A stretch of 64,000 nt of DNA. It comes from Actinomycetospora corticicola (GTDB taxonomy: Bacteria; Actinomycetota; Actinomycetes; Mycobacteriales; Pseudonocardiaceae). The DNA is taken from positions 3,782,001-3,846,000 of the forward strand of contig NZ_JACCBN010000001.1 of the NCBI RefSeq assembly GCF_013409505.1, given 5' to 3'. How positions within the stretch are numbered: position 1 is the stretch's first letter; every line of letters starts with the position of its first letter. The notes below the pieces were generated by a model, which was not told the origin of the DNA, made no database searches, and was given only the letters and a program-made list of their open reading frames with translations. Made by a program: the position numbers and the translations under genes. Positions 1-64,000 of the stretch are shown here, piece after piece.

Positions 1-160
1 TGTCGCCCAGCGAGTCACCGGAGGAGTTCTTCGCGGCGGCCTCGGCGGCGTTCGAGCAGCCCTTGGCGGCGTGGCCCGACTCGTGCGCCGAGGCGATGCC
101 GGCGAGCGAGGCAAGGCCGGTGCCGACGACGGCGGTGGCGATCAGGGTCTTGCGGAACAT
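1..160 (-). CDS. Small secreted C-x31-C family protein, member 1 (partial)
   Basis: Only the N-terminal 53 codons are in the window; the gene runs off the left edge. The start is the ATG at 158-160. The visible protein begins MFRKTLIATAVVGTGLASLA and has a Sec-type signal peptide ending around IASA-HES, followed by GCSNAAEAAAKNSSGDSLGD, which matches the first half of the conserved core in the neighbouring genes (first cysteine, then GDSLGD). It starts only 43 bp downstream of the stop of the next member (204..611), so the two could share a transcript. No known domain is recognised. Function unknown; a secreted, cell-surface role is inferred from the signal peptide. Confidence 0.8.
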   Translation of the reverse strand, partial: MFRKTLIATAVVGTGLASLAGIASAHESGHAAKGCSNAAEAAAKNSSGDSLGD

Positions 161-203
161 GGGTGTCTCCCGGGGAGCGTGAAGGGGCGGGCGGAACGAG
201 AGA

Positions 204-611
204 TCAGCCGAGGCCGCCGAGCAGGCCACCCAGGTCGAGGCCGCCGGCGCCACCGGGGGTCGCGGGCACCGTGGTGTCGGTGGTCTCGGTGTTGGTGTCG
301 GTCGAGGTGCGCGTGATGTCGGTGGTGTCGCCGTTGATGATCGTGCCGGCGGTCGCGACGTTGTTCTTCGACGCGATCTGGTTGCCGTTCAGGATGTCGC
401 AGAGGTTGCTGGCATCGAAGGCCTGGTCGCCGCCGGTCGTGTCGCCCAGCGAGTCACCGGAACCGTTCTCGCTCGCACCCGCGATCGAGTTGGAGCAGCC
501 CTTGGCGGAGTCGGAACCGTGGTGGTCCCACGCGAGCGCCGCACCGGACATCGAGCCGAGGCCGGCCCCGATGATGACGGTGGTGAGAACGGTCTTGCGC
601 AGCATCGACAT
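204..611 (-). CDS. Small secreted C-x31-C family protein, member 2
   Basis: 135 aa. ATG at 609-611 (MSMLRKTVL) was chosen because GGGGGA lies 7 nt upstream, the same spacing as in its paralogues; the open frame continues further upstream but without family similarity. Signal peptide about residues 1-28, ending GAALA before WDHHG. The core has Cys, 31 residues, Cys with the motifs SLGDTTGGDQ and LCDILNGN, then an Asn/Gly-rich stretch (GTIINGDT). The C-terminus is Thr-rich and ends in GGLDLGGLLGGLG, a glycine-leucine tail absent from most siblings. Unknown family. The short, secreted, Asn/Gly-rich, two-cysteine design recalls the chaplin idea of surface-assembling proteins, but I see no chaplin sequence match. 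Confidence 0.88.
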   Translation of the reverse strand: MSMLRKTVLTTVIIGAGLGSMSGAALAWDHHGSDSAKGCSNSIAGASENGSGDSLGDTTGGDQAFDASNLCDILNGNQIASKNNVATAGTIINGDTTDITRTSTDTNTETTDTTVPATPGGAGGLDLGGLLGGLG

Positions 612-718
612 GTGGTATTCCCCCGAATATCGTCGTCGGACGGTGTGCGCCGGTTCCATGCAGTGCATGACGGCCACGTCGCAATCAACGGACGGCCCAT
701 AGGAGGGTCACGGGGAAA

Positions 719-736
719 TCACGACGTTCCCCCGTT
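719..736 (-). promoter_or_regulatory. Conserved upstream element of member 2
   Basis: The 18-mer TCACGACGTTCCCCCGTT (plus-strand reading) lies 107 bp upstream of the start of member 2. An identical 18-mer lies 109 bp upstream of member 5 (2437-2454). In both cases the octamer GGTCACGG precedes it by five variable bases. Position and conservation suggest a shared promoter or operator; which sigma factor or regulator reads it is not known. Confidence 0.45.
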
Positions 737-828
737 CGTGACGCCCCGAGTTTCGGGGCCACACCATCGCAGCAATTCACGACACTATTTCGCGACACCG
801 TGACCTCGATAAACCCGAAAACGACGAC

Positions 829-865
829 GGGCCGGTGCCCACCCTCGCGGGATGGGCACCGGCCC
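829..865 (-). terminator. Terminator hairpin after member 3
   Basis: Perfect 13-bp inverted repeat: gggccggtgccca at 829-841 and tgggcaccggccc at 853-865, with an 11-nt loop. It lies 25 bp past the stop of the gene at 891..1238. There is no long T tract, as is usual in high-GC actinobacteria. Confidence 0.75.
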
Positions 866-890
866 GGTCGGACGCGGTGACGGCGTGGAA

Positions 891-1238
891 TCAGCCGGCG
901 GTCGTGGTGCGGGTGCTCGTGTCCGAGCTCGTGCGCGTGGTGGAGATGTCGGTCGTGTCGCCGTTGACGATCGTCCCGCCGGTGGCGGCGTTGTTGTCGC
1001 TCAGCACCTTGTTGCCGTTGAGGATGTCGCAGGTGTTCGACGCGGACAGGTCCTGCGAGCCCCCGGTGGTGTCCCCCAGGGTGCGGCCCGCACCGTTGCT
1101 GCTCTCGGCGGCGGCGGCGTTGGAGCAGGACTTTCCGGCCTCGCCGTGGCTGCCGTGCGCCATGGCGACACCGGCGGTGGAGGCGAGGCCGGCGCCCAGG
1201 ACGGCGGTGGCGAGAACGGTCTTGCGGAAGACGGACAT
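891..1238 (-). CDS. Small secreted C-x31-C family protein, member 3
   Basis: 115 aa. Starts MSVFRKTVLATAVLGAG at the ATG 1236-1238, with GGGGGA 8 nt upstream. Signal peptide ends near GVAMA; the mature protein begins HGSHGEAGKSC. Core: Cys, 31 residues, Cys, containing TLGDTTGGSQ and TCDILNGN, followed by NNAATGGTIVNGDT and a Ser/Thr-rich tail. It is very close to member 5 (1965..2327), which suggests recent duplication. It has its own strong downstream hairpin (829-865), so it is probably a separate transcription unit. Function unknown. Confidence 0.9.
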   Translation of the reverse strand: MSVFRKTVLATAVLGAGLASTAGVAMAHGSHGEAGKSCSNAAAAESSNGAGRTLGDTTGGSQDLSASNTCDILNGNKVLSDNNAATGGTIVNGDTTDISTTRTSSDTSTRTTTAG

Positions 1239-1398
1239 GAGTGGGATCCCCCGATGCATCGGTTCCTGCGGTCGAGGAGCCCAACGGATGCGGCACCGTT
1301 CTCGACGCGAATTCCCGGGAATGTTCGCCCGAACGGGAACGACGAAACGGCCGACAAACGCGTACGCGAATGCCGGCCGTGGGTCGTCGGAGCGGGGA

Positions 1399-1749
1399 TC
1401 AGTTGAAGGGGAAGCCCGGGCCGAAGAAGGAGTCGAACGTCGTCGTGCGGGTGACGGTGCGGGTGATGGTCGTCTGGTCCCCGTTGCGGATCGTGCCGCC
1501 GGCCGTCGCGGTGTTGTTCCGGCTGCCGATGACGTTGCCGTTCCCGTTGTGGCAGGAGTTCGACACGGAGATGTTCTGGGACCCGCCGGTGACGTCCCCG
1601 AGGGTGCGGCCCACGGAGGTCTTGGAGACCGCCTTGACGGAGTTGGAGCACGAGTTCGACGGCGCGGCGCTCGCGATCCCGGCGGTCGAGGTGATACCCA
1701 CGCCGATCACGGCGGCAGCGATGGCGGCGCGACCGATGACGTTCTTCAT
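1399..1749 (-). CDS. Small secreted C-x31-C family protein, member 4 (divergent)
   Basis: 116 aa. ATG at 1747-1749 (MKNVIGRAAIAAAVIG) with GGGGGAA 8 nt upstream; the frame is open further upstream but that part is unlike the family. Signal peptide ends IASA before APSNSC. It keeps the exact Cys-31-Cys spacing and TLGDVTGGSQ, but after the second Cys reads HNGNGN instead of DILNGN, and the Asn ladder reads RNNTATAGGTIRNGD. The tail ends in FDSFFGPGFPFN, an aromatic, Phe-rich end unique in the array. It also lacks the FRKT signal-peptide start seen in the others, so it is the most diverged short member. Function unknown. Confidence 0.87.
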   Translation of the reverse strand: MKNVIGRAAIAAAVIGVGITSTAGIASAAPSNSCSNSVKAVSKTSVGRTLGDVTGGSQNISVSNSCHNGNGNVIGSRNNTATAGGTIRNGDQTTITRTVTRTTTFDSFFGPGFPFN

Positions 1750-1875
1750 GACGTTTCCCCCTGGATTCTCACCGGCCGCGGGATGCATTCCGGTGTCAGC
1801 AGGGGAATCGGCGCCGGGCGGGCCGATGTCACCGATTCTGCGGCGTATCCGCCGAAAGGGTGACGACATGACGAA

Positions 1876-1946
1876 GGGCCGGACCCTCGCGCAGCTGGGG
1901 AGCCGGGCCCCGGGAATTCCCGGGGCCGTGCGCGTGGGTCCGGCCC
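1876..1946 (-). terminator. Nested hairpin after member 5
   Basis: Outer 11-bp arms gggccggaccc (1876-1886) and gggtccggccc (1936-1946) enclose a second perfect palindrome around gccccgggaattcccggggc. It lies just past the stop of member 5 (1965) and before member 4. Probably a terminator. Confidence 0.65.
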
Positions 1947-1964
1947 GTCGAGGTCGGGGGCGGA

Positions 1965-2327
1965 TCAGCCCAGGAGACCCGTGAGGTCGGTGATGATGGT
2001 GCTCTCCGAGGAGGAGGTGCGGGTGTCGTCGACCGTGGTGGTGTCGCCGTTGACGATCGTGCCACCGGTGGCGGCGTTGTTGCCCGAGAGGACCTCGTTG
2101 CCGTTGAGGATGTCGCAGGTGTTGCTCAGGTCGATGCCCTGGTCCCCACCGGTGGTGTCGCCCAGCGTGCGGTCCGCGCCGTTGCTGTTCTTGGCGGCGG
2201 CGGCGTTGGAGCAGCTCTTGCCGGCGGCCTCGCCGTGGCTGCCGTGCGCCATGGCGACGCCCGCCGTGGAGGCCAGGCCCGCGCCCAGGATGACGGTGGC
2301 GACGGCGGCCTTGCGGAACATCTGCAT
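1965..2327 (-). CDS. Small secreted C-x31-C family protein, member 5
   Basis: 120 aa. ATG 2325-2327 (MQMFRKAAVATVILGAG) with GGGGGA 7 nt upstream. Signal peptide ends GVAMA; mature start HGSHGEAAGKSC. Core Cys-31-Cys with TLGDTTGGDQ, TCDILNGN and NNAATGGTIVNGDT. The tail is acidic and Ser/Thr-rich and ends ITDLTGLLG, resembling the Leu/Gly end of member 2. Closest paralogue is member 3. The same 18-bp upstream element as in member 2 precedes it. Function unknown. Confidence 0.9.
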   Translation of the reverse strand: MQMFRKAAVATVILGAGLASTAGVAMAHGSHGEAAGKSCSNAAAAKNSNGADRTLGDTTGGDQGIDLSNTCDILNGNEVLSGNNAATGGTIVNGDTTTVDDTRTSSSESTIITDLTGLLG

Positions 2328-2436
2328 CTCGGATTCCCCCGAATCACGTGTTTCCCGGTCCGGCGGGAGCTGGTGCTCCGCGCCGTTCGTTCTCGGACCG
2401 CACAACGCGGGGGTGCGAATCGAGGTCACGGCTCCG

Positions 2437-2454
2437 TCACGACGTTCCCCCGTT
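2437..2454 (-). promoter_or_regulatory. Conserved upstream element of member 5
   Basis: Identical to the 18-mer at 719-736, again preceded by GGTCACGG five bases away, and 109 bp upstream of the member 5 start. The sequence just beyond it is unusually AT-rich for this genome (around 2465-2510), as expected near a promoter. Confidence 0.45.
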
Positions 2455-2604
2455 GGTGTTCGACGATTCCGCAAATCTGTTCGGCAATTGTGTTCGACAA
2501 TTGCTGGACACCTTGTTCGCCCGCTCGTGGGCCTGCGGGGCGGGCCTGTGGGGCGGCCGGGATGCATGAGGTGACGTCGGGGCGCGGCGCCGCTGGGCCG
2601 GTTC

Positions 2605-2884
2605 CGCGAGGTGTACGTGGCGCAGGCCTACGGGCGGGCTGAGCTGCCTGGTGTAGACCTCGCGGCGCAGCGCCAGGCGGAGCGGGCCGGGGCCACTCTC
2701 GCGACGCGGGAGCACCCGCCGTCACGACGACAGGTCGCCCGCGCGAGGTGCACGTGACGCAGGTTCCTGGGCCCGCCGGCATGCCTGGTGTAGCCCTCGC
2801 GGTGCGGCGCCGCCCGACCCGTTCCTCGAGATGCACGTGGGGCAGGGTCAGGGGCTGGCCGGGATGCCTGCCGTGACCCTCGCG
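2605..2884. repeat. Three degenerate copies of the 58-bp palindromic repeat
   Basis: The 628-bp gap 2328-2955 has no convincing gene. It holds three diverged copies of a roughly 60-bp unit at about 2605-2663, 2742-2801 and 2825-2884. Each opens with cgcgag or ctcgag, continues with ..gtgcacgtg..gcagg, and closes with ...gcctg....ctcgcg, so each unit is an imperfect inverted repeat. They are related to the cleaner five-copy array at 43719-44161. Confidence 0.6.
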
Positions 2885-2902
2885 TAGGCCCGTGAACGAC
2901 GA

Positions 2903-2936
2903 GACGGCCGGCCCGGAGAGCTCCGGACCGGCCGTC
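2903..2936 (-). terminator. Terminator hairpin after member 6
   Basis: Arms gacggccgg.ccgga and tccgg.ccggccgtc pair across 2903-2936 with a 4-nt loop and one internal mismatch, 20 bp past the stop of the gene at 2956..3414. Confidence 0.7.
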
Positions 2937-2955
2937 GTCGTGCGGAAGGACAGAC

Positions 2956-3414
2956 CTAGCCCTGGATGGGGGTCGAGGTCGTCCCGGCGGGCACCGCGGA
3001 GGTCGTGGCGGCCGGCGCAGCAGCAGCCGGAGCAGCCTGCGCGGGGGCGGCCTGGACCGTCTCGGTCGGCTCGGCGGTCTCGGGCTCCGACGACCCGATG
3101 TTCAGGCTGTTGTTGGAGCCGTTGCCGTTGAGGCTGTTGTTGAGCACGTCGCACAGGATGTTGCCGCCGAGCGCGGCCTGGCTGCCGGTGATGCCGCCGA
3201 TGAGCGTGGCCCCGCCGTTGTGGACGGACCCACCCTGGTTGCTCACGCAGTGGTTGTTCGTCGTGTTGTTGACGGTCTTCGAGTGGCTGCCGTGGTGATC
3301 GCCGTGGTGGTCACCGTGACCCGGGTCGTCACCGGCGAACGCGGCACCCGTCATCGAGCCGAGGCCGGCGCCGACGATCGCCGTCGTGAGGAGCGTCTTG
3401 CGGAACATGGACAT
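2956..3414 (-). CDS. Small secreted C-x31-C family protein, member 6 (subtype B)
   Basis: 152 aa. Starts MSMFRKTLLTTAIVGAG. Signal peptide ends AAFA before GDDPG; a His/Asp-rich segment follows (HGDHHGDHHGSHS, a possible metal-binding stretch). The core has VNNTTNN, then Cys, 31 residues, Cys, with QGGSVHNGG, GITGSQ, and LCDVLNNSLNGN running into an Asn ladder (SNNSLNIG). The Cys spacing equals that of subtype A although the sequence between differs. The C-terminal 45 residues are a Pro/Ala/Thr-rich tail unique to this member, perhaps a wall-spanning or disordered stalk. Function unknown. Confidence 0.88.
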   Translation of the reverse strand: MSMFRKTLLTTAIVGAGLGSMTGAAFAGDDPGHGDHHGDHHGSHSKTVNNTTNNHCVSNQGGSVHNGGATLIGGITGSQAALGGNILCDVLNNSLNGNGSNNSLNIGSSEPETAEPTETVQAAPAQAAPAAAAPAATTSAVPAGTTSTPIQG

Positions 3415-3461
3415 GCGGTGTCCTTCTGCTGATCGCGGGGGGTGTCCATCGCCCGGACGAC

Positions 3462-3495
3462 TGCGGGCCGGAACCGTGGTCGGTTCCGGCCCGCA
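3462..3495 (-). terminator. Terminator hairpin after member 7
   Basis: Perfect 14-bp stem: tgcgggccggaacc (3462-3475) and ggttccggcccgca (3482-3495), with a 6-nt loop. It lies about 100 bp past the stop of member 7 and 48 bp before the start of member 6, so it isolates the two genes. Confidence 0.75.
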
Positions 3496-3598
3496 CGTCG
3501 ACCGGAGATCGGTCAGGCCGTTCCCCGGCCCGGGCTCACGGCGATCGGGGGTCGCCGGAGTCTCGCGGGTCGGTCTGCGGGCCCGGGGTCAAGACCGA

Positions 3599-3934
3599 TC
3601 AGGGGATGATGCTGCCGAGGCCGGCGATGTTGATGCTGTTGTTCGACAGGTTGCCGTTCACGCTGTTGTTCAGCACGTCGCAGAGGACGTTGCCGCCGAT
3701 GGCGCCCTGGCTGCCGGTGATGAGGCCGAGCTGCTTCGAGCCGCCGTTGTCGACGGAGCCACCCTGGCTGTTCACGCAGGTGTTGTTCGTCGTGTTGTTC
3801 GTCGTCGACGAGTGGCTCTTGTGGTGGTGGCCGCTGTCGTGGCTGCAGTCGCTCGCGAAGGCCGCACCCGAGGTGGACGCGAGGCCCGCGCCGATGATGG
3901 CGGTGGTCAGGACGGTCTTACGGAAGGTGGACAC
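3599..3934 (-). CDS. Small secreted C-x31-C family protein, member 7 (subtype B)
   Basis: 111 aa from the GTG at 3932-3934 (VSTFRKTVLTTAIIGAG), with GGGGAG upstream. The open frame extends 28 codons further but that part resembles nothing in the family. Signal peptide ends AAFA before SDCSHDSGHHHKSHS, a His-rich segment with one extra Cys not found in the others. Core: TTNNTTNN, Cys, 31 residues, Cys with QGGSVDNGG, LITGSQ and LCDVLNNSVNGN, then LSNNSINI. It stops soon after (AGLGSIIP) and lacks the Pro/Ala tail of member 6. Function unknown. Confidence 0.87.
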   Translation of the reverse strand: MSTFRKTVLTTAIIGAGLASTSGAAFASDCSHDSGHHHKSHSSTTNNTTNNTCVNSQGGSVDNGGSKQLGLITGSQGAIGGNVLCDVLNNSVNGNLSNNSINIAGLGSIIP

Positions 3935-4257
3935 GCTGGAGTCACTCCCCTGGTCGACGGAACACGCGCGCGACCGGACGGATCGCACACCGTGCGTCAT
4001 GACGCGATCACGCGTCACGACCCGGTGACTTCAACGCCTCGATCGAGTGAAGGTCACGGGCATATTTCGGTCCGGGTGACGAGGAGAGACACGATCGTGT
4101 CCTGAGCAGGGAATCCGTGGCGGATGTTCACCCGCTCGGAGCAATGACACCGCCCATGGCGGCCCCACGACGACGGGCCGGCACCCGGGGAGCGAACTCC
4201 CTCGGGTGCCGGCCCGTGGATCGTGCGGGTCGGCCGCCTGGCGGCGGTCGGACGTGC
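3935..4257. other. Gap between members 7 and 8 with a dyad element
   Basis: No gene is seen in these 323 bp. Around 4021-4060 there is a dyad, cccggtgacttca ... tgaaggtcacggg, about 90-125 bp upstream of member 7 and a plausible regulatory site for it. The member 8 hairpin (4175-4215) is also here. Confidence 0.4.
4175..4215 (-). terminator. Terminator hairpin after member 8
   Basis: 13-bp stem gggccggcacccg (4175-4187) with cgggtgccggccc (4203-4215), 15-nt loop, about 40 bp past the member 8 stop. Confidence 0.75.
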
Positions 4258-4653
4258 TCAGCCCAGCGTCGTCGTCCGGGTCGAGTCGGAGGTGTTGGTG
4301 CTCGTCAGCGACCGGTTCACCGTGTCGCCGTTGACGATCGTGCCCAGCGGCAGCGCGATGTTGTTGTTCGAGAGGATCTCGTTGCCGGTGAGGATGTGGC
4401 ACAGGTTCGAGGCGGACAGGTCCTGGTCGCCCCCGGTGGTGTCGCCCAGCGAACGGCCGGAGCCGTTCTTCGACTGAGCCGCGACCTCGTTGCTGCAGCC
4501 ACCCTTGGCGGACTGGCTCGACGAGTGCTTGTCGTGGCTGCCGTGGTGCCCACCGTCGCCCGGGTCGTCCCCGGCGAACGCGGCACCCGTCATCGAGCCG
4601 AGGCCGGCGCCGATGATCGCCGTCGTCAGTACGGTCTTGCGGAACATCGACAC
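4258..4653 (-). CDS. Small secreted C-x31-C family protein, member 8
   Basis: 131 aa from the GTG at 4651-4653 (VSMFRKTVLTTAIIGAG), with GGGGGA 6 nt upstream; the next in-frame ATG two codons later is an alternative. Signal peptide and the first mature residues (AAFA-GDDPG, then HHGSHDKH) match subtype B member 6, but the core is subtype A: GGCSN, SLGDTTGGDQ, LCHILTGNEIL, GTIVNGDT, with Cys-31-Cys. It therefore looks like a bridge between subtypes, possibly a recombinant. It is the first gene of the array in the direction of transcription. Function unknown. Confidence 0.88.
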   Translation of the reverse strand: MSMFRKTVLTTAIIGAGLGSMTGAAFAGDDPGDGGHHGSHDKHSSSQSAKGGCSNEVAAQSKNGSGRSLGDTTGGDQDLSASNLCHILTGNEILSNNNIALPLGTIVNGDTVNRSLTSTNTSDSTRTTTLG

Positions 4654-4816
4654 GTTGATTCCCCCATGGAATTCGAGGTGTCCGCGGCCCGCCGGTCGCG
4701 GAGCCGCTCCATCACGCACCGACCAACGGCACGTTCGGATCGGAGGTCACGAGAACGGCGCCGACTTCATTCGTTCGTGCTGCCCGACAATTCCGCGACC
4801 CTTTTCCGAACACTCC

Positions 4817-5737
4817 TCAGTCCAGGCCGCGCACCAGTTCCACGACGACGGATCCGAGTTCGCCGCCCGCGTCCTCCTGCAGGAAGTGCCCGGCCCCGCG
4901 CAGGACGGGGTGGTCCGGACCCGTCGCGCCGGGGACGTGGGTCTGCAGCGCGGGCGCCATCGGTCCGGTGATCGGGTCGCCGTCGGAGAAGGCGACGAGG
5001 AAGGGCCGGGTGAACCGCCCGAGCGCCGCCCACGCCTCCCGGTTGGCGGCGGACTCCGGGTCGTCCGGGCGCGTGGGGACGAGCAGCGGCATCGCGCGCG
5101 GCCCGGCGGTGAAGGAGTCGTCGGGGAACGGCGCGTCGTATGCGGCCCGGGCGTCCGCGTCGAGTCCCCGCGCGCAGCCGGAGGCGACGAAGCGCCCGAC
5201 GTCGAGCGTCTCGGCGCGCTCCACGGCCCGGCGGAACGCCCACCACGGCGCGGGCATGTCCGCGTCGCCCGTCGGCAGCCCGGTGTTCGCGGCGACGACC
5301 GCCCGGAACCGCTCCGGCGCCGCGGCCACCAGCCGGAGGCCGATCAGCCCACCCCAGTCCTGGCCGACCAGCACGAGGTCGTCGAGGCCGAGCGCCTCGA
5401 ACACCGCCTCCTGCACCCACGCCACGTGCCGGGCGTAGGTGTGGTCGGCGACGGCTGCGGGCTTGTCGGACCGCCCGAAGCCCACGAGGTCGACGGCGAC
5501 CGCCGGGATGTCCGCGGCCACCAGCGTGTCGAGCACCGAGCGGTACAGGTACGACCAGGTCGGCTCGCCGTGCAGGAGCAGCACCGTGGGGCCGGGGCCC
5601 TCGGGCCCGACCCGGTAGGTGGCGACGCGGACCGGCACCGACCCGGCGTCGGGATCAGCGACCTCCACGTACCGGGGCACGAGGTCGAACCCCGCGAGAT
5701 CGGTGAAACGGTCGTCCGGCGTCCGCAGCAGGTCCAC
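4817..5737 (-). CDS. Haloalkane dehalogenase
   Basis: About 306 aa; alpha/beta hydrolase that would hydrolyse carbon-halogen bonds in haloalkanes to alcohol plus halide. N-terminus VDLLRTPDDRFTDLAGF is typical of the DhlA-type (HLD-I) family. Seen: oxyanion region HGEPTWSYLYR, nucleophile Asp in GQDWGG (about residue 127) followed by the halide-binding Trp, FSDGDPITG carrying the acid, and GAGHFLQED carrying the catalytic His. Start: GTG at 5735-5737 has AGGG 8 nt upstream; a GTG three codons earlier has no room for a ribosome site. Divergent from the gene at 5864. Real substrate unknown; the family is also common in non-degraders. Confidence 0.85.
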   Translation of the reverse strand: MDLLRTPDDRFTDLAGFDLVPRYVEVADPDAGSVPVRVATYRVGPEGPGPTVLLLHGEPTWSYLYRSVLDTLVAADIPAVAVDLVGFGRSDKPAAVADHTYARHVAWVQEAVFEALGLDDLVLVGQDWGGLIGLRLVAAAPERFRAVVAANTGLPTGDADMPAPWWAFRRAVERAETLDVGRFVASGCARGLDADARAAYDAPFPDDSFTAGPRAMPLLVPTRPDDPESAANREAWAALGRFTRPFLVAFSDGDPITGPMAPALQTHVPGATGPDHPVLRGAGHFLQEDAGGELGSVVVELVRGLD

Positions 5738-5863
5738 CGTCCGCACCCTGACAGAGGGGCCCGGTACAGGGAACCCGACGGCCCCGAACGGCCTGGTCAC
5801 GCCGTGGCCCCTAGGGTGACCGCCGCACGTGATCACCCCGCCAGGAGACACCGGAGGCCGCTC

Positions 5864-7267
5864 GTGGCCCAGGACATCGTCCCCATCACCCTCGCCCTGA
5901 CGGGCGGGGATCTGGTGACCCTCTGGGCGCCGCGCTGGCGCGAGGACGGCGAGGAGTGGGAGGCGTTCCTCGGCGACGACGACCACGTCTTCGCCTTCGC
6001 CGACGCCGCCGACCTGGCCGCCTGGATCCGCACCAGCGACGCGGACGGGGTCTCCCACGACCTCGCCGACCACCCGGCCTGGCCCGTGGTCGGCGGTCTG
6101 TCGGTCGACGAGCTGACGCCGGAGGACATCCAGCGCTACGACGTCGTCGGGGTCCCCGAGCTCGTCGCCGAGGAGCCCGACACCTGGTCGGTCGACGACC
6201 TCGCCGAGATCACCGCCATGACGCGGTCGCTCGCCGACGTGTGCGACCTCGAGGTCGTCACCACGATCCTCGACTCCACGCCGGCCTTCGCCGCGCTCGG
6301 ACAGGGAGCCCTCGTCTTCGGCGGCCGGGAGGGCGCGGCACTCTGGGCCGAGCTCGCCGACGTCGTCGCCGAGCGCTGGGACGAGGTCCTCGACGCCCTC
6401 GACGACCTCGTGGCGATCCCCGAGGTCGACGTCGAGCTCGCCGCGAAGCTGCGCGCGACGGCGACGCCGCCCGCGACGGAGAACGACACCGAGACCGACA
6501 CCGAGACCGACACCGACGACCCCGAGGACGCGGTCTCGTCCGGGAGCGCCGAGGACGCCGAGAACCACCCGGCGGACCCCGAGGCCGTCGTGGCCGACCC
6601 GCAGGACTCGGCGGTCGACGGCCCGCTCGCGGACGCCCCCGCCGAGCTCCGCACCGACACCGCCGGCGAGTCGGTGCACAGCGACCTGGTCGACGCCGCC
6701 GAGGAGCCGGAGCCCGGCTTCTGGGAGGAGATCGGCATCGACCCGATCTCCATCCTGTCCGCCGAGGGCGAGGTGATCACCCTGCGCTGCTTCCTCGACG
6801 ACGAGCCGGTCTTCCTCGGGCGGAACGGGCGCATCGAGGTGTTCGCGAACAGCCGGGCCCTGCGGACCTGGATCGCCGGCGAGGGCGCCGAGGGCCACGA
6901 CCTCGCGGAGGTCTCCACCTGGGCCGACGTCCTGACGGCGGCCGTCGGCGGCGATCTCGAGGTCGAGGTCGCCCCGGAGAACCGCTACGTCCTGGTCGGG
7001 CTCGGCGAGGACCTCCTCGAGGGACCCGAGGCCGTCGACCCGACGCAGCTGGAGCTGGCCGTCGAACTGCTCCTCGACGCCGCCGACTGGGCGGGCGACG
7101 AGCTCACCCGCGAGGCGCTCGCGCCGTCGGAGTCGCTCGGCTGGCTGGTCTCGTTCGTCCTGCGGCCCGACCCGAACCGGCTGACCCCCTCGCCGCCGTT
7201 CTCCCGCGAGGCCACCCGGTGGCGGGAACTCGAGGACCGGCTGTTGGGACGCCTGCGTCACCCGTGA
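5864..7267 (+). CDS. Acidic protein with internally duplicated domain
   Basis: 467 aa from the GTG at 5864, with GGAGG six bases upstream. Residues about 6-120 and about 293-410 look like two copies of one domain: FADAADLAAWI...HDLADHPAW in the first matches FANSRALRTWI...GHDLAEVSTW in the second. Between them lies a highly acidic, low-complexity linker with repeated DTET. No signal peptide or membrane segment. Similar actinobacterial proteins are sometimes labelled primosomal protein without evidence; I do not recognise a function. It is monocistronic-looking, with no close partner on its strand before 7356. Confidence 0.8.
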   Translation: MAQDIVPITLALTGGDLVTLWAPRWREDGEEWEAFLGDDDHVFAFADAADLAAWIRTSDADGVSHDLADHPAWPVVGGLSVDELTPEDIQRYDVVGVPELVAEEPDTWSVDDLAEITAMTRSLADVCDLEVVTTILDSTPAFAALGQGALVFGGREGAALWAELADVVAERWDEVLDALDDLVAIPEVDVELAAKLRATATPPATENDTETDTETDTDDPEDAVSSGSAEDAENHPADPEAVVADPQDSAVDGPLADAPAELRTDTAGESVHSDLVDAAEEPEPGFWEEIGIDPISILSAEGEVITLRCFLDDEPVFLGRNGRIEVFANSRALRTWIAGEGAEGHDLAEVSTWADVLTAAVGGDLEVEVAPENRYVLVGLGEDLLEGPEAVDPTQLELAVELLLDAADWAGDELTREALAPSESLGWLVSFVLRPDPNRLTPSPPFSREATRWRELEDRLLGRLRHP

Positions 7268-7340
7268 CCCGAGTGGCGCACGGGATCACGCTCCCCTCCT
7301 GGTGGTAGGGGTCGCGTCCGAAAGGGTCACACCGCCTGGC

Positions 7341-7346
7341 TAGCCT
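7341..7346 (+). promoter_or_regulatory. Candidate -10 box TAGCCT before 7356
   Basis: TAGCCT fits the actinobacterial TANNNT -10 box and ends 9 nt before the ATG at 7356. There is no Shine-Dalgarno sequence, so the mRNA may be nearly leaderless. The identical hexamer and spacing occur before the gene at 8729. Confidence 0.45.
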
Positions 7347-7355
7347 CCGTGGTCG

Positions 7356-8636
7356 ATGACCGAAGTCGAGATCGACCGCGCGGCGTCGAGCGACCTGGCC
7401 GTGTCCCCGCGAGGAGTGGGCTCCACTGTGATCGACACCAACCAGACCATGTCCTTCGACCGGATGCGCAGCATGCTCGTCCGGGCCGCGGAGGTGCGGG
7501 ACTCCGAGCAGCAGCAGATCTTCGACTCGCTCGACGAGATCCACGGTCGGCTCGCGGCCCTCGACGCCCTCGGCGCCATCCGGAAGCGGCTGGCCGAGGT
7601 GCCCGACCGCACCGAGATGAGCGTGCTCGCGGAGCGGCTCGACGAGACCGTCGCGAAGCTCGACGCGCAGGAGTCGGCGATCTCCTCGCTCGCCCGGCTC
7701 GTCGAGGGCGTCGTCGACCGGGTGGCCGACAAGCTCGCCGCCCCGTTCGCGCAGCTCGACGGCCGTCTCGACGGCGTCACGGGGCGCTTCGAGGGCGTCG
7801 CCGGCCGGATGGACGGGCTCGAGGACCGCATCGGCGGGCTGCACAAGCGCCTCGACGACCTCGACAACCGCCTCGACCGCCACGAGATGCGTCTCGACGG
7901 CCTGCCGGCCGCCGTCACGGGTCCCGTGCGGGAGCGCCTCGAAGGTGTCGAGTCCTCGCTGCGCGGTCAGGTCGAGGAGACCTCCCGGGCGCTCGCCGAG
8001 ACCTCCCGGGCACTGTCGGAGGAGCTCGCCTCGACCCGCGACGCCGCCCGCTCCGACGCCGAGACCTCGCGCTCCGAGGCCGGGTCCACCGCCCGCGAGC
8101 TCACCGGCCGGCTCGAGGAGCTGGCCGGTCGCCTCGACGGCCTGAACGGGCGCGTCGAGGGCGTGGAGCACTCGCTGGTCGGGCGCGTGGAGAACGTCGA
8201 GCACGTCGTGGGCACCCGCATCGACGGTGTCGAGGGCACGCTCTCCGCCACCACCGAGAACCTCGAGAAGACCCTGAGCGGCCTCGGCGCACGCGTCGAC
8301 GGCGTCGAGACCAACCTCCGCGACCGGGTGTCCTCGCTGGCGTCCTCGCTCGAGGCGTCGCTCGACAAGCTCGACGGCACGCTGGTCAACCGCCCCGACC
8401 ACGAGGCCGTGGTCGCGCTGGTGAACCGCTCCAACGAGGAGTCCGAGCTGCGCCAGGCCGGGCAGCTCGACGAGGCGCTCTCCACCTTCGCCGAGATCAT
8501 CCTCGGTTCCGGGGGCCAGCAGCAGGGCCCGGCGCCCCGCCCGGCCGCCCGCCGTCAGGCCCGCAAGCCCGCCCTCACCTCGGGCCGCGAGATCAGCCTC
8601 AACGGCGACCACGCCCCGGAGGACGACGAGGGCTGA
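7356..8636 (+). CDS. Long coiled-coil protein
   Basis: 426 aa. The central part, about residues 45-345, is heptad-like and built of repeated R(L/M)DGL or RVEGVE motifs (for example LDGRLDGVTGRFEGVAGRMDGLEDRI), predicting a long parallel coiled coil. There is no signal peptide or membrane segment. The C-terminal 60 residues are basic and Pro/Gln-rich with an acidic end. Such proteins occur in actinobacteria as scaffold or chemotaxis-like hypothetical proteins, but no specific role can be assigned. It is followed by a strong terminator. Confidence 0.82.
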   Translation: MTEVEIDRAASSDLAVSPRGVGSTVIDTNQTMSFDRMRSMLVRAAEVRDSEQQQIFDSLDEIHGRLAALDALGAIRKRLAEVPDRTEMSVLAERLDETVAKLDAQESAISSLARLVEGVVDRVADKLAAPFAQLDGRLDGVTGRFEGVAGRMDGLEDRIGGLHKRLDDLDNRLDRHEMRLDGLPAAVTGPVRERLEGVESSLRGQVEETSRALAETSRALSEELASTRDAARSDAETSRSEAGSTARELTGRLEELAGRLDGLNGRVEGVEHSLVGRVENVEHVVGTRIDGVEGTLSATTENLEKTLSGLGARVDGVETNLRDRVSSLASSLEASLDKLDGTLVNRPDHEAVVALVNRSNEESELRQAGQLDEALSTFAEIILGSGGQQQGPAPRPAARRQARKPALTSGREISLNGDHAPEDDEG

Positions 8637-8655
8637 TCCCCTCCCGCCGCCGCCG

Positions 8656-8686
8656 AAGGGCACCTCTCCGTCGGGGAGGTGCCCTT
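8656..8686 (+). terminator. Terminator after the coiled-coil gene
   Basis: aagggcacctc (8656-8666) pairs perfectly with gaggtgccctt (8676-8686), 9-nt loop; 20 bp after the stop at 8636. Confidence 0.8.
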
Positions 8687-8713
8687 CCGCATTCCCGACG
8701 ACGGGTCGACGGC

Positions 8714-8719
8714 TAGCCT
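8714..8719 (+). promoter_or_regulatory. Candidate -10 box TAGCCT before dacB
   Basis: TAGCCT ends 9 nt before the ATG at 8729, with no Shine-Dalgarno sequence. Same arrangement as at 7341. Confidence 0.45.
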
Positions 8720-8728
8720 GGTCTCCCG

Positions 8729-9934
8729 ATGCCTCATCGCCTCGCGGCTGCCCTCCTGGTCGCCCTGCTCGTGCTGCTCGGCGCCGCCCCTGCCGCAAGC
8801 GCCGCGCCCGTGGCCGGTGCCGCCCCGGCGCAGGCCGCGTGCCCGCAGGTGAACCAGCCCGGTCCCCCGGTCGACGAGTCGGAGGCACCGCGACCGGGTG
8901 GTGCGGCACCCGCGCCCCTCCCCGTGCCGGAGACCCCCGTGGGCGGCGCGGCGATGGGGACGTGCGGCACGGTCGTCCCGTCCGGTGCCCCGGCCCCGCC
9001 CGAGGTCGGGGTGCAGTCCTACGTCGTCGCCGACCTCGACTCCGGCGCCGTGCTCGCGGCGAAGGTCCCGCACGCGCGGCTCCGTCCCGCGTCGCTGCTC
9101 AAGACGCTCACCGGCCTGCTCGTCGCGAAGCAGGTGCCGATGGACCAGGTGCTGGTCGGCACGCAGGACGACGCGAACCAGGAGGGCACGCGGGTCGGGA
9201 TCGGGCCCGGTGGGCAGTACACGGTGCGCCAGCTCTTCGACGCCATGCTCATGGCCTCGGGCAACGACGCGGCCCACGCGCTCGCCGTCCGCCTGACCGG
9301 CTCGGTCCCCGCCACGGTCGACCTCATGAACCGCACCGCCGCCGACGTCGGCGCCCACGACACCCGCGCCGCCACCCCGTCCGGGCTCGACGGGCCGGGC
9401 CAGAGCTCGAGCGCGTACGACCTGGCCAGCATCTTCCGGCTCGGCATGCAGCAGCCGGCGTTCGCCCAGGCCGTCGGGACCCGGCAGATCCAGTTCCCCG
9501 GCTTCGGGCCGACCCCGCCGTTCGCGGTGGACAACGACAACAAGATCTTCCGCTACCCGGGCGCGCTGGGCGGCAAGACGGGCTTCACCGATGACGCCCG
9601 CCACACCTACATCGGCGCGCAGGACCGGGGCGGCCGGCGGCTCGTCGTCGTGCTGATGCACGGCGAGCAGCGCCCGGTGCCGATGGTCGAGCAGGGGCTG
9701 GCGCTGCTCGACTACGGCTACGCCCTCCCCCGCGACGCCTCGGTCGGTCGGCTCACCGAGCAGGCTCCCGACGACGGGTCGCGCGGCGGGTCCGACGCGT
9801 CCCGGGTCGCCGTGGCGGACGCGCCCGACTCGCCGGCCTCCGGGGACACGAGCTGGGGCACCTGGCTCGCGCTCGGCGGCGTGGTGCTGCTCGGGCTGGT
9901 CGTGCTCGCCGCCCGGTACCGCCACCGGACGTAG
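8729..9934 (+). CDS. dacB: D-alanyl-D-alanine carboxypeptidase, S11 family
   Basis: 401 aa, exported. It trims the terminal D-Ala from peptidoglycan stem peptides. Seen: signal peptide (residues about 1-26, ending ASAAP), Pro/Ala-rich linker with two Cys (38 and 79), then the penicillin-binding catalytic motifs S122-L-L-K125, S177-G-N and K283-T-G. A hydrophobic segment at about 376-396 (WLALGGVVLLGLVVLAARY) followed by RHRT anchors the C-terminus in the membrane. Length and layout fit actinobacterial S11 peptidases. Convergent with the YihY gene; a palindrome between them probably terminates both. Confidence 0.9.
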   Translation: MPHRLAAALLVALLVLLGAAPAASAAPVAGAAPAQAACPQVNQPGPPVDESEAPRPGGAAPAPLPVPETPVGGAAMGTCGTVVPSGAPAPPEVGVQSYVVADLDSGAVLAAKVPHARLRPASLLKTLTGLLVAKQVPMDQVLVGTQDDANQEGTRVGIGPGGQYTVRQLFDAMLMASGNDAAHALAVRLTGSVPATVDLMNRTAADVGAHDTRAATPSGLDGPGQSSSAYDLASIFRLGMQQPAFAQAVGTRQIQFPGFGPTPPFAVDNDNKIFRYPGALGGKTGFTDDARHTYIGAQDRGGRRLVVVLMHGEQRPVPMVEQGLALLDYGYALPRDASVGRLTEQAPDDGSRGGSDASRVAVADAPDSPASGDTSWGTWLALGGVVLLGLVVLAARYRHRT

Positions 9935-9960
9935 CCGCTGCGGCCGTCCGCCACCGTCCC

Positions 9961-10018
9961 GGAACGCACGAACGGCACTCTCGCAGCCTCTATGTGCGCG
10001 AGAGTGCCGCTCGTTCAG
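9961..10018. repeat. Terminator-like palindromic repeat, copy 1
   Basis: acgaacggcactctcgc (9968-9984) pairs with gcgagagtgccgctcgt (9998-10014), one mismatch, loop carrying ctatg. It sits between the convergent ends of dacB (9934) and the YihY gene (10027) and could terminate both. Related copies are at 37494-37554 and, inverted, at 63429-63488. Confidence 0.75.
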
Positions 10019-10026
10019 GAGAGGGG

Positions 10027-11073
10027 TCAGCGCCGGCTGCGACGCACCCCGTTGATCCCCAGCACCGCCCCGACGACCGCGCCGGCACCGAGCAGACCTG
10101 CCGTCGCGCGGGCGCCCGGCCCGCGGGCGACCGTCACCGCCGGGCGGACGATCACGGGGGCCGGCTCCGGGACGTCCTCGCGCTCGTTCTCCTTGAGCGT
10201 CGCGGCCCAGGCGGTGACGAAGAGGATGAACCGCGAGACGAAGTTGACGAACACCAGCAGACCGATGATCGGCCCGAACGCTGCGCCGGCGGGCGAACTG
10301 GTCACGCTGGCGATGTAGACGGTCATGACCTGCTGCAGGATCACGAACCCGACCGAGGCGAGGATCGCGGCGCGGCCGGCCGAACGCAGGGTCACGGGCT
10401 CGCGGGGCAGGCGCGCGATCACCCAGAGGAAGACCAGCCAGTTCGCCACCAGGGTCACCACGAGCCCGGCGACGAACAGGACGACCTTCACCCACGTCTG
10501 GTCGGCCAGCCCGAGGAACTCGGCCACGGCAGAGGAGGCCCCGGTGGCGATCGCGGTGATCGCGAAGGACAGCGCGAGGGCCAGCCCGAGGCCGATCATC
10601 GCCACCAGGTCGCCGGCGTAGCGCTTGACCACCGTCGGCGCCTCGCCGCGCTGGTCCCACTGCTCGGAGAGCGCCTCTCGCAGGTTGCCCATCCAGCCGA
10701 GCCCGGTGAACAGCGCGCCGAGCAGACCGATGATCCCGACCGCGTTGCGCTGCTCGATGGCCTGCCGGATCACCTGGTTGAGCAGGTCACCGAGCCCGGG
10801 CGGCGCCGCCTGGGTGATGCCCACGGAGAACCGGTCGAGCAGCGCCTGGTTGTTCACCAGCACGAACGCCAGCGCGGCGAACCCGACCATGAGCAGCGGG
10901 ACGAGCGCGAGGATCGAGAAGAACGTGATCGCCGCGGCGTAGTGGTCCCCGTGCTTCTCGGTGTACCGCGCCGCGGCCCGGACCAGGTGGTCCAGCCACG
11001 GGCGCTGCTCCCGGATCTGTTCGAACTTCGTCTTCGGGGCCGGCTCCGCCGTCCCGTAGATGGTCGCGCTCAT
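10027..11073 (-). CDS. YihY/virulence factor BrkB family membrane protein
   Basis: 348 aa. ATG at 11071-11073 (MSATIYGTAEPAPKTKFEQI) with a purine-rich GAGGCGGGC just upstream. About six transmembrane helices, starting with the family-typical HYAAAITFFSILALVPLLM, then GLGDLLNQVIRQAIEQRNAVGIIGLLGALFTGLGWMGNLREAL. The family was once called ribonuclease BN in error; its true role is unknown, with envelope or transport functions proposed. The C-terminus is a basic Gly/Ala-rich segment (GAVLGINGVRRSRR). Confidence 0.87.
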   Translation of the reverse strand: MSATIYGTAEPAPKTKFEQIREQRPWLDHLVRAAARYTEKHGDHYAAAITFFSILALVPLLMVGFAALAFVLVNNQALLDRFSVGITQAAPPGLGDLLNQVIRQAIEQRNAVGIIGLLGALFTGLGWMGNLREALSEQWDQRGEAPTVVKRYAGDLVAMIGLGLALALSFAITAIATGASSAVAEFLGLADQTWVKVVLFVAGLVVTLVANWLVFLWVIARLPREPVTLRSAGRAAILASVGFVILQQVMTVYIASVTSSPAGAAFGPIIGLLVFVNFVSRFILFVTAWAATLKENEREDVPEPAPVIVRPAVTVARGPGARATAGLLGAGAVVGAVLGINGVRRSRR

Positions 11074-11131
11074 GCCCGCCTCGTCTCCCCGACGCCCAGT
11101 ACGGGAGGGACCTACCCAGCGAACCGGACGA

Positions 11132-12607
11132 TCACGCCGTCGCGGCCCCGGCCGTACCGAGATAGGGGCGGGGGTCGAACTCCGCGTTACGTTCCCGGAA
11201 GGACCGCGCCGAGCCCGGCCACAGCAGCGTGAGCCGCCCGCTCGCCTCGTCGACGTACCAGCTCCGGCAGCCACCGCGCAGCCAGACGGTGTCCCGCGCC
11301 GCGCGGTCGACGTCGCGGACGTAGGCGTGCTCGGCCGCGGCCGACACCTCGAGCGGACCGCCCGCCGCCCCCAGGTGCGCCAGCGCCCCGAGCACGTAGT
11401 CGATCTGCGTCTCGATCATGTAGACGGCGGAGTTGTGCCCGAGGCTCGCGTTCGGCCCGTCGAGCACGAACATGTTCGGGAACCCGTGCACCGCGGTGGA
11501 CGCGTAGGCGCTCATCCCCTCCGACCAGTGCTGCGCGAGCGTCCCCGTCCGACCGTGCACGCGGTCGGCGTAGGGCTGGCGCGTGCTGTGGAAGCCGGTG
11601 GCGAGCACCAGGACGTCGAGGTCGTGGCGGCGCCCGGAGCCCGCGACGGCGGTCGAGGACTCCACCGAGACCAGCGCCGAGTCCTCCAGCGTCACGTGCG
11701 GCCGGTCCAGGGCGGGGTAGAGCTCGTCGGACAGCACGATGCGCTTGCACCCGATCTCGTAGCCGGGCGCGAGGCGTCGGCGCAGGTCGGGGTCGGTCAC
11801 CTGGGCGTCGAGGTGGGCCCGGGCGCGGGCGCGGAGCTCGTCGATGGCCGGCCGGAGCCGGCGCCGCGCGGCGATCCCCCGCTCCGCCTCGTCGAAGATG
11901 TCCTCCCGGTGACGACGGGCTGCGCCCGGATCGCGGCTGAAGTGCGCGCGCTCCTCCGCGGTGTAGGGCCGGTCGCCGCGCTGCACCACCCAGGTCGGGG
12001 TGCGCTGGAAGACGACCAGCTCCCGCGCGCGGTCGGCCAGCTGCGGGATCACCTGGGCCGCGGACGCGCCCGTGCCCACCACGCCCACCCGGCGCCCGTC
12101 CACTCGCGTCGCCGGGTCCCAGCGCGCCGTGTGCACCACCGGACCCTCGAAGTCCCCGAGCCCCGGGATCGCGGGCAGCCGGGGCTCGGTCAGCCGCCCG
12201 GCCGCCAGCACCAGCACGCGGGCCCGCACGGTGCCGGCGCCCGTGCGGATGTCCCACCGGTCGCCGGTCCACCGCGCCCGGCTCATCTCGGCGCCGAACC
12301 GCACGTGCTCCGCCACGCCCTCGTCGGCCGCCGCGGTGCGGAGGTACTGCTGGATCTCCGCGCCGGGCGCGTAGACCCGCGACCAGTCCGGCGCCGGACG
12401 GAACGAGAACGAGTAGAGGTGCGAGGGGACGTCGCACGCCACCCCGGGGTAGCGGTTGTCGCGCCAGGTCCCGCCGACGTCGTCCGCCCGCTCGAGCAGC
12501 ACGAAGTCGCGCCGCCCCTCCCTCCGCATCCGGATCGCCAGCCCGAGCCCGGCGAAGCCCGCTCCGACGATGGCGACCTCGACCTCGGTCGTGCCCGCGA
12601 CGGTCAT
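11132..12607 (-). CDS. Flavin-dependent monooxygenase (Baeyer-Villiger type)
   Basis: 491 aa. Seen: N-terminal FAD-binding GAGFAGLG (from residue 15), the Baeyer-Villiger fingerprint FEGPVVHTARWD (F-x-G-x3-H-x3-W), and a second Rossmann motif GVVGTGASA for NADPH. GATWRDNRYPG-type sequence (GGTWRDNRYPGVACD) is also typical. It would insert oxygen next to a ketone, or hydroxylate, using NADPH and O2. Its ATG overlaps the stop of the CofH-like gene by 4 bp (ATGA), so the two are translationally coupled; this ties it to the deazaflavin genes. Substrate unknown. Confidence 0.88.
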   Translation of the reverse strand: MTVAGTTEVEVAIVGAGFAGLGLAIRMRREGRRDFVLLERADDVGGTWRDNRYPGVACDVPSHLYSFSFRPAPDWSRVYAPGAEIQQYLRTAAADEGVAEHVRFGAEMSRARWTGDRWDIRTGAGTVRARVLVLAAGRLTEPRLPAIPGLGDFEGPVVHTARWDPATRVDGRRVGVVGTGASAAQVIPQLADRARELVVFQRTPTWVVQRGDRPYTAEERAHFSRDPGAARRHREDIFDEAERGIAARRRLRPAIDELRARARAHLDAQVTDPDLRRRLAPGYEIGCKRIVLSDELYPALDRPHVTLEDSALVSVESSTAVAGSGRRHDLDVLVLATGFHSTRQPYADRVHGRTGTLAQHWSEGMSAYASTAVHGFPNMFVLDGPNASLGHNSAVYMIETQIDYVLGALAHLGAAGGPLEVSAAAEHAYVRDVDRAARDTVWLRGGCRSWYVDEASGRLTLLWPGSARSFRERNAEFDPRPYLGTAGAATA

Positions 12608-13629
12608 ACCGTCACCCGCTCCGGCTCCACCTCGCCGTAGAGCGTCGTCCGCTGCCGCACCGGCCGGTCGAGCGCGCCGGCGATGTCGTGCACGTCCGCG
12701 GCGGTGAGCACGCGGCCCGCCTCCGGCCCCGCACCCGGGTCGAGGACGCCGTCGAGCAGCACCCCGCCGAGGTCGTCCGCGCCGCCCCGCAGCACGGCCA
12801 GCACCGTGTCGCGGTCGAGCTTGGGCCAGGCCGCCTGGAGGTGGTCGATCCGCCCGTGCAGCAGCAGGCGCGCGACCGCGTGCAGCGCCCGCGTCTCCCG
12901 CGCCGTCGCACCCCGCGCCGCGACACCGGGCGGGACGTCCACCAGCGGCATCGCGATGAGCTCGGAGAACCCGCCCGTGTCGTCCTGGACGGCCGCCAGC
13001 GCCCGCAGGTGCGCGACCTGCTGCGCCGCGGTCTCGACGTGCCCGTAGAGGATCGTCGCGGTCGAGCGCAGCCCCACGCGGTGCGCGGTGCGGATCAGCT
13101 CGACCCACCGGGCGGCGGGGATGTCGCTGCCGCCGGTCAGCGTGGTGCGGACGGCGTCGTCGAGGATGCGCGCGGCGGTGCCGGGCACGGAGCCCAGGCC
13201 GGCCGCGCGGGCCGCCGTCAGGAACGCCTCGACCGACGAGCCGCGCCGCGCCGCCGCGGCCTCGACCTCGGCGGGCCGGAAGGCGTGCACGTGCAGCGGG
13301 GCCCGGGCGGTGATCCGGGCGACCAGCTCGACGGCCGCGTCCGGGCCCGCCTCGTCGGGCAGCGGCCCCTGCAGGCACACCTCGGTGGCACCCAACGACC
13401 ACGCCTCGTCGACGAGCGCGTCGAGGTGCTCGGGCTTCACGACGAGGGCCGGGTCGAGGTTCCGGTTGACCACCACGGTCAGCTCGTCGCCGACCGTCCG
13501 ACGCCGGACGGAGTCGGCGAGCGCGGCGAGCTCCTCGAGCTCCTCACCGTCGGCACCGAGCAGCGCGACGTACCCGTCGTCGGGAAGACCCGCGGGGTCC
13601 TCCGCCGCAGCGCGCAGCCAGGAGCTCAC
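12604..13629 (-). CDS. CofH-like protein lacking the radical-SAM cysteine motif
   Basis: 341 aa from the GTG at 13627-13629, overlapping the cofG stop (GTGA). The protein aligns from memory with the CofH half of FbiC along its length: [11 protein letters not shown] at 46-57, ATEVCLQG near 81, [48 protein letters not shown]-like, LGG, and RQRTTLYG at the end. Where CofH should continue NRN-INFTN-C-x3-C-x2-C, this protein reads [15 protein letters not shown], so the 4Fe-4S-binding loop of about 18-25 residues is missing and only one cysteine (85) lies nearby. It cannot be a standard radical SAM enzyme. It may be a decayed, regulatory or repurposed partner of CofG. Confidence 0.8.
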
Positions 13630-14786
13630 TGCGGCGAGGCCAGACCGTCGGCGTCCGCCAGCTTCCCGACGACGGGTGCCACGGCCGGGTCGATCCACCC
13701 CGCCTCGCGCTGGAAGCGCGGGTAGACGGTGAGTCGCGGGCGCAGCGTGAAGCCGGCGCGGTCGGTGACCGCGGCGAGCGCGTCGAGGCCCGGCCAGGGG
13801 CGCTCGGGGTTGACGTGGTCGGGCGTCACCGGCGACACGCCGCCCCAGTCGTCGATCCCGGCGCGCAGCAGCAGGGCCTGGTCGTCGGCGGCGTCGTCGG
13901 CGTCCCCGAGCTCGCCCGCGAGGTTCGGCGGCGCCTGCACGGTGACGCCGAGCGGCATGAGCAGGCGGGCCACGGCCACCGCGGCGACGAACTCGTCGAA
14001 CTCCGCGTCCGGCTCGCCGCGCATCGCGGTGTCCGGCTTCGCGCGGAAGTTCTGGACGATGACCTCCTGGAGGTGCCCGTACTCCTCCGCGAGCCGGGCC
14101 AGCGCGAGCAGGGACTCCGCGCGGTCGCGCAGCGACTCCCCGATCCCGACGAGGATGCCGGTGGTGAACGGCACCCGCGCCCGCCCGGCGTCGGCGATCG
14201 CCTCCAGACGCACCGCCGGGTCCTTGTCCGGCGAGCCGAAGTGCGCGCCGCCGGGCTCGATGAGCAGCGTCGACGTCGACTCGAGCATCATCCCCATCGA
14301 CGGCGCGACCGGGCGCAGCACGGCCAGCTCGTCGGGGGTCATGACGCCGGGGTTGAGGTGCGGCAGCAGCCCGGTCTCGTCGAGGACCGCCTGCGCGGCG
14401 GCCCGGACGTAGTCGATGGTCGAGGTGTACCCGCGGGCGGTGAGCCAGTCGCCGGCCGCGCGCCAGCGGGCCTCGGGCCGGTCGCCGAGGGTGAACAGCA
14501 CCTCCGCGCAGCCCTGGTCGGCGCCCGCGCGGGCGATGTCGAGGACCTCGTCGAGCTCCAGGTACGCCGCCGGCACCCGGCCCGGGACGGTGGCGAAGGT
14601 GCAGTAGTGGCACCGGTCGCGGCACAGCCGCGTGAGGGGGACGAAGACCTTCGGGCTGTAGGTCACGACGCCCGGGCGGCCCTCGTGCTCGAGGTGCGCG
14701 TCCCGACGCCGGGCCGCGCGGTCGAGCAGCTCCTCCAGCTCCTCGCCGCGGGCGGCGAGCAGACGCACGACGTCGTCGGTCGGCAT
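13626..14786 (-). CDS. cofG: 7,8-didemethyl-8-hydroxy-5-deazariboflavin synthase subunit CofG
   Basis: 386 aa. Radical SAM enzyme that, with CofH, makes FO, the chromophore of cofactor F420. Seen: [22 protein letters not shown] with the cluster cysteines C55, C59 and C62, then [38 protein letters not shown] and [10 protein letters not shown], all hallmarks of CofG. Most actinobacteria have CofG and CofH fused as FbiC; here they are separate genes overlapping by 4 bp. ATG at 14784-14786 lies 4 bp past the kinase stop; an upstream ATG at 14834 would overlap the kinase. A standard fbiC presumably exists elsewhere in the genome. Confidence 0.88.
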
Positions 14787-14790
14787 GTGA

Positions 14791-16488
14791 TCAGCCACCA
14801 CCCGAACGTACGCCCGCCCCGGTCGCGACCGCATCGACGGCGGCCGGGAGCCGCACCGTGACCGTCGTCCCCTCCCCCGGCGTGCTCGTCACCCCGACCG
14901 TCCCGGACATGGCCTCCACTAGCCCCCGGACCAGCGCCAGCCCGAGCCCGGAACCCCCGGCGTCGAGCCCGAGCTGGTCGAAGGGCACGAAGAGGCGGTC
15001 CATGAGCGCGGGGGCGATCCCGGGCCCGCCGTCGCGGACGGCGAGCACCACCTCCTCGTCGTCCTCGTGCGCGGTGACCTCCACCCAGCCGTGCAGGTGG
15101 TTGTGGCGGATCCCGTTGGTCACGAGGTTGATCAGCACCTGCCGCAGCCGCCGGCCGTCGCAGTACGCCCCGCCGCACCCGGCGTCGGGATCGACGCGGA
15201 CGCGGACGTCCCGCTGGGCGGCGAGCGGCGCGAGCAGTGCGGTCACGTCGGCGATCACCGCGCCCGGGTCCACCGGGGCGGGCGAGAGCGGCAGCGCCCG
15301 CGCCTCGAGGCGGGCGAGGTCGAGGACGTCGTTGACGAGGTCGAGCACGTGGCGGGCGGCGGAGTCGATGTGCCCGAGCGCCGCGCCGCGCCGCTCGGGG
15401 GGCAGGTCGAGGGTCCCGAGCAGCTCGGCGAACCCGACGATGGCCTGCAGGGGCGTGCGCAGCTCGTGCGAGAGCGTCGAGAGCAGCTCGGACTTGGCCC
15501 GGCTCGCGTCCTCGGCGACCCGCGCGGCGAGCTCGGCCTCGCGGCGGGCGATCCGGTCGCGCTGCGCGGCCCGTCGGGCGGTCACGTCCACGACGTTCAG
15601 GCTCAGGTGCCTCCCGGCGCCGGACCCGACGACGGAGGCACTGAGCGCGGCGATCAGGGTGCTGCCGTCGGCGCGCAGGAGGGTCACCTCGAGCGGGCCG
15701 GGACCGGACGCGCCGAACACCGGGGGGCCGCCGCGGCCGGCGAGCGAGCGCAGGAGCAGGCGGGCGCCGGCGCGGTCCTCGCGGCGGACCACGGCGGTGA
15801 GGTCCTCGACGAGCAGGTCGGCGGCGTCGCGCCCGACCATCCGGGCGAGGGCGGGGTTGACCTTGAGGAACCGCCCGTCGAGGTCGGTGAGTGCCATGCC
15901 CACCGCGTTGTCCTCGAAGGCCCGACGGAACCGCTCCTCGCTCTGGGCGAGCTCGCCGTAGAGCCGGTCGTGCTCGAGCGCGAGCGCCGCGAGGTCGGTG
16001 AACCGCGCGACCAGGCGGCGTTCGCGCTCGTCGGGGCAGTGGCCCGCCTCGTGGTAGACCGCGAACGTCCCGAGGACCTCCCGCCGGTCCGCCCGACCGA
16101 GCCGGATCGGGCTCGACCAGCACGACCCGAGCCCGTGCGGCAGGGCGAGCGACCGGTATCGGATCCAGCGTCGGTCGACGGCGACGTCCGCGGCGATCAC
16201 GGCCTCACCGGTGTGCGCGGCGGTGCCGCACGACCCGGCGTCCTCCCCGATGGCGAGCCCGTCGATCGCGGCCGAGTACGCCGCGGGCAGCGAGGGGGCC
16301 GCGCCGTGGTGCAGCGTCCCGGTGGCCGGGTCGAGGACCAGGATCGAGCAGCGGCTGCCCGGGATCAGCTCCTCCAGCGAGCGCGTGACGGCCTCGAGGA
16401 CCACCCCGCGCCCGGCTCCACCGGCGAGCAGCTCGAGGACCCGGTGCTGATGGCCGAGCAGCACCTGGGTGTCGTCGACGGCGGTCAC
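14791..16488 (-). CDS. Sensor histidine kinase with GAF and PAS domains
   Basis: 565 aa, GTG start overlapping the response regulator stop (GTGA). Domains: GAF about 20-175 ([14 protein letters not shown]), PAS about 183-305 ([23 protein letters not shown]), dimerisation/phosphoacceptor region with [12 protein letters not shown] (His341), and ATPase domain with N box [10 protein letters not shown] (N454 region), DGGPGI and GGSGLGLAL. No membrane segments, so it is cytosolic and senses a soluble signal, perhaps through GAF. It phosphorylates the regulator encoded just upstream. Its position directly before cofG suggests control of deazaflavin or redox metabolism (inference). Confidence 0.9.
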
Positions 16489-17174
16489 GGGTCGAGCTGG
16501 TAGCCGACGCCGCGCACGGTGCGGATGCGCGGGCTGGCCACCGGGTCGGGGCGCAGCTTCTGCCGCAGCCGGTGGACGTGCTCGGTGACGGTGGCCTCCC
16601 CCTGCCAGCCCTCGCTGCGCCAGACCTGCGCGAGCAGCTGCGCCCGGGAGAACACCTGCCGGGGGTGCGCGACGAGGAACGCGAGCAGATCGAACTCGCG
16701 GGCGGTCAGCTCCACGGGCTCGCCGTCGAGCCGCACCTCGCGGGCCGCGACGTCGAGCGCCAGGTCCCCCGCGACGACGGGCGCGGTCGGACGCGACCGC
16801 CGCAGCACCGACCGGACCCGTGCGGCGAGCTCACCGGGCGAGAACGGCTTCACGAGGTAGTCGTCGGCGCCGAGGTCGAGCCCGACGATGCGGTCGGTCT
16901 CCCCGCTGCGGCCCGACAGGACGATCACCGGGAGCGACTCGGTGGCGGGGGCCGCGCGAACCCGCCGGAGCACGTCGAGCCCGCCCACGCCGGGCATCGT
17001 CAGGTCGAGCACCACGAGGTCCGGCGGCGTGCCGTCGATCGCGGCCAGCGCCGCGGCGCCGTCGCCGGCCTGGTCGACGGCGAACCCGTCGGACTCCAAC
17101 TGCCACGACGCGACCGTCCGCACCGCCTCGTCGTCGTCGACGACGAGGACCCGCGGGGCGACGTTCGGGTCCAC
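16485..17174 (-). CDS. OmpR-family response regulator
   Basis: 229 aa. Receiver domain about residues 8-120 with acidic pocket VVDDDE, phosphoacceptor Asp57 in VVLDLTMPG and Lys109 in YLVKPF; then a winged-helix DNA-binding domain (about 135-229: LTAREFDLLAFLVAHPRQVFSRAQLL ... RIRTVRGVGYQL). Start: GTG at 17172-17174 (VDPNVAP) with GGAGGGG about 5 nt upstream. First gene of a five-gene minus-strand run RR-HK-cofG-cofH-like-monooxygenase. A dyad at 17271-17288 upstream may be its own binding site. Confidence 0.92.
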   Translation of the reverse strand: MDPNVAPRVLVVDDDEAVRTVASWQLESDGFAVDQAGDGAAALAAIDGTPPDLVVLDLTMPGVGGLDVLRRVRAAPATESLPVIVLSGRSGETDRIVGLDLGADDYLVKPFSPGELAARVRSVLRRSRPTAPVVAGDLALDVAAREVRLDGEPVELTAREFDLLAFLVAHPRQVFSRAQLLAQVWRSEGWQGEATVTEHVHRLRQKLRPDPVASPRIRTVRGVGYQLDP

Positions 17175-17270
17175 CCTGACCCCCTCCGCTGACTGATCGT
17201 CGATCGTGCCGGGCGTCACCGGCGGTCGACAAGGCCCCGGTCGGGCCCGCCGCGCGCCGTTGTGCCGCCG

Positions 17271-17288
17271 TTGATAAAGCGTTGTCAA
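17271..17288. promoter_or_regulatory. AT-rich dyad in the divergent promoter region
   Basis: TTGATAAAGCGTTGTCAA is an imperfect palindrome (14 of 18 positions) in an otherwise GC-rich 235-bp gap between the response regulator (minus) and the LLM oxidoreductase (plus). It is a candidate operator or promoter core for one or both genes. Confidence 0.45.
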
Positions 17289-17409
17289 TCTTGTGAGGCG
17301 GGTCACCCATGGTGGTGCACTGCGGGAGCAGCGGCGCCCCTGTCGTGGTCGCCGCGCCCCGCGCCCGACGTCATCCGACCCGGATCGACCCTCCAGGAGG
17401 ACCCACGAC

Positions 17410-18402
17410 ATGAAGCTCGCCCTCTACCTGCCGAACTTCCGCACCGAGGTGTCGATCAAGGAGCTCGAGGACCTGACGGCGCTCGCCGAGGAGCTCGAGT
17501 TCGACTCGGTGTGGACCCTCGACCGCATCGTCGTGCCCGCGGCCTCCGACCGCCAGGAGCTGCAGTACTCCTTCGGCATGATGGACGGCCTGCCCAACGC
17601 GCTGCCGGTCGAGTCGAAGGGCCGGTGGTTCCAGGGTTACCCGCTGCTGCCGTGGCTGGCCGCGAAGACCTCGAAGGTCCGCATCGGGCAGAGCATCATC
17701 GACACGCCGTTCCGCTCGCCCGGCGTCCTCGCCGCCGAGCTGGCGACCATCGACCACCTCTCGGGCGGTCGCCTCAACGTCGGCGTCGGCGCCGGCTGGA
17801 TGCCCGAGGAGTTCGCCGCCGCGAGCGCCTCGAACATCTTCCCGAAGCGCCACAAGCACGTCCGCGAGACCATCGAGATCCTCCAGGGCGTGTGGGGCAA
17901 CGACCACTTCGAGTTCCACGGCGAGTTCGCCGACTTCGACCCCTGCGGCTTCGGCCACAAGCCGCTCCAGTCGCCGCGGCCGCCGATCTTCATGTCCGGC
18001 CTCAAGGACCCGCTGCGGGCCGCGAAGCGCATCTCGAAGTACGACCTCGACGGCTTCATCGGCATCCAGGACTCGCCGACCAGCCTCGGGAAGTGGCTCA
18101 CCGCCATCGACCAGCAGTTCGAGGAGATCGGCTCGGAGAAGCGCTCGAAGGACCTCGAGATCTGCTCGATGATCTGGACGGTCATCACCGACGTCGAGAC
18201 CGACCAGACCGACGTCGGGGTCCCGACCAACCTGCTCGTCGGGACCGAGGCCCAGCTCACCGACCGGCTCAAGGCGTACAAGGAGGCCGGTCTGACCATG
18301 CCGCTGATCTGGCCGCCGTTCACCGACGTGCCCACCTCGAAGACGCTCGACGACCTCAAGCGGATCAAGAACGACATCATGCCGAAGGTCGAGGCCTCCT
18401 GA
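17410..18402 (+). CDS. LLM-class F420-dependent oxidoreductase
   Basis: 330 aa, cytosolic TIM-barrel enzyme of the luciferase-like monooxygenase superfamily, most likely using F420. ATG at 17410 with a perfect AGGAGG (17395-17400). Seen: MKLALYLPNF at the first strand, FDSVWTLDRIVVP, FRSPGVLAAELATIDHLSGGRLNVGVGAGWMPEEF (family signature), HVRETIEILQGVW and a C-terminal region GLTMPLIWPPF. It is divergent from the cofG-containing operon, which supplies a contextual link to F420. Substrate unknown. Confidence 0.88.
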   Translation: MKLALYLPNFRTEVSIKELEDLTALAEELEFDSVWTLDRIVVPAASDRQELQYSFGMMDGLPNALPVESKGRWFQGYPLLPWLAAKTSKVRIGQSIIDTPFRSPGVLAAELATIDHLSGGRLNVGVGAGWMPEEFAAASASNIFPKRHKHVRETIEILQGVWGNDHFEFHGEFADFDPCGFGHKPLQSPRPPIFMSGLKDPLRAAKRISKYDLDGFIGIQDSPTSLGKWLTAIDQQFEEIGSEKRSKDLEICSMIWTVITDVETDQTDVGVPTNLLVGTEAQLTDRLKAYKEAGLTMPLIWPPFTDVPTSKTLDDLKRIKNDIMPKVEAS

Positions 18403-18413
18403 CCTGACGCCGC

Positions 18414-19589
18414 ATGTGGCACCGTCCGCGGGCGATGGACGCTCGCGGACGGGGCCTCGTGGCGCTCTGCGTCACCGAGATCACCAGCTGGGGCACGCTG
18501 TACTACGCGTTCCCCGTGCTGCTCGGGCCGATCACGGCCGACACCGGCTGGTCGTCCACGGCCACGGTGGGGGCCTTCTCGGCCGGTGCGGTCGTCTCGG
18601 CGATCACGGGGGTGGTCGTCGGGCGGCTGCTCGACCGCTTCGGGCCCCGCGGGGTCATGACGGCGGGGTCGGTGCTGGGGGCCCTCGGCCTCGCCGCGGT
18701 GGCGCTCGCACCGAGCCTGGTGGCGTTCTACGTGGCGTGGGTGGTCGTCGGCGCCGGCCAGGCCGCGACCTTCTACCCGCCGGCGTTCGCCGCGATCACC
18801 GGCTGGTACGGCCCCGACCGCCTGCGCCCGTTGACCACGGTGACCCTGGTCGCGGGCTTCGCCTCGACCGTCTTCGCGCCGCTGACCGCCGCGCTGGTCG
18901 GCTCCCTGAGCTGGCGGGAGACCTACCTCGTCCTCGCGCTGGTCGTCGCCGTCGTCGGCGTCCCGCTGCACGCGACGTTCCTGCGCGTGCCCTGGACCGC
19001 TCCCGCCGTGCGCCCCGGGACACCGGACGACGTGGCCCGGGCCGTGATCCGCTCGCCGCGCTTCCTCGGGCTCGCCGCGGTGATGGCGCTGGCCGGCTTC
19101 GGGCTCTACTCGGCCACGATCAACCTGGTCGGCCTGCTCGAGGCGCGGGGCGCCCCGCTCGGGCTCGCCGCGATCGGGCTCGGCCTCATCGGCGCGGGTC
19201 AGGTGGGCGGGCGGCTGCTCTACGCGCCGTTGTCCCGGCGCACCGCCCCGGGCGTCCGGGTCGCGCTGGTCGTCGCCGTGGGCGGGGCGCTCGTGGTGCT
19301 CGTGGGGGTGCTGCCCGGTCCGGTGGGCCTGGTGATCGCCGTCGCGGTGCTCGCCGGGGCCTGCCGCGGGATGCACACGCTGCTGCAGGCCTCCGTGGTC
19401 TCGGACCGGTGGGGCACGACCTCGTTCGGGCGGGTCAACGGGATCTTCACCGCGCCGACCACCGTCGCGGTCGCCCTCGCGCCGGCCGGTGGGGTCCTCG
19501 TGGCCGAGCTGGCGGGCGGGTTCCCGGCCGGCTACGTCGTCCTGGGCGCCCTGGCGCTGGTGGCCGGGGCCGTGGCGCTGGGGTTGTAG
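18414..19589 (+). CDS. MFS transporter
   Basis: 391 aa with about 12 hydrophobic helices. The family loop GRLLDRFGPRGVM appears after helix 2 and a second half begins near residue 200 (FLGLAAVMALAGFGLYSATI). It follows the LLM oxidoreductase by 11 bp on the same strand, so the two are probably cotranscribed and the transporter may move the substrate or product of that enzyme. ATG at 18414 has no clear ribosome site; ATG at 18435 (MDARGRG) is an equally good start. Confidence 0.87.
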   Translation: MWHRPRAMDARGRGLVALCVTEITSWGTLYYAFPVLLGPITADTGWSSTATVGAFSAGAVVSAITGVVVGRLLDRFGPRGVMTAGSVLGALGLAAVALAPSLVAFYVAWVVVGAGQAATFYPPAFAAITGWYGPDRLRPLTTVTLVAGFASTVFAPLTAALVGSLSWRETYLVLALVVAVVGVPLHATFLRVPWTAPAVRPGTPDDVARAVIRSPRFLGLAAVMALAGFGLYSATINLVGLLEARGAPLGLAAIGLGLIGAGQVGGRLLYAPLSRRTAPGVRVALVVAVGGALVVLVGVLPGPVGLVIAVAVLAGACRGMHTLLQASVVSDRWGTTSFGRVNGIFTAPTTVAVALAPAGGVLVAELAGGFPAGYVVLGALALVAGAVALGL

Positions 19590-19599
19590 GGCGACTCGT

Positions 19600-19656
19600 C
19601 GAGGTGGCGCTCATCGGTCCGGATCGGGGTCGACAGGACCCAGGGACGCCGTCTCG
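19600..19656. repeat. Repeat flanking the DUF559 gene, left copy
   Basis: Opens cgaggtggcgctcat(c)ggtccggatcgggg and closes gacgccgtctcg. It is a diverged copy of the element at 20579-20635 and ends directly at the stop of the DUF559 gene (19658). Part of it can pair (cgagg.ggcg with cgcc.tctcg). Confidence 0.6.
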
Positions 19657-19657
19657 A

Positions 19658-20533
19658 TCAGAGCCGGGCACCGCGAGCGTTCAGTTCCTCCCGCACGCGC
19701 CGCTCGATCCACCCCGGTCGCGCGAGCTGGGTCTTCGTCATCACGATCACCGTCCACCCGAGTCGGCGCAGCGCCTCGATCCGGTCGATGTCGCGCCCAC
19801 GGCGGTCGTCGGCGGTGTGATCGTGCCCGTCGTACTCGATCGCGACCCGGTACTCGGGCCACCCGAGATCGACCCGGGCCACGAACCGGCCCCGGTGGTC
19901 CCGGGCGACGTACTGACACCGCGGCCGGGGCAGACCGGCGGCCACGAGGCGGAGCCGGGCCCGGGTCTCCGGCGGTGACTCCGAGAGCCGGTCCATGGCC
20001 TCCGCGACCCGCACCAGCCGTCGTGATCCCCGGGACCGGCCCCGCTCCCGGGCGAACCGTTCGAGGTCCGGACCGTCGAAGCCCCCGGTCGCGCCGAGGG
20101 CGTCGACGGCGACCACCGCGTCCTCGAAGGGAGCGAGCCGTGCCAGGTCGTAGGCGGTCCGGAGCCTCGTGGTCACCCGGAACCCGTCCTCCTCCACGAC
20201 GTCGGTGGTCGGGAGGAGTGCGTGGTGCACGACGGTGCCGGGTGGGGGCCGCATCCGGCGGCCGCTCACGGTGACCTCGGTCGGCGGCGCCGGTCGGGGC
20301 TCGACGTCGAGCCCCCACCACAGGCAGGCCGACCAGCCGGACACGACGGCGGTGGGTCCGGCCCACGTCGCGGCGACCATGATCGTCGTCCGCGGGGTGT
20401 CCTCGAGGGTGACCGGGACGTAGGTGTCGTACGCGACGTGCCGGTATCGGGGGCCCTTCAGGATCTGCCAGGTGACCTCGCCGCAGCGGACGGCGTCGGA
20501 ACCACGGAACGGCCGGTTCGGGAGGATCGCCAC
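19658..20533 (-). CDS. DUF559-domain protein with AbiEi-like N-terminal half
   Basis: 291 aa, GTG start at 20531-20533. The C-terminal part (about residues 195-285) is a DUF559/Vsr-like nuclease fold: RFVARVDLGWPEYRVAIEYDGHDH with an acidic cluster, then RRGRDIDRIEALRRLGWTVIVMTKTQL. The N-terminal 180 residues resemble the winged-helix and core region of AbiEi-type antitoxin proteins (SGWSACLWWGLDV, TTRLRTAYDLARL). These proteins are often multicopy in actinobacteria; their role is uncertain, with DNA repair or defence suggested. No toxin partner is adjacent. A repeat flanks the gene on both sides, as if the unit had moved as a cassette. Confidence 0.82.
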   Translation of the reverse strand: MAILPNRPFRGSDAVRCGEVTWQILKGPRYRHVAYDTYVPVTLEDTPRTTIMVAATWAGPTAVVSGWSACLWWGLDVEPRPAPPTEVTVSGRRMRPPPGTVVHHALLPTTDVVEEDGFRVTTRLRTAYDLARLAPFEDAVVAVDALGATGGFDGPDLERFARERGRSRGSRRLVRVAEAMDRLSESPPETRARLRLVAAGLPRPRCQYVARDHRGRFVARVDLGWPEYRVAIEYDGHDHTADDRRGRDIDRIEALRRLGWTVIVMTKTQLARPGWIERRVREELNARGARL

Positions 20534-20578
20534 ACCAGCTCGGACTCCGCAGCCCGCGCTCCGGATCCATGTTCTTCA

Positions 20579-20635
20579 CGAGATGGCGCTCATGGGTCCG
20601 GATCGGGGTTCGCGGAACCTATGAGCGCCATCTCG
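20579..20635 (-). repeat. Repeat flanking the DUF559 gene, right copy; likely terminator of the ABC operon
   Basis: Perfect 15-bp inverted repeat: cgagatggcgctcat (20579-20593) and atgagcgccatctcg (20621-20635) around a loop containing ggtccggatcgggg. It lies 16 bp past the stop of the last ABC gene (20651), so it probably terminates that operon. Same sequence family and orientation as 19600-19656. Confidence 0.7.
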
Positions 20636-20650
20636 ACGAGGCGACCCGGA

Positions 20651-21496
20651 TCAGTCCAGGCCCATCCGCGCCAGCACCACCGACTCGACGATCCCGACGA
20701 GGGCGTAGGCGAGGATCGACACCGCCGTCACCACGGCCACCGAGGACCACATCTCGAGGTAGCGGAACCCGCCCATCGCCTTGAGCAGGGCCGCGCCGAT
20801 CCCCTGGCCGGTGGCGAGCCACTCCGCCATCAGCGAGCCGACGAGCGCCCCGGGGACGCCGAGCCGGGCGGCCGCGAAGAACGCCGGCGCGGCCGAGGGC
20901 AGCATCACCAGGCGCAGCCGGGTCCACCGGCCGCCGCCGTACACGGCGACCAGTTCCTGGGCCTGGACCGAGGCCGACCGCAGCCCGTACACGAGGGTGA
21001 CCAGCGCCGGGAAGAACACCACGATCGCCCCGATCACCGCGACCGCACCGAGGGTGCGCCCGAAGGCCAGCACGATGATCGGCGTCATCGCCACGAGCGG
21101 CACCGAGCGCAGCAGGGTGGCCACCGGCATCAGCGCCTGCTCGACCGACCGCGACAGGACGAACACCATCGCGACGGCGAGCGCGGCCACCAGGCCGGCG
21201 ACGTAGCCGATGCCGGCGTCCCGCAGGGTGATGCCGAGGTTGCCGAACACCACGGCGCGGTTCGCCGCGGCCTGCGGCGCGGTGACGAGCCAGCCCCAGA
21301 CGTCGAGCGGGGTCTTCCCGATCACCCGCCGGATGCCGAACACCTGCAGGAACCCGACCCAGAGGGCGAGGACCGCGACGATCGAGACCCCGACCGGCAG
21401 CAGCCGGCGCCCGAGCAGACGGAGCGCGCTCCCTCCTCCCCCGACGGCGGGTGGCGCGGCCGGCGCCGCCGTCAGCGGCGACTCCACGAGCGTCAT
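20651..21496 (-). CDS. ABC transporter permease (NitT/TauT type)
   Basis: 281 aa, integral membrane protein with about six helices and the BPD_transp_1 signature (APAFFAAARLGVPGALVGSLMAEW, the EAA-like loop that contacts the ATPase). ATG with AGGAGG five bases upstream, 9 bp after the preceding permease. It is the last gene of a four-gene importer. Sequence family is that of SsuC/TauC-like permeases; substrate not determined by sequence, but the purine gene neighbourhood suggests a purine or ureide. Confidence 0.88.
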   Translation of the reverse strand: MTLVESPLTAAPAAPPAVGGGGSALRLLGRRLLPVGVSIVAVLALWVGFLQVFGIRRVIGKTPLDVWGWLVTAPQAAANRAVVFGNLGITLRDAGIGYVAGLVAALAVAMVFVLSRSVEQALMPVATLLRSVPLVAMTPIIVLAFGRTLGAVAVIGAIVVFFPALVTLVYGLRSASVQAQELVAVYGGGRWTRLRLVMLPSAAPAFFAAARLGVPGALVGSLMAEWLATGQGIGAALLKAMGGFRYLEMWSSVAVVTAVSILAYALVGIVESVVLARMGLD

Positions 21497-21505
21497 CCAT
21501 TCCTC

Positions 21506-22276
21506 CTAGGCCAGCGTCACGTCGGTCGCGCCGCCACGGGCCCACGGCGCCGCGACCCGGGCGAGCAGGCCGATCGCGACGTAGGCCAGACCGGCGACCA
21601 GGCCCGACACCAGGGCGAGGCCCCAGGTCCGCGGGACGAGGTACTGCTGCTGCGAGATCGTCATCGCCACCCCGAGCCCGGTGTCGACCCCGCCGAGGTA
21701 CTCCCCGATGATCGCGCCCAGCAGCGCCGACGGGGCGGCGATCCGCAGGGCGGCCAGCACGGCCGGGACGGCGGAGATGAGCTGCACGTGCCGCAACCGC
21801 GACCAGCGCCCGCCGCCGTACACGGTGACGACGTCGAGCGAGGTGCGGTCGGCGGAGTTCAGCCCGAGCAGCGTCCCGATCACCGTGGTGAAGAAGCAGA
21901 AGATCGCGGCGAGCACGATCATCGGGGTGCGGCCGCCGAAGACGACCGTCACGATCGGGCCGATGGCGAGGATCGGCAGGCAGTAGCTGATCACCGCGAT
22001 GTTCACGACGACCGACTCCAGCCACGGCAGCAGGACCACGAGCAGGGCCAGGCCGATCGCGAGCCCGTTGCCCCACAGGAACCCCTGCGCCGCCTCCGAC
22101 ACCGTCGCCGAGAGGTGGACCGAGTAGAAGCCCCACCCGTCGTCGACCACGCTCGCGACGACGGCGGGCGGGGTCGGCACCGCGCCGTTCGAGGCGAAGA
22201 GGGTCGCGGCCAGCAGCCACCAGACGGCGACGATCGCGAGGGTCCCGACGGCGCCGCCGAGCCAGGGGCGGGTCAC
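21506..22276 (-). CDS. ABC transporter permease (NitT/TauT type)
   Basis: 256 aa, six or so helices, EAA-like loop at [42 protein letters not shown]. It is paralogous to the next permease; the pair likely forms a heterodimeric channel. GTG start overlaps the ATPase stop (GTGA), indicating translational coupling. Confidence 0.88.
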
Positions 22277-23103
22277 GCGGGCTCTCCGGACCGGCCGAAC
22301 AGCAGCTCGGAGAGCCGGTCGTGCAGGGCGTGGAACTCCGGCGTCCGCATCATCTCCGGGGTGCGGGGCCGCGGCAGGTCGATGTCGACCACCTCGACGA
22401 TCCGTCCCGGCCGCGGGCTCATCACCGCGACCTGGTCGGACAGGAACACCGCCTCACCGATCCCGTGCGTGACCATCAGCGTGGTCGCGGCCTGGGTGCT
22501 CCAGATGCGCTGCAGTTCCAGGTTGAGCCGCTGGCGGGTCATGTCGTCCAGCGCGCCGAAGGGCTCGTCGAGCAGGAGGACCTGCGGCTCGAGCACCAGC
22601 GCGCGGGCGATCGACACCCGTTGGCGCATCCCGCCGGAGAGCTGGGCGGGCTTGGCGGACTCGAAGCCCTCCAGCCCGACGAGCGCCACGAGGTCGGCGA
22701 CCAGCTCGTCCGGGTCCTTCGACGGCGTCGCCCCGGAGACCTGCAGCGGCAGCCGGATGTTGGCGGTCACCGAGCGCCAGGGCAGCAGCGCGGCGTCCTG
22801 GAACGCCACCCCGAGATCGCCGGAGCGCCGCAGCTCGGCGGGCGTGCGACCGGTGACGAGCGCCCGGCCCGCCGTCGGCTCGTCCAGCCCGGCGAGGATG
22901 CGCAGCACCGTGGACTTGCCGCAGCCGGACGGGCCGAGCAGCGAGACGAACGAGCCCTCGACGGTCCGGAGGTCGATCTCCTCGAGCGCCCGGGTCGCCC
23001 GCCGCCCGCTGCCGAAGGTCTTCGTCAGCCCGGTGACGTCCAGACCGGTGCCCACCGGTCGGGCGTGGACGGGGGTGGGACGCTCGGTCTCGCTCGTCGT
23101 CAT
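22273..23103 (-). CDS. ABC transporter ATP-binding protein (NitT/TauT type)
   Basis: 276 aa. Walker [11 protein letters not shown]-loop [12 protein letters not shown], signature [15 protein letters not shown], Walker [12 protein letters not shown] and switch His in VTHGIGEAV are all present. The ATPase powers the two permeases downstream. Its ATG shares one base with the stop of the binding-protein gene (TGATG). Confidence 0.92.
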
Positions 23104-24185
23104 CAGCTCTTCAGCGACGGGTCGGCCGCGTAGACCTCGGCGATGAGCGACAGGTCGAACAGCTGCTCCTTCGACACGGCGCTCCCGGCGAGCCGCAGCG
23201 CCTGCAGGTTCTCCTCGACGAGCCGGTCGGAGATCGTGAACAGGCCGTTCGCCCGCGTCTCGTCGGACACGACGAGGTTGTTCTGGTCGGTCGCCTCGAG
23301 CAGCTGCTCGGCGTAGTCGAGGTTCTGGTCCTTGCCGTAGTTCTCGACGGCGAGCCGGGTGGCGGCCGCCGGGTCGGCCACGGCGTCCTTCCAGCCACGG
23401 ATCTCCGCACGCAGGAACGCCTTGAGCTTCTCCCGCTCGTTGTCGATCGTCTCCTGCAGCACCGTGACCGTCTCGGCCACCAGCGGCAGCCCGTGGTCGG
23501 CGAACAGGAACGACTGCGTGGCGAACCCCTTGACCTTGAGCGTGTTCGGCTCGTTGGTGATGTAGCCGAGGTAGCCGTCGACCTCGCCGGTCGTGAGCAC
23601 CGACGGGTCGAACTGGACCGGGACCCGGTTGATCGACGCCGGGTCGATGTTGTTGGCCTTGAGCAGGCCGTTCCACACCTGGTCGTTGGAGTCCTGGACG
23701 CCGATCTTCTTCCCGACCATGTCCTGCGGGACCGCGATCGGCTTCGTGGCCGCGGAGACGATGCAGAACGGGTTCTTCTGGTAGGTCGCGCCGACGATCT
23801 TCAGCGGGGCGCCCTGCAGGATCGCGGGTGCGGTGATCACGGGGGCGGACAGGCCGGCCCAGCACTTGCCGGAGACGAGGTTGGTCTCGACGCCCGTGGA
23901 GGCCGAGCCGCCCGCGAGCAGGTCGACCCCCTCGAAGCCGGCCTCCCGGTAGTAGCCCTTCGAGTCGGCCACGTACTCGCCGTTGAACTCGGTGTTCTTG
24001 ATCCACGACAGCTGCAGGGCCACCCGGCCGTACTGGTCCGAGCCCGGCGCGGCGGGAGCGGCACCGGAGTCGGAACCGCCACCGCACGCGGCGAGCAGGG
24101 CCCCGCCGCCGAGCGCGCCGGCGGCCATCCCGGACCAGCGGAGGAAGGATCGGCGGCCGAGCAGTGGACCGGCGGTCGGGGGCAC
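23103..24185 (-). CDS. ABC transporter substrate-binding lipoprotein (SsuA/THI5 type)
   Basis: 360 aa. GTG start at 24183-24185 with GGAGG four bases before. The N-terminus combines a twin-arginine-like RRSFLRWSG with a lipobox LLAAC, so the mature protein is lipid-anchored outside the membrane. The mature part matches the NMT1/THI5 fold: [46 protein letters not shown] and [15 protein letters not shown]. Such proteins bind small nitrogen or sulfur compounds. Since it lies directly beside purine catabolism genes, a purine, allantoin or related compound is likely but unproven. Confidence 0.88.
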
Positions 24186-24253
24186 GTGACCTCCACAGGT
24201 GGGGAGCGGCCGGACCCGGGCTCGGGCGGCGCGGCAGGGAACCTAGGAAGGCG

Positions 24254-24298
24254 GCGTGACATCCGCGTTTCACGCATCGTTCGCAGACGTGACGTCAC
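24254..24298. promoter_or_regulatory. Dyad elements upstream of the ABC operon
   Basis: gcgtga (24254-24259) and tcacgc (24270-24275) form a spaced inverted repeat, and gtgacgtcac (24289-24298) is a perfect palindrome, both 70-115 bp upstream of the binding-protein start. They look like regulator sites. Which regulator binds is unknown; none is encoded nearby. Confidence 0.4.
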
Positions 24299-24362
24299 CG
24301 GGCGGAACGGACTCGTCACCCGGGCGGCTACGCCGGTCGGCCGAACCGGCGCCGCGTCCGAC

Positions 24363-27068
24363 CTACGCCGGGAGGTCGGCCTCCCGGCAGAGCTCCCACA
24401 CCCGGTCGCGGGTCATCGGCAGCCGACGGGGTCGGACGCCCGTCGCGTCGCGGATCGCGTTGGCGATCGCCGGGGCCACCGGGTTGTAGGGCGACTCGCT
24501 CATCGACTTGGCGCCGAACGGGCCGAGGGAGTCGACGGTGTCGGCGAAGAGCACCTCGGTGCGCGGCACGTCGGCGAACTGGGGCAGGTGGTAGTCCCGC
24601 AGCACGCGGGTGGTCACGCGCCCGTCGTCGTCGAGCCGGATCTCCTCGTACAGCGCGGTGCCGAGCCCCTGCGCGACCCCGCCCTCGACCTGCCCGCGGC
24701 ACTGCTGCGGGTTCACGACCACGCCGGCGTCGGCCGCGTGCACCGAGCGCAGGATCCGCACCTCGCCGGTCGCGGTGTCGACGGCGACGCGCACCGCGTG
24801 CACGTTGAAGGCCACCGACCGCGGGCTGCCGGTGTGCTCGCCGGTCCCCCGTGCCCCGGCCAGCTCGGCGAGGGCGACGACGCGCCCGTCCGGGGCGGTG
24901 ACACCGTCCGGGCCGATCCGGCAGCCGTGCTCGTCGACCCCGAGCCGGTCGGCGGCCCGCGCGCGCAGCCGGGCCGCGAGCGCCTCCGCCGCCCGGAGGA
25001 CGGCGGTCCCGGCGACGACCGTGCCGGTGGACCCGAAGGCGCCCGTGTCGACGTCGACCGCGTCGGTGTCGCCGCCGCGGAGGACGACCTGGTCGGGGTG
25101 GGCGTGCAGGACGGTGGCGGCGACCTGGGCGTGCACCGTGGCGGTGCCGTTGCCGAACTCCGCGGTGCCCACGTCGACCCGGTAGCGCCCGTCCCCGTCG
25201 AGCGTCACGTGCGCCTGGGCCCGGTGGCCGCGCGGCGGGATGGTGGCGATCATCGCCGCGGCCATCCCCTCGCCGACCCGCCACGTCGGGCCGGTCGGGG
25301 CGGGCTCGACGTCACGCCCGAGGGCCTCCCGGGCGAGGTCCAGGCAGTCGGGCAGGCCGTAGGACCCGAAGGCCAGGTCGTCGGGGTGCTCGACCGGGTC
25401 GGCGGAGGCCACGAACGGCTCCCCGGGGCGGACCGCGGCGCGTCGACGCAGCTCGAAGGGGTCGAGGCCCAGCTCGCGGGCGAGGTCGTCGAGGGCGGAC
25501 TCGATCGCGAACTGCACCTGCCCCAGGCCGTACCCGCGGAAGGCGCCGGAGGGCGGCGTCGTCGTGTAGACGGCCTCGGCGTCCACGCGCTTGTGCGGAG
25601 CCGAGTAGAGGGCCATCGACTCGTGGCAGCCGTGGAACATGACGCCGGGCGAGTGGTTGCCGTACGCCCCGGCGTCGGAGAGGACGTCGACGCCGAGCGC
25701 GGTGAGCGTCCCGTCCGGCCGCGCGGCGACGGTGGCCGTGACGCGCATCGGGTGGCGGGTGGGCGTGGCCGTGAGCGACTCGCTGCGCGTCAGCTCCCAC
25801 TGCACCGGGCGCCCGGTCACGAGGCTCGCGACGGCCGTGAGGTCCTCGGTGAGCATCTCCTGCTTCGACCCGAACCCGCCGCCGACACGGCCGGCGAGCA
25901 CCCGCACCGACTCGCGGGGCCGTCCGAGCAGGCGTGCGAGCTCGTCGCGGACGAGGAAGGGCACCTGGGTGGAGGTCCGGACGACGAGCCGGCCGGCCTC
26001 GTCGGTCCACGCGCGGCTGGCGTGGGTCTCCAGCGACGCGGGCGACACCCGCCCGGTGCGCCACGTGCCGGTGACGACGGCCCCGCCCGCCCGGCGGGCC
26101 TCCGCGATCCCGACGGCGAGGTCGCCGACGCCCTGGTGCAGGGCGGCCACCACGTTGCGCGCCGGGTCGGCGATCCGGCTGTCCGGCCCCTTGTCGCCGT
26201 GGATCGGGGCGGCCTCCCGGGCGGTCTCGACGTCGAGCACGGGCGGCAGCGGCGTGTACTCCACCACGACCGCGCGGGCGCCCGCCTCCGCCGCGGCGAG
26301 GTCGGTCCCGACGACGGCCGCGACCCGCTGGCCGTGGAACCGGACGACGTCGTCGAGCACCCGGGTGTCGTCCGGGTCGTCGAGCCGGCTCTCGTGGCGG
26401 GCGGTGGAGAAGAGCGTGGCCGGGGTGTTCTCGTGGGTGAGCACCGCGAGGACGCCGGGGACGGCACAGGCGGCCCGGGTGTCGATCCGGGTGATCCGCG
26501 CGTGGGCGTGCGGGCTGCGCACGACGACGAGGTGCGCCGTGCCGACCGGCGGCTCCCCGTCCAGGGTGTACGGCTCGGCGCCGCGCACGACCCGCTCCGC
26601 GGCGGGCGCCGACGCGGACGCGCCGACCGGGCCCGCGGCCGTGGCGGTCCGCCCGTCGAGCGCGTCGGCGATCGCCCGGTAGCCGGTGCACCGGCAGAGG
26701 TTGCCCTGCAGCGCGCGGGCCCGACGGGCGGGATCGGCCACGCGCTCGGCCAGGCCCGCCGCCGTGACCACCATCCCCGGCGTGCAGAACCCGCACTGGA
26801 ACCCCGCCGCGGCGACGAAGCGCGGTCGGGGGTCGTCGGGGCCCTCCGGGAGCCCCGCGGCCGTCGTGACCACCGCGTCCGCCGCCCGCACCGCGGGGTA
26901 GAGGCAGGAGTGGACGGGCGTCCCGTCGACCAGCACGGTGCAGGCGCCGCAGTCCCCGGCGTCGCAGCCCTTCTTCACGGCGTGGTGGCCGTGGTCGCGC
27001 AGGTAGGTGCGCAGGCACTGCCCGGCCCGCGGAGGGGCCGGGACGGGCTCCCCGTCCACCGTCGTCAT
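24363..27068 (-). CDS. Xanthine dehydrogenase, fused iron-sulfur and molybdopterin subunit
   Basis: 901 aa. Residues about 1-145 are a two-cluster 2Fe-2S domain (C35, C40, C43, C55; C92, C95, C125, C127 in CGFC...CRC). Residues about 160-900 are the molybdopterin-binding domain: [44 protein letters not shown] and the C-terminal [22 protein letters not shown] with the probable catalytic Glu. It would oxidise hypoxanthine/xanthine to urate. The FAD domain, normally between these parts in XdhA or XDH, is a separate gene just upstream with a 4-bp overlap. Confidence 0.9.
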
Positions 27069-27904
27069 GCCCCGTCCCCCAGCTCCCGGCGGATCGCCTC
27101 GGCGTCGCGCAGCGTCATGGCCCGCCGCCAGGCGGGCGCGCCGTGCGGGTCGTCGTACCAGCGGAGCTCGGCGCCGAGCGCGTCCACGTCGGCGGCGAGG
27201 ACCTCGGCGGTGGGCAGGTCGGGGTAGCGCAGGACGGCGGGCCGGGGCAGCGACGCGGTCACGGCGAGCACGAACCCGCCGTCGGGATCGCGGCGGCCGG
27301 CGAGCAGCGCCGCCGAGCGGCCGAGCGGGGACAGCGAGGCCCGACGCAGCGCGGTGCGGGCCCGCAGGGCCGAGGCCGGGAGGCGGATCGACCGCAGCAC
27401 CTCACCGGGCGCGAGCGACGTGCGTTGCGCGCCGACGACGAGGTCGACGACCGGCGCCGTGCGCACCCCGCCGTCGGGGGTCCAGACCGTGGCCCGGCCG
27501 TCGAGCACCGCGGCCAGCGCGACCATCGGCGCGGCCGGCAGCGCGAGGCAGACGTTCCCGCCGACGGTGGCGGTGTGCCAGATCTTGCGGGAGCCGACGA
27601 GCGCCTCGCAGCAGCCCGCGAACAGCGCGACGGCGGGCCACTGCGGGAACGACGACGGGTCGAGGTCGGCCAGGGTCGCGAGGGTGGCGGTGGCGGCCAG
27701 GGTCAGGCCGTCGGCGTCCGCCGCGACCGGAGCCCAGTCGAGCGCGGTGAGGTCGACGAGCCCGGCGAGGTGGTGCTGCGGCGCGGAGAACAGCCACGAC
27801 CCGCCGCCCAGCACCGCCCGGTCGGGCCCGAGGGACGGCTGGAGCGCGCGCAGCGCGTCGTCGTCGGCGGGGCGGGCGTACGTCCCGACCGTCAGCAGGT
27901 CCAT
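27065..27904 (-). CDS. Xanthine dehydrogenase FAD-binding subunit
   Basis: 279 aa. CO-dehydrogenase flavoprotein/XDH FAD-domain fold: N-terminal [21 protein letters not shown], then [29 protein letters not shown] (FAD pyrophosphate binding) and [13 protein letters not shown]. It passes electrons from the iron-sulfur clusters to NAD or another acceptor. ATG preceded by GGGAGGAG; the stop overlaps the start of the 901-aa subunit (ATGA). Confidence 0.9.
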
Positions 27905-27917
27905 GGCTCCTCCCGGC

Positions 27918-28397
27918 TCAGTAGTGCACCCGGTCGGTCTTCGCGAGCCAGGCGTCGAACGGCGCCTGTGCGTCCAGCTCCAGGCTCGACCCCATCGCCT
28001 CCACCCGGGTCGGCCAGGTCCCCGGGTCGGTCGCGAAGAGCTCGTAGAACTCCCGGTCGTCGAACCCGCCGCGGGCCGCGTCGTGCCGGTCGGCGGCGAA
28101 GACCACGCGGTCGAGCCGCGCCCACAGCGACGCGGCGACGCACAGCGGGCAGGGTTCGCAGCTGGTGTACAGCGTGGCCCCGGCGAGGGAGAAGTCCCCG
28201 CGGTCCCGGCACGCCGTGCGGATCGCGGTGACCTCGGCGTGGGCCGTGGGGTCCATGTCCCGGGTGACGCGGTTCTGCCCGCGGGCGACGACGACGCCGT
28301 CGGCCACGATCAGGGCGCCGAAGGGTCCGCCGCCCTCGGCCACGTTGCGCTCGGCGAGGGCCACCGCCTCGCGCAGGAAGGTCTCGTCGTCGCTCAT
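27918..28397 (-). CDS. Guanine deaminase-like nucleoside/base deaminase
   Basis: 159 aa, cytidine deaminase superfamily. Zinc site: HAE in PTAHAEVTAIRTAC (catalytic Glu) and PCPLC in SCEPCPLC. The motif order and the surrounding purine genes match bacterial guanine deaminase (GuaD), which turns guanine into xanthine. ATG overlaps the stop of the upstream oxygenase gene (ATGA). Other deaminases of this fold act on tRNA or riboflavin precursors, but the context favours guanine. Confidence 0.85.
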   Translation of the reverse strand: MSDDETFLREAVALAERNVAEGGGPFGALIVADGVVVARGQNRVTRDMDPTAHAEVTAIRTACRDRGDFSLAGATLYTSCEPCPLCVAASLWARLDRVVFAADRHDAARGGFDDREFYELFATDPGTWPTRVEAMGSSLELDAQAPFDAWLAKTDRVHY

Positions 28398-29386
28398 CGG
28401 GCCGCCTCCTGGACGCGGGCGGCCTCGCGCTCGGCCCCCGCCGTCAACGCGCCCTCCCGGCTGCCGCCGAGCTTCGCCGCGAGGTGCGCGGCCACCGTGG
28501 TCGGCGGGTAGGGCCGCGCGCCGGCGAGGGGCAGGGTCTCGACGACGGCGTCCGGGTCGCCGTCGTGGAAGAACGCCGCGGACCGCCGTCGCCGGACCCG
28601 GCCGTTCTCGATCGGTGGTCGCACCCGGTGCAGCGTCGAGCGCCACCGGTCGCCCGTGAGCCGCGCGGTGAGGTCGCCGAGGTTGACCAGGAGCGCGCCC
28701 TCGTCGGGCACGACGTCGTGCCACGTGCCGTCGTGCAGCACTTGCAGACCGGCCACGCGGTCGGCCCAGAGGACCGTGACGAGGCCGTAGTCGGTGTGCT
28801 CGCCCATGCCGGTCAGGTCGGCGTCGTCGGGGAGGTCCTGCTCGGCCAGCGCGTAGTGGTTCAGGCGCAGCACCTCGACGGGGTTCCTCGCGAGCCGCCG
28901 CAGCGCCTCCCGGTCGCCGAGGGCGTCGCCCAGCGCGGTCGTCAGCGCCCCGGCCACCCGCCGGGCCTCGTGGACCCACCGTTCCACCGCCTCCCGGAAA
29001 CCCGGCAGGTCCGGCCAGACATTGCCGTCGCCGCCATCGGGCGGTCCGTCGGCCGCCGTCCCGACGTTGAAGGCCTCGAAGAAGTCGTTCATCCGCGCCC
29101 GCTCGAGGCCGAGGCTGCGGCTGAGCGACTCGCTGCGGGGCGGGCTGTAGCCGCGGTTGGTGCCGTCTGTGACCACCAGGTCCCGCTTCGTCTCCGCGGG
29201 CAGGGCGAAGAAGGCGTCGAGGGCCTCGGTGAGCCGGGCCACCGACCGCGGACGGACCCCGTGCCCCACCACCTGCACGAAGCCGACCGTGCGGCAGGCG
29301 TAGTCGAGGGCGATGGCGGTCCGCGGCCGGTCGGCGGGGTCGCCGTCGAGGTACGGGCCGAGATCGACCGTGGGGACGACGAACAT
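28394..29386 (-). CDS. 2-oxoglutarate/Fe(II) oxygenase, isopenicillin N synthase family
   Basis: 330 aa. N-terminal DIOX_N region (VPTVDLGPYLDG ... GFVQVVGHGV) and C-terminal double-stranded beta helix with the iron facial triad H-x-D in GEHTDYG and the distal His in STLHRVRPP, plus RRRSAAFFHD carrying the oxoglutarate-binding Arg. Translationally coupled to guanine deaminase. Role in this pathway unknown; fungi use a different oxoglutarate dioxygenase on xanthine (XanA, TauD-like), so a purine or nucleoside substrate is conceivable but only inferred. Confidence 0.85.
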   Translation of the reverse strand: MFVVPTVDLGPYLDGDPADRPRTAIALDYACRTVGFVQVVGHGVRPRSVARLTEALDAFFALPAETKRDLVVTDGTNRGYSPPRSESLSRSLGLERARMNDFFEAFNVGTAADGPPDGGDGNVWPDLPGFREAVERWVHEARRVAGALTTALGDALGDREALRRLARNPVEVLRLNHYALAEQDLPDDADLTGMGEHTDYGLVTVLWADRVAGLQVLHDGTWHDVVPDEGALLVNLGDLTARLTGDRWRSTLHRVRPPIENGRVRRRRSAAFFHDGDPDAVVETLPLAGARPYPPTTVAAHLAAKLGGSREGALTAGAEREAARVQEAAR

Positions 29387-29483
29387 CGGGCCTCCCGTGG
29401 ATCGGTTGCCTACCGGTGCCGGCCACGGTGCCGTGAGCGGTCACTCTAGGCGTCCGCGTCGACGGTCGCGTGACGGTCGTGGT

Positions 29484-30740
29484 TCAGACCTCGACGTCGA
29501 TCTCGTCGGCGTCCACCGCCCCGCAGGCGATCCCGCGACGCAGGAAGCCGACGAGCGCCCGCTCGGTCGCCGGCTCGTCGAGCGTCCCCGACGACGCGCC
29601 CGCCCGGTAGGCGCGCAGCCGGTCGACCGCGGCCCGCAGGCCGGCCCGGTGGAAGGCCGTCACGACGACGAGCCGCGCCGGGACCATCCCCGGGTGCATG
29701 TCCCAGCCCTGGCCGATCCCCAGCTCCAGGGCGCGGCGCACGATGCGGGCCTGGATGCGCCAGGCCGCGAGCACGTCCGTGCGGTCGCCGACGGGCAGGA
29801 CCGCCGAGGAGCCGTCGCAGACCGGGACGCCGGCGGCCGCGCCCGCGACCTGCATCGCCGCCTTGGCGTGCTCGGCGGCGGGGTGGTCGGCGCGCTGCTG
29901 GTCGGGGGCGATGCCGAGCGCCGCCGAGTAGTCGTAGGTGCCGTAGTGCAGCCCCGCCGCCCGCGGACCGGCCGCCGCGACCAGCGCGTCCACCCGCTGC
30001 GCGCCCCGCGGCGTCTCGATCTGCAGCTCGAGCGGGACCGGGCCGATCCCGTGGTGGGCCTCCAGCGCCGTGCACGCCGCCACGAACGCCGCGACCTGCT
30101 CGGGCGCCGACACCTTCGGTAGCGTGACCCGCAGGCGCCCCGGGTCCCCACCCGCCGTCCGGAAGGCGTCGGCGAACAGCGCCCAGGACCGCAGCCCCCG
30201 ACGGCGGGTGGCGCGCTCCATCGACTTCACGCGCGGCCCGGCCCGCTCCGGGGCGCGCCCACCGGCCAGCAGTGCGGCGACCGCACGTCCCGCGCCGACC
30301 GCGGCGGCGTCCTCCTCGTCGTCGGGGCGGTGCCCGAAGCCGTCCTCGAGGTCGGCGCGGAGGTCGGCCACGGGTCGGTGGTCGAGCGTGCGGGCGGCGC
30401 GCGCCACGGCGTCGGCCAGCGCCGCGGGCGGGACGCCGAGGACGTCGGGCAGCTCCGGGTCGTCGGCGTGGGCGGCCAGGAGCCGGGCGGCCTCGTCGCC
30501 CCAGGCGCGGGCGGTGTCGGCGGTGACCCGGTCGGCGGGGACGTAGCAGACGTGCACCGGTTCGGGCCCGCGCGCGGCGAGGCGGGCCCGGGCGGCCTCG
30601 TCGGCGTCCAGCGCGGCGTCGGTGGCCGCGAGCCGGACGTCGATCTCGTCGAGGAGCCCCCGTCCCGGTGGCAGGAAAGCGTCGTCGCTGTCACCCGGTG
30701 ACGGCAACGACGCTTTCCTGCCACGGGGGGTGGGGGTCAC
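29484..30740 (-). CDS. DUF6986 / HpcH-HpaI aldolase-like protein
   Basis: 418 aa from the GTG at 30738-30740, which overlaps the stop of the allantoicase fusion (GTGA). The first ~28 codons run across a 57-bp palindrome (30668-30724); conserved sequence starts at GLLDEIDVRLAATDAAL. The remainder resembles the HpcH/HpaI aldolase / citrate lyase beta / malate synthase superfamily: ADLEDGFG, LRVTLPKVSAPEQVAAFV, LELQIETPRG, GLHYGTYDYSAALG and GWDMHPGMVPAR. Such folds condense or cleave glyoxylate and acyl-CoA. Given its place after allantoicase, handling glyoxylate or ureidoglycolate is a reasonable inference. Confidence 0.8.
   Translation of the reverse strand: MTPTPRGRKASLPSPGDSDDAFLPPGRGLLDEIDVRLAATDAALDADEAARARLAARGPEPVHVCYVPADRVTADTARAWGDEAARLLAAHADDPELPDVLGVPPAALADAVARAARTLDHRPVADLRADLEDGFGHRPDDEEDAAAVGAGRAVAALLAGGRAPERAGPRVKSMERATRRRGLRSWALFADAFRTAGGDPGRLRVTLPKVSAPEQVAAFVAACTALEAHHGIGPVPLELQIETPRGAQRVDALVAAAGPRAAGLHYGTYDYSAALGIAPDQQRADHPAAEHAKAAMQVAGAAAGVPVCDGSSAVLPVGDRTDVLAAWRIQARIVRRALELGIGQGWDMHPGMVPARLVVVTAFHRAGLRAAVDRLRAYRAGASSGTLDEPATERALVGFLRRGIACGAVDADEIDVEV
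30668..30724. repeat. 57-bp near-perfect palindrome inside a coding sequence
   Basis: 28-bp arms (30668-30695 and 30697-30724) with two mismatches and a single-base loop. Half unit: tggcaggaaagcgtcgtcgc followed by tgtcacc. It lies in frame in the 5' end of the DUF6986 gene, where it is read as KASLPSPGDSDDAFLPP. Related elements are at 39307-39350 (also in frame in a gene) and 55267-55306 (intergenic). Confidence 0.8.
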
Positions 30741-32179
30741 GGCGTCCACAGCGCCCGGAGCCGGAGCGCCGTGATCTCCGCGAGTTGCGCCCGCACCACG
30801 CCGGCCTCGGTCGCGGCGTCGTGGGTCAGCCGCTCGCGCAGCAGGGCGAGCATCTCCGCCCCGGAGCGACCCGCGGCCCGCACCAGGTAGACGTGGCCGA
30901 AGCGCTCCTCGTAGGCGCGGTTGCCCTCCGCGAGCGCCGCCCGGTCCGGGTCGGCGACGCCCGCCTGCTCCCGGCTCCCGGTCCGGTCCTGCGGGGCGCC
31001 GATCCGGGCGTGGCCGGCGAGCGCGGCGGCGAGCTCGGCGTCGTCGAGGGCGAGCACCCTCTCGGTGGCGGCCGCGACGAGCGCGTCGGGCGTGCCGTAG
31101 GGCCGGCCCGCCGCGACCGCGGCCGACCACCCGGGCGCCGCACAGCAGCCGAGCAGGACCGCCTCGGCCACGGCCGCGGGAACGGCGTCGAACCGCCGCA
31201 GACCGGCTGCGGCGGTCGCCTCCGCGGTCGGGCGCCCGAGCAGCCGCAGCCGCGCGAACCCGCCGTCGGGACGGACCTCGACCCGCACCCGGTCGACGAC
31301 GAGGTCGGCGTCGAGGCCCTCCGCGGCGCCGAACCAGTGCTCGGTGTCGGGTTGCAGCGGGGTCTCGCCGAGCAGCTCGTGCTCGCCGTCCGCGCCCACC
31401 GCCACGAGCCGCACCGTGCCCGGCGCGTTGCCGACGAAGTGCGTCGTGTCCACCACCGCCTGGTGCACGTGACCCGCGGCCCCGAGCCCGACGTCGACCC
31501 AGTCGAACCCGCCGTCGCGACGACGCCGGGTCTCCCAACCCTCGCCCATGTGCGCGGCCGAGCGCGGCAGCAGCAGGTTCTCCGGCGGCGAGTAGTGCCG
31601 GTTCGAGGCGTCGAGCACGCGCCCGCCCGCGGCGAGCGAGGCGAGGTCCACCCCGATCCCCCGCCAGCGCCGCACGTCGGGCAGGACCTCCCCGAGCACC
31701 CGGAGCCGCGCGACCCCGCCGTCCGGACGGATCCGCAGGCGCACGTGCGTCGCGGCCCGGGGCACCTCGGCGTCGACGTCGTGCGCCGTGTTGCCCTTCA
31801 GGTCCGTGCCGCACAGCCGTTCCCACGGCGCGGCCACCACGGTCGCGGGGGTGCGGCTCCCCTCCAGCCAGCAGGTGTCGACCTCGGCGGCCACCGGGTG
31901 GTTGCCGTCGAAGAAGGCGGTGTCGACGACGACGCGATGCACGATCCCCGGCAGGCCGAGGCGGACGACGGCCCAGTCGTCCCCCGCCGCGCCGAGGTCG
32001 TCGCGGCGCCGGCGGGTCTCCCAGCCGTCGTAGACCTGACCCTTGTGCCCGAACGTGTGGGCGGCGTGCGTCGGGGCCGCCGCCGTCACGAGGTTCTCCT
32101 TCTCGGCGAACGTCTCGTCGCTGGCGGCCACCACGCCGCCGCCGACGGCGCGCGAGGCGAGGTCCACGAGGTCGGTCAT
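30737..32179 (-). CDS. Allantoicase fused to OHCU decarboxylase
   Basis: 480 aa. Residues about 1-320 are allantoicase (allantoate to ureidoglycolate plus urea), with the internal repeat typical of the family: GHKGQVYDGWETRRRR...VVVDTAFFDGNHP and MGEGWETRRRRDGGFDWVDVGLGAAGHVHQAVVDTTHFVGN. Residues about 325-480 are 2-oxo-4-hydroxy-4-carboxy-5-ureidoimidazoline decarboxylase (RRFDAVP, GHARIGAP with the catalytic His, SREQAG with the Glu, YEERFGHVYLVRAAGRS). The two activities are not consecutive: OHCU decarboxylase acts upstream of allantoinase and allantoicase after it. ATG overlaps the allantoinase stop (ATGA). Confidence 0.88.
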   Translation of the reverse strand: MTDLVDLASRAVGGGVVAASDETFAEKENLVTAAAPTHAAHTFGHKGQVYDGWETRRRRDDLGAAGDDWAVVRLGLPGIVHRVVVDTAFFDGNHPVAAEVDTCWLEGSRTPATVVAAPWERLCGTDLKGNTAHDVDAEVPRAATHVRLRIRPDGGVARLRVLGEVLPDVRRWRGIGVDLASLAAGGRVLDASNRHYSPPENLLLPRSAAHMGEGWETRRRRDGGFDWVDVGLGAAGHVHQAVVDTTHFVGNAPGTVRLVAVGADGEHELLGETPLQPDTEHWFGAAEGLDADLVVDRVRVEVRPDGGFARLRLLGRPTAEATAAAGLRRFDAVPAAVAEAVLLGCCAAPGWSAAVAAGRPYGTPDALVAAATERVLALDDAELAAALAGHARIGAPQDRTGSREQAGVADPDRAALAEGNRAYEERFGHVYLVRAAGRSGAEMLALLRERLTHDAATEAGVVRAQLAEITALRLRALWTP

Positions 32180-33519
32180 CGGGTGTCCTCCGGGAGCAGT
32201 CGGCCGGCGCCCGTCGTCGGGCCCTCGGCGCCGCGCAGCCAGACGCGGCGGACGGCGCCGCGCAGCGCCATGCCGGCGTAGGGGGTGATCCGGTGGCGCT
32301 GGTGCAGCGCCGCGGGGTCGACCTCGTCGACCTCGTCCGGGGCGAACGCGACGAGGTCGGCGTCGCGGCCGACCTCGATGGCACCCTTCCGCCCGAGGCC
32401 CGCGAGCCGCGCCGGAGCGGCGGCCATCCAGGCGACGACGTCGTCGAGCGTGTGGCCCCGCGCCGCCGCGCCCGACCACACGACCCGGAGCGCCAGTTCG
32501 AGCGAGGACACCCCGCCCCAGGCGGCGCCGAAGCCGCCCTCCTTGAGGTCGGGCGGGCAGGGCGAGTGGTCGGAGACGACGGCGTCGAGCCGCCCGGCCG
32601 CGAGCGCGCCCCAGAGCAGCTCGCGGTTCGACTCCGACCGCACGGGCGGGCAGCACTTGCCCGCGGTGCTCGCGAGCGTCTCCGACGCGAGCGCCAGGTA
32701 GTGCGGGCAGGTCTCCGCGGTGATCGTCACGCCCGCGTCGCGCGCGACGGCGATCTCCTCGGCCGCCTCGAACGCGGAGACGTGCAGGACGTGGACGTGG
32801 GCGCCCGTGCGGCGGGCGACGCCGGCCAGGCGCAGCACCGCGGTGGTCTCGGCCCCGGGCGGGCGGGAGGCGAGGAACGAGCGGTAGTCGGGCCCGGCGG
32901 GCGGCGACTCCGACAGCACCCCGTCGTCCTCGGCGTGCACGATCAGCGGCACGCCCAGCGCGGCGCACGTCGCGGCGGCGACCTCGAGGTCGTCGTGCGA
33001 GACCGGCGGGAACTCCGGCACCCCGGAGTCGGTGAGGAAGCACTTGAACCCGCGCACCCCGGCCTCGACGAGGGCGGCCATGCGGTCCGGGTCGACGCGA
33101 CCGGCGGCGTCGGGCACCCCGTCGCGCAGCGGCACCGCCCCGCCCCAGAACGCGACGTCGACCGCCACCTGCGCACGGGCCGCGTCCCGCTTCGCCGCCA
33201 GCGCGTCGGGGTCGACCGTCGGCGGGATCGAGTTCAGCGGCATGTCCACGAGCGTCGTGACCCCGCCGGCCGCCGCGGCGGCGGTGGCGGTGGCGAACCC
33301 CTCCCAGTGGGTGCGGCCGGGCTCGTCGACGTGCACGTGGGAGTCGACCAGCCCGGGCAGCAGCACCTCGTCGTCGGCGAGCTCGACGACGGGGCCGTCG
33401 ACCGGGGCGTCGTGGTCGGCGACGGCGGTGATCCGCCCGGCGGAGACGGTCACGACGGCGGGGGCGGTGCCGCCGGGCAGGACCACCCGGCGGGCGCGGA
33501 CGACGAGATCGTGGGGCAT
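32176..33519 (-). CDS. allB: Allantoinase
   Basis: 447 aa, cyclic amidohydrolase that opens allantoin to allantoate. Seen: metal ligands DSHVHVDEPGR, the lysine to be carboxylated in GVRGFKCFL, then HAED, ETCPHYL and VSDHSPC. Length is normal for bacterial AllB. ATG 26 bp after the uricase stop, suggesting one operon. The stop overlaps the start of the allantoicase fusion. Confidence 0.92.
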   Translation of the reverse strand: MPHDLVVRARRVVLPGGTAPAVVTVSAGRITAVADHDAPVDGPVVELADDEVLLPGLVDSHVHVDEPGRTHWEGFATATAAAAAGGVTTLVDMPLNSIPPTVDPDALAAKRDAARAQVAVDVAFWGGAVPLRDGVPDAAGRVDPDRMAALVEAGVRGFKCFLTDSGVPEFPPVSHDDLEVAAATCAALGVPLIVHAEDDGVLSESPPAGPDYRSFLASRPPGAETTAVLRLAGVARRTGAHVHVLHVSAFEAAEEIAVARDAGVTITAETCPHYLALASETLASTAGKCCPPVRSESNRELLWGALAAGRLDAVVSDHSPCPPDLKEGGFGAAWGGVSSLELALRVVWSGAAARGHTLDDVVAWMAAAPARLAGLGRKGAIEVGRDADLVAFAPDEVDEVDPAALHQRHRITPYAGMALRGAVRRVWLRGAEGPTTGAGRLLPEDTR

Positions 33520-33545
33520 CGCCGCCGGAGCCTAGAGGGGGCGGC

Positions 33546-34442
33546 TCAGCAGAAGCCCGCGATCCCCGCCCACGCGGCCTCGTCGGCGGGGACGTCGTCG
33601 CGGGTCACCGTCGCCTCGATCAACCCGTACGGCCGGTCGGCGGCGTACCAGACCTCGTTCGGGTTCTCGAGGCCCCACGGGGAGAGGTCGACCAGGAAGT
33701 GGTGCTTGTTGGGCATCGAGAACCGGATCTCGGCGATCTCCGGGTGCTCCTCCAGGACCGCGGTGCCCATCGTGTAGAGCGTCTGCTGCAGCGAGAGGCT
33801 GTGGGTGGACGCGAAACGGTCGAGCATCGTGGCCCGCACGCCCGCGAACGCCTTGTCCCAGTCGACGTCGGTGCCGACGTAGCGCCACCGCGAGGACACC
33901 GAGGTGGCGAGGATGCGGTCGGTCGTCTCCACCAGCGAGGTGTAGGCGACCTGGGGGAACCCGTGGAACTCGCTGCCGGTGCTCTTCAGGACGACGAGGT
34001 CGGTGAGGCCGGAGATGACGGTCTCGGTCTCCCCGTGCTTGGTGACGACCACGGTGCGCGTCTCGGTCCCGCCCCGCACGAAGGCGTGGTCGTGGGGGCC
34101 GTCCGCGGTGTCGATCCGGTCCCACGAGACCTGCTCGATCTCCTGGCGCGCGCCGGTCACCTGGGGGTGCTCGGGCGACACGAAGTGCCGGGCCATCCGC
34201 AGCGCGAACTCCTCGATCGCGCCGACGCCGCCGGTGCGGGCGAGCGCGTAGACGGTGTTCTTCTGCGTGTCGGTCGCGATCACCGAGGCGTTCGAGCCGG
34301 TGTGGAAGGTGTCGGCGAAGTCGCCGATGAGCTGGCTGGTGACGGTCACGTCGGTGATGACGTGGCGCGGCGTCGACCGGTCGACGTGCACCAGCCGCAC
34401 CTCGGCCTTGCCGTACTGGTTGGTGCCCAGGACGAAGCCCAC
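33546..34442 (-). CDS. Urate oxidase (uricase)
   Basis: 298 aa, cofactor-free oxidase converting urate to 5-hydroxyisourate. N-terminus GTNQYGKAEVRLV and catalytic Lys12 and Thr58 (ATDTQKNTVYA) are visible, as are FEHGFPQ-like EFHGFPQVAYTSLVE and SMPNKHHFLVDL near the C-terminus. Length normal. GTG start at 34440-34442 lies 7 bp after the HIU hydrolase stop with GGGGAG upstream, so the two sequential enzymes are translated together. Confidence 0.93.
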   Translation of the reverse strand: MGFVLGTNQYGKAEVRLVHVDRSTPRHVITDVTVTSQLIGDFADTFHTGSNASVIATDTQKNTVYALARTGGVGAIEEFALRMARHFVSPEHPQVTGARQEIEQVSWDRIDTADGPHDHAFVRGGTETRTVVVTKHGETETVISGLTDLVVLKSTGSEFHGFPQVAYTSLVETTDRILATSVSSRWRYVGTDVDWDKAFAGVRATMLDRFASTHSLSLQQTLYTMGTAVLEEHPEIAEIRFSMPNKHHFLVDLSPWGLENPNEVWYAADRPYGLIEATVTRDDVPADEAAWAGIAGFC

Positions 34443-34449
34443 TGCGCGA

Positions 34450-34791
34450 TCAGCTCCCCAGGTAGGTCGTGTGGGAGAACGGTCCGGCGAGGACGGGCAG
34501 GTGGTAGTGCGACCGCGCCCCGTCGAGCCGGACGTGCACCGTGATCCGGGGGTGGAACACGGTGCCGTGCGTCCGGGTCATGTAGGGGGCGACGTCGAGG
34601 GTCAGCGTCACCTCGCCCGGACCGAACGGCTCGTCGTTGAGCTCGGCGACCCGCCCGTCGGCGTCGGTGGTGCCGCGGCCGAGGACCGTCCCGTCGTCGT
34701 CCCGCACCAGGACCACGGGCACGCCCGGCGCGGGCACCCCCGCGGCCACGTCCAGCACGTGGGTGGAGAGACGTTCGATCGGTCCCGGCAC
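34450..34791 (-). CDS. 5-hydroxyisourate hydrolase
   Basis: 113 aa, transthyretin-like fold. It hydrolyses the uricase product to OHCU. Signature STHVLDVAAG at the N-terminus and RSHYHLPVLAGPFSHTTYLGS at the C-terminus. The usual last four residues are YRGS; here they read YLGS, replacing an arginine that is nearly invariant in the family. GTG start at 34789-34791 with AAGGGA five bases upstream. First gene of the purine operon. Confidence 0.9.
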   Translation of the reverse strand: MPGPIERLSTHVLDVAAGVPAPGVPVVLVRDDDGTVLGRGTTDADGRVAELNDEPFGPGEVTLTLDVAPYMTRTHGTVFHPRITVHVRLDGARSHYHLPVLAGPFSHTTYLGS

Positions 34792-34848
34792 GGCAGTCCC
34801 TTCGCGACGACGGGTCGAGGCGACAGTGAAGGCCACGCATGTTGCCGC

Positions 34849-34875
34849 CGGGTGACCGGAGGATCGTGTCACCCG
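34849..34875 (-). terminator. Hairpin between the AI-2E permease and the purine operon
   Basis: cgggtgac (34849-34856) pairs with gtcacccg (34868-34875), 11-nt loop, 15 bp past the stop of the gene at 34890. Most likely a terminator; being about 60 bp upstream of the HIU hydrolase start it could also be an operator. Confidence 0.5.
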
Positions 34876-34889
34876 TTCGTCGCAGAGCC

Positions 34890-36170
34890 CTAGCGTGCCG
34901 GGTTCGTCCCGTCCTCGGCCGCCACGGAGTCGTCCGGCTCGACGGTCTGCCGTCGGCGCCGGACCCAGCGGGCGATGGCGCCCGCCGGTCGGGGCCGCTC
35001 GGCCGCGAGGAGCTCCGCGTCCGTCGGCCGCGGCGCCTGCGACGGGTGCTCGTCGTCCGAGCGGGCGCGCTGGTCGATCTGCTCGTTGGTGTAGCGCAGG
35101 ATCTCGGCGGCCACCGCCACGACGGGCACCGCGAGGAACGCGCCGACCACGCCGGCCACGCTGCTGCCGCCGGTCACGGCGAGGATGACGACGGCCGCGT
35201 GCAGGCCCAGCCCGCGGCCCTGCACCAGCGGCTGGAGCAGGTTCCCCTCGATCTGCTGCACGGCGAGGATCAGCACCGCGACGAGGAGGGCGTTGGTCAG
35301 CCCGTTGCTCACCAGGGCGATGAGCACCGACAGGATCCCCGCCGTGAGGGCCCCGACGATGGGGATGAAGGCCCCGAAGAACGTCAGCACCGCGAGCGGC
35401 AGGGCCAGCGGCACCCCGAGGATCACCAGCCCGACCCCGATGCAGGCGGCGTCGACGAAGCCGATGATCGCCTGCGACCGGATGAAGCCGCCGAGCCGGT
35501 CCCAGGCCCGCGAGCCGACCTGCGCGAAGTGCACCCCCGCCGTCGTCCCGACCTGCTGGCGCAGCCACGGGAGGAACCGGTAGCCGTCCTTGACGAACAG
35601 GAACGCGAGGACGAGCGCGAGGACGAGGTCGATCAGCCCGTTCGCGATGACGGTGAGCCCGGAGAACACCGTGCCCGCGATCGCCGTCGCGGAGTTCTGC
35701 AGCTGGTCGACGCCGGCCTGCACGGCCTGGCCGATCTGGGTCTGCCCGAGCCCGAACGTCGTGGTGAGCCAGCCCTGCACGTCCTCGAGACCGCCCGAGG
35801 CGCTGTTCACGAGCTGCGGGATCTGCGCGGCCACCGACGGCGCGATCGCCGCGATCACGCCGCCCACGATCGCGAGGGCCCCGACCAGGACGATGAGCGC
35901 CGCGAGCGCCGACGGGACCCGGTGGTGGCGCAGCCACGTGGCGGGCGGCTCGAGCACCGTCGCGATGATCAGCCCGAGCAGCACCGGCAGCACGATCGAC
36001 CACAGCTCGCCGATGATCAGCCCGAGCAGGACCGCGCCGAGCGCCGTCAGCACCAGCCGCAGGCTCCACCGCGACGTCCACGCCAGGCCGTCCCCGATCA
36101 GCTGGCCACGGCTCCGCCGAGCGCTCGCCCGCGGTGTGCCGGCGGGCAGGGGCACGATCTCCTGCGTCAC
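34890..36170 (-). CDS. AI-2E family transporter
   Basis: 426 aa, about eight transmembrane helices. Family motifs VLLGLIIATVLEPPATWL, FLFVKDGYRFLPWL, GVPLALPLAVLTFFGAFIPIVGALTAG and QQIEGNLLQPLVQGRGLGLHAAVVILAV are clear. The family was named for autoinducer-2 export, yet members transport diverse solutes, including Na+/H+ exchange. GTG start. The C-terminal 70 residues are charged and cytosolic. Paralogous to the gene just upstream. Confidence 0.88.
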   Translation of the reverse strand: MTQEIVPLPAGTPRASARRSRGQLIGDGLAWTSRWSLRLVLTALGAVLLGLIIGELWSIVLPVLLGLIIATVLEPPATWLRHHRVPSALAALIVLVGALAIVGGVIAAIAPSVAAQIPQLVNSASGGLEDVQGWLTTTFGLGQTQIGQAVQAGVDQLQNSATAIAGTVFSGLTVIANGLIDLVLALVLAFLFVKDGYRFLPWLRQQVGTTAGVHFAQVGSRAWDRLGGFIRSQAIIGFVDAACIGVGLVILGVPLALPLAVLTFFGAFIPIVGALTAGILSVLIALVSNGLTNALLVAVLILAVQQIEGNLLQPLVQGRGLGLHAAVVILAVTGGSSVAGVVGAFLAVPVVAVAAEILRYTNEQIDQRARSDDEHPSQAPRPTDAELLAAERPRPAGAIARWVRRRRQTVEPDDSVAAEDGTNPAR

Positions 36171-36241
36171 GTCTGGTCCTCTCCGGCCCGAGGGCCGGGG
36201 AGGAGTCCCCGCGGGCCGAGGACGCGTACCCGAATCGGGTC

Positions 36242-36266
36242 GCTCCCCACCCCCCGATCGGGGAGC
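36242..36266 (-). terminator. Hairpin after the upstream AI-2E paralogue
   Basis: gctcccc (36242-36248) pairs with ggggagc (36260-36266), directly after the stop at 36270. A second GC-rich hairpin lies at about 36180-36202. Weak but plausible terminators separating the two paralogues. Confidence 0.4.
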
Positions 36267-36269
36267 GGG

Positions 36270-37466
36270 TCAGTCCGCGGCGCGTTCGGCGGAGCCGGCC
36301 CCGGAGCCCGGCGGAACCGGCTGCTCCTCGGGCTCGGCGTCGGGCTCGTCGGCGGGGCCGTCGGCGGGGTCCTCGGCGTCACGCTCCTCGCCGGTGCGCC
36401 GCGCGACCTGCTGGTCGAGGTAGCGGACGATCTCGGCGACGACGGCCGCGAGCGGGACGGCGAAGAACGCACCGGCGATGCCGAACAGCGCGCTGCCGCC
36501 GGTGACGGCGAGGATGACCACCGCGGAGTTGAGCCCGAGCCCCTTGCCCTGCACCAGCGGCTGCAGCAGGTTCCCCTCGATCTGCTGGACGGCGAGGATG
36601 AGGATCAGCACCCCGACGGCGACCGTCGGGCCCTGGACCAGCAGCGCGATCAGCACCGCGAGCGCCCCCGCGACGAGCGCACCGACGATCGGGATGAACG
36701 CGCCGAAGAAGGTGAGCACGGCCAGCGGGAGCGCGAGCGGCACCCCGAAGATCACCAGGCCGATGCCGATGAAGAGCGCGTCGACGAAGCCGATGAGGGC
36801 CTGGGACCGGATGAACCCGCCGAGCCGGTCCCAGGCGCGGCGGCTCACCGTCTCCAGGTGCGACCCGGCCACCGGGCCGGTCCGGCGGCGCAGCCAGGGC
36901 AGGAACTTCGGGCCGTCCTTGACGAACAGGAACGCGATGATGATCGCGAGGACCCCGTTGATGATGCCGTTGGCGACGGCGGTGACCCCCGTGACGACGC
37001 CGCCCGCGATCTGCACCGCGCTCTGCTGCAGCCGCTGCACCGCGAGGTCGACGTAGGCCCCGATCTGGCTCGTCCCGAGGTTGAGCGGCGGCCCCTGCAC
37101 CCACTGCTGGATCCGCTGGATGCCGCCGACCGCGCCCTGCACGATCTGCGGGGCCTGGCCCGCCACCGACGGGGCGAGCAGGACCACGATGCCCACCAGC
37201 ACGGCGAGCCCGCCGACGACGACGATCAGCGCCGCCACCGTCGAGGGCACCCGCCGCGCCCGCAGCCACGCCACCGGCGGTTCGAGCACCGTCGCGATGA
37301 TCAGCCCCAGGAAGACCGGGAGCATGATCGACCAGAGCTGGCCGATCAGCAGGCCGAGCACGGCGAGGGCGGCGGTCACCACGAGGAACCGCCAGCTCCA
37401 GCGCGCCGTCCACGCCAGGCCGTCGCCGATCACGCGGCCGCGGGAGGGGTGCTCGGATTCGATCAC
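36270..37466 (-). CDS. AI-2E family transporter, tandem paralogue
   Basis: 398 aa, GTG start. Same topology as the neighbour at 34890..36170, with near-identical core motifs: RLGGFIRSQALIGFVDALFIGIGLVIFGVPLALPLAVLTFFGAFIPIVGALVAG and QQIEGNLLQPLVQGKGLGLNSAVVILAVTGG (shown here as family hallmarks). The tail is acidic and Pro/Glu-rich. The pair arose by tandem duplication; N- and C-terminal cytosolic ends have diverged, so the two may have different regulation or partners. Confidence 0.88.
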   Translation of the reverse strand: MIESEHPSRGRVIGDGLAWTARWSWRFLVVTAALAVLGLLIGQLWSIMLPVFLGLIIATVLEPPVAWLRARRVPSTVAALIVVVGGLAVLVGIVVLLAPSVAGQAPQIVQGAVGGIQRIQQWVQGPPLNLGTSQIGAYVDLAVQRLQQSAVQIAGGVVTGVTAVANGIINGVLAIIIAFLFVKDGPKFLPWLRRRTGPVAGSHLETVSRRAWDRLGGFIRSQALIGFVDALFIGIGLVIFGVPLALPLAVLTFFGAFIPIVGALVAGALAVLIALLVQGPTVAVGVLILILAVQQIEGNLLQPLVQGKGLGLNSAVVILAVTGGSALFGIAGAFFAVPLAAVVAEIVRYLDQQVARRTGEERDAEDPADGPADEPDAEPEEQPVPPGSGAGSAERAAD

Positions 37467-37493
37467 GCCGCGGAGTGTCGCAGGCGTCCCGGT

Positions 37494-37554
37494 CCGGAAC
37501 GCACGAACGGCACCCTCGCAGCATCGTCGTGCGCGAGGGTGCCGTTCGTTCCGG
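37494..37554. repeat. Terminator-like palindromic repeat, copy 2
   Basis: ccggaac(gc)acgaacggcaccctcgca pairs with tgcgcgagggtgccgttcgttccgg around a short loop. It lies about 20 bp past the icd stop (37575, minus strand) and 28 bp before the next gene, consistent with terminating icd. Same family as 9961-10018. Confidence 0.75.
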
Positions 37555-37574
37555 AGCGGGACAGGCCGTACGGC

Positions 37575-38786
37575 CTAGGCCATCGCCTTCTGCAGGCCCT
37601 CGTCGATCGCGTCGAGGAAGTCCTGGGTGTTGAGGTACGGCGCGTCCTTGCCGATCAGCAGCGCCAGGTCCTTGGTCATCTTGCCGTCCTCGACGGTCTG
37701 GATGCAGACCTGCTCGAGCTTCTCGGCGAAGTCGACCAGCGCGTCGTTGGAGTCGAGACGACCACGCTGGGCCAGACCCCGCGACCACGCGAAGATCGAG
37801 GCGATCGGGTTGGTCGAGGTCTCCTTGCCCTGCTGGTGCTGGCGGAAGTGCCGGGTCACCGTGCCGTGGGCGGCCTCGGACTCGACGGTGCCGTCCGGCG
37901 TCATGAGCACCGAGGTCATGAGGCCGAGCGAGCCGAAGCCCTGCGCGACGATGTCGGACTGCACGTCGCCGTCGTAGTTCTTGCAGGCCCAGACGTAGCC
38001 GCCCTCCCACTTGATGGCGGCGGCGACCATGTCGTCGATGAGGCGGTGCTCGTAGGTGAGCCCGGCCTTCTCGAAGTCGGCCTTGAACTCCGACTCGAAG
38101 ATCTCCTCGAAGGTGTCGCGGAACATGCCGTCGTACGCCTTGAGGATGGTGTTCTTCGTCGACATGTAGACCGGGAAGCCGCGGTCCAGGCCGTAGCGCA
38201 GCGAGGCGCGGGCGAAGTCGACGATCGAGGCCTTGAAGTTGTACATGCCGAGCGCGACACCCCCGTCCTCCGGGAACTTCGCGACCTGCAGCTCCATCGG
38301 CTCGCCCTCGTCGGGCGTGTACGTGATGGTGACGGTGCCCGGGCCGGGGACCTTGAAGTCCTGGGCCAGGTACTGGTCGGCGTGGGCGTGACGCCCGACG
38401 ACGATCGGCTTCGTCCAGTGCGGGACGTAGCGCGGGATGTTGGAGCAGACGATCGGCTCGCGGAAGATCGTGCCGCCGAGGATGTTGCGGATCGTCCCGT
38501 TGGGCGAGCGGTACATGCGCTTGAGGCCGAACTCCTCGACGCGCGCCTCGTCCGGGGTGATCGTCGCGCACTTGACGCCGACGCCGTGCTTCTTGATCGC
38601 GTTGGCCGCGTCGACCGTGACCTGGTCGTCGGTCTCGTCGCGGTACTCGATCCCCAGGTCGTAGTACTCGAGGTCGATGTCGAGGTACGGGTGGATCAGC
38701 TTGTCCTTGATGAACTGCCAGATGATCCGGGTCATCTCGTCGCCGTCCAGCTCGACGACGGTGCCCTCCACCTTGATCTTCGCCAC
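37575..38786 (-). CDS. icd: Isocitrate dehydrogenase, NADP-dependent
   Basis: 403 aa, TCA-cycle enzyme giving 2-oxoglutarate and NADPH. It is the short homodimeric type shared with mitochondria ([59 protein letters not shown] split across the active site, [28 protein letters not shown], and AAHGTVTRH). GTG start at 38784-38786 with GGAGAG upstream. Single gene unit with its own palindromic terminator. Confidence 0.95.
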
Positions 38787-38950
38787 TCTTCGGGCTCTCC
38801 TCTCGCGCCTGGTAGACGGCGCCGCACGGTTCTCGGGGGCGCGCGCCGGGCCCGGCCGGAGTCGGGAGGCCCGTGCGTTGCCTCTTCCCCGCACGCTATC
38901 AACGCGACACCTGCACCGACGCGGTGTGGCGGGTCGTCCTCCTCACCCGT

Positions 38951-39445
38951 CTAGCGGGTCGCGAGCGGACCGCCCGTGATGCTCAGCGACAGCAGGATGA
39001 CCACGAGGCCGAAGATCGCGTACGTGAGGACGTCGGTGCGTCGCGGCCGGACCGCCAGCAGACCCGCCGTCCGGTCGGGCAGCGCGACCCGCAGGACGGC
39101 GGCCAGCAGCAGCGCGACGCCGAGGATCGTCGTGCCGTCGCGCCAGTGCTGCAGCCCGATCCGCACGAACGCGACGAGCGCGACGGCCAGCACCGCCGCG
39201 AGCGGCGCCTGCGCCCGCAGCCGGTGGAGCAGGGCGCGGGCGTAGTCCCCGACGGTGCGCGGCGGCCGGAGGTGCCGCGGGCCCTCCCCCGGTGGCGGCC
39301 CCTCCTCCAGTGGCAGCGAAGCGTCGTTGCTGTCGTCCAGTGGCAGGGAAGCCGCATCCTCGGGCGCCGCGGTGCCCGTTCCCGACGTCGGGTCGGTGCC
39401 GGTCGGGCGCTCCGCGCCCGCCTGGTCGCCCCCACCCGTCGTCAT
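38951..39445 (-). CDS. DUF3017 small membrane protein
   Basis: 164 aa. The C-terminal 90 residues contain three hydrophobic helices (LAAVLAVALVAFVRIGL, ILGVALLLAAVLRVAL, VLTYAIFGLVVILLSLSI), matching DUF3017, a family that usually follows folD in actinobacteria, as here (6 bp). The N-terminal 60 residues are disordered and include the peptide AASLPLDDSNDASLPLEEG, encoded by a repeat element (39307-39350) inserted in frame. Function unknown. Confidence 0.82.
   Translation of the reverse strand: MTTGGGDQAGAERPTGTDPTSGTGTAAPEDAASLPLDDSNDASLPLEEGPPPGEGPRHLRPPRTVGDYARALLHRLRAQAPLAAVLAVALVAFVRIGLQHWRDGTTILGVALLLAAVLRVALPDRTAGLLAVRPRRTDVLTYAIFGLVVILLSLSITGGPLATR
39307..39350. repeat. In-frame repeat element inside the DUF3017 gene
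   Basis: ccagtggcagcgaagcgtcg ttgctgtcgtccagtggcag ggaagcc: one half unit of the 30668 palindrome family followed by a direct restart. Read on the minus strand it encodes ASLPLDDSNDASLPLE, the same frame and peptide type as at 30668. Also nearly identical, inverted, to 55267-55306. Confidence 0.75.
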
Positions 39446-39451
39446 GAACGC

Positions 39452-40297
39452 TCAGGCCCTCTCGGCGCGCTCGACGACGTTGGTCAGCAGCATCGCGCGG
39501 GTCATCGGCCCGACCCCGCCCGGGTTCGGGGCGACGAAGCCCGCGACCTCGCGGACGTCCTCGGCGACGTCGCCGAGGATGCCGTCGGGGCCGCGGGAGA
39601 CCCCGACGTCGAGCACGGCCGCCCCCGGCTTGACCATGTCGGCGGTGACGATGCCCGGCACGCCCGCCGCGGCGACGACGACGTCGGCGGCGCGGACCTC
39701 GGCGGCGAGGTCGCGGGTGCCGGTGTGGCAGAGGGTCACGGTCGCGTTCTCGCTGCGCCGGGTCAGCAGCAGCCCGAGCGGGCGGCCGACGGTGATGCCG
39801 CGGCCGAGGACGGTGACCTTCGCCCCGTCGAGGGGCACCTCGTAGCGGCGGAGCAGCTCGACGATGCCGCGCGGGGTGCAGGGCAGGGGTGCCGTCTCGC
39901 CCAGGACCAGCCGGCCGAGGTTCGTGGGGTGCAGGCCGTCCGCGTCCTTGTCCGGGTCGATCCGCTCGAGGACGGCGTTGGCGTCGAGCCCCTTCGGCAG
40001 CGGCAGCTGGACGATGTAGCCGGTGCAGGCCGGGTCGGCGTTGAGCTCGTCCACCGCCCGCTCGACGTCGGCCTGCGTGGCGTCGGACGGCAGGTCGCGC
40101 CGGATCGACTCGATCCCGACCTTGGCGCAGTCGCGGTGCTTCGCCCGCACGTAGGACTGCGATCCGGGGTCCTCGCCGACGAGCACCGTGCCCAGACCCG
40201 GCGGCCGACCGGCCGCCGCGAGCTTCGCGACGCGCTCGCCGAGCTCGGAGATGATCGTCGCCAGGGTGGCCTTGCCGTCCAGGATCGTCGCGGTCAC
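39452..40297 (-). CDS. folD: Methylenetetrahydrofolate dehydrogenase/cyclohydrolase
   Basis: 281 aa, bifunctional one-carbon enzyme interconverting methylene-, methenyl- and formyl-tetrahydrofolate. Seen: [12 protein letters not shown] with catalytic Tyr49 and Lys53, [34 protein letters not shown] (NADP binding) and the C-terminal [22 protein letters not shown] start. Lies between the potassium channel and DUF3017 genes with short gaps, so it is probably cotranscribed. Confidence 0.95.
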
Positions 40298-40304
40298 GCG
40301 CCCA

Positions 40305-42194
40305 TCATCGCGTGCCGGGCGCGACGACGGCAGGGGCCTGCTCGTCGCCGTCGGGACGACGCGGCGCGCGGGAACGCCCGAGCACCCCGAGGAGCTCGGA
40401 GTCGGGGCCGACCAGGAATGCCTCGTCGCCCGCCCGGAAGCGCGTGTCCCGCCGCGGCGGGTGCTGCAGCGGCGCCCGTCCCGCGGGTCCGGTCGCGCGT
40501 CGCAGTGCGATCACGCGGGTCCGCGACGACAGGTCGCGCATCGCCAGCCCGTCGAGCTCGCTGCCGGCCTCCACCCGCAGGCGGCCGAGCAGGAAGGCCT
40601 GCCCGTGGACGGGGAACGTGCCGAGGACGTCCAGCCCGAGCGCCGCCCCCACGAACCACGGGGCGGCGAGCTCCGCGATCGAGCGCACCGTGTCGAACCC
40701 GAACCGCGCGGCGACGGTGCGGGCGAGGTCCCGGTCGAAGAGCCGCAGCACCACGGGGGTGGACGCCGTGGCGCCCAGCAGGTCCCGGACGGCGAGCCCG
40801 GTCTCGATGTTCGCCATGTCGTCGCTGGTCAGCACGGCCACCGCGGCCGCGCGGGGGACGCGGGCGTCCCGCAGCGCCGTCGGGGTGGTCGCGTCGCCGA
40901 AGACCACCGGGACGCGCAGGGCGCGGGCCCGGGGCAGGTGCCGGTTCCCCGGGTCGGCCTCCACCACGACGACGTCGCGGCCGCGCGCCAGGAGGGCCTC
41001 CATCACCGACACCCCGACCTCGCCGAGCCCGACGATCACGACGTGGCCGACCGAGGCCGAGGCGGCCCGGCGTCCGGCGGTGACCGACAGCCGACGGCTG
41101 ATGAGCATGTCGGTGAAGAACGCGATGGGGATCGCGGTGGCCGCGACGCCGGCGAGCATGAGGAAGATCGCCCAGACCCGCAGCCAGACGCTCTGCCCGG
41201 CGAAGGTGTAGTCGCCGAACCCGACCGTGGCGACCGCCTCGACGGAGAAGTACAGCGCGTCGACCAGCGCCATCCGTGAGCCGTCGGGGTACCGGTAGCC
41301 GACGGCGATGACCGCGGTCGAGAGCGCGAGCAGGGCGAGCAGGCTGGCGAAGGCCCACCGCAGCCCCCGGTCGGACTCGCGGACGACGGCGACGACGGCC
41401 GCGGCGGCCCGGGCGAGCACGCCGGCCCGGCCCCGGGCGGCGTCCGGGTCGTGCCCGCCCCCGCGCCGGGTGGTGGGCGTCCGGCGGCGGGGAGCGGACC
41501 CCTCCACCCCCGCCGTCGTGATCTCGTCGTCGCTGCCGAGCACCGTGACGAGGTCCCCGGTGTCGACCCGGTCGTCGCGGCTGGGGCAGATCCGGGTGAC
41601 CGGCGGCGTCCCGCCGGTGACGGCGAGCGGCGCGAGGTCCCCGTAGAGCGCGCGCAGGGTCGCCGGGGCCCGGGCGGTGGTGGCCACGGCCACGAAGCGG
41701 TGCCCGGCGACGTCGAGGGCGTGGACCGGGCTGCGCAGGCACGCCTCCACGAGCGCCGGGGTGACCAGGGCCGCGACGTCGAGCACCGCGCCGGGGCCCG
41801 GGTCGGCGGCCACGGCACGGCCGATCGCCGCGTTGCCGAGGGCCGTCACCACCCGGACGTCGGGTCGCCGGTCGCGGACCTGGAGCGCGAGGTGCAGGTT
41901 GCGCAGCTCCCCGGCGTCGCCGCCCTCGTCGCACACCACCGCCCGCGCACCCGCGATGCCGACCGCCTCGAGCGTGCCCGGGAGCAGGGCGTCCGCCGTC
42001 ACCAGCGGGACCCCGGACGCGGCGAGCGCCGCGGCGGACCGTGCGGCGGCGGGCGCGTCGTCGACCACGACGACGGACTCGCCCCGCAGGTGGAGCTGCT
42101 CGACGATGCGGCGACCCAGGCCGCTGAACCCGCAGACGATCACGTGGCCCCGGCGGTGGGCCAGGGCGGGATCGGGCCCCTCAGCGACCGACAC
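40305..42194 (-). CDS. RCK-pore-RCK potassium channel-like protein
   Basis: 629 aa. Order: N-terminal Rossmann/RCK domain (about 15-230; [18 protein letters not shown]), a Pro/Arg linker, two membrane helices around a K+ selectivity filter (about 280-375; [13 protein letters not shown]), then a second Rossmann/RCK domain (about 385-620; [22 protein letters not shown]) ending in a TrkA-C-like region. Most bacterial channels have RCK domains only after the pore, so a ligand-binding domain on both sides is notable. GTG start; overlaps the upstream small membrane protein by 14 bp. Confidence 0.87.
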
Positions 42195-42720
42195 GGTCGA
42201 GCGCGGCGTCGGCTCCGGCGACCGCCGCGGCGTACGCGACGTGCTGGAGCACGCTGACGGTCATGAGCCGGGTCGTCCACCGCCACGGCACGGGCGTGTC
42301 CCCGAGGACGGGGAAGAGCGAGAGCGCCATGGTCTGGCAGCCGAGGAAGAAGGTCACGCCGGCCCCGGGCTCACCGAGGCGGTGGCGCAGCTCGGCGTGC
42401 GCGGCACCGACGGCCGAGCCGTAGCCCCAGTGCACCAGCCAGAAGAGGGCGCGCCGCGCCCCCGGCGACTCCGGCGCCCGTCCCGTGACCGCCTGCAACA
42501 GCGTCGAGGCGGCGACCACCACGTGGTCGCTGTCGTCGTAGTCGAGGATCTCGGTGATGTCCGACGGGGCCTTACCGCGGCGCCGCGCGTAGACCTCGCG
42601 GTAGATCCGCCCCGTGGTGGTCATGGCGGCGGTCCCGGCGGCACCGGCGACGGCCCCGGTCAGGAGACGGCGGGCGACTCCCCCTCCCGTGACACTGGCC
42701 GATCGGGTGGAACGGGGCAT
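42181..42720 (-). CDS. Small membrane protein of unknown function
   Basis: About 179 aa from the ATG at 42718-42720 (MPRSTRSASVTGGG); upstream in-frame ATGs at 42729 and 42741 are possible. Features: RRLLTGAVAGAAGTAAMTTTGRIYREVYARRRGKAPSDI (first helix then basic loop), LFWLVHWGYGSAVGAAHAEL, and two further hydrophobic segments. It resembles DUF1440-like or YagU-like inner membrane proteins loosely. Coupled to the potassium channel gene by overlap, so it may work with it. Confidence 0.65.
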   Translation of the reverse strand: MPRSTRSASVTGGGVARRLLTGAVAGAAGTAAMTTTGRIYREVYARRRGKAPSDITEILDYDDSDHVVVAASTLLQAVTGRAPESPGARRALFWLVHWGYGSAVGAAHAELRHRLGEPGAGVTFFLGCQTMALSLFPVLGDTPVPWRWTTRLMTVSVLQHVAYAAAVAGADAALDRVGR

Positions 42721-42910
42721 GCGCCTCATGTCCGTGAGCATGCCTGAACCGATGCACGGGCCGTCATGGCAGGCGCTTACCCCTACGGACGGTCGGTGGC
42801 GCGTGTGCGGTGCGTGAGATCACACTCGATCGGTCAGCGGGCAACCACGCGACGTCCCGAGCAGCACGGACGTCGTGGCAGCCCGTCACCATGGGCACGA
42901 AGGAGTGGCG

Positions 42911-43579
42911 ATGACCACAGTCGACGAGAGTGCGGGGGCGCACGCCGCCGCCGATACCCGGGCGGCTGACGCAGCAGCCGCCGAGGCGGCCGCCAACGCG
43001 GCCAACCCCGCCCTGGTCGGGGTCCCGACGTTCGTGATCGGCTCGGTCGCCCTCGGCCTCTACCTGATCGGTTTCACCGGGTCCTCGGCGAACGCGGCGA
43101 TCGGGATGGTCCCGATCCTGATCATGTGCAACGGCATCGGTCAGATCATCGCCTGCATCTGGGCGATCCGACTCGGTGCCGGCCCGGTCGCGGCGATCTT
43201 CGGGATCTTCGCGGGCTTCTGGCTGAGCTTCTCGACGCTCGTGCTCGGGCTGGGCCACAACTGGTTCGGCGACGCCTCCGGGGACGCGGCGGTCGCCGCC
43301 CAGGAGACGTTCCTGCTGACCTGGCTGATCGGCGTCGTCGTGCTCACGCTGGCCTCGCTGCGGCTGCCGAGTGTGTTCACGCTGCTGTTCGTGCTGGTCG
43401 ACATCGCCCTGCTGCTCGTGCTGCTCGGCACCGCCGGCGGGTCCACGGGTCTGCTGTTCGGTGGCGGCATCGCGGTCTTCGCGTTCTCGCTGGTCGGCGT
43501 CTACCTGTTCTTCGACGCGATGAGCGTCGCGAACGGCGGGTCGTCGCTGCCGATGGGCAAGCCGATCATCGGGGGCTGA
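42911..43579 (+). CDS. GPR1/FUN34/YaaH (SatP) acetate transporter family protein
   Basis: 222 aa. ATG with AAGGAG seven bases upstream. The N-terminal 35 residues are an Ala/Asp-rich cytosolic tail. NPALVGVPTFVIGSVALGLYLIGF is the family signature at the first helix; about six helices in total, including GMVPILIMCNGIGQIIACIWAI and GIFAGFWLSFSTLVLGLGHNWF. The family moves acetate and succinate as anion/proton symport or channel. It stands alone, divergent from the channel-folD operon, and ends in a strong terminator. Confidence 0.88.
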   Translation: MTTVDESAGAHAAADTRAADAAAAEAAANAANPALVGVPTFVIGSVALGLYLIGFTGSSANAAIGMVPILIMCNGIGQIIACIWAIRLGAGPVAAIFGIFAGFWLSFSTLVLGLGHNWFGDASGDAAVAAQETFLLTWLIGVVVLTLASLRLPSVFTLLFVLVDIALLLVLLGTAGGSTGLLFGGGIAVFAFSLVGVYLFFDAMSVANGGSSLPMGKPIIGG

Positions 43580-43600
43580 TCCGCCCCTGCCCGACCTGAT

Positions 43601-43641
43601 GGGGGTGCCCCCGGCCGTTCGCACCGGCCGGGGACACCCCC
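43601..43641 (+). terminator. Terminator after the acetate transporter gene
   Basis: gggggtg.cccccggccg (43601-43617) pairs with cggccgggg.acaccccc (43625-43641), 7-nt loop, 22 bp past the stop at 43579. Confidence 0.8.
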
Positions 43642-43718
43642 GTCAGTGTGCCGGGGCCGGACGATCACCCGGGACGGGTGCACCAGATCGACACATCTCG
43701 GGCGCTCGGGGGCTCCGT

Positions 43719-44161
43719 CGAGGTTCACGTGGGGCAGGTTCCAGGCCCTCCCGACCTGCCTGATGTCACCCTCGCGACGGCGAGCCGGGCCGGCCGCGCG
43801 GCGCCTGCGCCGAAGTGCACATGGGGCAGGTTCCGACGGCGCCCGACCTGCCTGATGTCACCCTCGCGATCGCGTGTCGGCCCGATGCCCGATGCCCGGC
43901 GCCCCGCGCCGAGGTTCACATGGGGCAGGTTCCGACGGCGCCCGACCTGCCTGATGTCACCCTCGCGATCGCGTGTCGGCCCGATGCCCGGCGCCCCGCG
44001 CCGCGCCGCGCCGAGGTTCACATGAGGCAGGTTCCGGACCCTCCCGACCTGCCTCTTGTCACCCTCGCGACGACGAGCCGGGCCGCCCGCGCGGCACCCG
44101 CGCCGAAGTGCACATGGGGCAGGTTCCGACGGCGCCCGACCTGCCTCTTGTCACCCTCGCG
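43719..44161. repeat. Five-copy array of a 58-bp imperfect palindrome
   Basis: The 636-bp gap 43580-44215 contains no gene. Units of exactly 58 bp lie at 43719-43776, 43811-43868, 43910-43967, 44012-44069 and 44104-44161. Each starts cgagg(t)tcacatggggcagg or cgaagtgcacatggggcagg and ends gacctgcct...gtcaccctcgcg. Outer ends pair (cgagg..cacat with atgtcaccctcg) and inner arms ggcaggt / acctgcc pair, so each unit can fold into one long hairpin. Spacers are 34, 41, 44 and 34 bp; the first and fourth spacers resemble each other, as do the second and third. Confidence 0.8.
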
Positions 44162-44176
44162 TGCCCGGACATGCAG

Positions 44177-44209
44177 CGAGGCCGCTCCCCGACAGCGGGA
44201 ACGGCCTCG
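44177..44209 (-). terminator. Terminator after dnaE2
   Basis: cgaggccg.tccc pairs with ggga.cggcctcg across 44177-44209, with one internal mismatch and a short loop, 7 bp past the dnaE2 stop. Confidence 0.65.
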
Positions 44210-44215
44210 GGGGCG

Positions 44216-47200
44216 TCAGCGGAAGTCGCGCGACCGGGACGGGACGACCAGGTCCAGGCGCTCCACCCGGTCGGCGACGAGGTTGACCACGCTCGGCGCG
44301 TCGTGGGCCCGCTCCACCCGGCCCCGGATCACCAGGGCCGCGCTCGTGCGGGCGACCACCCGGTGGCGGGCCCACAGCCCCTCCGAGCAGACCACGTTGA
44401 GCATCCCCGTCTCGTCCTCGAGGTTGAGGAACGTCGTCCCGCCCGCTGTCGCCGGGCGCTGCCGGTGGGTGACCACCCCACCGACCTCGATCCGCTCCCC
44501 CTCGGGCACCGTCGCCACGCCCGCGACGCTGTAGGCGCCCCGTCGGTCCAGCTCCGCCCGCAGGTGGGTCACCGGGTGCCCGTCGGGTGACAGCCCCGTC
44601 GCCCACACGTCGGCGATCGTCAGCTCCACCGCGGACATGCCGGGGAGCGCCGGGGCGTCGAGGCCCACCGCGGACCCGGGCAGCCGGTCCTGGCGTGCCC
44701 CGTCGCGGACCACCGCCGTCCCCGCGGCCGCCGCGCCCGCCGCCCACAGCGCCTCCCGCCGTTCGAGCCCGAAGCAGGCCAGCGCCCCACCGGTGGCGAG
44801 CGCCTCCAGGTGCGCGGTGGTGAGGTCGGCGCGGCGGGCGAGGTCGGCCGGCCCCTCGAACGCGGCGGCCTCGCGGGCGGCGACGATGCGCTCCGCCACC
44901 TCGTCCCCCAGGCCCCGCACGGAGGCGAGCCCCATCCGGACGGCGACCCCGCCCGTGCTGTCGGGGTGCGGCTCCAGGTCGGGTTCGGCCCGGCTGCGGG
45001 TGACGTCGGGGCCGTGCACGACGACCCCGTGCCGTCGGGCGTCGGCGACCAGGCTCTGCGGGGAGTAGAAGCCCATCGGCTGGGCGCGCAGCAGCGCCGC
45101 GCAGAAGGCCGCCGGGTGGTGGAACTTGTACCAGGCCGAGACGTAGACCAGGGCCGCGAAGCTGATGGAATGGCTCTCCGGGAAGCCGAAGTTCGCGAAC
45201 GCCTTGGTCTTGGCGAAGATCCGGTCGGCGAGGTCCCCGGTGATCTGGTTGCGGGCCATCCCGGCGTAGAACCGCTCCCGCATGCGCTCGAGCCGTTCGG
45301 CCGAGCGCTTCGCCGAGAGCGCCCGGCGCAGCTCGTCGGCCTCGGCCGCGGAGAACCCGGCGACGTCGGTGGCGAGCTGCATGAGCTGCTCCTGGAACAA
45401 CGGCACCCCGAGCGTCTTGCGCAGCGCCGGCTCGCACAGCGGGTGGTCGTAGACCACCCGCTCGTCGCCGTTGCGTCGCCGGATGTACGGGTGCACCGAC
45501 CCGCCCTGGATCGGACCGGGCCGGATCAGCGCGACCTCGACCACCAGGTCGTAGAACACCCGGGGCTTCAACCGCGGCAGCGTCGCCATCTGGGCGCGCG
45601 ACTCCACCTGGAACACGCCCACCGAGTCGCCCCGCGCCAGCATCGCGAAGACCTCGGGGTCGGTGGGCTGCAGCTCGTGGAGCTCGATGCGCCGCCCGTG
45701 GTGCTCGGCCACGTAGTCGCTCGCGTAGTGCAGCACCGAGAGCATGCCGAGCCCGAGCAGGTCGAACTTCACCAGACCGACCGCGGCGGCGTCGTCCTTG
45801 TCCCACTGGATGACGCTGCGGTCCTCCATCCGCGCCCACTCCACCGGCACCACCTGGTCCACCGGGCGGTCGCAGATCACCATGCCGCCGGAGTGGATGC
45901 CGAGGTGGCGGGGGAAGCCCGCGATCTCCTCGGCCAGCGTGGCCACCGCCCGCGGCATCCCCGGCACCTGGTCCTCCAGGTCGGCCCCCGGACCCCAGCG
46001 GTCGATGTGCTTGCTCCACGCGTCCTGCTGGCCCTGCGAGTGGCCGAGCGCGCGGGCGGCGTCCCGGACCGCGGAGCGCGGCCGGTAGGTGATGACGTTC
46101 GCGACCTGCGCCGCCCGGTCCCGCCCGTACCGGCGGTAGACGTACTGGATGACCTCCTCGCGCCGGTCGGACTCGATGTCGAGATCGATGTCGGGGTAGC
46201 CGTCCCGCTCCGGGGAGAGGAACCGCTCGAAGAGCAGGTCCATCTGCACGGCGTCGACGTGGGTGATGCCGAGCGCGAAGCAGACCGCCGAGTTCGCGGC
46301 CGACCCGCGGCCCTGGCAGTAGATGTCGGCCTCGCGGCAGAACCGCACGATGTCGGCGACGATGAGGAAGTACCCGGGGAACCCCTGCCCCTCGATGATC
46401 GCCATCTCGTGGTCGATCACCTCCCAGGCGTCGGGGTTGTCGGTGCGGCTGCCGTAGCGCCCGCGGCCGCCGTGGTCGACGAGGTGGCGCAGCCAGCTCG
46501 CCTCGGTCTCCCCCGCCGGGACCGTGAACGGCGGCAGCTCGGGCGCGAGCAGCGCCAGCTCGAAGGCGCACTCCCGGCCGAGCACCGCGGCGTGGGTCAC
46601 CGCCTCGGGGTGCCGGGCGAACCGCGTTGCCATCTCCGCGCCGGAGCGCAGGTGGGCGGTGCCCGGCGGCAGCCACCCCTCCGCCTCGTCGAGGCTGCGC
46701 CGCGCCCGGACCGCCCCCAGCGCCGCCGCGATCCGGGCCCGGTCGGGCGTCGCGTAGTGGGCCGCCGTGCTCGCCACGGTGGGCAGCCCCGCCCGCGCCG
46801 CCAGCCCGGCGAGCAGGTCGTTGCGCTCGACGTCGACCGGCAGCCCGTGGTCGGTCAGCTCCACCGCCACCGACTCCGCCCCGAACAGACCCACGAGCCG
46901 GTCCAACGCCGCGGCCGCCGCCTCCGGGCCGCCGGAGGCCAGGGCCCGTCGGACGTGGCCCTTGCGGCAGCCGGTGAGCACCACCACCCGGTCGCGCAGC
47001 GTCGCCGCGGTGCGCTCGAGGTCGTACACCGGGTGGCCCTTCTCAGCCCGCGGGTCCATCGCCGCCTCGGTGATCGCCCGGGAGATCGCGCGGTAGCCGT
47101 CGGGATCGCGTGCCAGGACCAGCAGGTGCTCTCCCTCCGGATCGGCCACCCCGTTCTGCGGGGCGGACAGCCCCAGCGACAGCTCGGCGCCGAAGACGGT

Positions 47201-47659
47201 GCGGATGTCCAGCTCGTGCGCGGCCTCGGCGAACCGGACCACGCCGTACATCCCGTCGTGGTCGGTGAGCGCGATCGCCTCCAGCCCCAGCCGGTGGGCC
47301 TCCTCCACGAGCTCCTCGGGCTGGCTCGCGCCGTCGAGGAAGCTGTAGGTGGAGTGGGCGTGCAGCTCGGCGTAGGGCACCGTGGCCGTGCTCTCCGGCC
47401 GGGGCGCCCGCGGCGGCCGGTAGGGCGCCCGGGTGCGGCTCCAGGCCGGCGAGTCGCCCCCGTCGCCGGGATGCGTCTCGTCCCGCGTGGGCCGGCGGCG
47501 GACGGGACCCGCGGTGACGTCCGCGGGATGCACGATGGTGCCCGGACCGTCGACCTCACCGGTCCGCTCCGGTGACCGGGCGGCACCGGACCGGACCGGC
47601 TTCCCCGCGAGGATCCGCTCCATCTCCGACCAGCTCACCGCCGGATTGCCCCAGCCCAT
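44216..47659 (-). CDS. dnaE2: Error-prone DNA polymerase III alpha subunit DnaE2
   Basis: 1147 aa. Translesion polymerase of the ImuA'/ImuB/DnaE2 mutasome. N-terminal PHP domain from YAELHAHSTYSFLDGASQPEEL; polymerase core with the catalytic aspartates in PDIDLDIESDRR and CQGRGSAANSAVCFALGI; HhH region; C-terminal OB fold ending near TTFLNLEDETGMLNVV. ATG at 47657-47659 (MGWGNPAVSWSEMERIL) was chosen: GGGAGG is 6 nt upstream, and a longer start at 47728 would place the LexA box inside the gene. The box at 47682-47697 implies DNA-damage induction. Confidence 0.95.
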   Translation of the reverse strand: MGWGNPAVSWSEMERILAGKPVRSGAARSPERTGEVDGPGTIVHPADVTAGPVRRRPTRDETHPGDGGDSPAWSRTRAPYRPPRAPRPESTATVPYAELHAHSTYSFLDGASQPEELVEEAHRLGLEAIALTDHDGMYGVVRFAEAAHELDIRTVFGAELSLGLSAPQNGVADPEGEHLLVLARDPDGYRAISRAITEAAMDPRAEKGHPVYDLERTAATLRDRVVVLTGCRKGHVRRALASGGPEAAAAALDRLVGLFGAESVAVELTDHGLPVDVERNDLLAGLAARAGLPTVASTAAHYATPDRARIAAALGAVRARRSLDEAEGWLPPGTAHLRSGAEMATRFARHPEAVTHAAVLGRECAFELALLAPELPPFTVPAGETEASWLRHLVDHGGRGRYGSRTDNPDAWEVIDHEMAIIEGQGFPGYFLIVADIVRFCREADIYCQGRGSAANSAVCFALGITHVDAVQMDLLFERFLSPERDGYPDIDLDIESDRREEVIQYVYRRYGRDRAAQVANVITYRPRSAVRDAARALGHSQGQQDAWSKHIDRWGPGADLEDQVPGMPRAVATLAEEIAGFPRHLGIHSGGMVICDRPVDQVVPVEWARMEDRSVIQWDKDDAAAVGLVKFDLLGLGMLSVLHYASDYVAEHHGRRIELHELQPTDPEVFAMLARGDSVGVFQVESRAQMATLPRLKPRVFYDLVVEVALIRPGPIQGGSVHPYIRRRNGDERVVYDHPLCEPALRKTLGVPLFQEQLMQLATDVAGFSAAEADELRRALSAKRSAERLERMRERFYAGMARNQITGDLADRIFAKTKAFANFGFPESHSISFAALVYVSAWYKFHHPAAFCAALLRAQPMGFYSPQSLVADARRHGVVVHGPDVTRSRAEPDLEPHPDSTGGVAVRMGLASVRGLGDEVAERIVAAREAAAFEGPADLARRADLTTAHLEALATGGALACFGLERREALWAAGAAAAGTAVVRDGARQDRLPGSAVGLDAPALPGMSAVELTIADVWATGLSPDGHPVTHLRAELDRRGAYSVAGVATVPEGERIEVGGVVTHRQRPATAGGTTFLNLEDETGMLNVVCSEGLWARHRVVARTSAALVIRGRVERAHDAPSVVNLVADRVERLDLVVPSRSRDFR

Positions 47660-47681
47660 CCCCGGCCTCCCGACTCGACGA

Positions 47682-47711
47682 TCGAACACCTGTTCGACGT
47701 CTTCGACTGTA
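47682..47711 (-). promoter_or_regulatory. SOS box and -10 of dnaE2
   Basis: TCGAACACCTGTTCGA (47682-47697) is a perfect match to the actinobacterial LexA operator TCGAAC-N4-GTTCGA, 22 bp before the dnaE2 ATG. On the minus strand, TACAGT (47706-47711) eight bases upstream of it fits a -10 box, so LexA would sit over the transcription start. Confidence 0.88.
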
Positions 47712-47785
47712 GCGGGAGGGTCCGACAACGTGCCGCGCGTTCACCGGATCCAGGTCGATGCCGTTTTCGCACTGTGAAGTCCTGT

Positions 47786-47791
47786 TACCGT
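47786..47791 (+). promoter_or_regulatory. Candidate -10 box TACCGT before the VOC gene
   Basis: TACCGT ends 6 nt before the ATG at 47798 and there is no ribosome site, as expected for a leaderless mRNA. Confidence 0.5.
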
Positions 47792-47797
47792 ACCGAC

Positions 47798-48202
47798 ATG
47801 GCTCCGGCGCTCCTGGTCCTGCCCACCGACGACCGCGTCCGGGCGCACGCCTTCTACCGCGACCTGGGGTTCGACGCGGTCGGGGAGCCCGCCGACGACG
47901 GCGTCCCGGAGCCGCTGCAGGTGGTGGTGAACGACGGGCTGCACCTGATGTTCGTGCCGCGCGGCGGGTTCGGCTGGGTCACCGGCGAGCACGAGGTGGC
48001 CGCGCCGGGGGTCGCCGAGTGCCTGCTCGGACTGACCGCGGAGACCGACACCGAGGTCGACACGCTGTTCGCCCGTGCGGAGGCGGCGGGCGCCTCGGTG
48101 GTCGAGCGCCCCACCTCCCCGCCGTGGGGCGGCCACTCCGCGACGTTCGCCGACCCGGACGGACACCTCTGGCAGGTCGCCACCCCGCCCGGTCAGTCGT
48201 AG
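47798..48202 (+). CDS. VOC-family (glyoxalase/bleomycin resistance-like) protein
   Basis: 134 aa with one vicinal-oxygen-chelate fold: LVLPTDDRVRAHAFYRDLGFDAVG at the start, HLMFVPRGGFGW, and ATFADPDGHLWQVATPP at the end with the metal-ligand-like Glu replaced by Gln-Val. Such proteins range from antibiotic-binding to isomerases; no specific role can be given. It sits on the opposite strand between dnaE2 and imuB, and its last 10 bp overlap the 3' end of imuB. The frame is open eight codons upstream to a GTG, but the ATG fits the leaderless promoter. Confidence 0.8.
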   Translation: MAPALLVLPTDDRVRAHAFYRDLGFDAVGEPADDGVPEPLQVVVNDGLHLMFVPRGGFGWVTGEHEVAAPGVAECLLGLTAETDTEVDTLFARAEAAGASVVERPTSPPWGGHSATFADPDGHLWQVATPPGQS

Positions 48203-49905
48203 ATCCCCTCGACGGCCCACCGGTCGCCCCGCAGCACGAGCAGCAGCGCCAGCCCGGCGGCGTCGGCCGAGGAGGCCACCGGATCGGGCGCGAGGTCCGC
48301 CGCCGGGTCGGGGTCCGAGTCGTCCTGCACGCACACCACCTGGACCCGCAGGCAGCCGGCCGGCGCCGCCGGGTCCCACCACCGCCCCTCCTCCGGCCAC
48401 GGCCCGCCCCACGCCCGCACCGGGGCGTACTCGCCGTCGCCGATCCCGATGAACGCCGGCGGCGCGCTCAGCCGCCCCCGCGGAGCCGCGCGCACCGGGC
48501 GTCCGTCCGCGTCGAGCACGCGGGCCGGCGCGGGTTCGGGCGGGACCGTCGACGGTGACGGGGCCGGGAGCGTCCCCGGCCAGGGCGCCTCGGGATCGAG
48601 CGCGGGCGTGCGCTCGTCGCCCCACGGCACCGCCCGGATGCGCTCGGCGGGCCCGCGCCCCCCGCCCGGCACCCCGGTGAGCACCTCCTCCGGCCCGAGG
48701 AGCCCCTGTACCCGCACCAGGGCGCGGCCGGCGCGCTCGTCGGCCGCCCCGGTCTCACCCCACAGCCCGAGCTGCAGCCGCCCGGCGTCGACGACCTCCT
48801 CCGGGACCAGCCGCAGCACGGTCAGCCCGTCCCCGCTGCGCCCCTGACCCGTCCGCCGGGTCAGCCATCCCTCCAGCTGCCAGCGCACGCGGTCGGCGGT
48901 GGCGGACGGGGTGAGCGGCTCGGCGCAGCGCCAGGTGCGCGCCAGGTCGTCCCCGCCGACGGTGCGGGCCTGCACGCCGAGCCGGGTGCAGGCCAGTCCC
49001 GCGTCGCCGAGGACGTGGTGCAGCCGTTCGGCGAGGGCGCGCGAGGCGAACGCGGCGGCGTCGACCCGGTCGACCGGCGGGTCGAGCGGGACCTCGACGG
49101 TGAGCTCGTCGGGCACCCGACGGCGGGTGGGCGGGCGCTCGTCGAGCCCCCGGGCCAGCCGGTGCGCGCGCACGGCGGCGGCGTCGAACCGGGAGGCGAC
49201 GTCGGCGGCCGGGAGCGCCGCGAAGTCGCCCAGTGTGGTCAGCCCGAGGCGGCGCAGCAGGCCGATCAGCTCGGTCCGCGCGGTGGTCGCCGGGACGTCG
49301 GCCCCCGCGGTGTCCGGCTCCACCCCCGGCTCCAGCTCCAGCTCGACGACCGGCCGGGGCGCGAGGAACTCCCGCGAGCCGCCCGCCGGCACGATGACGC
49401 TGCGACGGGCGGCGAGCGAGGCGGCGAACACCCCGTCGGCCACCCCGACCTGGCACTCCACCCGCGCCCGCCCCGCCACGTGGTCGACCAGGCGCTCGGC
49501 CACCACCTCCTCACCGCCGAAGTACCGCGCCGGGCCCCGTGCGGCGAGCACGACGAGCCCCGGCCGGATCACCTCGACGCCGGGCGTGAGCTCCTCCACG
49601 GCCGCCGCGACCGCCTCGAAGGCCCGCGCGTCGCGGTCGGCATCCCGGCCGAGCACGGCCAGGTCGGGGCAGCGGGCCTGTGCCTCACGGCGACGCAGAC
49701 CACGTCGGATCCCCTGGGCGCGGGCCGTCGCCGAGCAGGCCACGACCCGGTGCCCGACCAGCACCGCGGCCGGCCGGTCGGCCGGGATGCCGGACTCGGC
49801 GCAGGCCGCGACCACCGGCCAGTCCGGGCACCACAGCGCCACCACCCGCAGCGGGGTCCCCGCCCCGGAGGTCGAGCTCCGCTGCGCTCCCTCTCCCGCA
49901 CTCAT
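48193..49905 (-). CDS. imuB: Y-family polymerase-like protein ImuB
   Basis: 570 aa. It is a catalytically inactive Y-family relative that links the beta clamp to DnaE2 during mutagenic repair. N-terminal LRVVALWCPDWPVVAACAESG replaces the usual catalytic-Asp start of DinB, consistent with lost polymerase activity. Little-finger region at about residues 225-420 (LTTLGDFAALPAADVASRFDAAAVRAHRLARG). The C-terminus is Pro-rich then WWDPAAPAGCLRVQV, a conserved ImuB end. ATG at 49903-49905 overlaps the imuA' stop (ATGA). Confidence 0.92.
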   Translation of the reverse strand: MSAGEGAQRSSTSGAGTPLRVVALWCPDWPVVAACAESGIPADRPAAVLVGHRVVACSATARAQGIRRGLRRREAQARCPDLAVLGRDADRDARAFEAVAAAVEELTPGVEVIRPGLVVLAARGPARYFGGEEVVAERLVDHVAGRARVECQVGVADGVFAASLAARRSVIVPAGGSREFLAPRPVVELELEPGVEPDTAGADVPATTARTELIGLLRRLGLTTLGDFAALPAADVASRFDAAAVRAHRLARGLDERPPTRRRVPDELTVEVPLDPPVDRVDAAAFASRALAERLHHVLGDAGLACTRLGVQARTVGGDDLARTWRCAEPLTPSATADRVRWQLEGWLTRRTGQGRSGDGLTVLRLVPEEVVDAGRLQLGLWGETGAADERAGRALVRVQGLLGPEEVLTGVPGGGRGPAERIRAVPWGDERTPALDPEAPWPGTLPAPSPSTVPPEPAPARVLDADGRPVRAAPRGRLSAPPAFIGIGDGEYAPVRAWGGPWPEEGRWWDPAAPAGCLRVQVVCVQDDSDPDPAADLAPDPVASSADAAGLALLLVLRGDRWAVEGIYD

Positions 49906-50708
49906 CCCGTCCTCGCGGGCGCGATATCCACCTCGAGCGGACCCACCGCCTCGTCGGGAGCCGGGGCACACCCGCCCTCGGGACCCGGCAGGAGCACGTC
50001 GGAGCGCAGGTCGCGGGCCCGACCGCGCGCGGCGCAGCGCAGGTGCACCCGCCGGGACCGCAGCCGCCCGGCCCCGTCGCCCAGCAGCCCCGACCAGGTG
50101 CCGCCGGAGGCGTGCAGCTCGACGTCCGCCCCCGGCCAGGCGCCGACCGGGACGAGCACCGCCCCCTTCTGCCGGACGCGCGCGGCGAGCCGCTGCCGGT
50201 CCCCCGCCCGCCACGCCGACGCGCCCCCGAGCACGACGACGTCCACCCCGTCGACCAGCGCCGCCACCACCGTCGACGGGCGCGGACCCGGCCGCGGGAC
50301 GAGGGCCGTGCGCGCGAGGTCGAGCCCCGCCTCGTGCGCCGCGGCCATCCCGACCCCCGGCAACCCGACCAGCGCACACCACGACCCCGCCCGCGAGGCC
50401 CGGGCCACGAGCGCGAGCAGCAGGGCGGTCGACCCGTGCACCGACACCGTCGACCCGCGCCGCAGCCCGCCCCACGGGAGCAGCCCCGCGAGCGCGCCGG
50501 GCACCGGCAGCAGCGCCTGCTCGGGATCGTGCGCGGGCTCCGGAGGCGGCGCGGGCTCCGGTTCGGGTGACGCCGGACCCGACGTCGGGACCGCCGTCGG
50601 TCGCGTGTGCGAGGCTGCCGGCCGGGCACCCCGTGCGGGCAGCTCCGAGGCCCGCACGAGCCCCAGCTCCGCGACCCGACCGGCCAGCAGGTCGTGTGCG
50701 ACCGCCAT
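49902..50708 (-). CDS. ImuA' (RecA-like mutasome protein)
   Basis: 268 aa. RecA/SulA-like fold without an intact Walker A: LPWGGLRRGSTVSVHGSTALLLALVARASRAGSWCALVGLPGVGMAAAHEAGLDLARTALV (family-typical). Pro-rich linker at about 35-65. ATG at 50706-50708 (MAVAHDLL) has GAGGAGG five bases upstream; an ATG at 50726 would overlap the SOS box. With imuB it forms an SOS-induced operon; the third mutasome gene, dnaE2, is 0.5 kb beyond with its own box. Confidence 0.88.
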   Translation of the reverse strand: MAVAHDLLAGRVAELGLVRASELPARGARPAASHTRPTAVPTSGPASPEPEPAPPPEPAHDPEQALLPVPGALAGLLPWGGLRRGSTVSVHGSTALLLALVARASRAGSWCALVGLPGVGMAAAHEAGLDLARTALVPRPGPRPSTVVAALVDGVDVVVLGGASAWRAGDRQRLAARVRQKGAVLVPVGAWPGADVELHASGGTWSGLLGDGAGRLRSRRVHLRCAARGRARDLRSDVLLPGPEGGCAPAPDEAVGPLEVDIAPARTG

Positions 50709-50725
50709 GGGAGCCTCCTCGTCCA

Positions 50726-50756
50726 TCGAACACCTGTTCGAACGAGGAGAACGGTA
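50726..50756 (-). promoter_or_regulatory. SOS box and -10 of imuA'-imuB
   Basis: TCGAACACCTGTTCGA at 50726-50741 is identical to the dnaE2 box. TACCGT on the minus strand (50751-50756) lies nine bases upstream and fits a -10 box. Same geometry as dnaE2. Confidence 0.88.
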
Positions 50757-50823
50757 ACCCAGCCCCCCGACAGTCCGCCACGACGCCGGGGAACGACACA
50801 GCGGACGTGATCAGGTCGGGGGA

Positions 50824-51327
50824 CTACCCGGCGAGCGTCCCGGGCCGGGCCGCGCCCGGCTGCTGCTGGGGTGCGGCGCCCTGCTGCTCCTGCCGCTTCC
50901 GCCGGGCCGCAGCAGCAGCCCCCTTCCGCGGGTGGGCCTTCGCGGCCGCCACGTGCGTCGCGGGCGCGGGCGCCGAGGCGTCCGCCACGGCGTAGCCCGC
51001 CCCGAACCCGCCGCCGAGGAGCACGAGCCCGGCGAGCGTGCCCGCCGCCCCGACCTGCACCCGCCGCGAGCGCCACCAGGACCGCCGCGGAGCCCCGACC
51101 GGCTCAGCGGACGGCCCGGCGAGAGACCCGGCAGACGGCCCGGCAGACGGCCCCGCCGACGGCTCGGCCGGCTCGGCCGACGGGGCCGCCGGCACCTCCG
51201 ACCGCGCCCACCCCGGCTCGGTCGGCGGATCCGCCGGAGAGGTCGACCACTCCTCCCCGCCCGACGACGACGGGTGCCCGTCCTCGGCGTGGGTGGGGGT
51301 GTCCTCGGGGTCGTGCGGCTCGGTCAC
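50824..51327 (-). CDS. Single-pass membrane protein with Pro/Ser/Ala-rich N-terminus
   Basis: 167 aa, GTG start at 51325-51327 with GGAGGAG upstream. Residues 1-80 are acidic, then an SAGPSAGPSAG-type repeat; basic WWRSRRVQ precedes one membrane helix (about 93-115: GAAGTLAGLVLLGGGFGAGYAV); the C-terminal 50 residues are Ala/Gln/Lys-rich and probably outside the cell. Not recognised as a known family. It lies after the purH terminator and appears to be expressed alone. Confidence 0.7.
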   Translation of the reverse strand: MTEPHDPEDTPTHAEDGHPSSSGGEEWSTSPADPPTEPGWARSEVPAAPSAEPAEPSAGPSAGPSAGSLAGPSAEPVGAPRRSWWRSRRVQVGAAGTLAGLVLLGGGFGAGYAVADASAPAPATHVAAAKAHPRKGAAAAARRKRQEQQGAAPQQQPGAARPGTLAG

Positions 51328-51458
51328 GGTCTCCTCCGGGTCCTGGACCGACGCGTCCCGGACCGACGCGTCGTCACCGGAGAAGACTCACGCCGGGCCC
51401 GGGACCCGCACCACCCGCCGTCGGGAACCTTCAGCAGGCGCACAGCTGTGAGCAGAAA

Positions 51459-51476
51459 TCCGTGCCAGGGCACGGA
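51459..51476 (-). terminator. Hairpin after purH
   Basis: tccgtgcc (51459-51466) and ggcacgga (51469-51476) with a 2-nt loop, 28 bp past the purH stop. Confidence 0.5.
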
Positions 51477-51504
51477 CAAGTACTCACGGGGCCGCAGGCC
51501 ACCT

Positions 51505-53070
51505 CTAGTGCGCGAAGTGCCGCGTCCCCGTCAGGTACATCGCGACGCCGGCCTTCTCCGCCGCCTCGATCGTCTGCGCGTCGCGCACCGACCCGCCCGG
51601 CTGCACCACCGCGGCGACACCGGCCTCGGCGAGCACCTCGAAGCCGTCCGGGAAGGGGAAGAACGCGTCCGAGGCCGCGACCGATCCGCGCACCCGGTCA
51701 CCGGCGCGCGCGACGGCGAGCTTCGCCGAGTCGACCCGGTTGACCTGCCCCATCCCGACCCCGACGGTCGCCCCGTCGTGCGCCAGCAGGATCGCGTTCG
51801 ACTTCACGGCGCGGCAGGCCCGCCACGCGAACGCGAGGTCCGCGAGCACGGCGTCGGACACCGGGGAGCCGGTCGCGAGGGTCCACGACGACGGGTCGTC
51901 CCCCGGCGCGTCGACGAAGTCGCGCTGCTGCACGAGCACCCCGCCGGAGATCGGCCGCTGCTCGGTCGCGGACGGCGACCACTGCGCCGTCAGGACCCGG
52001 ATGTTCTTCTTCCGGGCCAGCACGTCGACCGCACCCTCGGCGAACGACGGCGCCACCACGACCTCGGTGAAGATCTCCGCGATCTGCTCCGCCGCCGCGA
52101 CCGTGACCTCGGCGTTCACCGCGATCACGCCGCCGAACGCCGACGTCGGGTCGCACGCGTGGGCGCGGGCGTGCACGTCGGCGACGTCGGTCCCGACGGC
52201 GATGCCGCACGGGTTGGCGTGCTTGATGATCGCGACGCAGACCTGGTCGTCGGCGTGGTCGTGCGCCGCCCGCCAGGCCGCGTCGGCGTCGACGTAGTTG
52301 TTGTAGGACATCTCCTTGCCGTGCAGCTGCGTCGAGCCCGCGAGCCCCGACGCGTCGCCCGGCTCGCCGTAGAGCGCCGCGGCCTGGTGCGGGTTCTCGC
52401 CGTAGCGCAGCGTCTGACGCAGCCGGCCGGTGGAGCCCACCCAGTCCCCGAAGCCGTCGGTCGGCGCGAGGGTCGACCCCATCCACGTGGCCACCGCGAC
52501 GTCGTAGGACGCGGTGTGGCGGAACGTCTCGGCCGCGAGCGCCCGCCGGTCGGCGAGCGTGACGCCGCCGTTCTTGGCCTGCTCGAGCACCCAGGCGTAG
52601 CGCGTGGGGTCGGTGATCACGGTCATCGTCTCGTGGTTCTTCGCGGCGGCGCGGAGCATCGCGGGGCCGCCGATGTCGATCTGCTCGACGCAGTCGTCGG
52701 GCGAGGCGCCGGAGGCCACGGTCTGCGTGAACGGGTAGAGGTTGACCACCAGCAGGTCGAACGGCGCGATGCCGAGCTCCTCGAGCTGACGCACGTGCTC
52801 CGGCAGCCGCGAGTCGGCGAGCAGCCCGGCGTGCACGCGCGGGTGCAGCGTCTTCACGCGCCCGTCGAGGCACTCGGGGAAGCCGGTGAGCTCCTCGACG
52901 CGCGTGACCGGCACCCCGGCGTCGGCGATGCGCCCGGCGGTGGAACCGGTGGAGACGATCTCGACCCCGGCGGCGTGCAGGCCGGTCGCGAGGTCGAGCA
53001 GGCCGGCCTTGTCGAACACGCTGACCAGCGCGCGGCGAATCTGACGGCGGCCCTCGTTGGCGTCGGTCAC
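51505..53070 (-). CDS. purH: Bifunctional AICAR transformylase / IMP cyclohydrolase
   Basis: 521 aa; last two steps of IMP synthesis. N-terminal MGS-like cyclohydrolase domain ([41 protein letters not shown]) and C-terminal formyltransferase domain with the catalytic [18 protein letters not shown] and [19 protein letters not shown] start overlaps the purN stop (GTGA), so both purine enzymes are coupled. Confidence 0.96.
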
Positions 53071-53720
53071 GGGATCCTCACTGTCCGTCCGGTGGTGGTG
53101 GCGCCGTGGCGCACCAGCGCCGCGACGGTCTCGACGAGCATGCGGCGCTCCACGACCTTGATCCGCTCGTGCAGCGTCTCCTCGGTGTCGTCCGGGTCGA
53201 CGACGACGGCCTCCTGGGCCAGCACCGGGCCGGTGTCCACGCCGTCGTCGACGAGGTGGACCGTGGCTCCGGTCACCTTCACCCCGTACGCGAGCGCGTC
53301 GCGGACGCCGTGCGCGCCGGGGAAGGCGGGCAGCAGCGCGGGGTGGGTGTTGATCGTGCGCCCGCCGAAACGGGCGAGGAACGCCGGACCGAGGACCTTC
53401 ATGAAGCCGGCCGAGACCACGAGGTCCGGCTCGAACCCGGCCACGGTGGCGGCGAGGGCGGCGTCCCAGGCCGCGCGGTCGGGATGGTCGGAGACCAGCA
53501 CGGCGACGGCCTCGGTCCCCGCCGCGCGCGCCCGGTCCAGGGCGGCGATGCCGGTGCGGTCGGTGACGACCCCGACGACGGCGATCCCCGAGGTCCCGGC
53601 CTCGTCGAGCAGCGCCTGCAGGAGGCTGCCGGAACCGGACGCGAGGACCACGACGCGGGCGGGCGCGGGCGGGGCCGGGAGGTCTTGCGTGCTCAGCGGG
53701 GACTCCTTGCCGCCGTGCAC
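53067..53720 (-). CDS. purN: Phosphoribosylglycinamide formyltransferase
   Basis: About 217 aa; transfers a formyl group from 10-formyl-THF to GAR. Seen: [42 protein letters not shown] (catalytic Asn, His), [23 protein letters not shown] (Asp) and a C-terminal [13 protein letters not shown]. Start uncertain: GTG at 53718-53720 has weak spacing, while a CTG about 8 codons later (LSTQDLP) has AAGGAG at ideal distance and could be the true, non-canonical start. Confidence 0.92.
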
Positions 53721-53760
53721 AGACCTGGGCTCCGGCGTCTCGACGATCCTCGCGACGAGC

Positions 53761-55095
53761 CTAGCCCTGCTGGGGATCCTCCGGCGTGTCGGCCTCGACA
53801 CGCTCCTCGTCGTCGTCCTCGTCCTTCCCGACGACGGGTACGGGCTCGGCCACGGGTCGCGCCGGGGCGGTCACGGGTCGCGGCGGGACGGGCGCGGCGA
53901 GGACGGCGACCACGGCGCCGGGCACCCCGATCCACGCGATCCCGGCGAGCAGCACCCAGCCGGCCGGCACGACGACCGGGTCGAACGGACCGGTGCCCAG
54001 GCGTCCCCCCGCGAGCACGGCCGCGACCGCGAGCAGGAGTCCGACGGTGCCGGCGGCGACCGCGACGGTGCGCAGCCGCGTCGCGGTGTCCGGGTCGGAG
54101 GGCGCGAGCGTCCAGCCGACGAGGGTCCCGACGGCGAGCGGGAGCGCGAAGACCAGCCCCGTCCAGGCGGCAGGGGCACCGGCCGGGAGCAGCGCGGCGA
54201 GCGGGAACGGGGGCACCAGCCCCGCGACCGCGCCCGTCGGGGCCGCGCTCACCGCGCCCACGGCGTAGCCGGGGCCGAGCACCCACGAGACGGCCGCGAC
54301 GACGGCGTTGGGCAGGTAGGCGACGTCGAGCAGCCACAGCCCGGCGCCGCTGCCCGCCTCCGGGGCCACGCCGGTGAACACGGCCGCGACCGCGTCGGCG
54401 TGGGCGAGCAGGACGATCAGCAGCACGGCCGTGCCGGTGGCGACGAGCGCGGCCGTCGCGGCGAGCCCGACCCGCAGTCCGCGGCACAGCCAGTCGGGGA
54501 GCGTCGCGAGCTGAGCGGCGAGTCCGCACGGCCCGACCACCCCGGCGCCCGCCGCGACCGCCGCGAGCAGACCGGCCACGACCCCCGCCGCCGCGGGCGA
54601 GGCGTCGGCCGGGACGGCGGCGGTGTCGGGCGTCAACAGCGCGGCGGCGAGCACCCCGCCGGCGGCGTGTGCGGCCGCGACCGCGGCGACGACCGGGACC
54701 GCGCAGGAGGTCCACCGGTGTGCCTCGGTCGCCGCGGTGCGCAGTCGGGTCACCCCGCGGCGCGCCACCACCGCGATGAGCACCCCGACACCGATCGCGG
54801 GCGCCAGCGGCAGCACCCCGAGCGGCGCGCCGGAGATCGTGAGCGGGACCAGGTGCACCGCGAGCCACAGCGGCACCCCGGTGGCGAGTGCCTGCCCGAG
54901 GCCCGGGTCGCCCCCGGGTGTCGTGCCCGACGCGGCCGCGGTGATGAGGGCGGCGAGGACCACGACGGCGAGGTAGCTGGCCACGACCGGTACGAGCGCG
55001 ACCTCGGCCAGCACCGCCAGACGCGGCCGCACCGCATCGGAGGCGGCCGGCTCCGCGCCGGTCTCCGCCCGACCGTCCTTCGCCGGAGCACTCAC
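53761..55095 (-). CDS. DUF6350 polytopic membrane protein
   Basis: 444 aa, GTG start. About ten or more hydrophobic helices, Ala/Val/Leu-rich, with a charged C-terminal tail (VGKDEDDDEERVEADTPED). The family sits in actinobacteria immediately upstream of purN-purH, as here; in mycobacteria the equivalent membrane protein PerM is linked to cell division and persistence. That link is by position only. Base composition like its neighbours. Confidence 0.78.
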   Translation of the reverse strand: MSAPAKDGRAETGAEPAASDAVRPRLAVLAEVALVPVVASYLAVVVLAALITAAASGTTPGGDPGLGQALATGVPLWLAVHLVPLTISGAPLGVLPLAPAIGVGVLIAVVARRGVTRLRTAATEAHRWTSCAVPVVAAVAAAHAAGGVLAAALLTPDTAAVPADASPAAAGVVAGLLAAVAAGAGVVGPCGLAAQLATLPDWLCRGLRVGLAATAALVATGTAVLLIVLLAHADAVAAVFTGVAPEAGSGAGLWLLDVAYLPNAVVAAVSWVLGPGYAVGAVSAAPTGAVAGLVPPFPLAALLPAGAPAAWTGLVFALPLAVGTLVGWTLAPSDPDTATRLRTVAVAAGTVGLLLAVAAVLAGGRLGTGPFDPVVVPAGWVLLAGIAWIGVPGAVVAVLAAPVPPRPVTAPARPVAEPVPVVGKDEDDDEERVEADTPEDPQQG

Positions 55096-55266
55096 GCGCG
55101 CCGACGATTCCAGGGCCGGGCGGCCCCGTGGGGCTGCCACGCCGGACGCCCGATCCTGACATCTGACGTCAGGAACCTGTCCGGGGTGCGTTGGCACGGC
55201 TGCGCGTTCCTGACGACGGGTGGGGCCGCCGCGACCCGGCTCCACCCGCCGTCGTGAATGTGGCGT

Positions 55267-55306
55267 TCCTGCCACTGGACGACAGCAACGACGCTTCGCT
55301 GCCACC
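55267..55306. repeat. Intergenic copy of the in-frame repeat family
   Basis: ttcctgccactggacgacag caacgacgcttcgctgccac: reverse complement of the element at 39307-39350 with almost no change. It lies in the 222-bp gap between the DUF6350 and DUF5336 genes. Beside it, about 55211-55256, is another loose hairpin (gacgacgggtgg ... ccacccgccgtcg). Confidence 0.75.
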
Positions 55307-55317
55307 GAGGGTGCAGA

Positions 55318-57009
<1,692 letters not shown>

Positions 57010-57891
57010 CTAGGAGACCAGCGAACGCGCGAGGTCGGCGGTCTCGGTCGGCGTCTTGCCGACCTTCACGCCCGCCGCCTCGAGGGCCTCCTTCTTCGCC
57101 TGCGCGGTGCCGGCGGAGCCGGACACGATCGCACCGGCGTGGCCCATGGTCTTGCCCTCCGGCGCGGTGAAGCCGGCGACGTAGCCGACGACCGGCTTCG
57201 TCACGTTCGCCTTGATGTAGTCGGCCGCACGCTCCTCGGCGTCGCCACCGATCTCACCGATCATGACGATGGCCTCGGTCTCGGGGTCGTTCTGGAACGC
57301 CTCGAGCGCGTCGATGTGCGTGGTGCCGATGATCGGGTCGCCACCGATGCCGATGCCGGTGGAGAAGCCGATGTCCCGGAGCTCGTACATCATCTGGTAG
57401 GTCAGCGTGCCCGACTTGGACACGAGGCCCATCTTGCCCGGGCCCGAGATGTTCGCCGGGATGATGCCGGCGAGCGACTTCCCGGGCGAGATGATGCCGG
57501 GGCAGTTCGGGCCGATGATCCGGGTGCGGTTGCCGTTGGCGCAGGCGTGCGCCCAGAACCAGGCGGAGTCGTGCACCGGGATGCCCTCGGTGATGACGAC
57601 CGCGAGCCCGATGCCCGCGTCCACGGCCTCGACGACCGCGTCCTTGGCGAACTTCGGCGGCACGAAGATGACCGAGACGTCCGCCCCGGTCTCCTTCATG
57701 GCCTCCTCCACGCCGCCGTAGACGTTCACCGAGGTGCCGTCGACGTCGACCTGGGTGCCGGCCTTGCGGGCGTTGACGCCGCCGACGAGCTGCGTGCCCG
57801 CGGCGAGCATCTTGCGCCCGTGCTTCATGCCCTCGGAGCCGGTGAGGCCCTGGACGATGACCTTGCTGTTCTCGTTGAGGAAGATCGACAT
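57010..57891 (-). CDS. sucD: Succinate-CoA ligase subunit alpha
   Basis: 293 aa; TCA-cycle substrate-level phosphorylation. CoA-binding domain ([17 protein letters not shown]), [26 protein letters not shown], and the phosphohistidine loop [17 protein letters not shown] at 57889-57891 ([11 protein letters not shown]), 1 bp after the sucC stop; the upstream extension MPRRLVRE is not conserved. Confidence 0.96.
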
Positions 57892-57892
57892 C

Positions 57893-59068
57893 TCACGCAC
57901 CAGCCTTCGCGGCAAGCTCGGCGGCCTTCGCGGCCGCGTCGTCCATCGTGCCCACCACGGTGACGAGCGGGTGGTTCGCCTCGGCGAGGATCCGCCGGCC
58001 CTCCTCGACGTTGTTGCCGTCGAGGCGCACGACCAGCGGCTTGGTCGCGTCGTCGCCGAGGATCTTCAGCGCCTCGACGATGCCGTTGGCCACCGCGTCG
58101 CACGCGGTGATGCCGCCGAAGACGTTCACGAAGACGCTGCGGACGTCGGAGTCACCGAGGATGACGTCGAGCCCGGCCGCCATGACCTCGGCGGACGCGC
58201 CGCCGCCGATGTCGAGGAAGTTGGCGGGCTTCATCCCGCCGTGTGCCTCACCGGCGTAGGCGACGACGTCGAGGGTCGACATGACCAGACCCGCGCCGTT
58301 GCCGATGATGCCGACCTGGCCGTCGTCGAGCTTGACGTAGTTCAGGCCCTTGGCCTTGGCCTTCGCCTCGAGCGGGTTCTCGGTGCGCTCGTCGACGAGC
58401 GAGCCGTGCGCCTCGTGGCGGAAGTCCGCGTTCTCGTCGAGGGTGACCTTGCCGTCGAGCGCGATGACGCGGTCCTGCGGGTCGCGCACCAGCGGGTTCA
58501 CCTCGACCAGCGTGGCGTCCTCGCCGACGAAGGTGTCCCACAGCTTGACGATCACGTCGGCGGCCTCGTCGGCCACGGCCTCGGGGAGGTTCCCCTGCTT
58601 GACGATCTCCTGCGCCTTGGCCTTGTCGACCCCGGCGATCGCGTCGATCGGCACCCGGGCCAGGGCCTCGGGGCGCTCGACGGCGAGCTCCTCGATCTCC
58701 ATGCCGCCCTCGGCGGAGCACATGGCGAGGAAGGTGCGGTTCGAGCGGTCGAGCAGGAAGGAGAAGTAGTACTCCTCCGCGATGTCGCTCGCCTCGGTGA
58801 CCAGCACGCGGTGGACGACGTGGCCCTTGATGTCCAGACCGAGGATCGCCTCGGCCTTCTCCTTGGCCTCGCCCGGGTCCTTCGCCAGCTTCACGCCGCC
58901 CGCCTTGCCGCGGCCACCGGTCTTCACCTGGGCCTTCACGACGACGGCGCCGCCGATCTCACCTGCGGCGGTCTCGGCGTCGGACGCGGTGTCGACGGTG
59001 CGGCCCGGCAGCACCGGGACCCCGTGGGCGGCGAAGAGATCCTTCGCCTGGTACTCGTACAGGTCCAC
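57893..59068 (-). CDS. sucC: Succinate-CoA ligase subunit beta
   Basis: 391 aa. ATP-grasp domain ([45 protein letters not shown]) and C-terminal CoA-ligase domain ([53 protein letters not shown]). GTG start with GGAGGAG seven bases upstream. Forms the ligase with SucD from the same operon. Confidence 0.96.
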
Positions 59069-59250
59069 TCGTGAACTCCTCCATCACTGACCGGCAGCAT
59101 CCGTCGGTGGACTCCGGCGGTGGCCCCGCGGGTCGCACGGACGGCGGTGATCTGCTCGGCGGCGACCACAGGGGCGGCGAGGGCGACCCTAGCGGCGTGT
59201 CGGCGCGGCGGACCGGGCACCGGGGGCGACCCCCGCCACACCCGGCGCGC

Positions 59251-61077
59251 TCAGGGCTCGTCGTCGGGCCGACGTTCCTCGCGGATCTGCAGCACGGAGA
59301 CCACGGCGGCGCCGAGGGTGACCACCAGACACACGATCGCCGCCCAGGTGCCGATGCCGACGCTCTCACCCGGACGGGGCGGGGTCAGCACCAGCGCCGA
59401 GAGCCGGACGACGAGCAGGGCACCGGCCGCGGCGAGCAGGGCCAGCGCGCGGGCCGGGCGGGCGCGGGGCGCGAGCAGCACCGCGATCGCGACCCCCACG
59501 ACGCCGGCGAGCGAGCCCCAGGCGGCCGCTCCCGGGTTCTGCCACACCCCACCGGCCGCGTTCGCCGCGAGCGCGTCACGGGCGAGCGGGCCGCCGAACC
59601 CGGGCACGGCGAGCACCGCCGCGAGGGCGCACATCGGCAGCATCGTGGGGTCGGGCTCGACGGTGTCGGTGCCGTCCGTGGGACGCGCGCCGAGCGGCGT
59701 GCGGGCGCCGGCGACGTCCCGCCGTTCGGCGAACCCGGCCCCGACGGCGAGCACGGCGGTGAGCACCGCGAGGACCAGCGCCCCCACCACGGCCCAGCCC
59801 CCCGCGGCGACACCGACCCCCGTCGTCGGGAAGGGAATGGTCGCGCCGAAGGCCGGGTCGGCGGCGGGGGCGGCGCTGTCGACCGCGCCGAGGACGACGT
59901 CGAGCGCCGGGCCGGCGGCGAAGGGGACCGTCAGCCAGGCGACGGAGAGGGTCGGGCGGGCCCGGACGACGAGCCGCGGGGTCCCGACGACGACGAGCAC
60001 GGCCGGCAGGGCGAGCACCGCGGCGGCGGGCAGGAGCAGCAGCCCCGTACCGCTGTCGACGGGGGCGCTGTCGGACAGCGTGGTCGTCGGCAGCAGCGCC
60101 CCGAAGAACGCGGCGCCGGCCGCGAGCAACGCCACCACCCCGGCCGCGCGCGACCGCAGCACCGCGGTGCGGGCGGGGATGCCGATGAGGAGCAGGCCGC
60201 CGGCGATCGCCAGGACGGCACCGGGCGAGACGTCGAGGCCCGGCCGGGCGATCGACGCCGCGATCACGGGCGCGGTCCCGGCGACGACCGCGGCCCCGAG
60301 CGCGGTGTGCACCGCCCGGCGGACGCGCATCCCGGTCTCCGGGTCCGCGGCCGGGTCGGCGGGCCGCAGGCCCGGCAGGACGGCGACGACCACGAGGGCC
60401 ACGGCGAGCAGCGCCACGCCGACGCCGGCCGGGGGTGCGGTGTCGAGGACCGCGTGCGGGGCGAAGCCCGTGCCGGCGGCCTCGACGCTGAACGGCGCGG
60501 CCACGAGGCCGACGGCGGCGAGCACCGCGCCCGCCACCGGACGGACCAGGACGCCGGGCGGGTGACCGCCGAACACGGCCGCCCCGCCGGCCCGGCCCAG
60601 GGTCACGAGGGCCCGGCCCGCGACGACCGCGGCCGCGACCAGGAGGACGTCCGCCCCCAGCAGCAGCACCGCGAGCGACGCGGGGAGCACCGACAGGCCC
60701 GAGGGCAGGAGGTCCGGACGGGCCGCCGAGACGGGATCGAGGAGCAGGGTGAGGTCGACGAGCAGCCAACCCAACCCGAGGACGCCGAGCGCGGTCGGGG
60801 CCGCGAGCGAGGCCGCCCCGGGGGCGCGCCGCGCGCGCCGGGTGGCCAGGCCAGGGGCGAGCGCGGCCACGAGGGCGACGACCGGGGCGAGGACCCCCGC
60901 CGCGCGGGTGGGGGCGCCGATGGCCCCGGGAGCGAGCACGACGACGAGGATCCGCAGGAGTGCGGCCACCACGACGCCGGTGGCGGCGGCCCACCAGGCC
61001 CCGCCGACCCGTCCCGTGTACGCCGGCGCGGCAGGCCCGGGCGGGCTCGTCCGCGGCTCGGCTCGTGAGGCCGTCAT
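59251..61077 (-). CDS. Large polytopic membrane protein of unknown function
   Basis: 608 aa, about 14-16 predicted hydrophobic helices, very Ala/Val/Leu/Gly-rich with few charged residues; no recognised transporter motif. A hydrophilic segment around 480-500 (GARPTDGTDTVEPDP) separates two halves. It lies alone between sucC and a divergent lipase gene. A TAGTCT box 7 nt before the ATG suggests a leaderless transcript. Confidence 0.72.
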   Translation of the reverse strand: MTASRAEPRTSPPGPAAPAYTGRVGGAWWAAATGVVVAALLRILVVVLAPGAIGAPTRAAGVLAPVVALVAALAPGLATRRARRAPGAASLAAPTALGVLGLGWLLVDLTLLLDPVSAARPDLLPSGLSVLPASLAVLLLGADVLLVAAAVVAGRALVTLGRAGGAAVFGGHPPGVLVRPVAGAVLAAVGLVAAPFSVEAAGTGFAPHAVLDTAPPAGVGVALLAVALVVVAVLPGLRPADPAADPETGMRVRRAVHTALGAAVVAGTAPVIAASIARPGLDVSPGAVLAIAGGLLLIGIPARTAVLRSRAAGVVALLAAGAAFFGALLPTTTLSDSAPVDSGTGLLLLPAAAVLALPAVLVVVGTPRLVVRARPTLSVAWLTVPFAAGPALDVVLGAVDSAAPAADPAFGATIPFPTTGVGVAAGGWAVVGALVLAVLTAVLAVGAGFAERRDVAGARTPLGARPTDGTDTVEPDPTMLPMCALAAVLAVPGFGGPLARDALAANAAGGVWQNPGAAAWGSLAGVVGVAIAVLLAPRARPARALALLAAAGALLVVRLSALVLTPPRPGESVGIGTWAAIVCLVVTLGAAVVSVLQIREERRPDDEP

Positions 61078-61084
61078 CCCGGGC

Positions 61085-61090
61085 AGACTA
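61085..61090 (-). promoter_or_regulatory. Candidate -10 box before the 608-aa membrane protein
   Basis: Minus-strand TAGTCT ends 7 nt before the ATG at 61075-61077; no Shine-Dalgarno sequence. Leaderless promoter is likely. Confidence 0.45.
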
Positions 61091-61193
61091 AGCTGGTACC
61101 CGTTCGGGACCCGCGCTCACCCGCCGGTGCGACGAGATCGACTCTGGATCGATCTGATGACGCGCCTGGGGCGACACGCCGGTGAACGTCGCC

Positions 61194-61199
61194 TAACGT
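61194..61199 (+). promoter_or_regulatory. Candidate -10 box before the lipase gene
   Basis: TAACGT ends 7 nt before the ATG at 61207; no clear ribosome site, again suggesting a leaderless mRNA. Confidence 0.45.
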
Positions 61200-61206
61200 C
61201 GGCCTC

Positions 61207-62151
61207 ATGGACGTGACCCCGGTCATGTCGTCGGCGTCGACGCCGGCGACGGGCACCACCGGCTCGCTCGCCGCGATGGCGCAGCAGGCCTGGGGCGCCC
61301 TGTCCTACGCCGCGCGCACCGTCGGCGTGCCCGCGGGCGTCCGCGGGCTCGCGGTCGAGGTCGCCTACACCGCCGTGCACCTCTCGGTCTACCCCTGGGG
61401 CCTGCTCGACGAGGCCCTGCGCCCCGGGGGCGTCCACGCCCACCACCGCACCGACAGCCTGCCGCCGTACGAGCGGTCCCGGCTGGTGTCGGACCTCGAC
61501 GGCTCGAGCACGCCCGTCCTGCTCGTGCACGGCATCGTCGACAACCGCTCGATCTTCCACTACCTCGCGCGCACCCTCCGGCGCCGCGGCCACGGCACCG
61601 TCCAGGCCGTCAACTACAGCCCGCTGACGGCGTTCACCGGAGACATCCGCACGGCGGCGCGGGACCTGGGCGACCACGTCGAGCGGCTCTGCGCGGTCTC
61701 CGGCGTCGACCGCGTGCACATCGTCGGCCACTCGCTCGGCGGCCTGATCTCGCGCTACTACGTCCAGCGCCTCGGCGGCGACGCCCGGGTGGACACCCTG
61801 GTGACCCTCGGGACCCCGCACCGCGGGTCGGCCATCGCGCACCTGCTGCCGCCCACGCTCGTCCCCCGCCAGCTCCAGCCGGGGTCGGACCTGCTGCGCG
61901 AGCTGGAGGAGCCGGCCCCCGACTGCCGCACGCGGTTCCTCGCCGTGTGGAGTCGCATGGACCAGCTGATCATCCCGCAGCGGAACGCGCGGCTCGAGCA
62001 CCCGGACCTCGACGTGGAGAACGTCCGGCTGGAGCACGTCGGCCACATGGCCATGACGATCGACCCCGAGGTCGTGCACCTCGTGGCCTGCCGACTGGGC
62101 CGGACGCGTTCGCCGCGGGACCGGATCGCCCCGGTCGCCGCCGCCGGCTGA
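61207..62151 (+). CDS. Alpha/beta hydrolase, triacylglycerol lipase-like
   Basis: 314 aa. VLLVHGIVDNRSIFHYLARTLRRRG (oxyanion strand), nucleophile elbow GHSLGGLISRYY (Ser), AVWSRMDQLIIP (acid Asp) and LEHVGHMAMTIDP (His) are all in place, with the lipase-typical TLGTPHRGSAIAHLL between. No classical signal peptide; residues 20-65 hold a hydrophobic patch that could associate with membrane. It would hydrolyse lipid or ester substrates, exact one unknown. Confidence 0.87.
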   Translation: MDVTPVMSSASTPATGTTGSLAAMAQQAWGALSYAARTVGVPAGVRGLAVEVAYTAVHLSVYPWGLLDEALRPGGVHAHHRTDSLPPYERSRLVSDLDGSSTPVLLVHGIVDNRSIFHYLARTLRRRGHGTVQAVNYSPLTAFTGDIRTAARDLGDHVERLCAVSGVDRVHIVGHSLGGLISRYYVQRLGGDARVDTLVTLGTPHRGSAIAHLLPPTLVPRQLQPGSDLLRELEEPAPDCRTRFLAVWSRMDQLIIPQRNARLEHPDLDVENVRLEHVGHMAMTIDPEVVHLVACRLGRTRSPRDRIAPVAAAG

Positions 62152-62407
62152 CCTACCGGCGGGTCACCGGTCGTCGGCCTCACCCGACCGGGTGACGACC
62201 GCTCGGCGCGTACGGACGTGCACACGGCGTGCCGGGTGGGTGTTTCACGGGCTGACGTTTGCCCGCGGTTGGGATTCCGTGACAACGTCCCGTCGTCCAG
62301 CATCACGGTGCGGTCACGAACGGCTCACGGATCGACCCCGACGATTCGTCCGGCGCCCCCACGCCACCGCCGTCCGCGTCCTGCCTCGACCTGCGGAAAG
62401 GTTGGTT

Positions 62408-63418
62408 TTGGCGCGTCACAGCTCCCCCCGCCCGACCGCCTTCACCCCCCGGTTCGACGGATTCGCCGGCTTCGGTGCGCCTGCTCTCGCAGGCGCCGCA
62501 GGCCCCGGTCTGTTCGGCGGCGGTCCCCGCTTCACGCCCGCCCGTCCGGCGCCCCGCCCGGCGGAGGAGGGCCGGACCACGGCCTTCGTCGGCGGGTCCG
62601 GCCGCGCGCCGGCGCTGCCGACTAACGCGCCCGCTGGACTGCGCCCGGCCCCGGCTCCTGCCCCCGACGCCGGGCCCTCCCGCGGCCGCCGCGCCGCGAA
62701 CCCCCTGACCGGCCGTCTCGCCGTCGCCGCGGTCGCGGCCGGCGCGCTCGCCACGGCGGGCCACAGCGTCGTGTCCAGCGGCCTCGACGCGCCGACCGGG
62801 GAGACCCGCACCGACCTCGCGCTCTCCGCCGGGACATCCGCGGCCAGCACCCCGGTCGCCGCCGCGACCGCCGCGCCGAGCTCCGCCCTGGACGCCGCCA
62901 CCACCGGCGTCATGGCGATCGCCCCGGCGCCCACCGCCCCCAGCCAGGTCTCGTCGCTGTCGAAGGCCCGCAAGGTCGCCGACGCCGCCGTGGCCCGCGA
63001 GGCGGCCGCGCGCGCCCCGAAGTTCGTCAAGCCCGCCGAGGGCCGCTTCACCTCCGGGTTCGGCGCCCGCTGGGGCACCTCGCACCGCGGCGTCGACATC
63101 GCGAACGCGATCGGCACCCCGATCGTCTCGGTCGCCGACGGCACCGTGCTCGAGTCCGGCCCCGCCAGCGGGTTCGGCATGTGGGTCCGGGTGCAGCTCG
63201 AGGACGGCACGATCAACGTCTACGGCCACATCAACCGCTCCTTCGTGAAGGAGGGGCAGAAGGTGAAGGCCGGCGAGGAGATCGCCGAGATCGGCAACCG
63301 CGGGCAGTCGACGGGGCCGCACCTGCACTTCGAGGTCTGGACGCCGGGCGGCGCCAAGATCAACCCGCTCCCCTGGCTCGCGGAGCGCGGCATCTCCCTG
63401 GGCGCGTCCGCCGACTAG
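62408..63418 (+). CDS. M23 family metallopeptidase (peptidoglycan endopeptidase)
   Basis: 336 aa. TTG start at 62408 (read as MARHSSPRP) with GGAAAGG six bases upstream. Basic N-terminal region, then a membrane-like segment about 98-115 (LAVAAVAAGALATAGHSVV), an Ala/Thr/Pro linker, and a C-terminal LytM domain: GRFTSGFGARWGTSHRGVDIANAIGTPI (Zn ligands His, Asp), GMWVRVQLEDGTINVYGHI and GPHLHFEVW (H-x-H). It cleaves peptide bridges in the cell wall. The 256-bp leader 62152-62407 has no gene; it is relatively AT-rich and I could not identify a riboswitch. Confidence 0.9.
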   Translation: MARHSSPRPTAFTPRFDGFAGFGAPALAGAAGPGLFGGGPRFTPARPAPRPAEEGRTTAFVGGSGRAPALPTNAPAGLRPAPAPAPDAGPSRGRRAANPLTGRLAVAAVAAGALATAGHSVVSSGLDAPTGETRTDLALSAGTSAASTPVAAATAAPSSALDAATTGVMAIAPAPTAPSQVSSLSKARKVADAAVAREAAARAPKFVKPAEGRFTSGFGARWGTSHRGVDIANAIGTPIVSVADGTVLESGPASGFGMWVRVQLEDGTINVYGHINRSFVKEGQKVKAGEEIAEIGNRGQSTGPHLHFEVWTPGGAKINPLPWLAERGISLGASAD

Positions 63419-63428
63419 GCCCGTCCCG

Positions 63429-63488
63429 TTCCGAGCGAGCGGCACTCTCGCGCACATAGATGCTGCGAACGTGCCGCTCGCTCGTTCC
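63429..63488. repeat. Terminator-like palindromic repeat, copy 3 (inverted)
   Basis: ttccgagcgagcggcac pairs with gtgccgctcgctcgtt; the loop cgcacatagatgctgcg is the reverse complement of the loop of copy 1. Located between the convergent ends of the M23 gene (63418) and the MpaB-like gene (63516). Confidence 0.75.
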
Positions 63489-63515
63489 TGGGGTGCGGCC
63501 GAACGGAGCAGCGCG

Positions 63516-64000
63516 TCAGGCGCTCCGCACCAGCTCGCGCGCCCGGGCGATCTGCGGCGGCATCGGCGGGTCGGGCAGCAGCGTCGTCGCGCCCCGGGTC
63601 AGGCGCAGCGCCACCGTCGTGGCGGCATCGGTCGTCGGCAGGCCGGGGAGCCCGTACATCCGCCGCGCCCACCGGGGCAGCGTGCCCAGCGCCAGGCCCG
63701 CGAGGGTGGACAGCGTGACGGCGATCCCGGCGGGCGCGTGCGGCTGCGGGCGCAGCAGGCCCCCGACGCCGAGCCGGGCCTCGTCGGTCATCCGGAGGCC
63801 CGGGCGGACCCGCTCGAAATAGGCCGCCATCTCCGCCTGTGTGGCCGGGACGATCGCCGGGTCGAGCCCCACGACCTCCGCCGCGCGCACGTTCTCGGCC
63901 ACGTAGGTGTCGGCGTCCGCGGCGTCGAGCACGCCCGCGCGCCGGGCGATGTCGACGTAGGAGTCGATCTCGCAGACGTGGACCCACAGCAGGTGCTCGG
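63516..64000 (-). CDS. Oxygenase MpaB / DUF2236 family protein (partial)
   Basis: Only the C-terminal ~161 residues are in the window; the gene continues beyond the right edge. The visible part begins EHLLWVHVCEIDSYVDIARR, the family-typical LWVH segment, then AEMAAYFERVRPGLRMTDEA and two hydrophobic stretches (GIAVTLSTLAGLALGTLP). Members are haem-binding proteins proposed to oxidise terpenoid or latex-like substrates (Lcp/MpaB relatives). Specific function here unknown. Confidence 0.8.
   Translation of the reverse strand, partial: EHLLWVHVCEIDSYVDIARRAGVLDAADADTYVAENVRAAEVVGLDPAIVPATQAEMAAYFERVRPGLRMTDEARLGVGGLLRPQPHAPAGIAVTLSTLAGLALGTLPRWARRMYGLPGLPTTDAATTVALRLTRGATTLLPDPPMPPQIARARELVRSA

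Follow-up and report, generated by a model that had tools for sequence, protein, structure and literature searches.

The window, a 64,000-nucleotide stretch of DNA from the soil actinomycete Actinomycetospora corticicola, opens on a tandem array of small genes for exported proteins. Seven complete genes and a partial one lie head to tail on the minus strand, as the first-pass annotation had described, and a signal peptide was recognized by eye in every array gene. The array proved to be larger, with nine genes in all: it runs past the edge of the window, which cuts P8 and leaves P9 wholly outside (Table 1). The linkers are His-rich in many members. Two cysteines are separated by 31 residues (C-x31-C) in all seven complete window genes and, beyond these, in 9/9 genes of the whole array. 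The accompanying motifs held less strictly than first described. The T-G reported to follow the first cysteine is present at offset 20 as either T-G or V-G in all nine genes, the T not being invariant, and the motif C-[DH]-[IV]-L-N is found in seven of the nine, P5 having CHNGNG and P1 CHILTG in its place. Two core subtypes were distinguished: type A (seven genes) and type B (the second and third genes, P2 and P3).

Table 1. Array genes and associated promoter-like elements (window positions, except where L009 is given)
Feature	Position	Strand	Description
P1	4258..4653	minus	type A, 131 aa
P2	3599..3934	minus	type B, 111 aa, third Cys within linker
P3	2956..3414	minus	type B, 152 aa, tail rich in Ala/Pro
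P4	1965..2327	minus	type A, 120 aa
P5	1399..1749	minus	type A, 116 aa, aromatic tail
P6	891..1238	minus	type A, 115 aa
P7	204..611	minus	type A, 135 aa
P8	1..160 (cut by window edge; complete at L009 9810-10160)	minus	type A
P9	L009 9289-9645		beyond window, after P8
CGTGACC-N16-CGTTG before P1	4724..4751	minus	promoter-like
CGTGACC-N15-CGTTG before P2	4032..4058	minus	promoter-like
CGTGACC-N16-CGTTG before P4	2403..2430	minus	promoter-like
CGTGACC-N15-CGTTG before P7	686..712	minus	promoter-like
TCACGA-N11-TCGTGA before P7	719..741	minus	second conserved box, inverted repeat, by eye
TCACGA-N11-TCGTGA before P4	2437..2459	minus	by eye, one arm degenerate in own genome

Seven other Actinomycetospora genomes carry arrays with the same gene order, which argues that the arrangement is more than chance. 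The array is thus present in 8 of the 18 Actinomycetospora genomes examined, and these eight form one clade; the other ten lack it. It was not found outside the genus Actinomycetospora, and a class-wide search for type B, weak in that at most 15 candidates were scored per genome, was negative in 295 of 296 genomes. The array, with one other gene, is flanked by upp and a hydrolase gene; in all eight array-less relatives where both flanking genes are visible, they lie 22-91 bp apart. The only genes beside it are upp, an MDMPI-type gene and the hydrolase gene. As to a mobile origin, no phage match was returned by PHROGs for three of three array proteins and no plasmid match for the one protein searched; 18 kb around the array contained no tRNA.

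Comparison across the genus qualified the claim that the cysteine spacing is invariant. The distance is 31 in all 33 type A genes of five closer genomes, but 29, 30 or 32 in all eight type A genes of three divergent genomes, and it varies from 29 to 32 at the type B positions; the claim therefore stands for the A. corticicola array and for type A of the closer genomes, not for the genus. Both cysteines are kept in 58/58 array members from the eight genomes, and five of five long paralogues examined have none. This pattern lends indirect support to a shared disulfide-linked fold. AlphaFold2 gave no confident fold for mature type A proteins (33 sequences) and no usable model for the cores (41 sequences), with pLDDT of about 50 and no strands in either set. 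The models were thus uninformative about amyloid-like assembly of the kind that chaplins show at air-water interfaces.

The first-pass annotation had recognized no named family, and searches bore this out: Pfam and NCBIfam gave nothing near cut-off for the seven complete window proteins, PHROGs nothing for the three searched, and the PDB nothing for the profile. For the same seven proteins, no Pfam hit with an E-value of 10 or below was to a curlin family. One gene matched NCBIfam MAP_0585 (E 0.00089, 19.4 bits, the cut-off being 170); since two true members of that family are Pro/Gln-rich proteins, the match was taken as chance. In profile comparisons, type A and type B scored 96.7%, a value leaning partly on three second-array proteins included in profile B. 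For the same reason the 99.6% between type B and the second array is circular; when type A was compared with the second array only, the score was 11%. The parts available to us of the literature on chaplins and rodlins, Actinomycetospora spores and aerial growth, Pseudonocardiaceae surfaces and concerted evolution contained no account of such proteins.

The first-pass annotation had suggested a surface layer or functional amyloid analogous to chaplins. The chaplins (PF03777) of Streptomyces are also small, secreted, multicopy, Gly/Asn-rich proteins with two cysteines and a developmental setting, and they are described as being under sigma-BldN control (PMC4125116, PMC4255298). That the array proteins are strongly diverged chaplins or rodlins would accord with the same functional setting, similar length, two cysteines and a developmental-type promoter, but this reading is very improbable, given what a closer comparison with chaplins revealed. 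PF03777 was found neither among the seven window proteins nor anywhere in the A. corticicola genome, the control being 30 positive genomes among 148 of the class, and the profile comparison of type A with chaplins gave 0.4%. The chaplin pattern V-N-[VI]-C-G-N ... N-P-A-x-G-N-x-C places the cysteines 17 residues apart in 19/19 domains, as against 31 in the A. corticicola array and 29-32 in the 58 array proteins, and there is no sequence match between the two groups. The L[PA]xTG sortase sorting motif, a property of the long chaplins only, is absent from all 58. Moreover, the mean GRAVY of chaplin domains is +0.26 (n=19), compared to -0.51 for mature array proteins and -0.22 for their cores (n=58 each). 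Chaplin membership thus appears refuted as far as sequence can refute it. The hydrophilic character of the array proteins is also evidence against a chaplin-like surfactant role; what speaks for a surface layer is independent but indirect and comes from the promoters and from the evolution of the cores.

Four transcription units were delimited from gap lengths and promoter motif only, and the first gene of each is preceded by the promoter-like sequence CGTGACC-N15/16-CGTTG. The motif occurs in 31 of 32 leading genes from the eight genomes (P1 7/8, P2 8/8, P2x 1/1, P4 8/8, P7 7/7), while the 26 non-leading array genes yielded a single variant match. Exact sites number four in the window, against 0.06 expected, and 11 genome-wide; the reversed-motif control gave 0. 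One of these 11 sites precedes the orthologue of bldM, a master gene for aerial growth, and a site is likewise found before bldM in six other array genomes; the bldM promoter of A. chiangmaiensis has no exact site. In Streptomyces-type genomes, bldM was preceded by CGTAAC-N16-CGTTGA in ten of 11 cases and by the version with CGTTAA in the remaining one. CGTAAC-N16-CGTTGA is the sigma-BldN motif reported in PMC2375139, and sigma-BldN drives bldM as well as the chaplin and rodlin genes, according to PMC4125116. Rodlins (RdlA/B) are small secreted sheath proteins with two cysteines, and the array may share this form of control with them. The array promoters differ from the sigma-BldN motif by one base in the -35 region and, in some, by one base in spacing. 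We infer that sigma-BldN reads the array promoters. The CGT[GA]AC-type promoter was absent before four dispersed two-Cys genes, before ten dispersed-type two-Cys genes of array-less genomes and before the long Cys-free paralogues. Among chaplin genes, 1/15 had the tested promoter pattern (background 0.75%). The best of eight looser patterns, CGTTGA alone, reached 3/15, which is about background; a count of 4/15 (background 1.6%) came from a pattern selected once part of the sequences had been inspected and was given no weight.

Different parts of the array proteins appear to have had different histories. In 54 of 58 cases the N-terminal part was closest to that of the protein occupying the same position in a different genome; for the cores this held in 29 of 58. 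In 23 of 58 cases (13 of 15 in the divergent clade) the nearest core lay within the same genome. Signal peptides and tails track gene position across species; the P4 signal peptide, for example, has 27 residues identical in all four other closer genomes. Type A cores of the five closer genomes still mostly track position. Between genomes the cores diverge far more than the signal peptides, type B cores at the same position having identities of 0.30 to 0.37. The cysteine cores thus tend to resemble those of the same genome: they show concerted evolution, most plainly within type B and the divergent clade.

Gene conversion between tandem neighbours could by itself produce this likeness, the proteins being secreted developmental products that act singly, for instance as a metal-binding or protective matrix through their His-rich linkers, without co-polymerising. 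The frequent occurrence of such linkers fits this account, as do the silent four-fold sites, which are also more alike within a genome in cores than in N-terminal parts: 117/164 versus 108/194 for type B (Fisher p 0.003), 88/129 versus 48/90 for type A of the divergent clade (p 0.03) and 931/1569 versus 675/1228 for type A of the closer clade (p 0.02), the p values being rough because sequence pairs are not independent. However, the exchanged segment has a limit on either side: in these very genes, signal peptides and tails have retained the identity of their position. Selection acting on the core accounts for this more readily than does conversion by itself; we consider the gene-conversion account unlikely. 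The rapid divergence of cores between genomes might instead reflect a recognition or competition system. The secreted proteins would then act like pheromones, adhesins or bacteriocins; their cores would change rapidly in the face of partners, rivals or phages, and their likeness within a genome would give all copies one identity. But beside the array there is no apparent gene for a receptor, for immunity or for processing, and a structural product is the better fit for as many as nine copies with promoters of developmental type, so that such a system seems less probable still.

We favour, with moderate confidence, the interpretation that the array genes specify small structural proteins for export, which are induced in the course of aerial development and, once secreted, assemble together as a matrix or sheath covering aerial hyphae or spores. 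Sigma-BldN would switch on the four transcription units at that stage, and the two cysteines would form a disulfide after export. The core would serve as a common module for assembly, a role that would oblige the copies to keep matching one another, and the position-specific tails would give each subunit its own role. Such a layer would work like the chaplin/rodlin layer while being made by a different, hydrophilic and lineage-specific family. Among known structural proteins, the major curli subunit CsgA resembles the array proteins in being hydrophilic, Asn/Gly-rich and secreted; CsgA is built of several short repeats, whereas an array protein has one two-Cys module. More tentatively, one Actinomycetospora clade may have built its own coat for aerial hyphae or spores. 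This coat would be a hetero-polymer in which as many as nine hydrophilic, disulfide-closed Asn/Gly cores take part and which has no relation to chaplins; its genes, carried in a single block with a housekeeping gene on either side, would have been recruited into the old BldN-BldM programme. All subunit cores would drift together in each species, making the coat species-locked, its parts polymerising best with their own kind.

By PF03777, 118 of the 148 class genomes sampled have no chaplin, and many of these organisms may make no aerial hyphae. The array offers a concrete candidate for the cover of aerial hyphae or spores in mycelial actinomycetes outside Streptomyces: its promoter sequences connect a new family with the conserved switch for aerial growth, and sister species that lack the array provide natural controls. 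The combination of position-specific signal peptides and tails with genome-specific cores may represent a sign of co-assembling families that is readable from sequence alone and could be sought elsewhere.

The window, at 3,782,001-3,846,000 of a single-contig Actinomycetospora genome of 6.17 Mb, begins with the greater part of an array of nine minus-strand genes, which are numbered from P1, the first to be transcribed, to P9; the locus L009, from the same genome, extends the array beyond the window edge. By eye, every product has a putative signal peptide (basic start, hydrophobic stretch, A-x-A site), followed by an often His-rich linker, a two-Cys core of type A (seven genes) or type B (two genes), and a tail. 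The first-pass annotation had described an array of secreted two-Cys proteins, and rightly so: the two Cys are 31 residues apart in 9/9 genes of this genome.

Coordinates of the array genes and of other features discussed in the text (L-numbers, extracted genomic loci with their own coordinates)
Feature	Coordinates	Strand	Class or content
P1	window 4258-4653	-	type A
P2	window 3599-3934	-	type B
P3	window 2956-3414	-	type B
P4	window 1965-2327	-	type A
P5	window 1399-1749	-	type A
P6	window 891-1238	-	type A
P7	window 204-611	-	type A
P8	L009 9810-10160 (cut by window edge, leaving 1-160)	-	type A
P9	L009 9289-9645	-	type A
P8-P9 gap	L009 9646-9809		counterparts in L011, L012, L014
MDMPI/DinB-type gene	L009 8568-9251		convergent with P9
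88-nt unit	window 2577-2884		three diverged copies, P3-P4 interval
Second tandem array	L062 7653-9382		four small two-Cys proteins
Dispersed two-Cys gene	L038 1827-2141
Dispersed two-Cys gene	L039 1117-1425
Dispersed two-Cys gene	L040 1421-1729
Dispersed two-Cys gene	L041 876-1232
Long Cys-free protein	L010 5293-6612
Long Cys-free protein	L010 6936-8429
Gene downstream of exact site	L099 1600-3003		molybdopterin-cofactor-binding domain matches
Gene downstream of exact site	L107 1564-2115		YkuD L,D-transpeptidase

The assertion that these proteins belong to no named family was borne out by the databases searched: no match near the cut-off in Pfam and NCBIfam (7/7 window array proteins), none in PHROGs (3/3 searched) and none in the PDB with the array profile. 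A plasmid search with one array protein gave no match. Scanning one genome per species found seven loci, all in Actinomycetospora, and a family-level scan (200 genomes, 46 genera) was positive in ten genomes of this genus only, five of them through the signal peptide alone. With a mature-protein profile, the array was present in 8/18 genomes of the genus, three of the 18 being less than 90% complete. The eight yielded a comparison set of 58 array genes (9, 9, 9, 8, 8, 6, 5 and 4 per genome, the last from a 59%-complete genome with the array at a contig edge).

Array and MDMPI/DinB-type gene form a block flanked by a putative upp-like gene (by eye) and an alpha/beta-hydrolase gene. The distance between these flanks is 3,914-6,516 bp in 7/7 array genomes showing both, and 22-91 bp in 8/8 such array-less congeners, two more being unreadable there. 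Matches to the MDMPI-type gene at 66% identity or more occur in 7/8 array genomes and in no array-less genome. In a tree from four flanking proteins the eight array genomes form a single clade (support 1.000); the block reflects a single gain, or a single loss on the sister branch. Within the array, the P8-P9 gap contains, in three relatives, a GC-rich hairpin-like sequence (by eye) which is perhaps an attenuator. The 88-nt unit recurs across the genome, and its stretch and edge receive 41/55 DNA matches to the array region (hand recount; 40 scored of 772 candidates); it is an intergenic interspersed repeat.

Proteins were split into an N-terminal part (up to the first Cys), a core (extending to 23 residues beyond the second) and a tail. 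The nearest relative lay at the same position in another genome for 54/58 N-terminal parts (strict count), 37/45 tails (13 being too short) and 29/58 cores. Cores pairing solely inside their own genome numbered 23/58: 13/15 in the divergent clade of three genomes and 10/43 in the closer clade of five, which includes the window's. Mean identity of type A cores was 0.61 within genomes, against 0.71 (same clade) and 0.39 (other clade) at the same position; N-terminal parts gave 0.40, 0.76 and 0.53. In type A the concerted effect is therefore visible between clades and weak inside the closer one. Corresponding values for type B, a class assigned by position that includes the type A-like P2 and P3 of A. 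termitidis, were 0.65, 0.37 and 0.30 for cores and 0.54, 0.64 and 0.58 for N-terminal parts. When genome labels were shuffled within positions, 0/1000 shuffles reached the core values of either type; type A N-terminal parts (0.403 versus a maximum of 0.399, narrowly) and tails (0.274 versus 0.258) also exceeded them, and type B N-terminal parts fell within range (56/1000). Since silent sites follow the trend of the protein cores, gene conversion is part of the mechanism keeping cores alike. Cores exchanged and matched within each genome, flanked by ends that are not, would be expected if the cores contacted one another in a common polymer.

Both Cys are kept in 58/58 array proteins; five long paralogues (439-507 aa), which contain a type A-like stretch, have none (5/5). 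This joint presence and absence fits a disulfide. L010 (genome position 2.75 Mb) encodes two long, Cys-free proteins that look secreted, in which repeats rich in Thr or in Asp/Ser come after the type A-like stretch. Two AlphaFold2 runs gave mean pLDDT of 50.4 and 47.6 and no strands, which may reflect either disorder before assembly or alignments that are too shallow. Mean GRAVY is -0.51 for mature parts (after residue 27) and -0.22 for cores, which argues against a surfactant; chaplin domains, in contrast, are hydrophobic (+0.26, n=19).

Upstream regions of the array share CGTGACC-N15/16-CGTTG, beginning about 90-125 bp 5' of the start codon. The motif precedes P1 in 7/8 genomes, P2 in 8/8, an extra P2-like gene (1/1), P4 in 8/8 and P7 in 7/7 (31/32 in total), with one variant match among the other 26 genes (P3, P5, P6, P8, P9). 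This placement and the closeness of P7 to P8 (43-53 bp apart) suggest the putative transcription units P1, P2-P3, P4-P6 and P7-P9. A second conserved box, TCACGA-N11-TCGTGA, lies just upstream at P4 and P7 (by eye). All four exact sites in the window (0.06 expected) are 5' of array genes; the whole genome has 11 (reversed-pattern control, 0). Array-less genomes of the genus also carry the exact pattern, 3-9 times each (control, 0-4), so that single sites carry little meaning. Two other exact sites (N15) lie upstream of the L099 and L107 genes; as similar sites recur in relatives, a small regulon sharing CGTGACC-N15-CGTTG is possible.

One further site of the 11 precedes a response-regulator gene neighbouring a WhiB-family gene and a groEL-like ORF (by eye). 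In each of 11 chaplin-rich genomes, a single protein shares 52% identity with this regulator (next best by score, 39-42%), and these proteins agree with one another over the 40 N-terminal residues compared (11/11). From chaplins and regulator-like protein, we take the 11 genomes, all of one genus, to be Streptomyces and the regulator to be BldM. Their bldM genes are preceded by CGTAAC-N16-CGTTGA in ten cases and by the same promoter with CGTTAA in place of CGTTGA in one; this matches the reported sigma-BldN motif (PMC2375139). The Actinomycetospora gene has CGTGAC-N16-CGTTGA. Six other array genomes were picked, not blindly, for sites resembling this one, and in 6/6 the site lies upstream of bldM (final base of CGTTGA: A in two, T in three, G in one); the exact-pattern scan found no such site in A. 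chiangmaiensis. The likeness to the bldM promoter and sigma-BldN motif suggests that the array promoters are of an aerial-growth type. Counting against a sigma-BldN-type link, the pattern precedes only 1/15 chaplin genes in the extracted loci.

The second array (genome position 4.39 Mb) is type B-related, with 36 residues between the Cys (4/4) and GGTCAC-N17-CGTTGA 5' of two of its four genes. The four dispersed two-Cys genes of the table encode an array-like signal peptide and the core PxNxCNNxVPVNxxGxQxPxQD...SC; two genes of this kind are present in each of five array-less genomes. Pfam gave no match for the two of the four that were searched, and the profile match to chaplins reached only 77%, over 12 columns; they are possibly remote chaplin- or rodlin-like proteins.

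The array family is not chaplin. Chaplin and rodlin genes, like bldM, are driven by sigma-BldN (PMC4125116; PMC4255298). On balance, we lean slightly towards the array being a candidate family of developmental coat proteins which would work as chaplins do.
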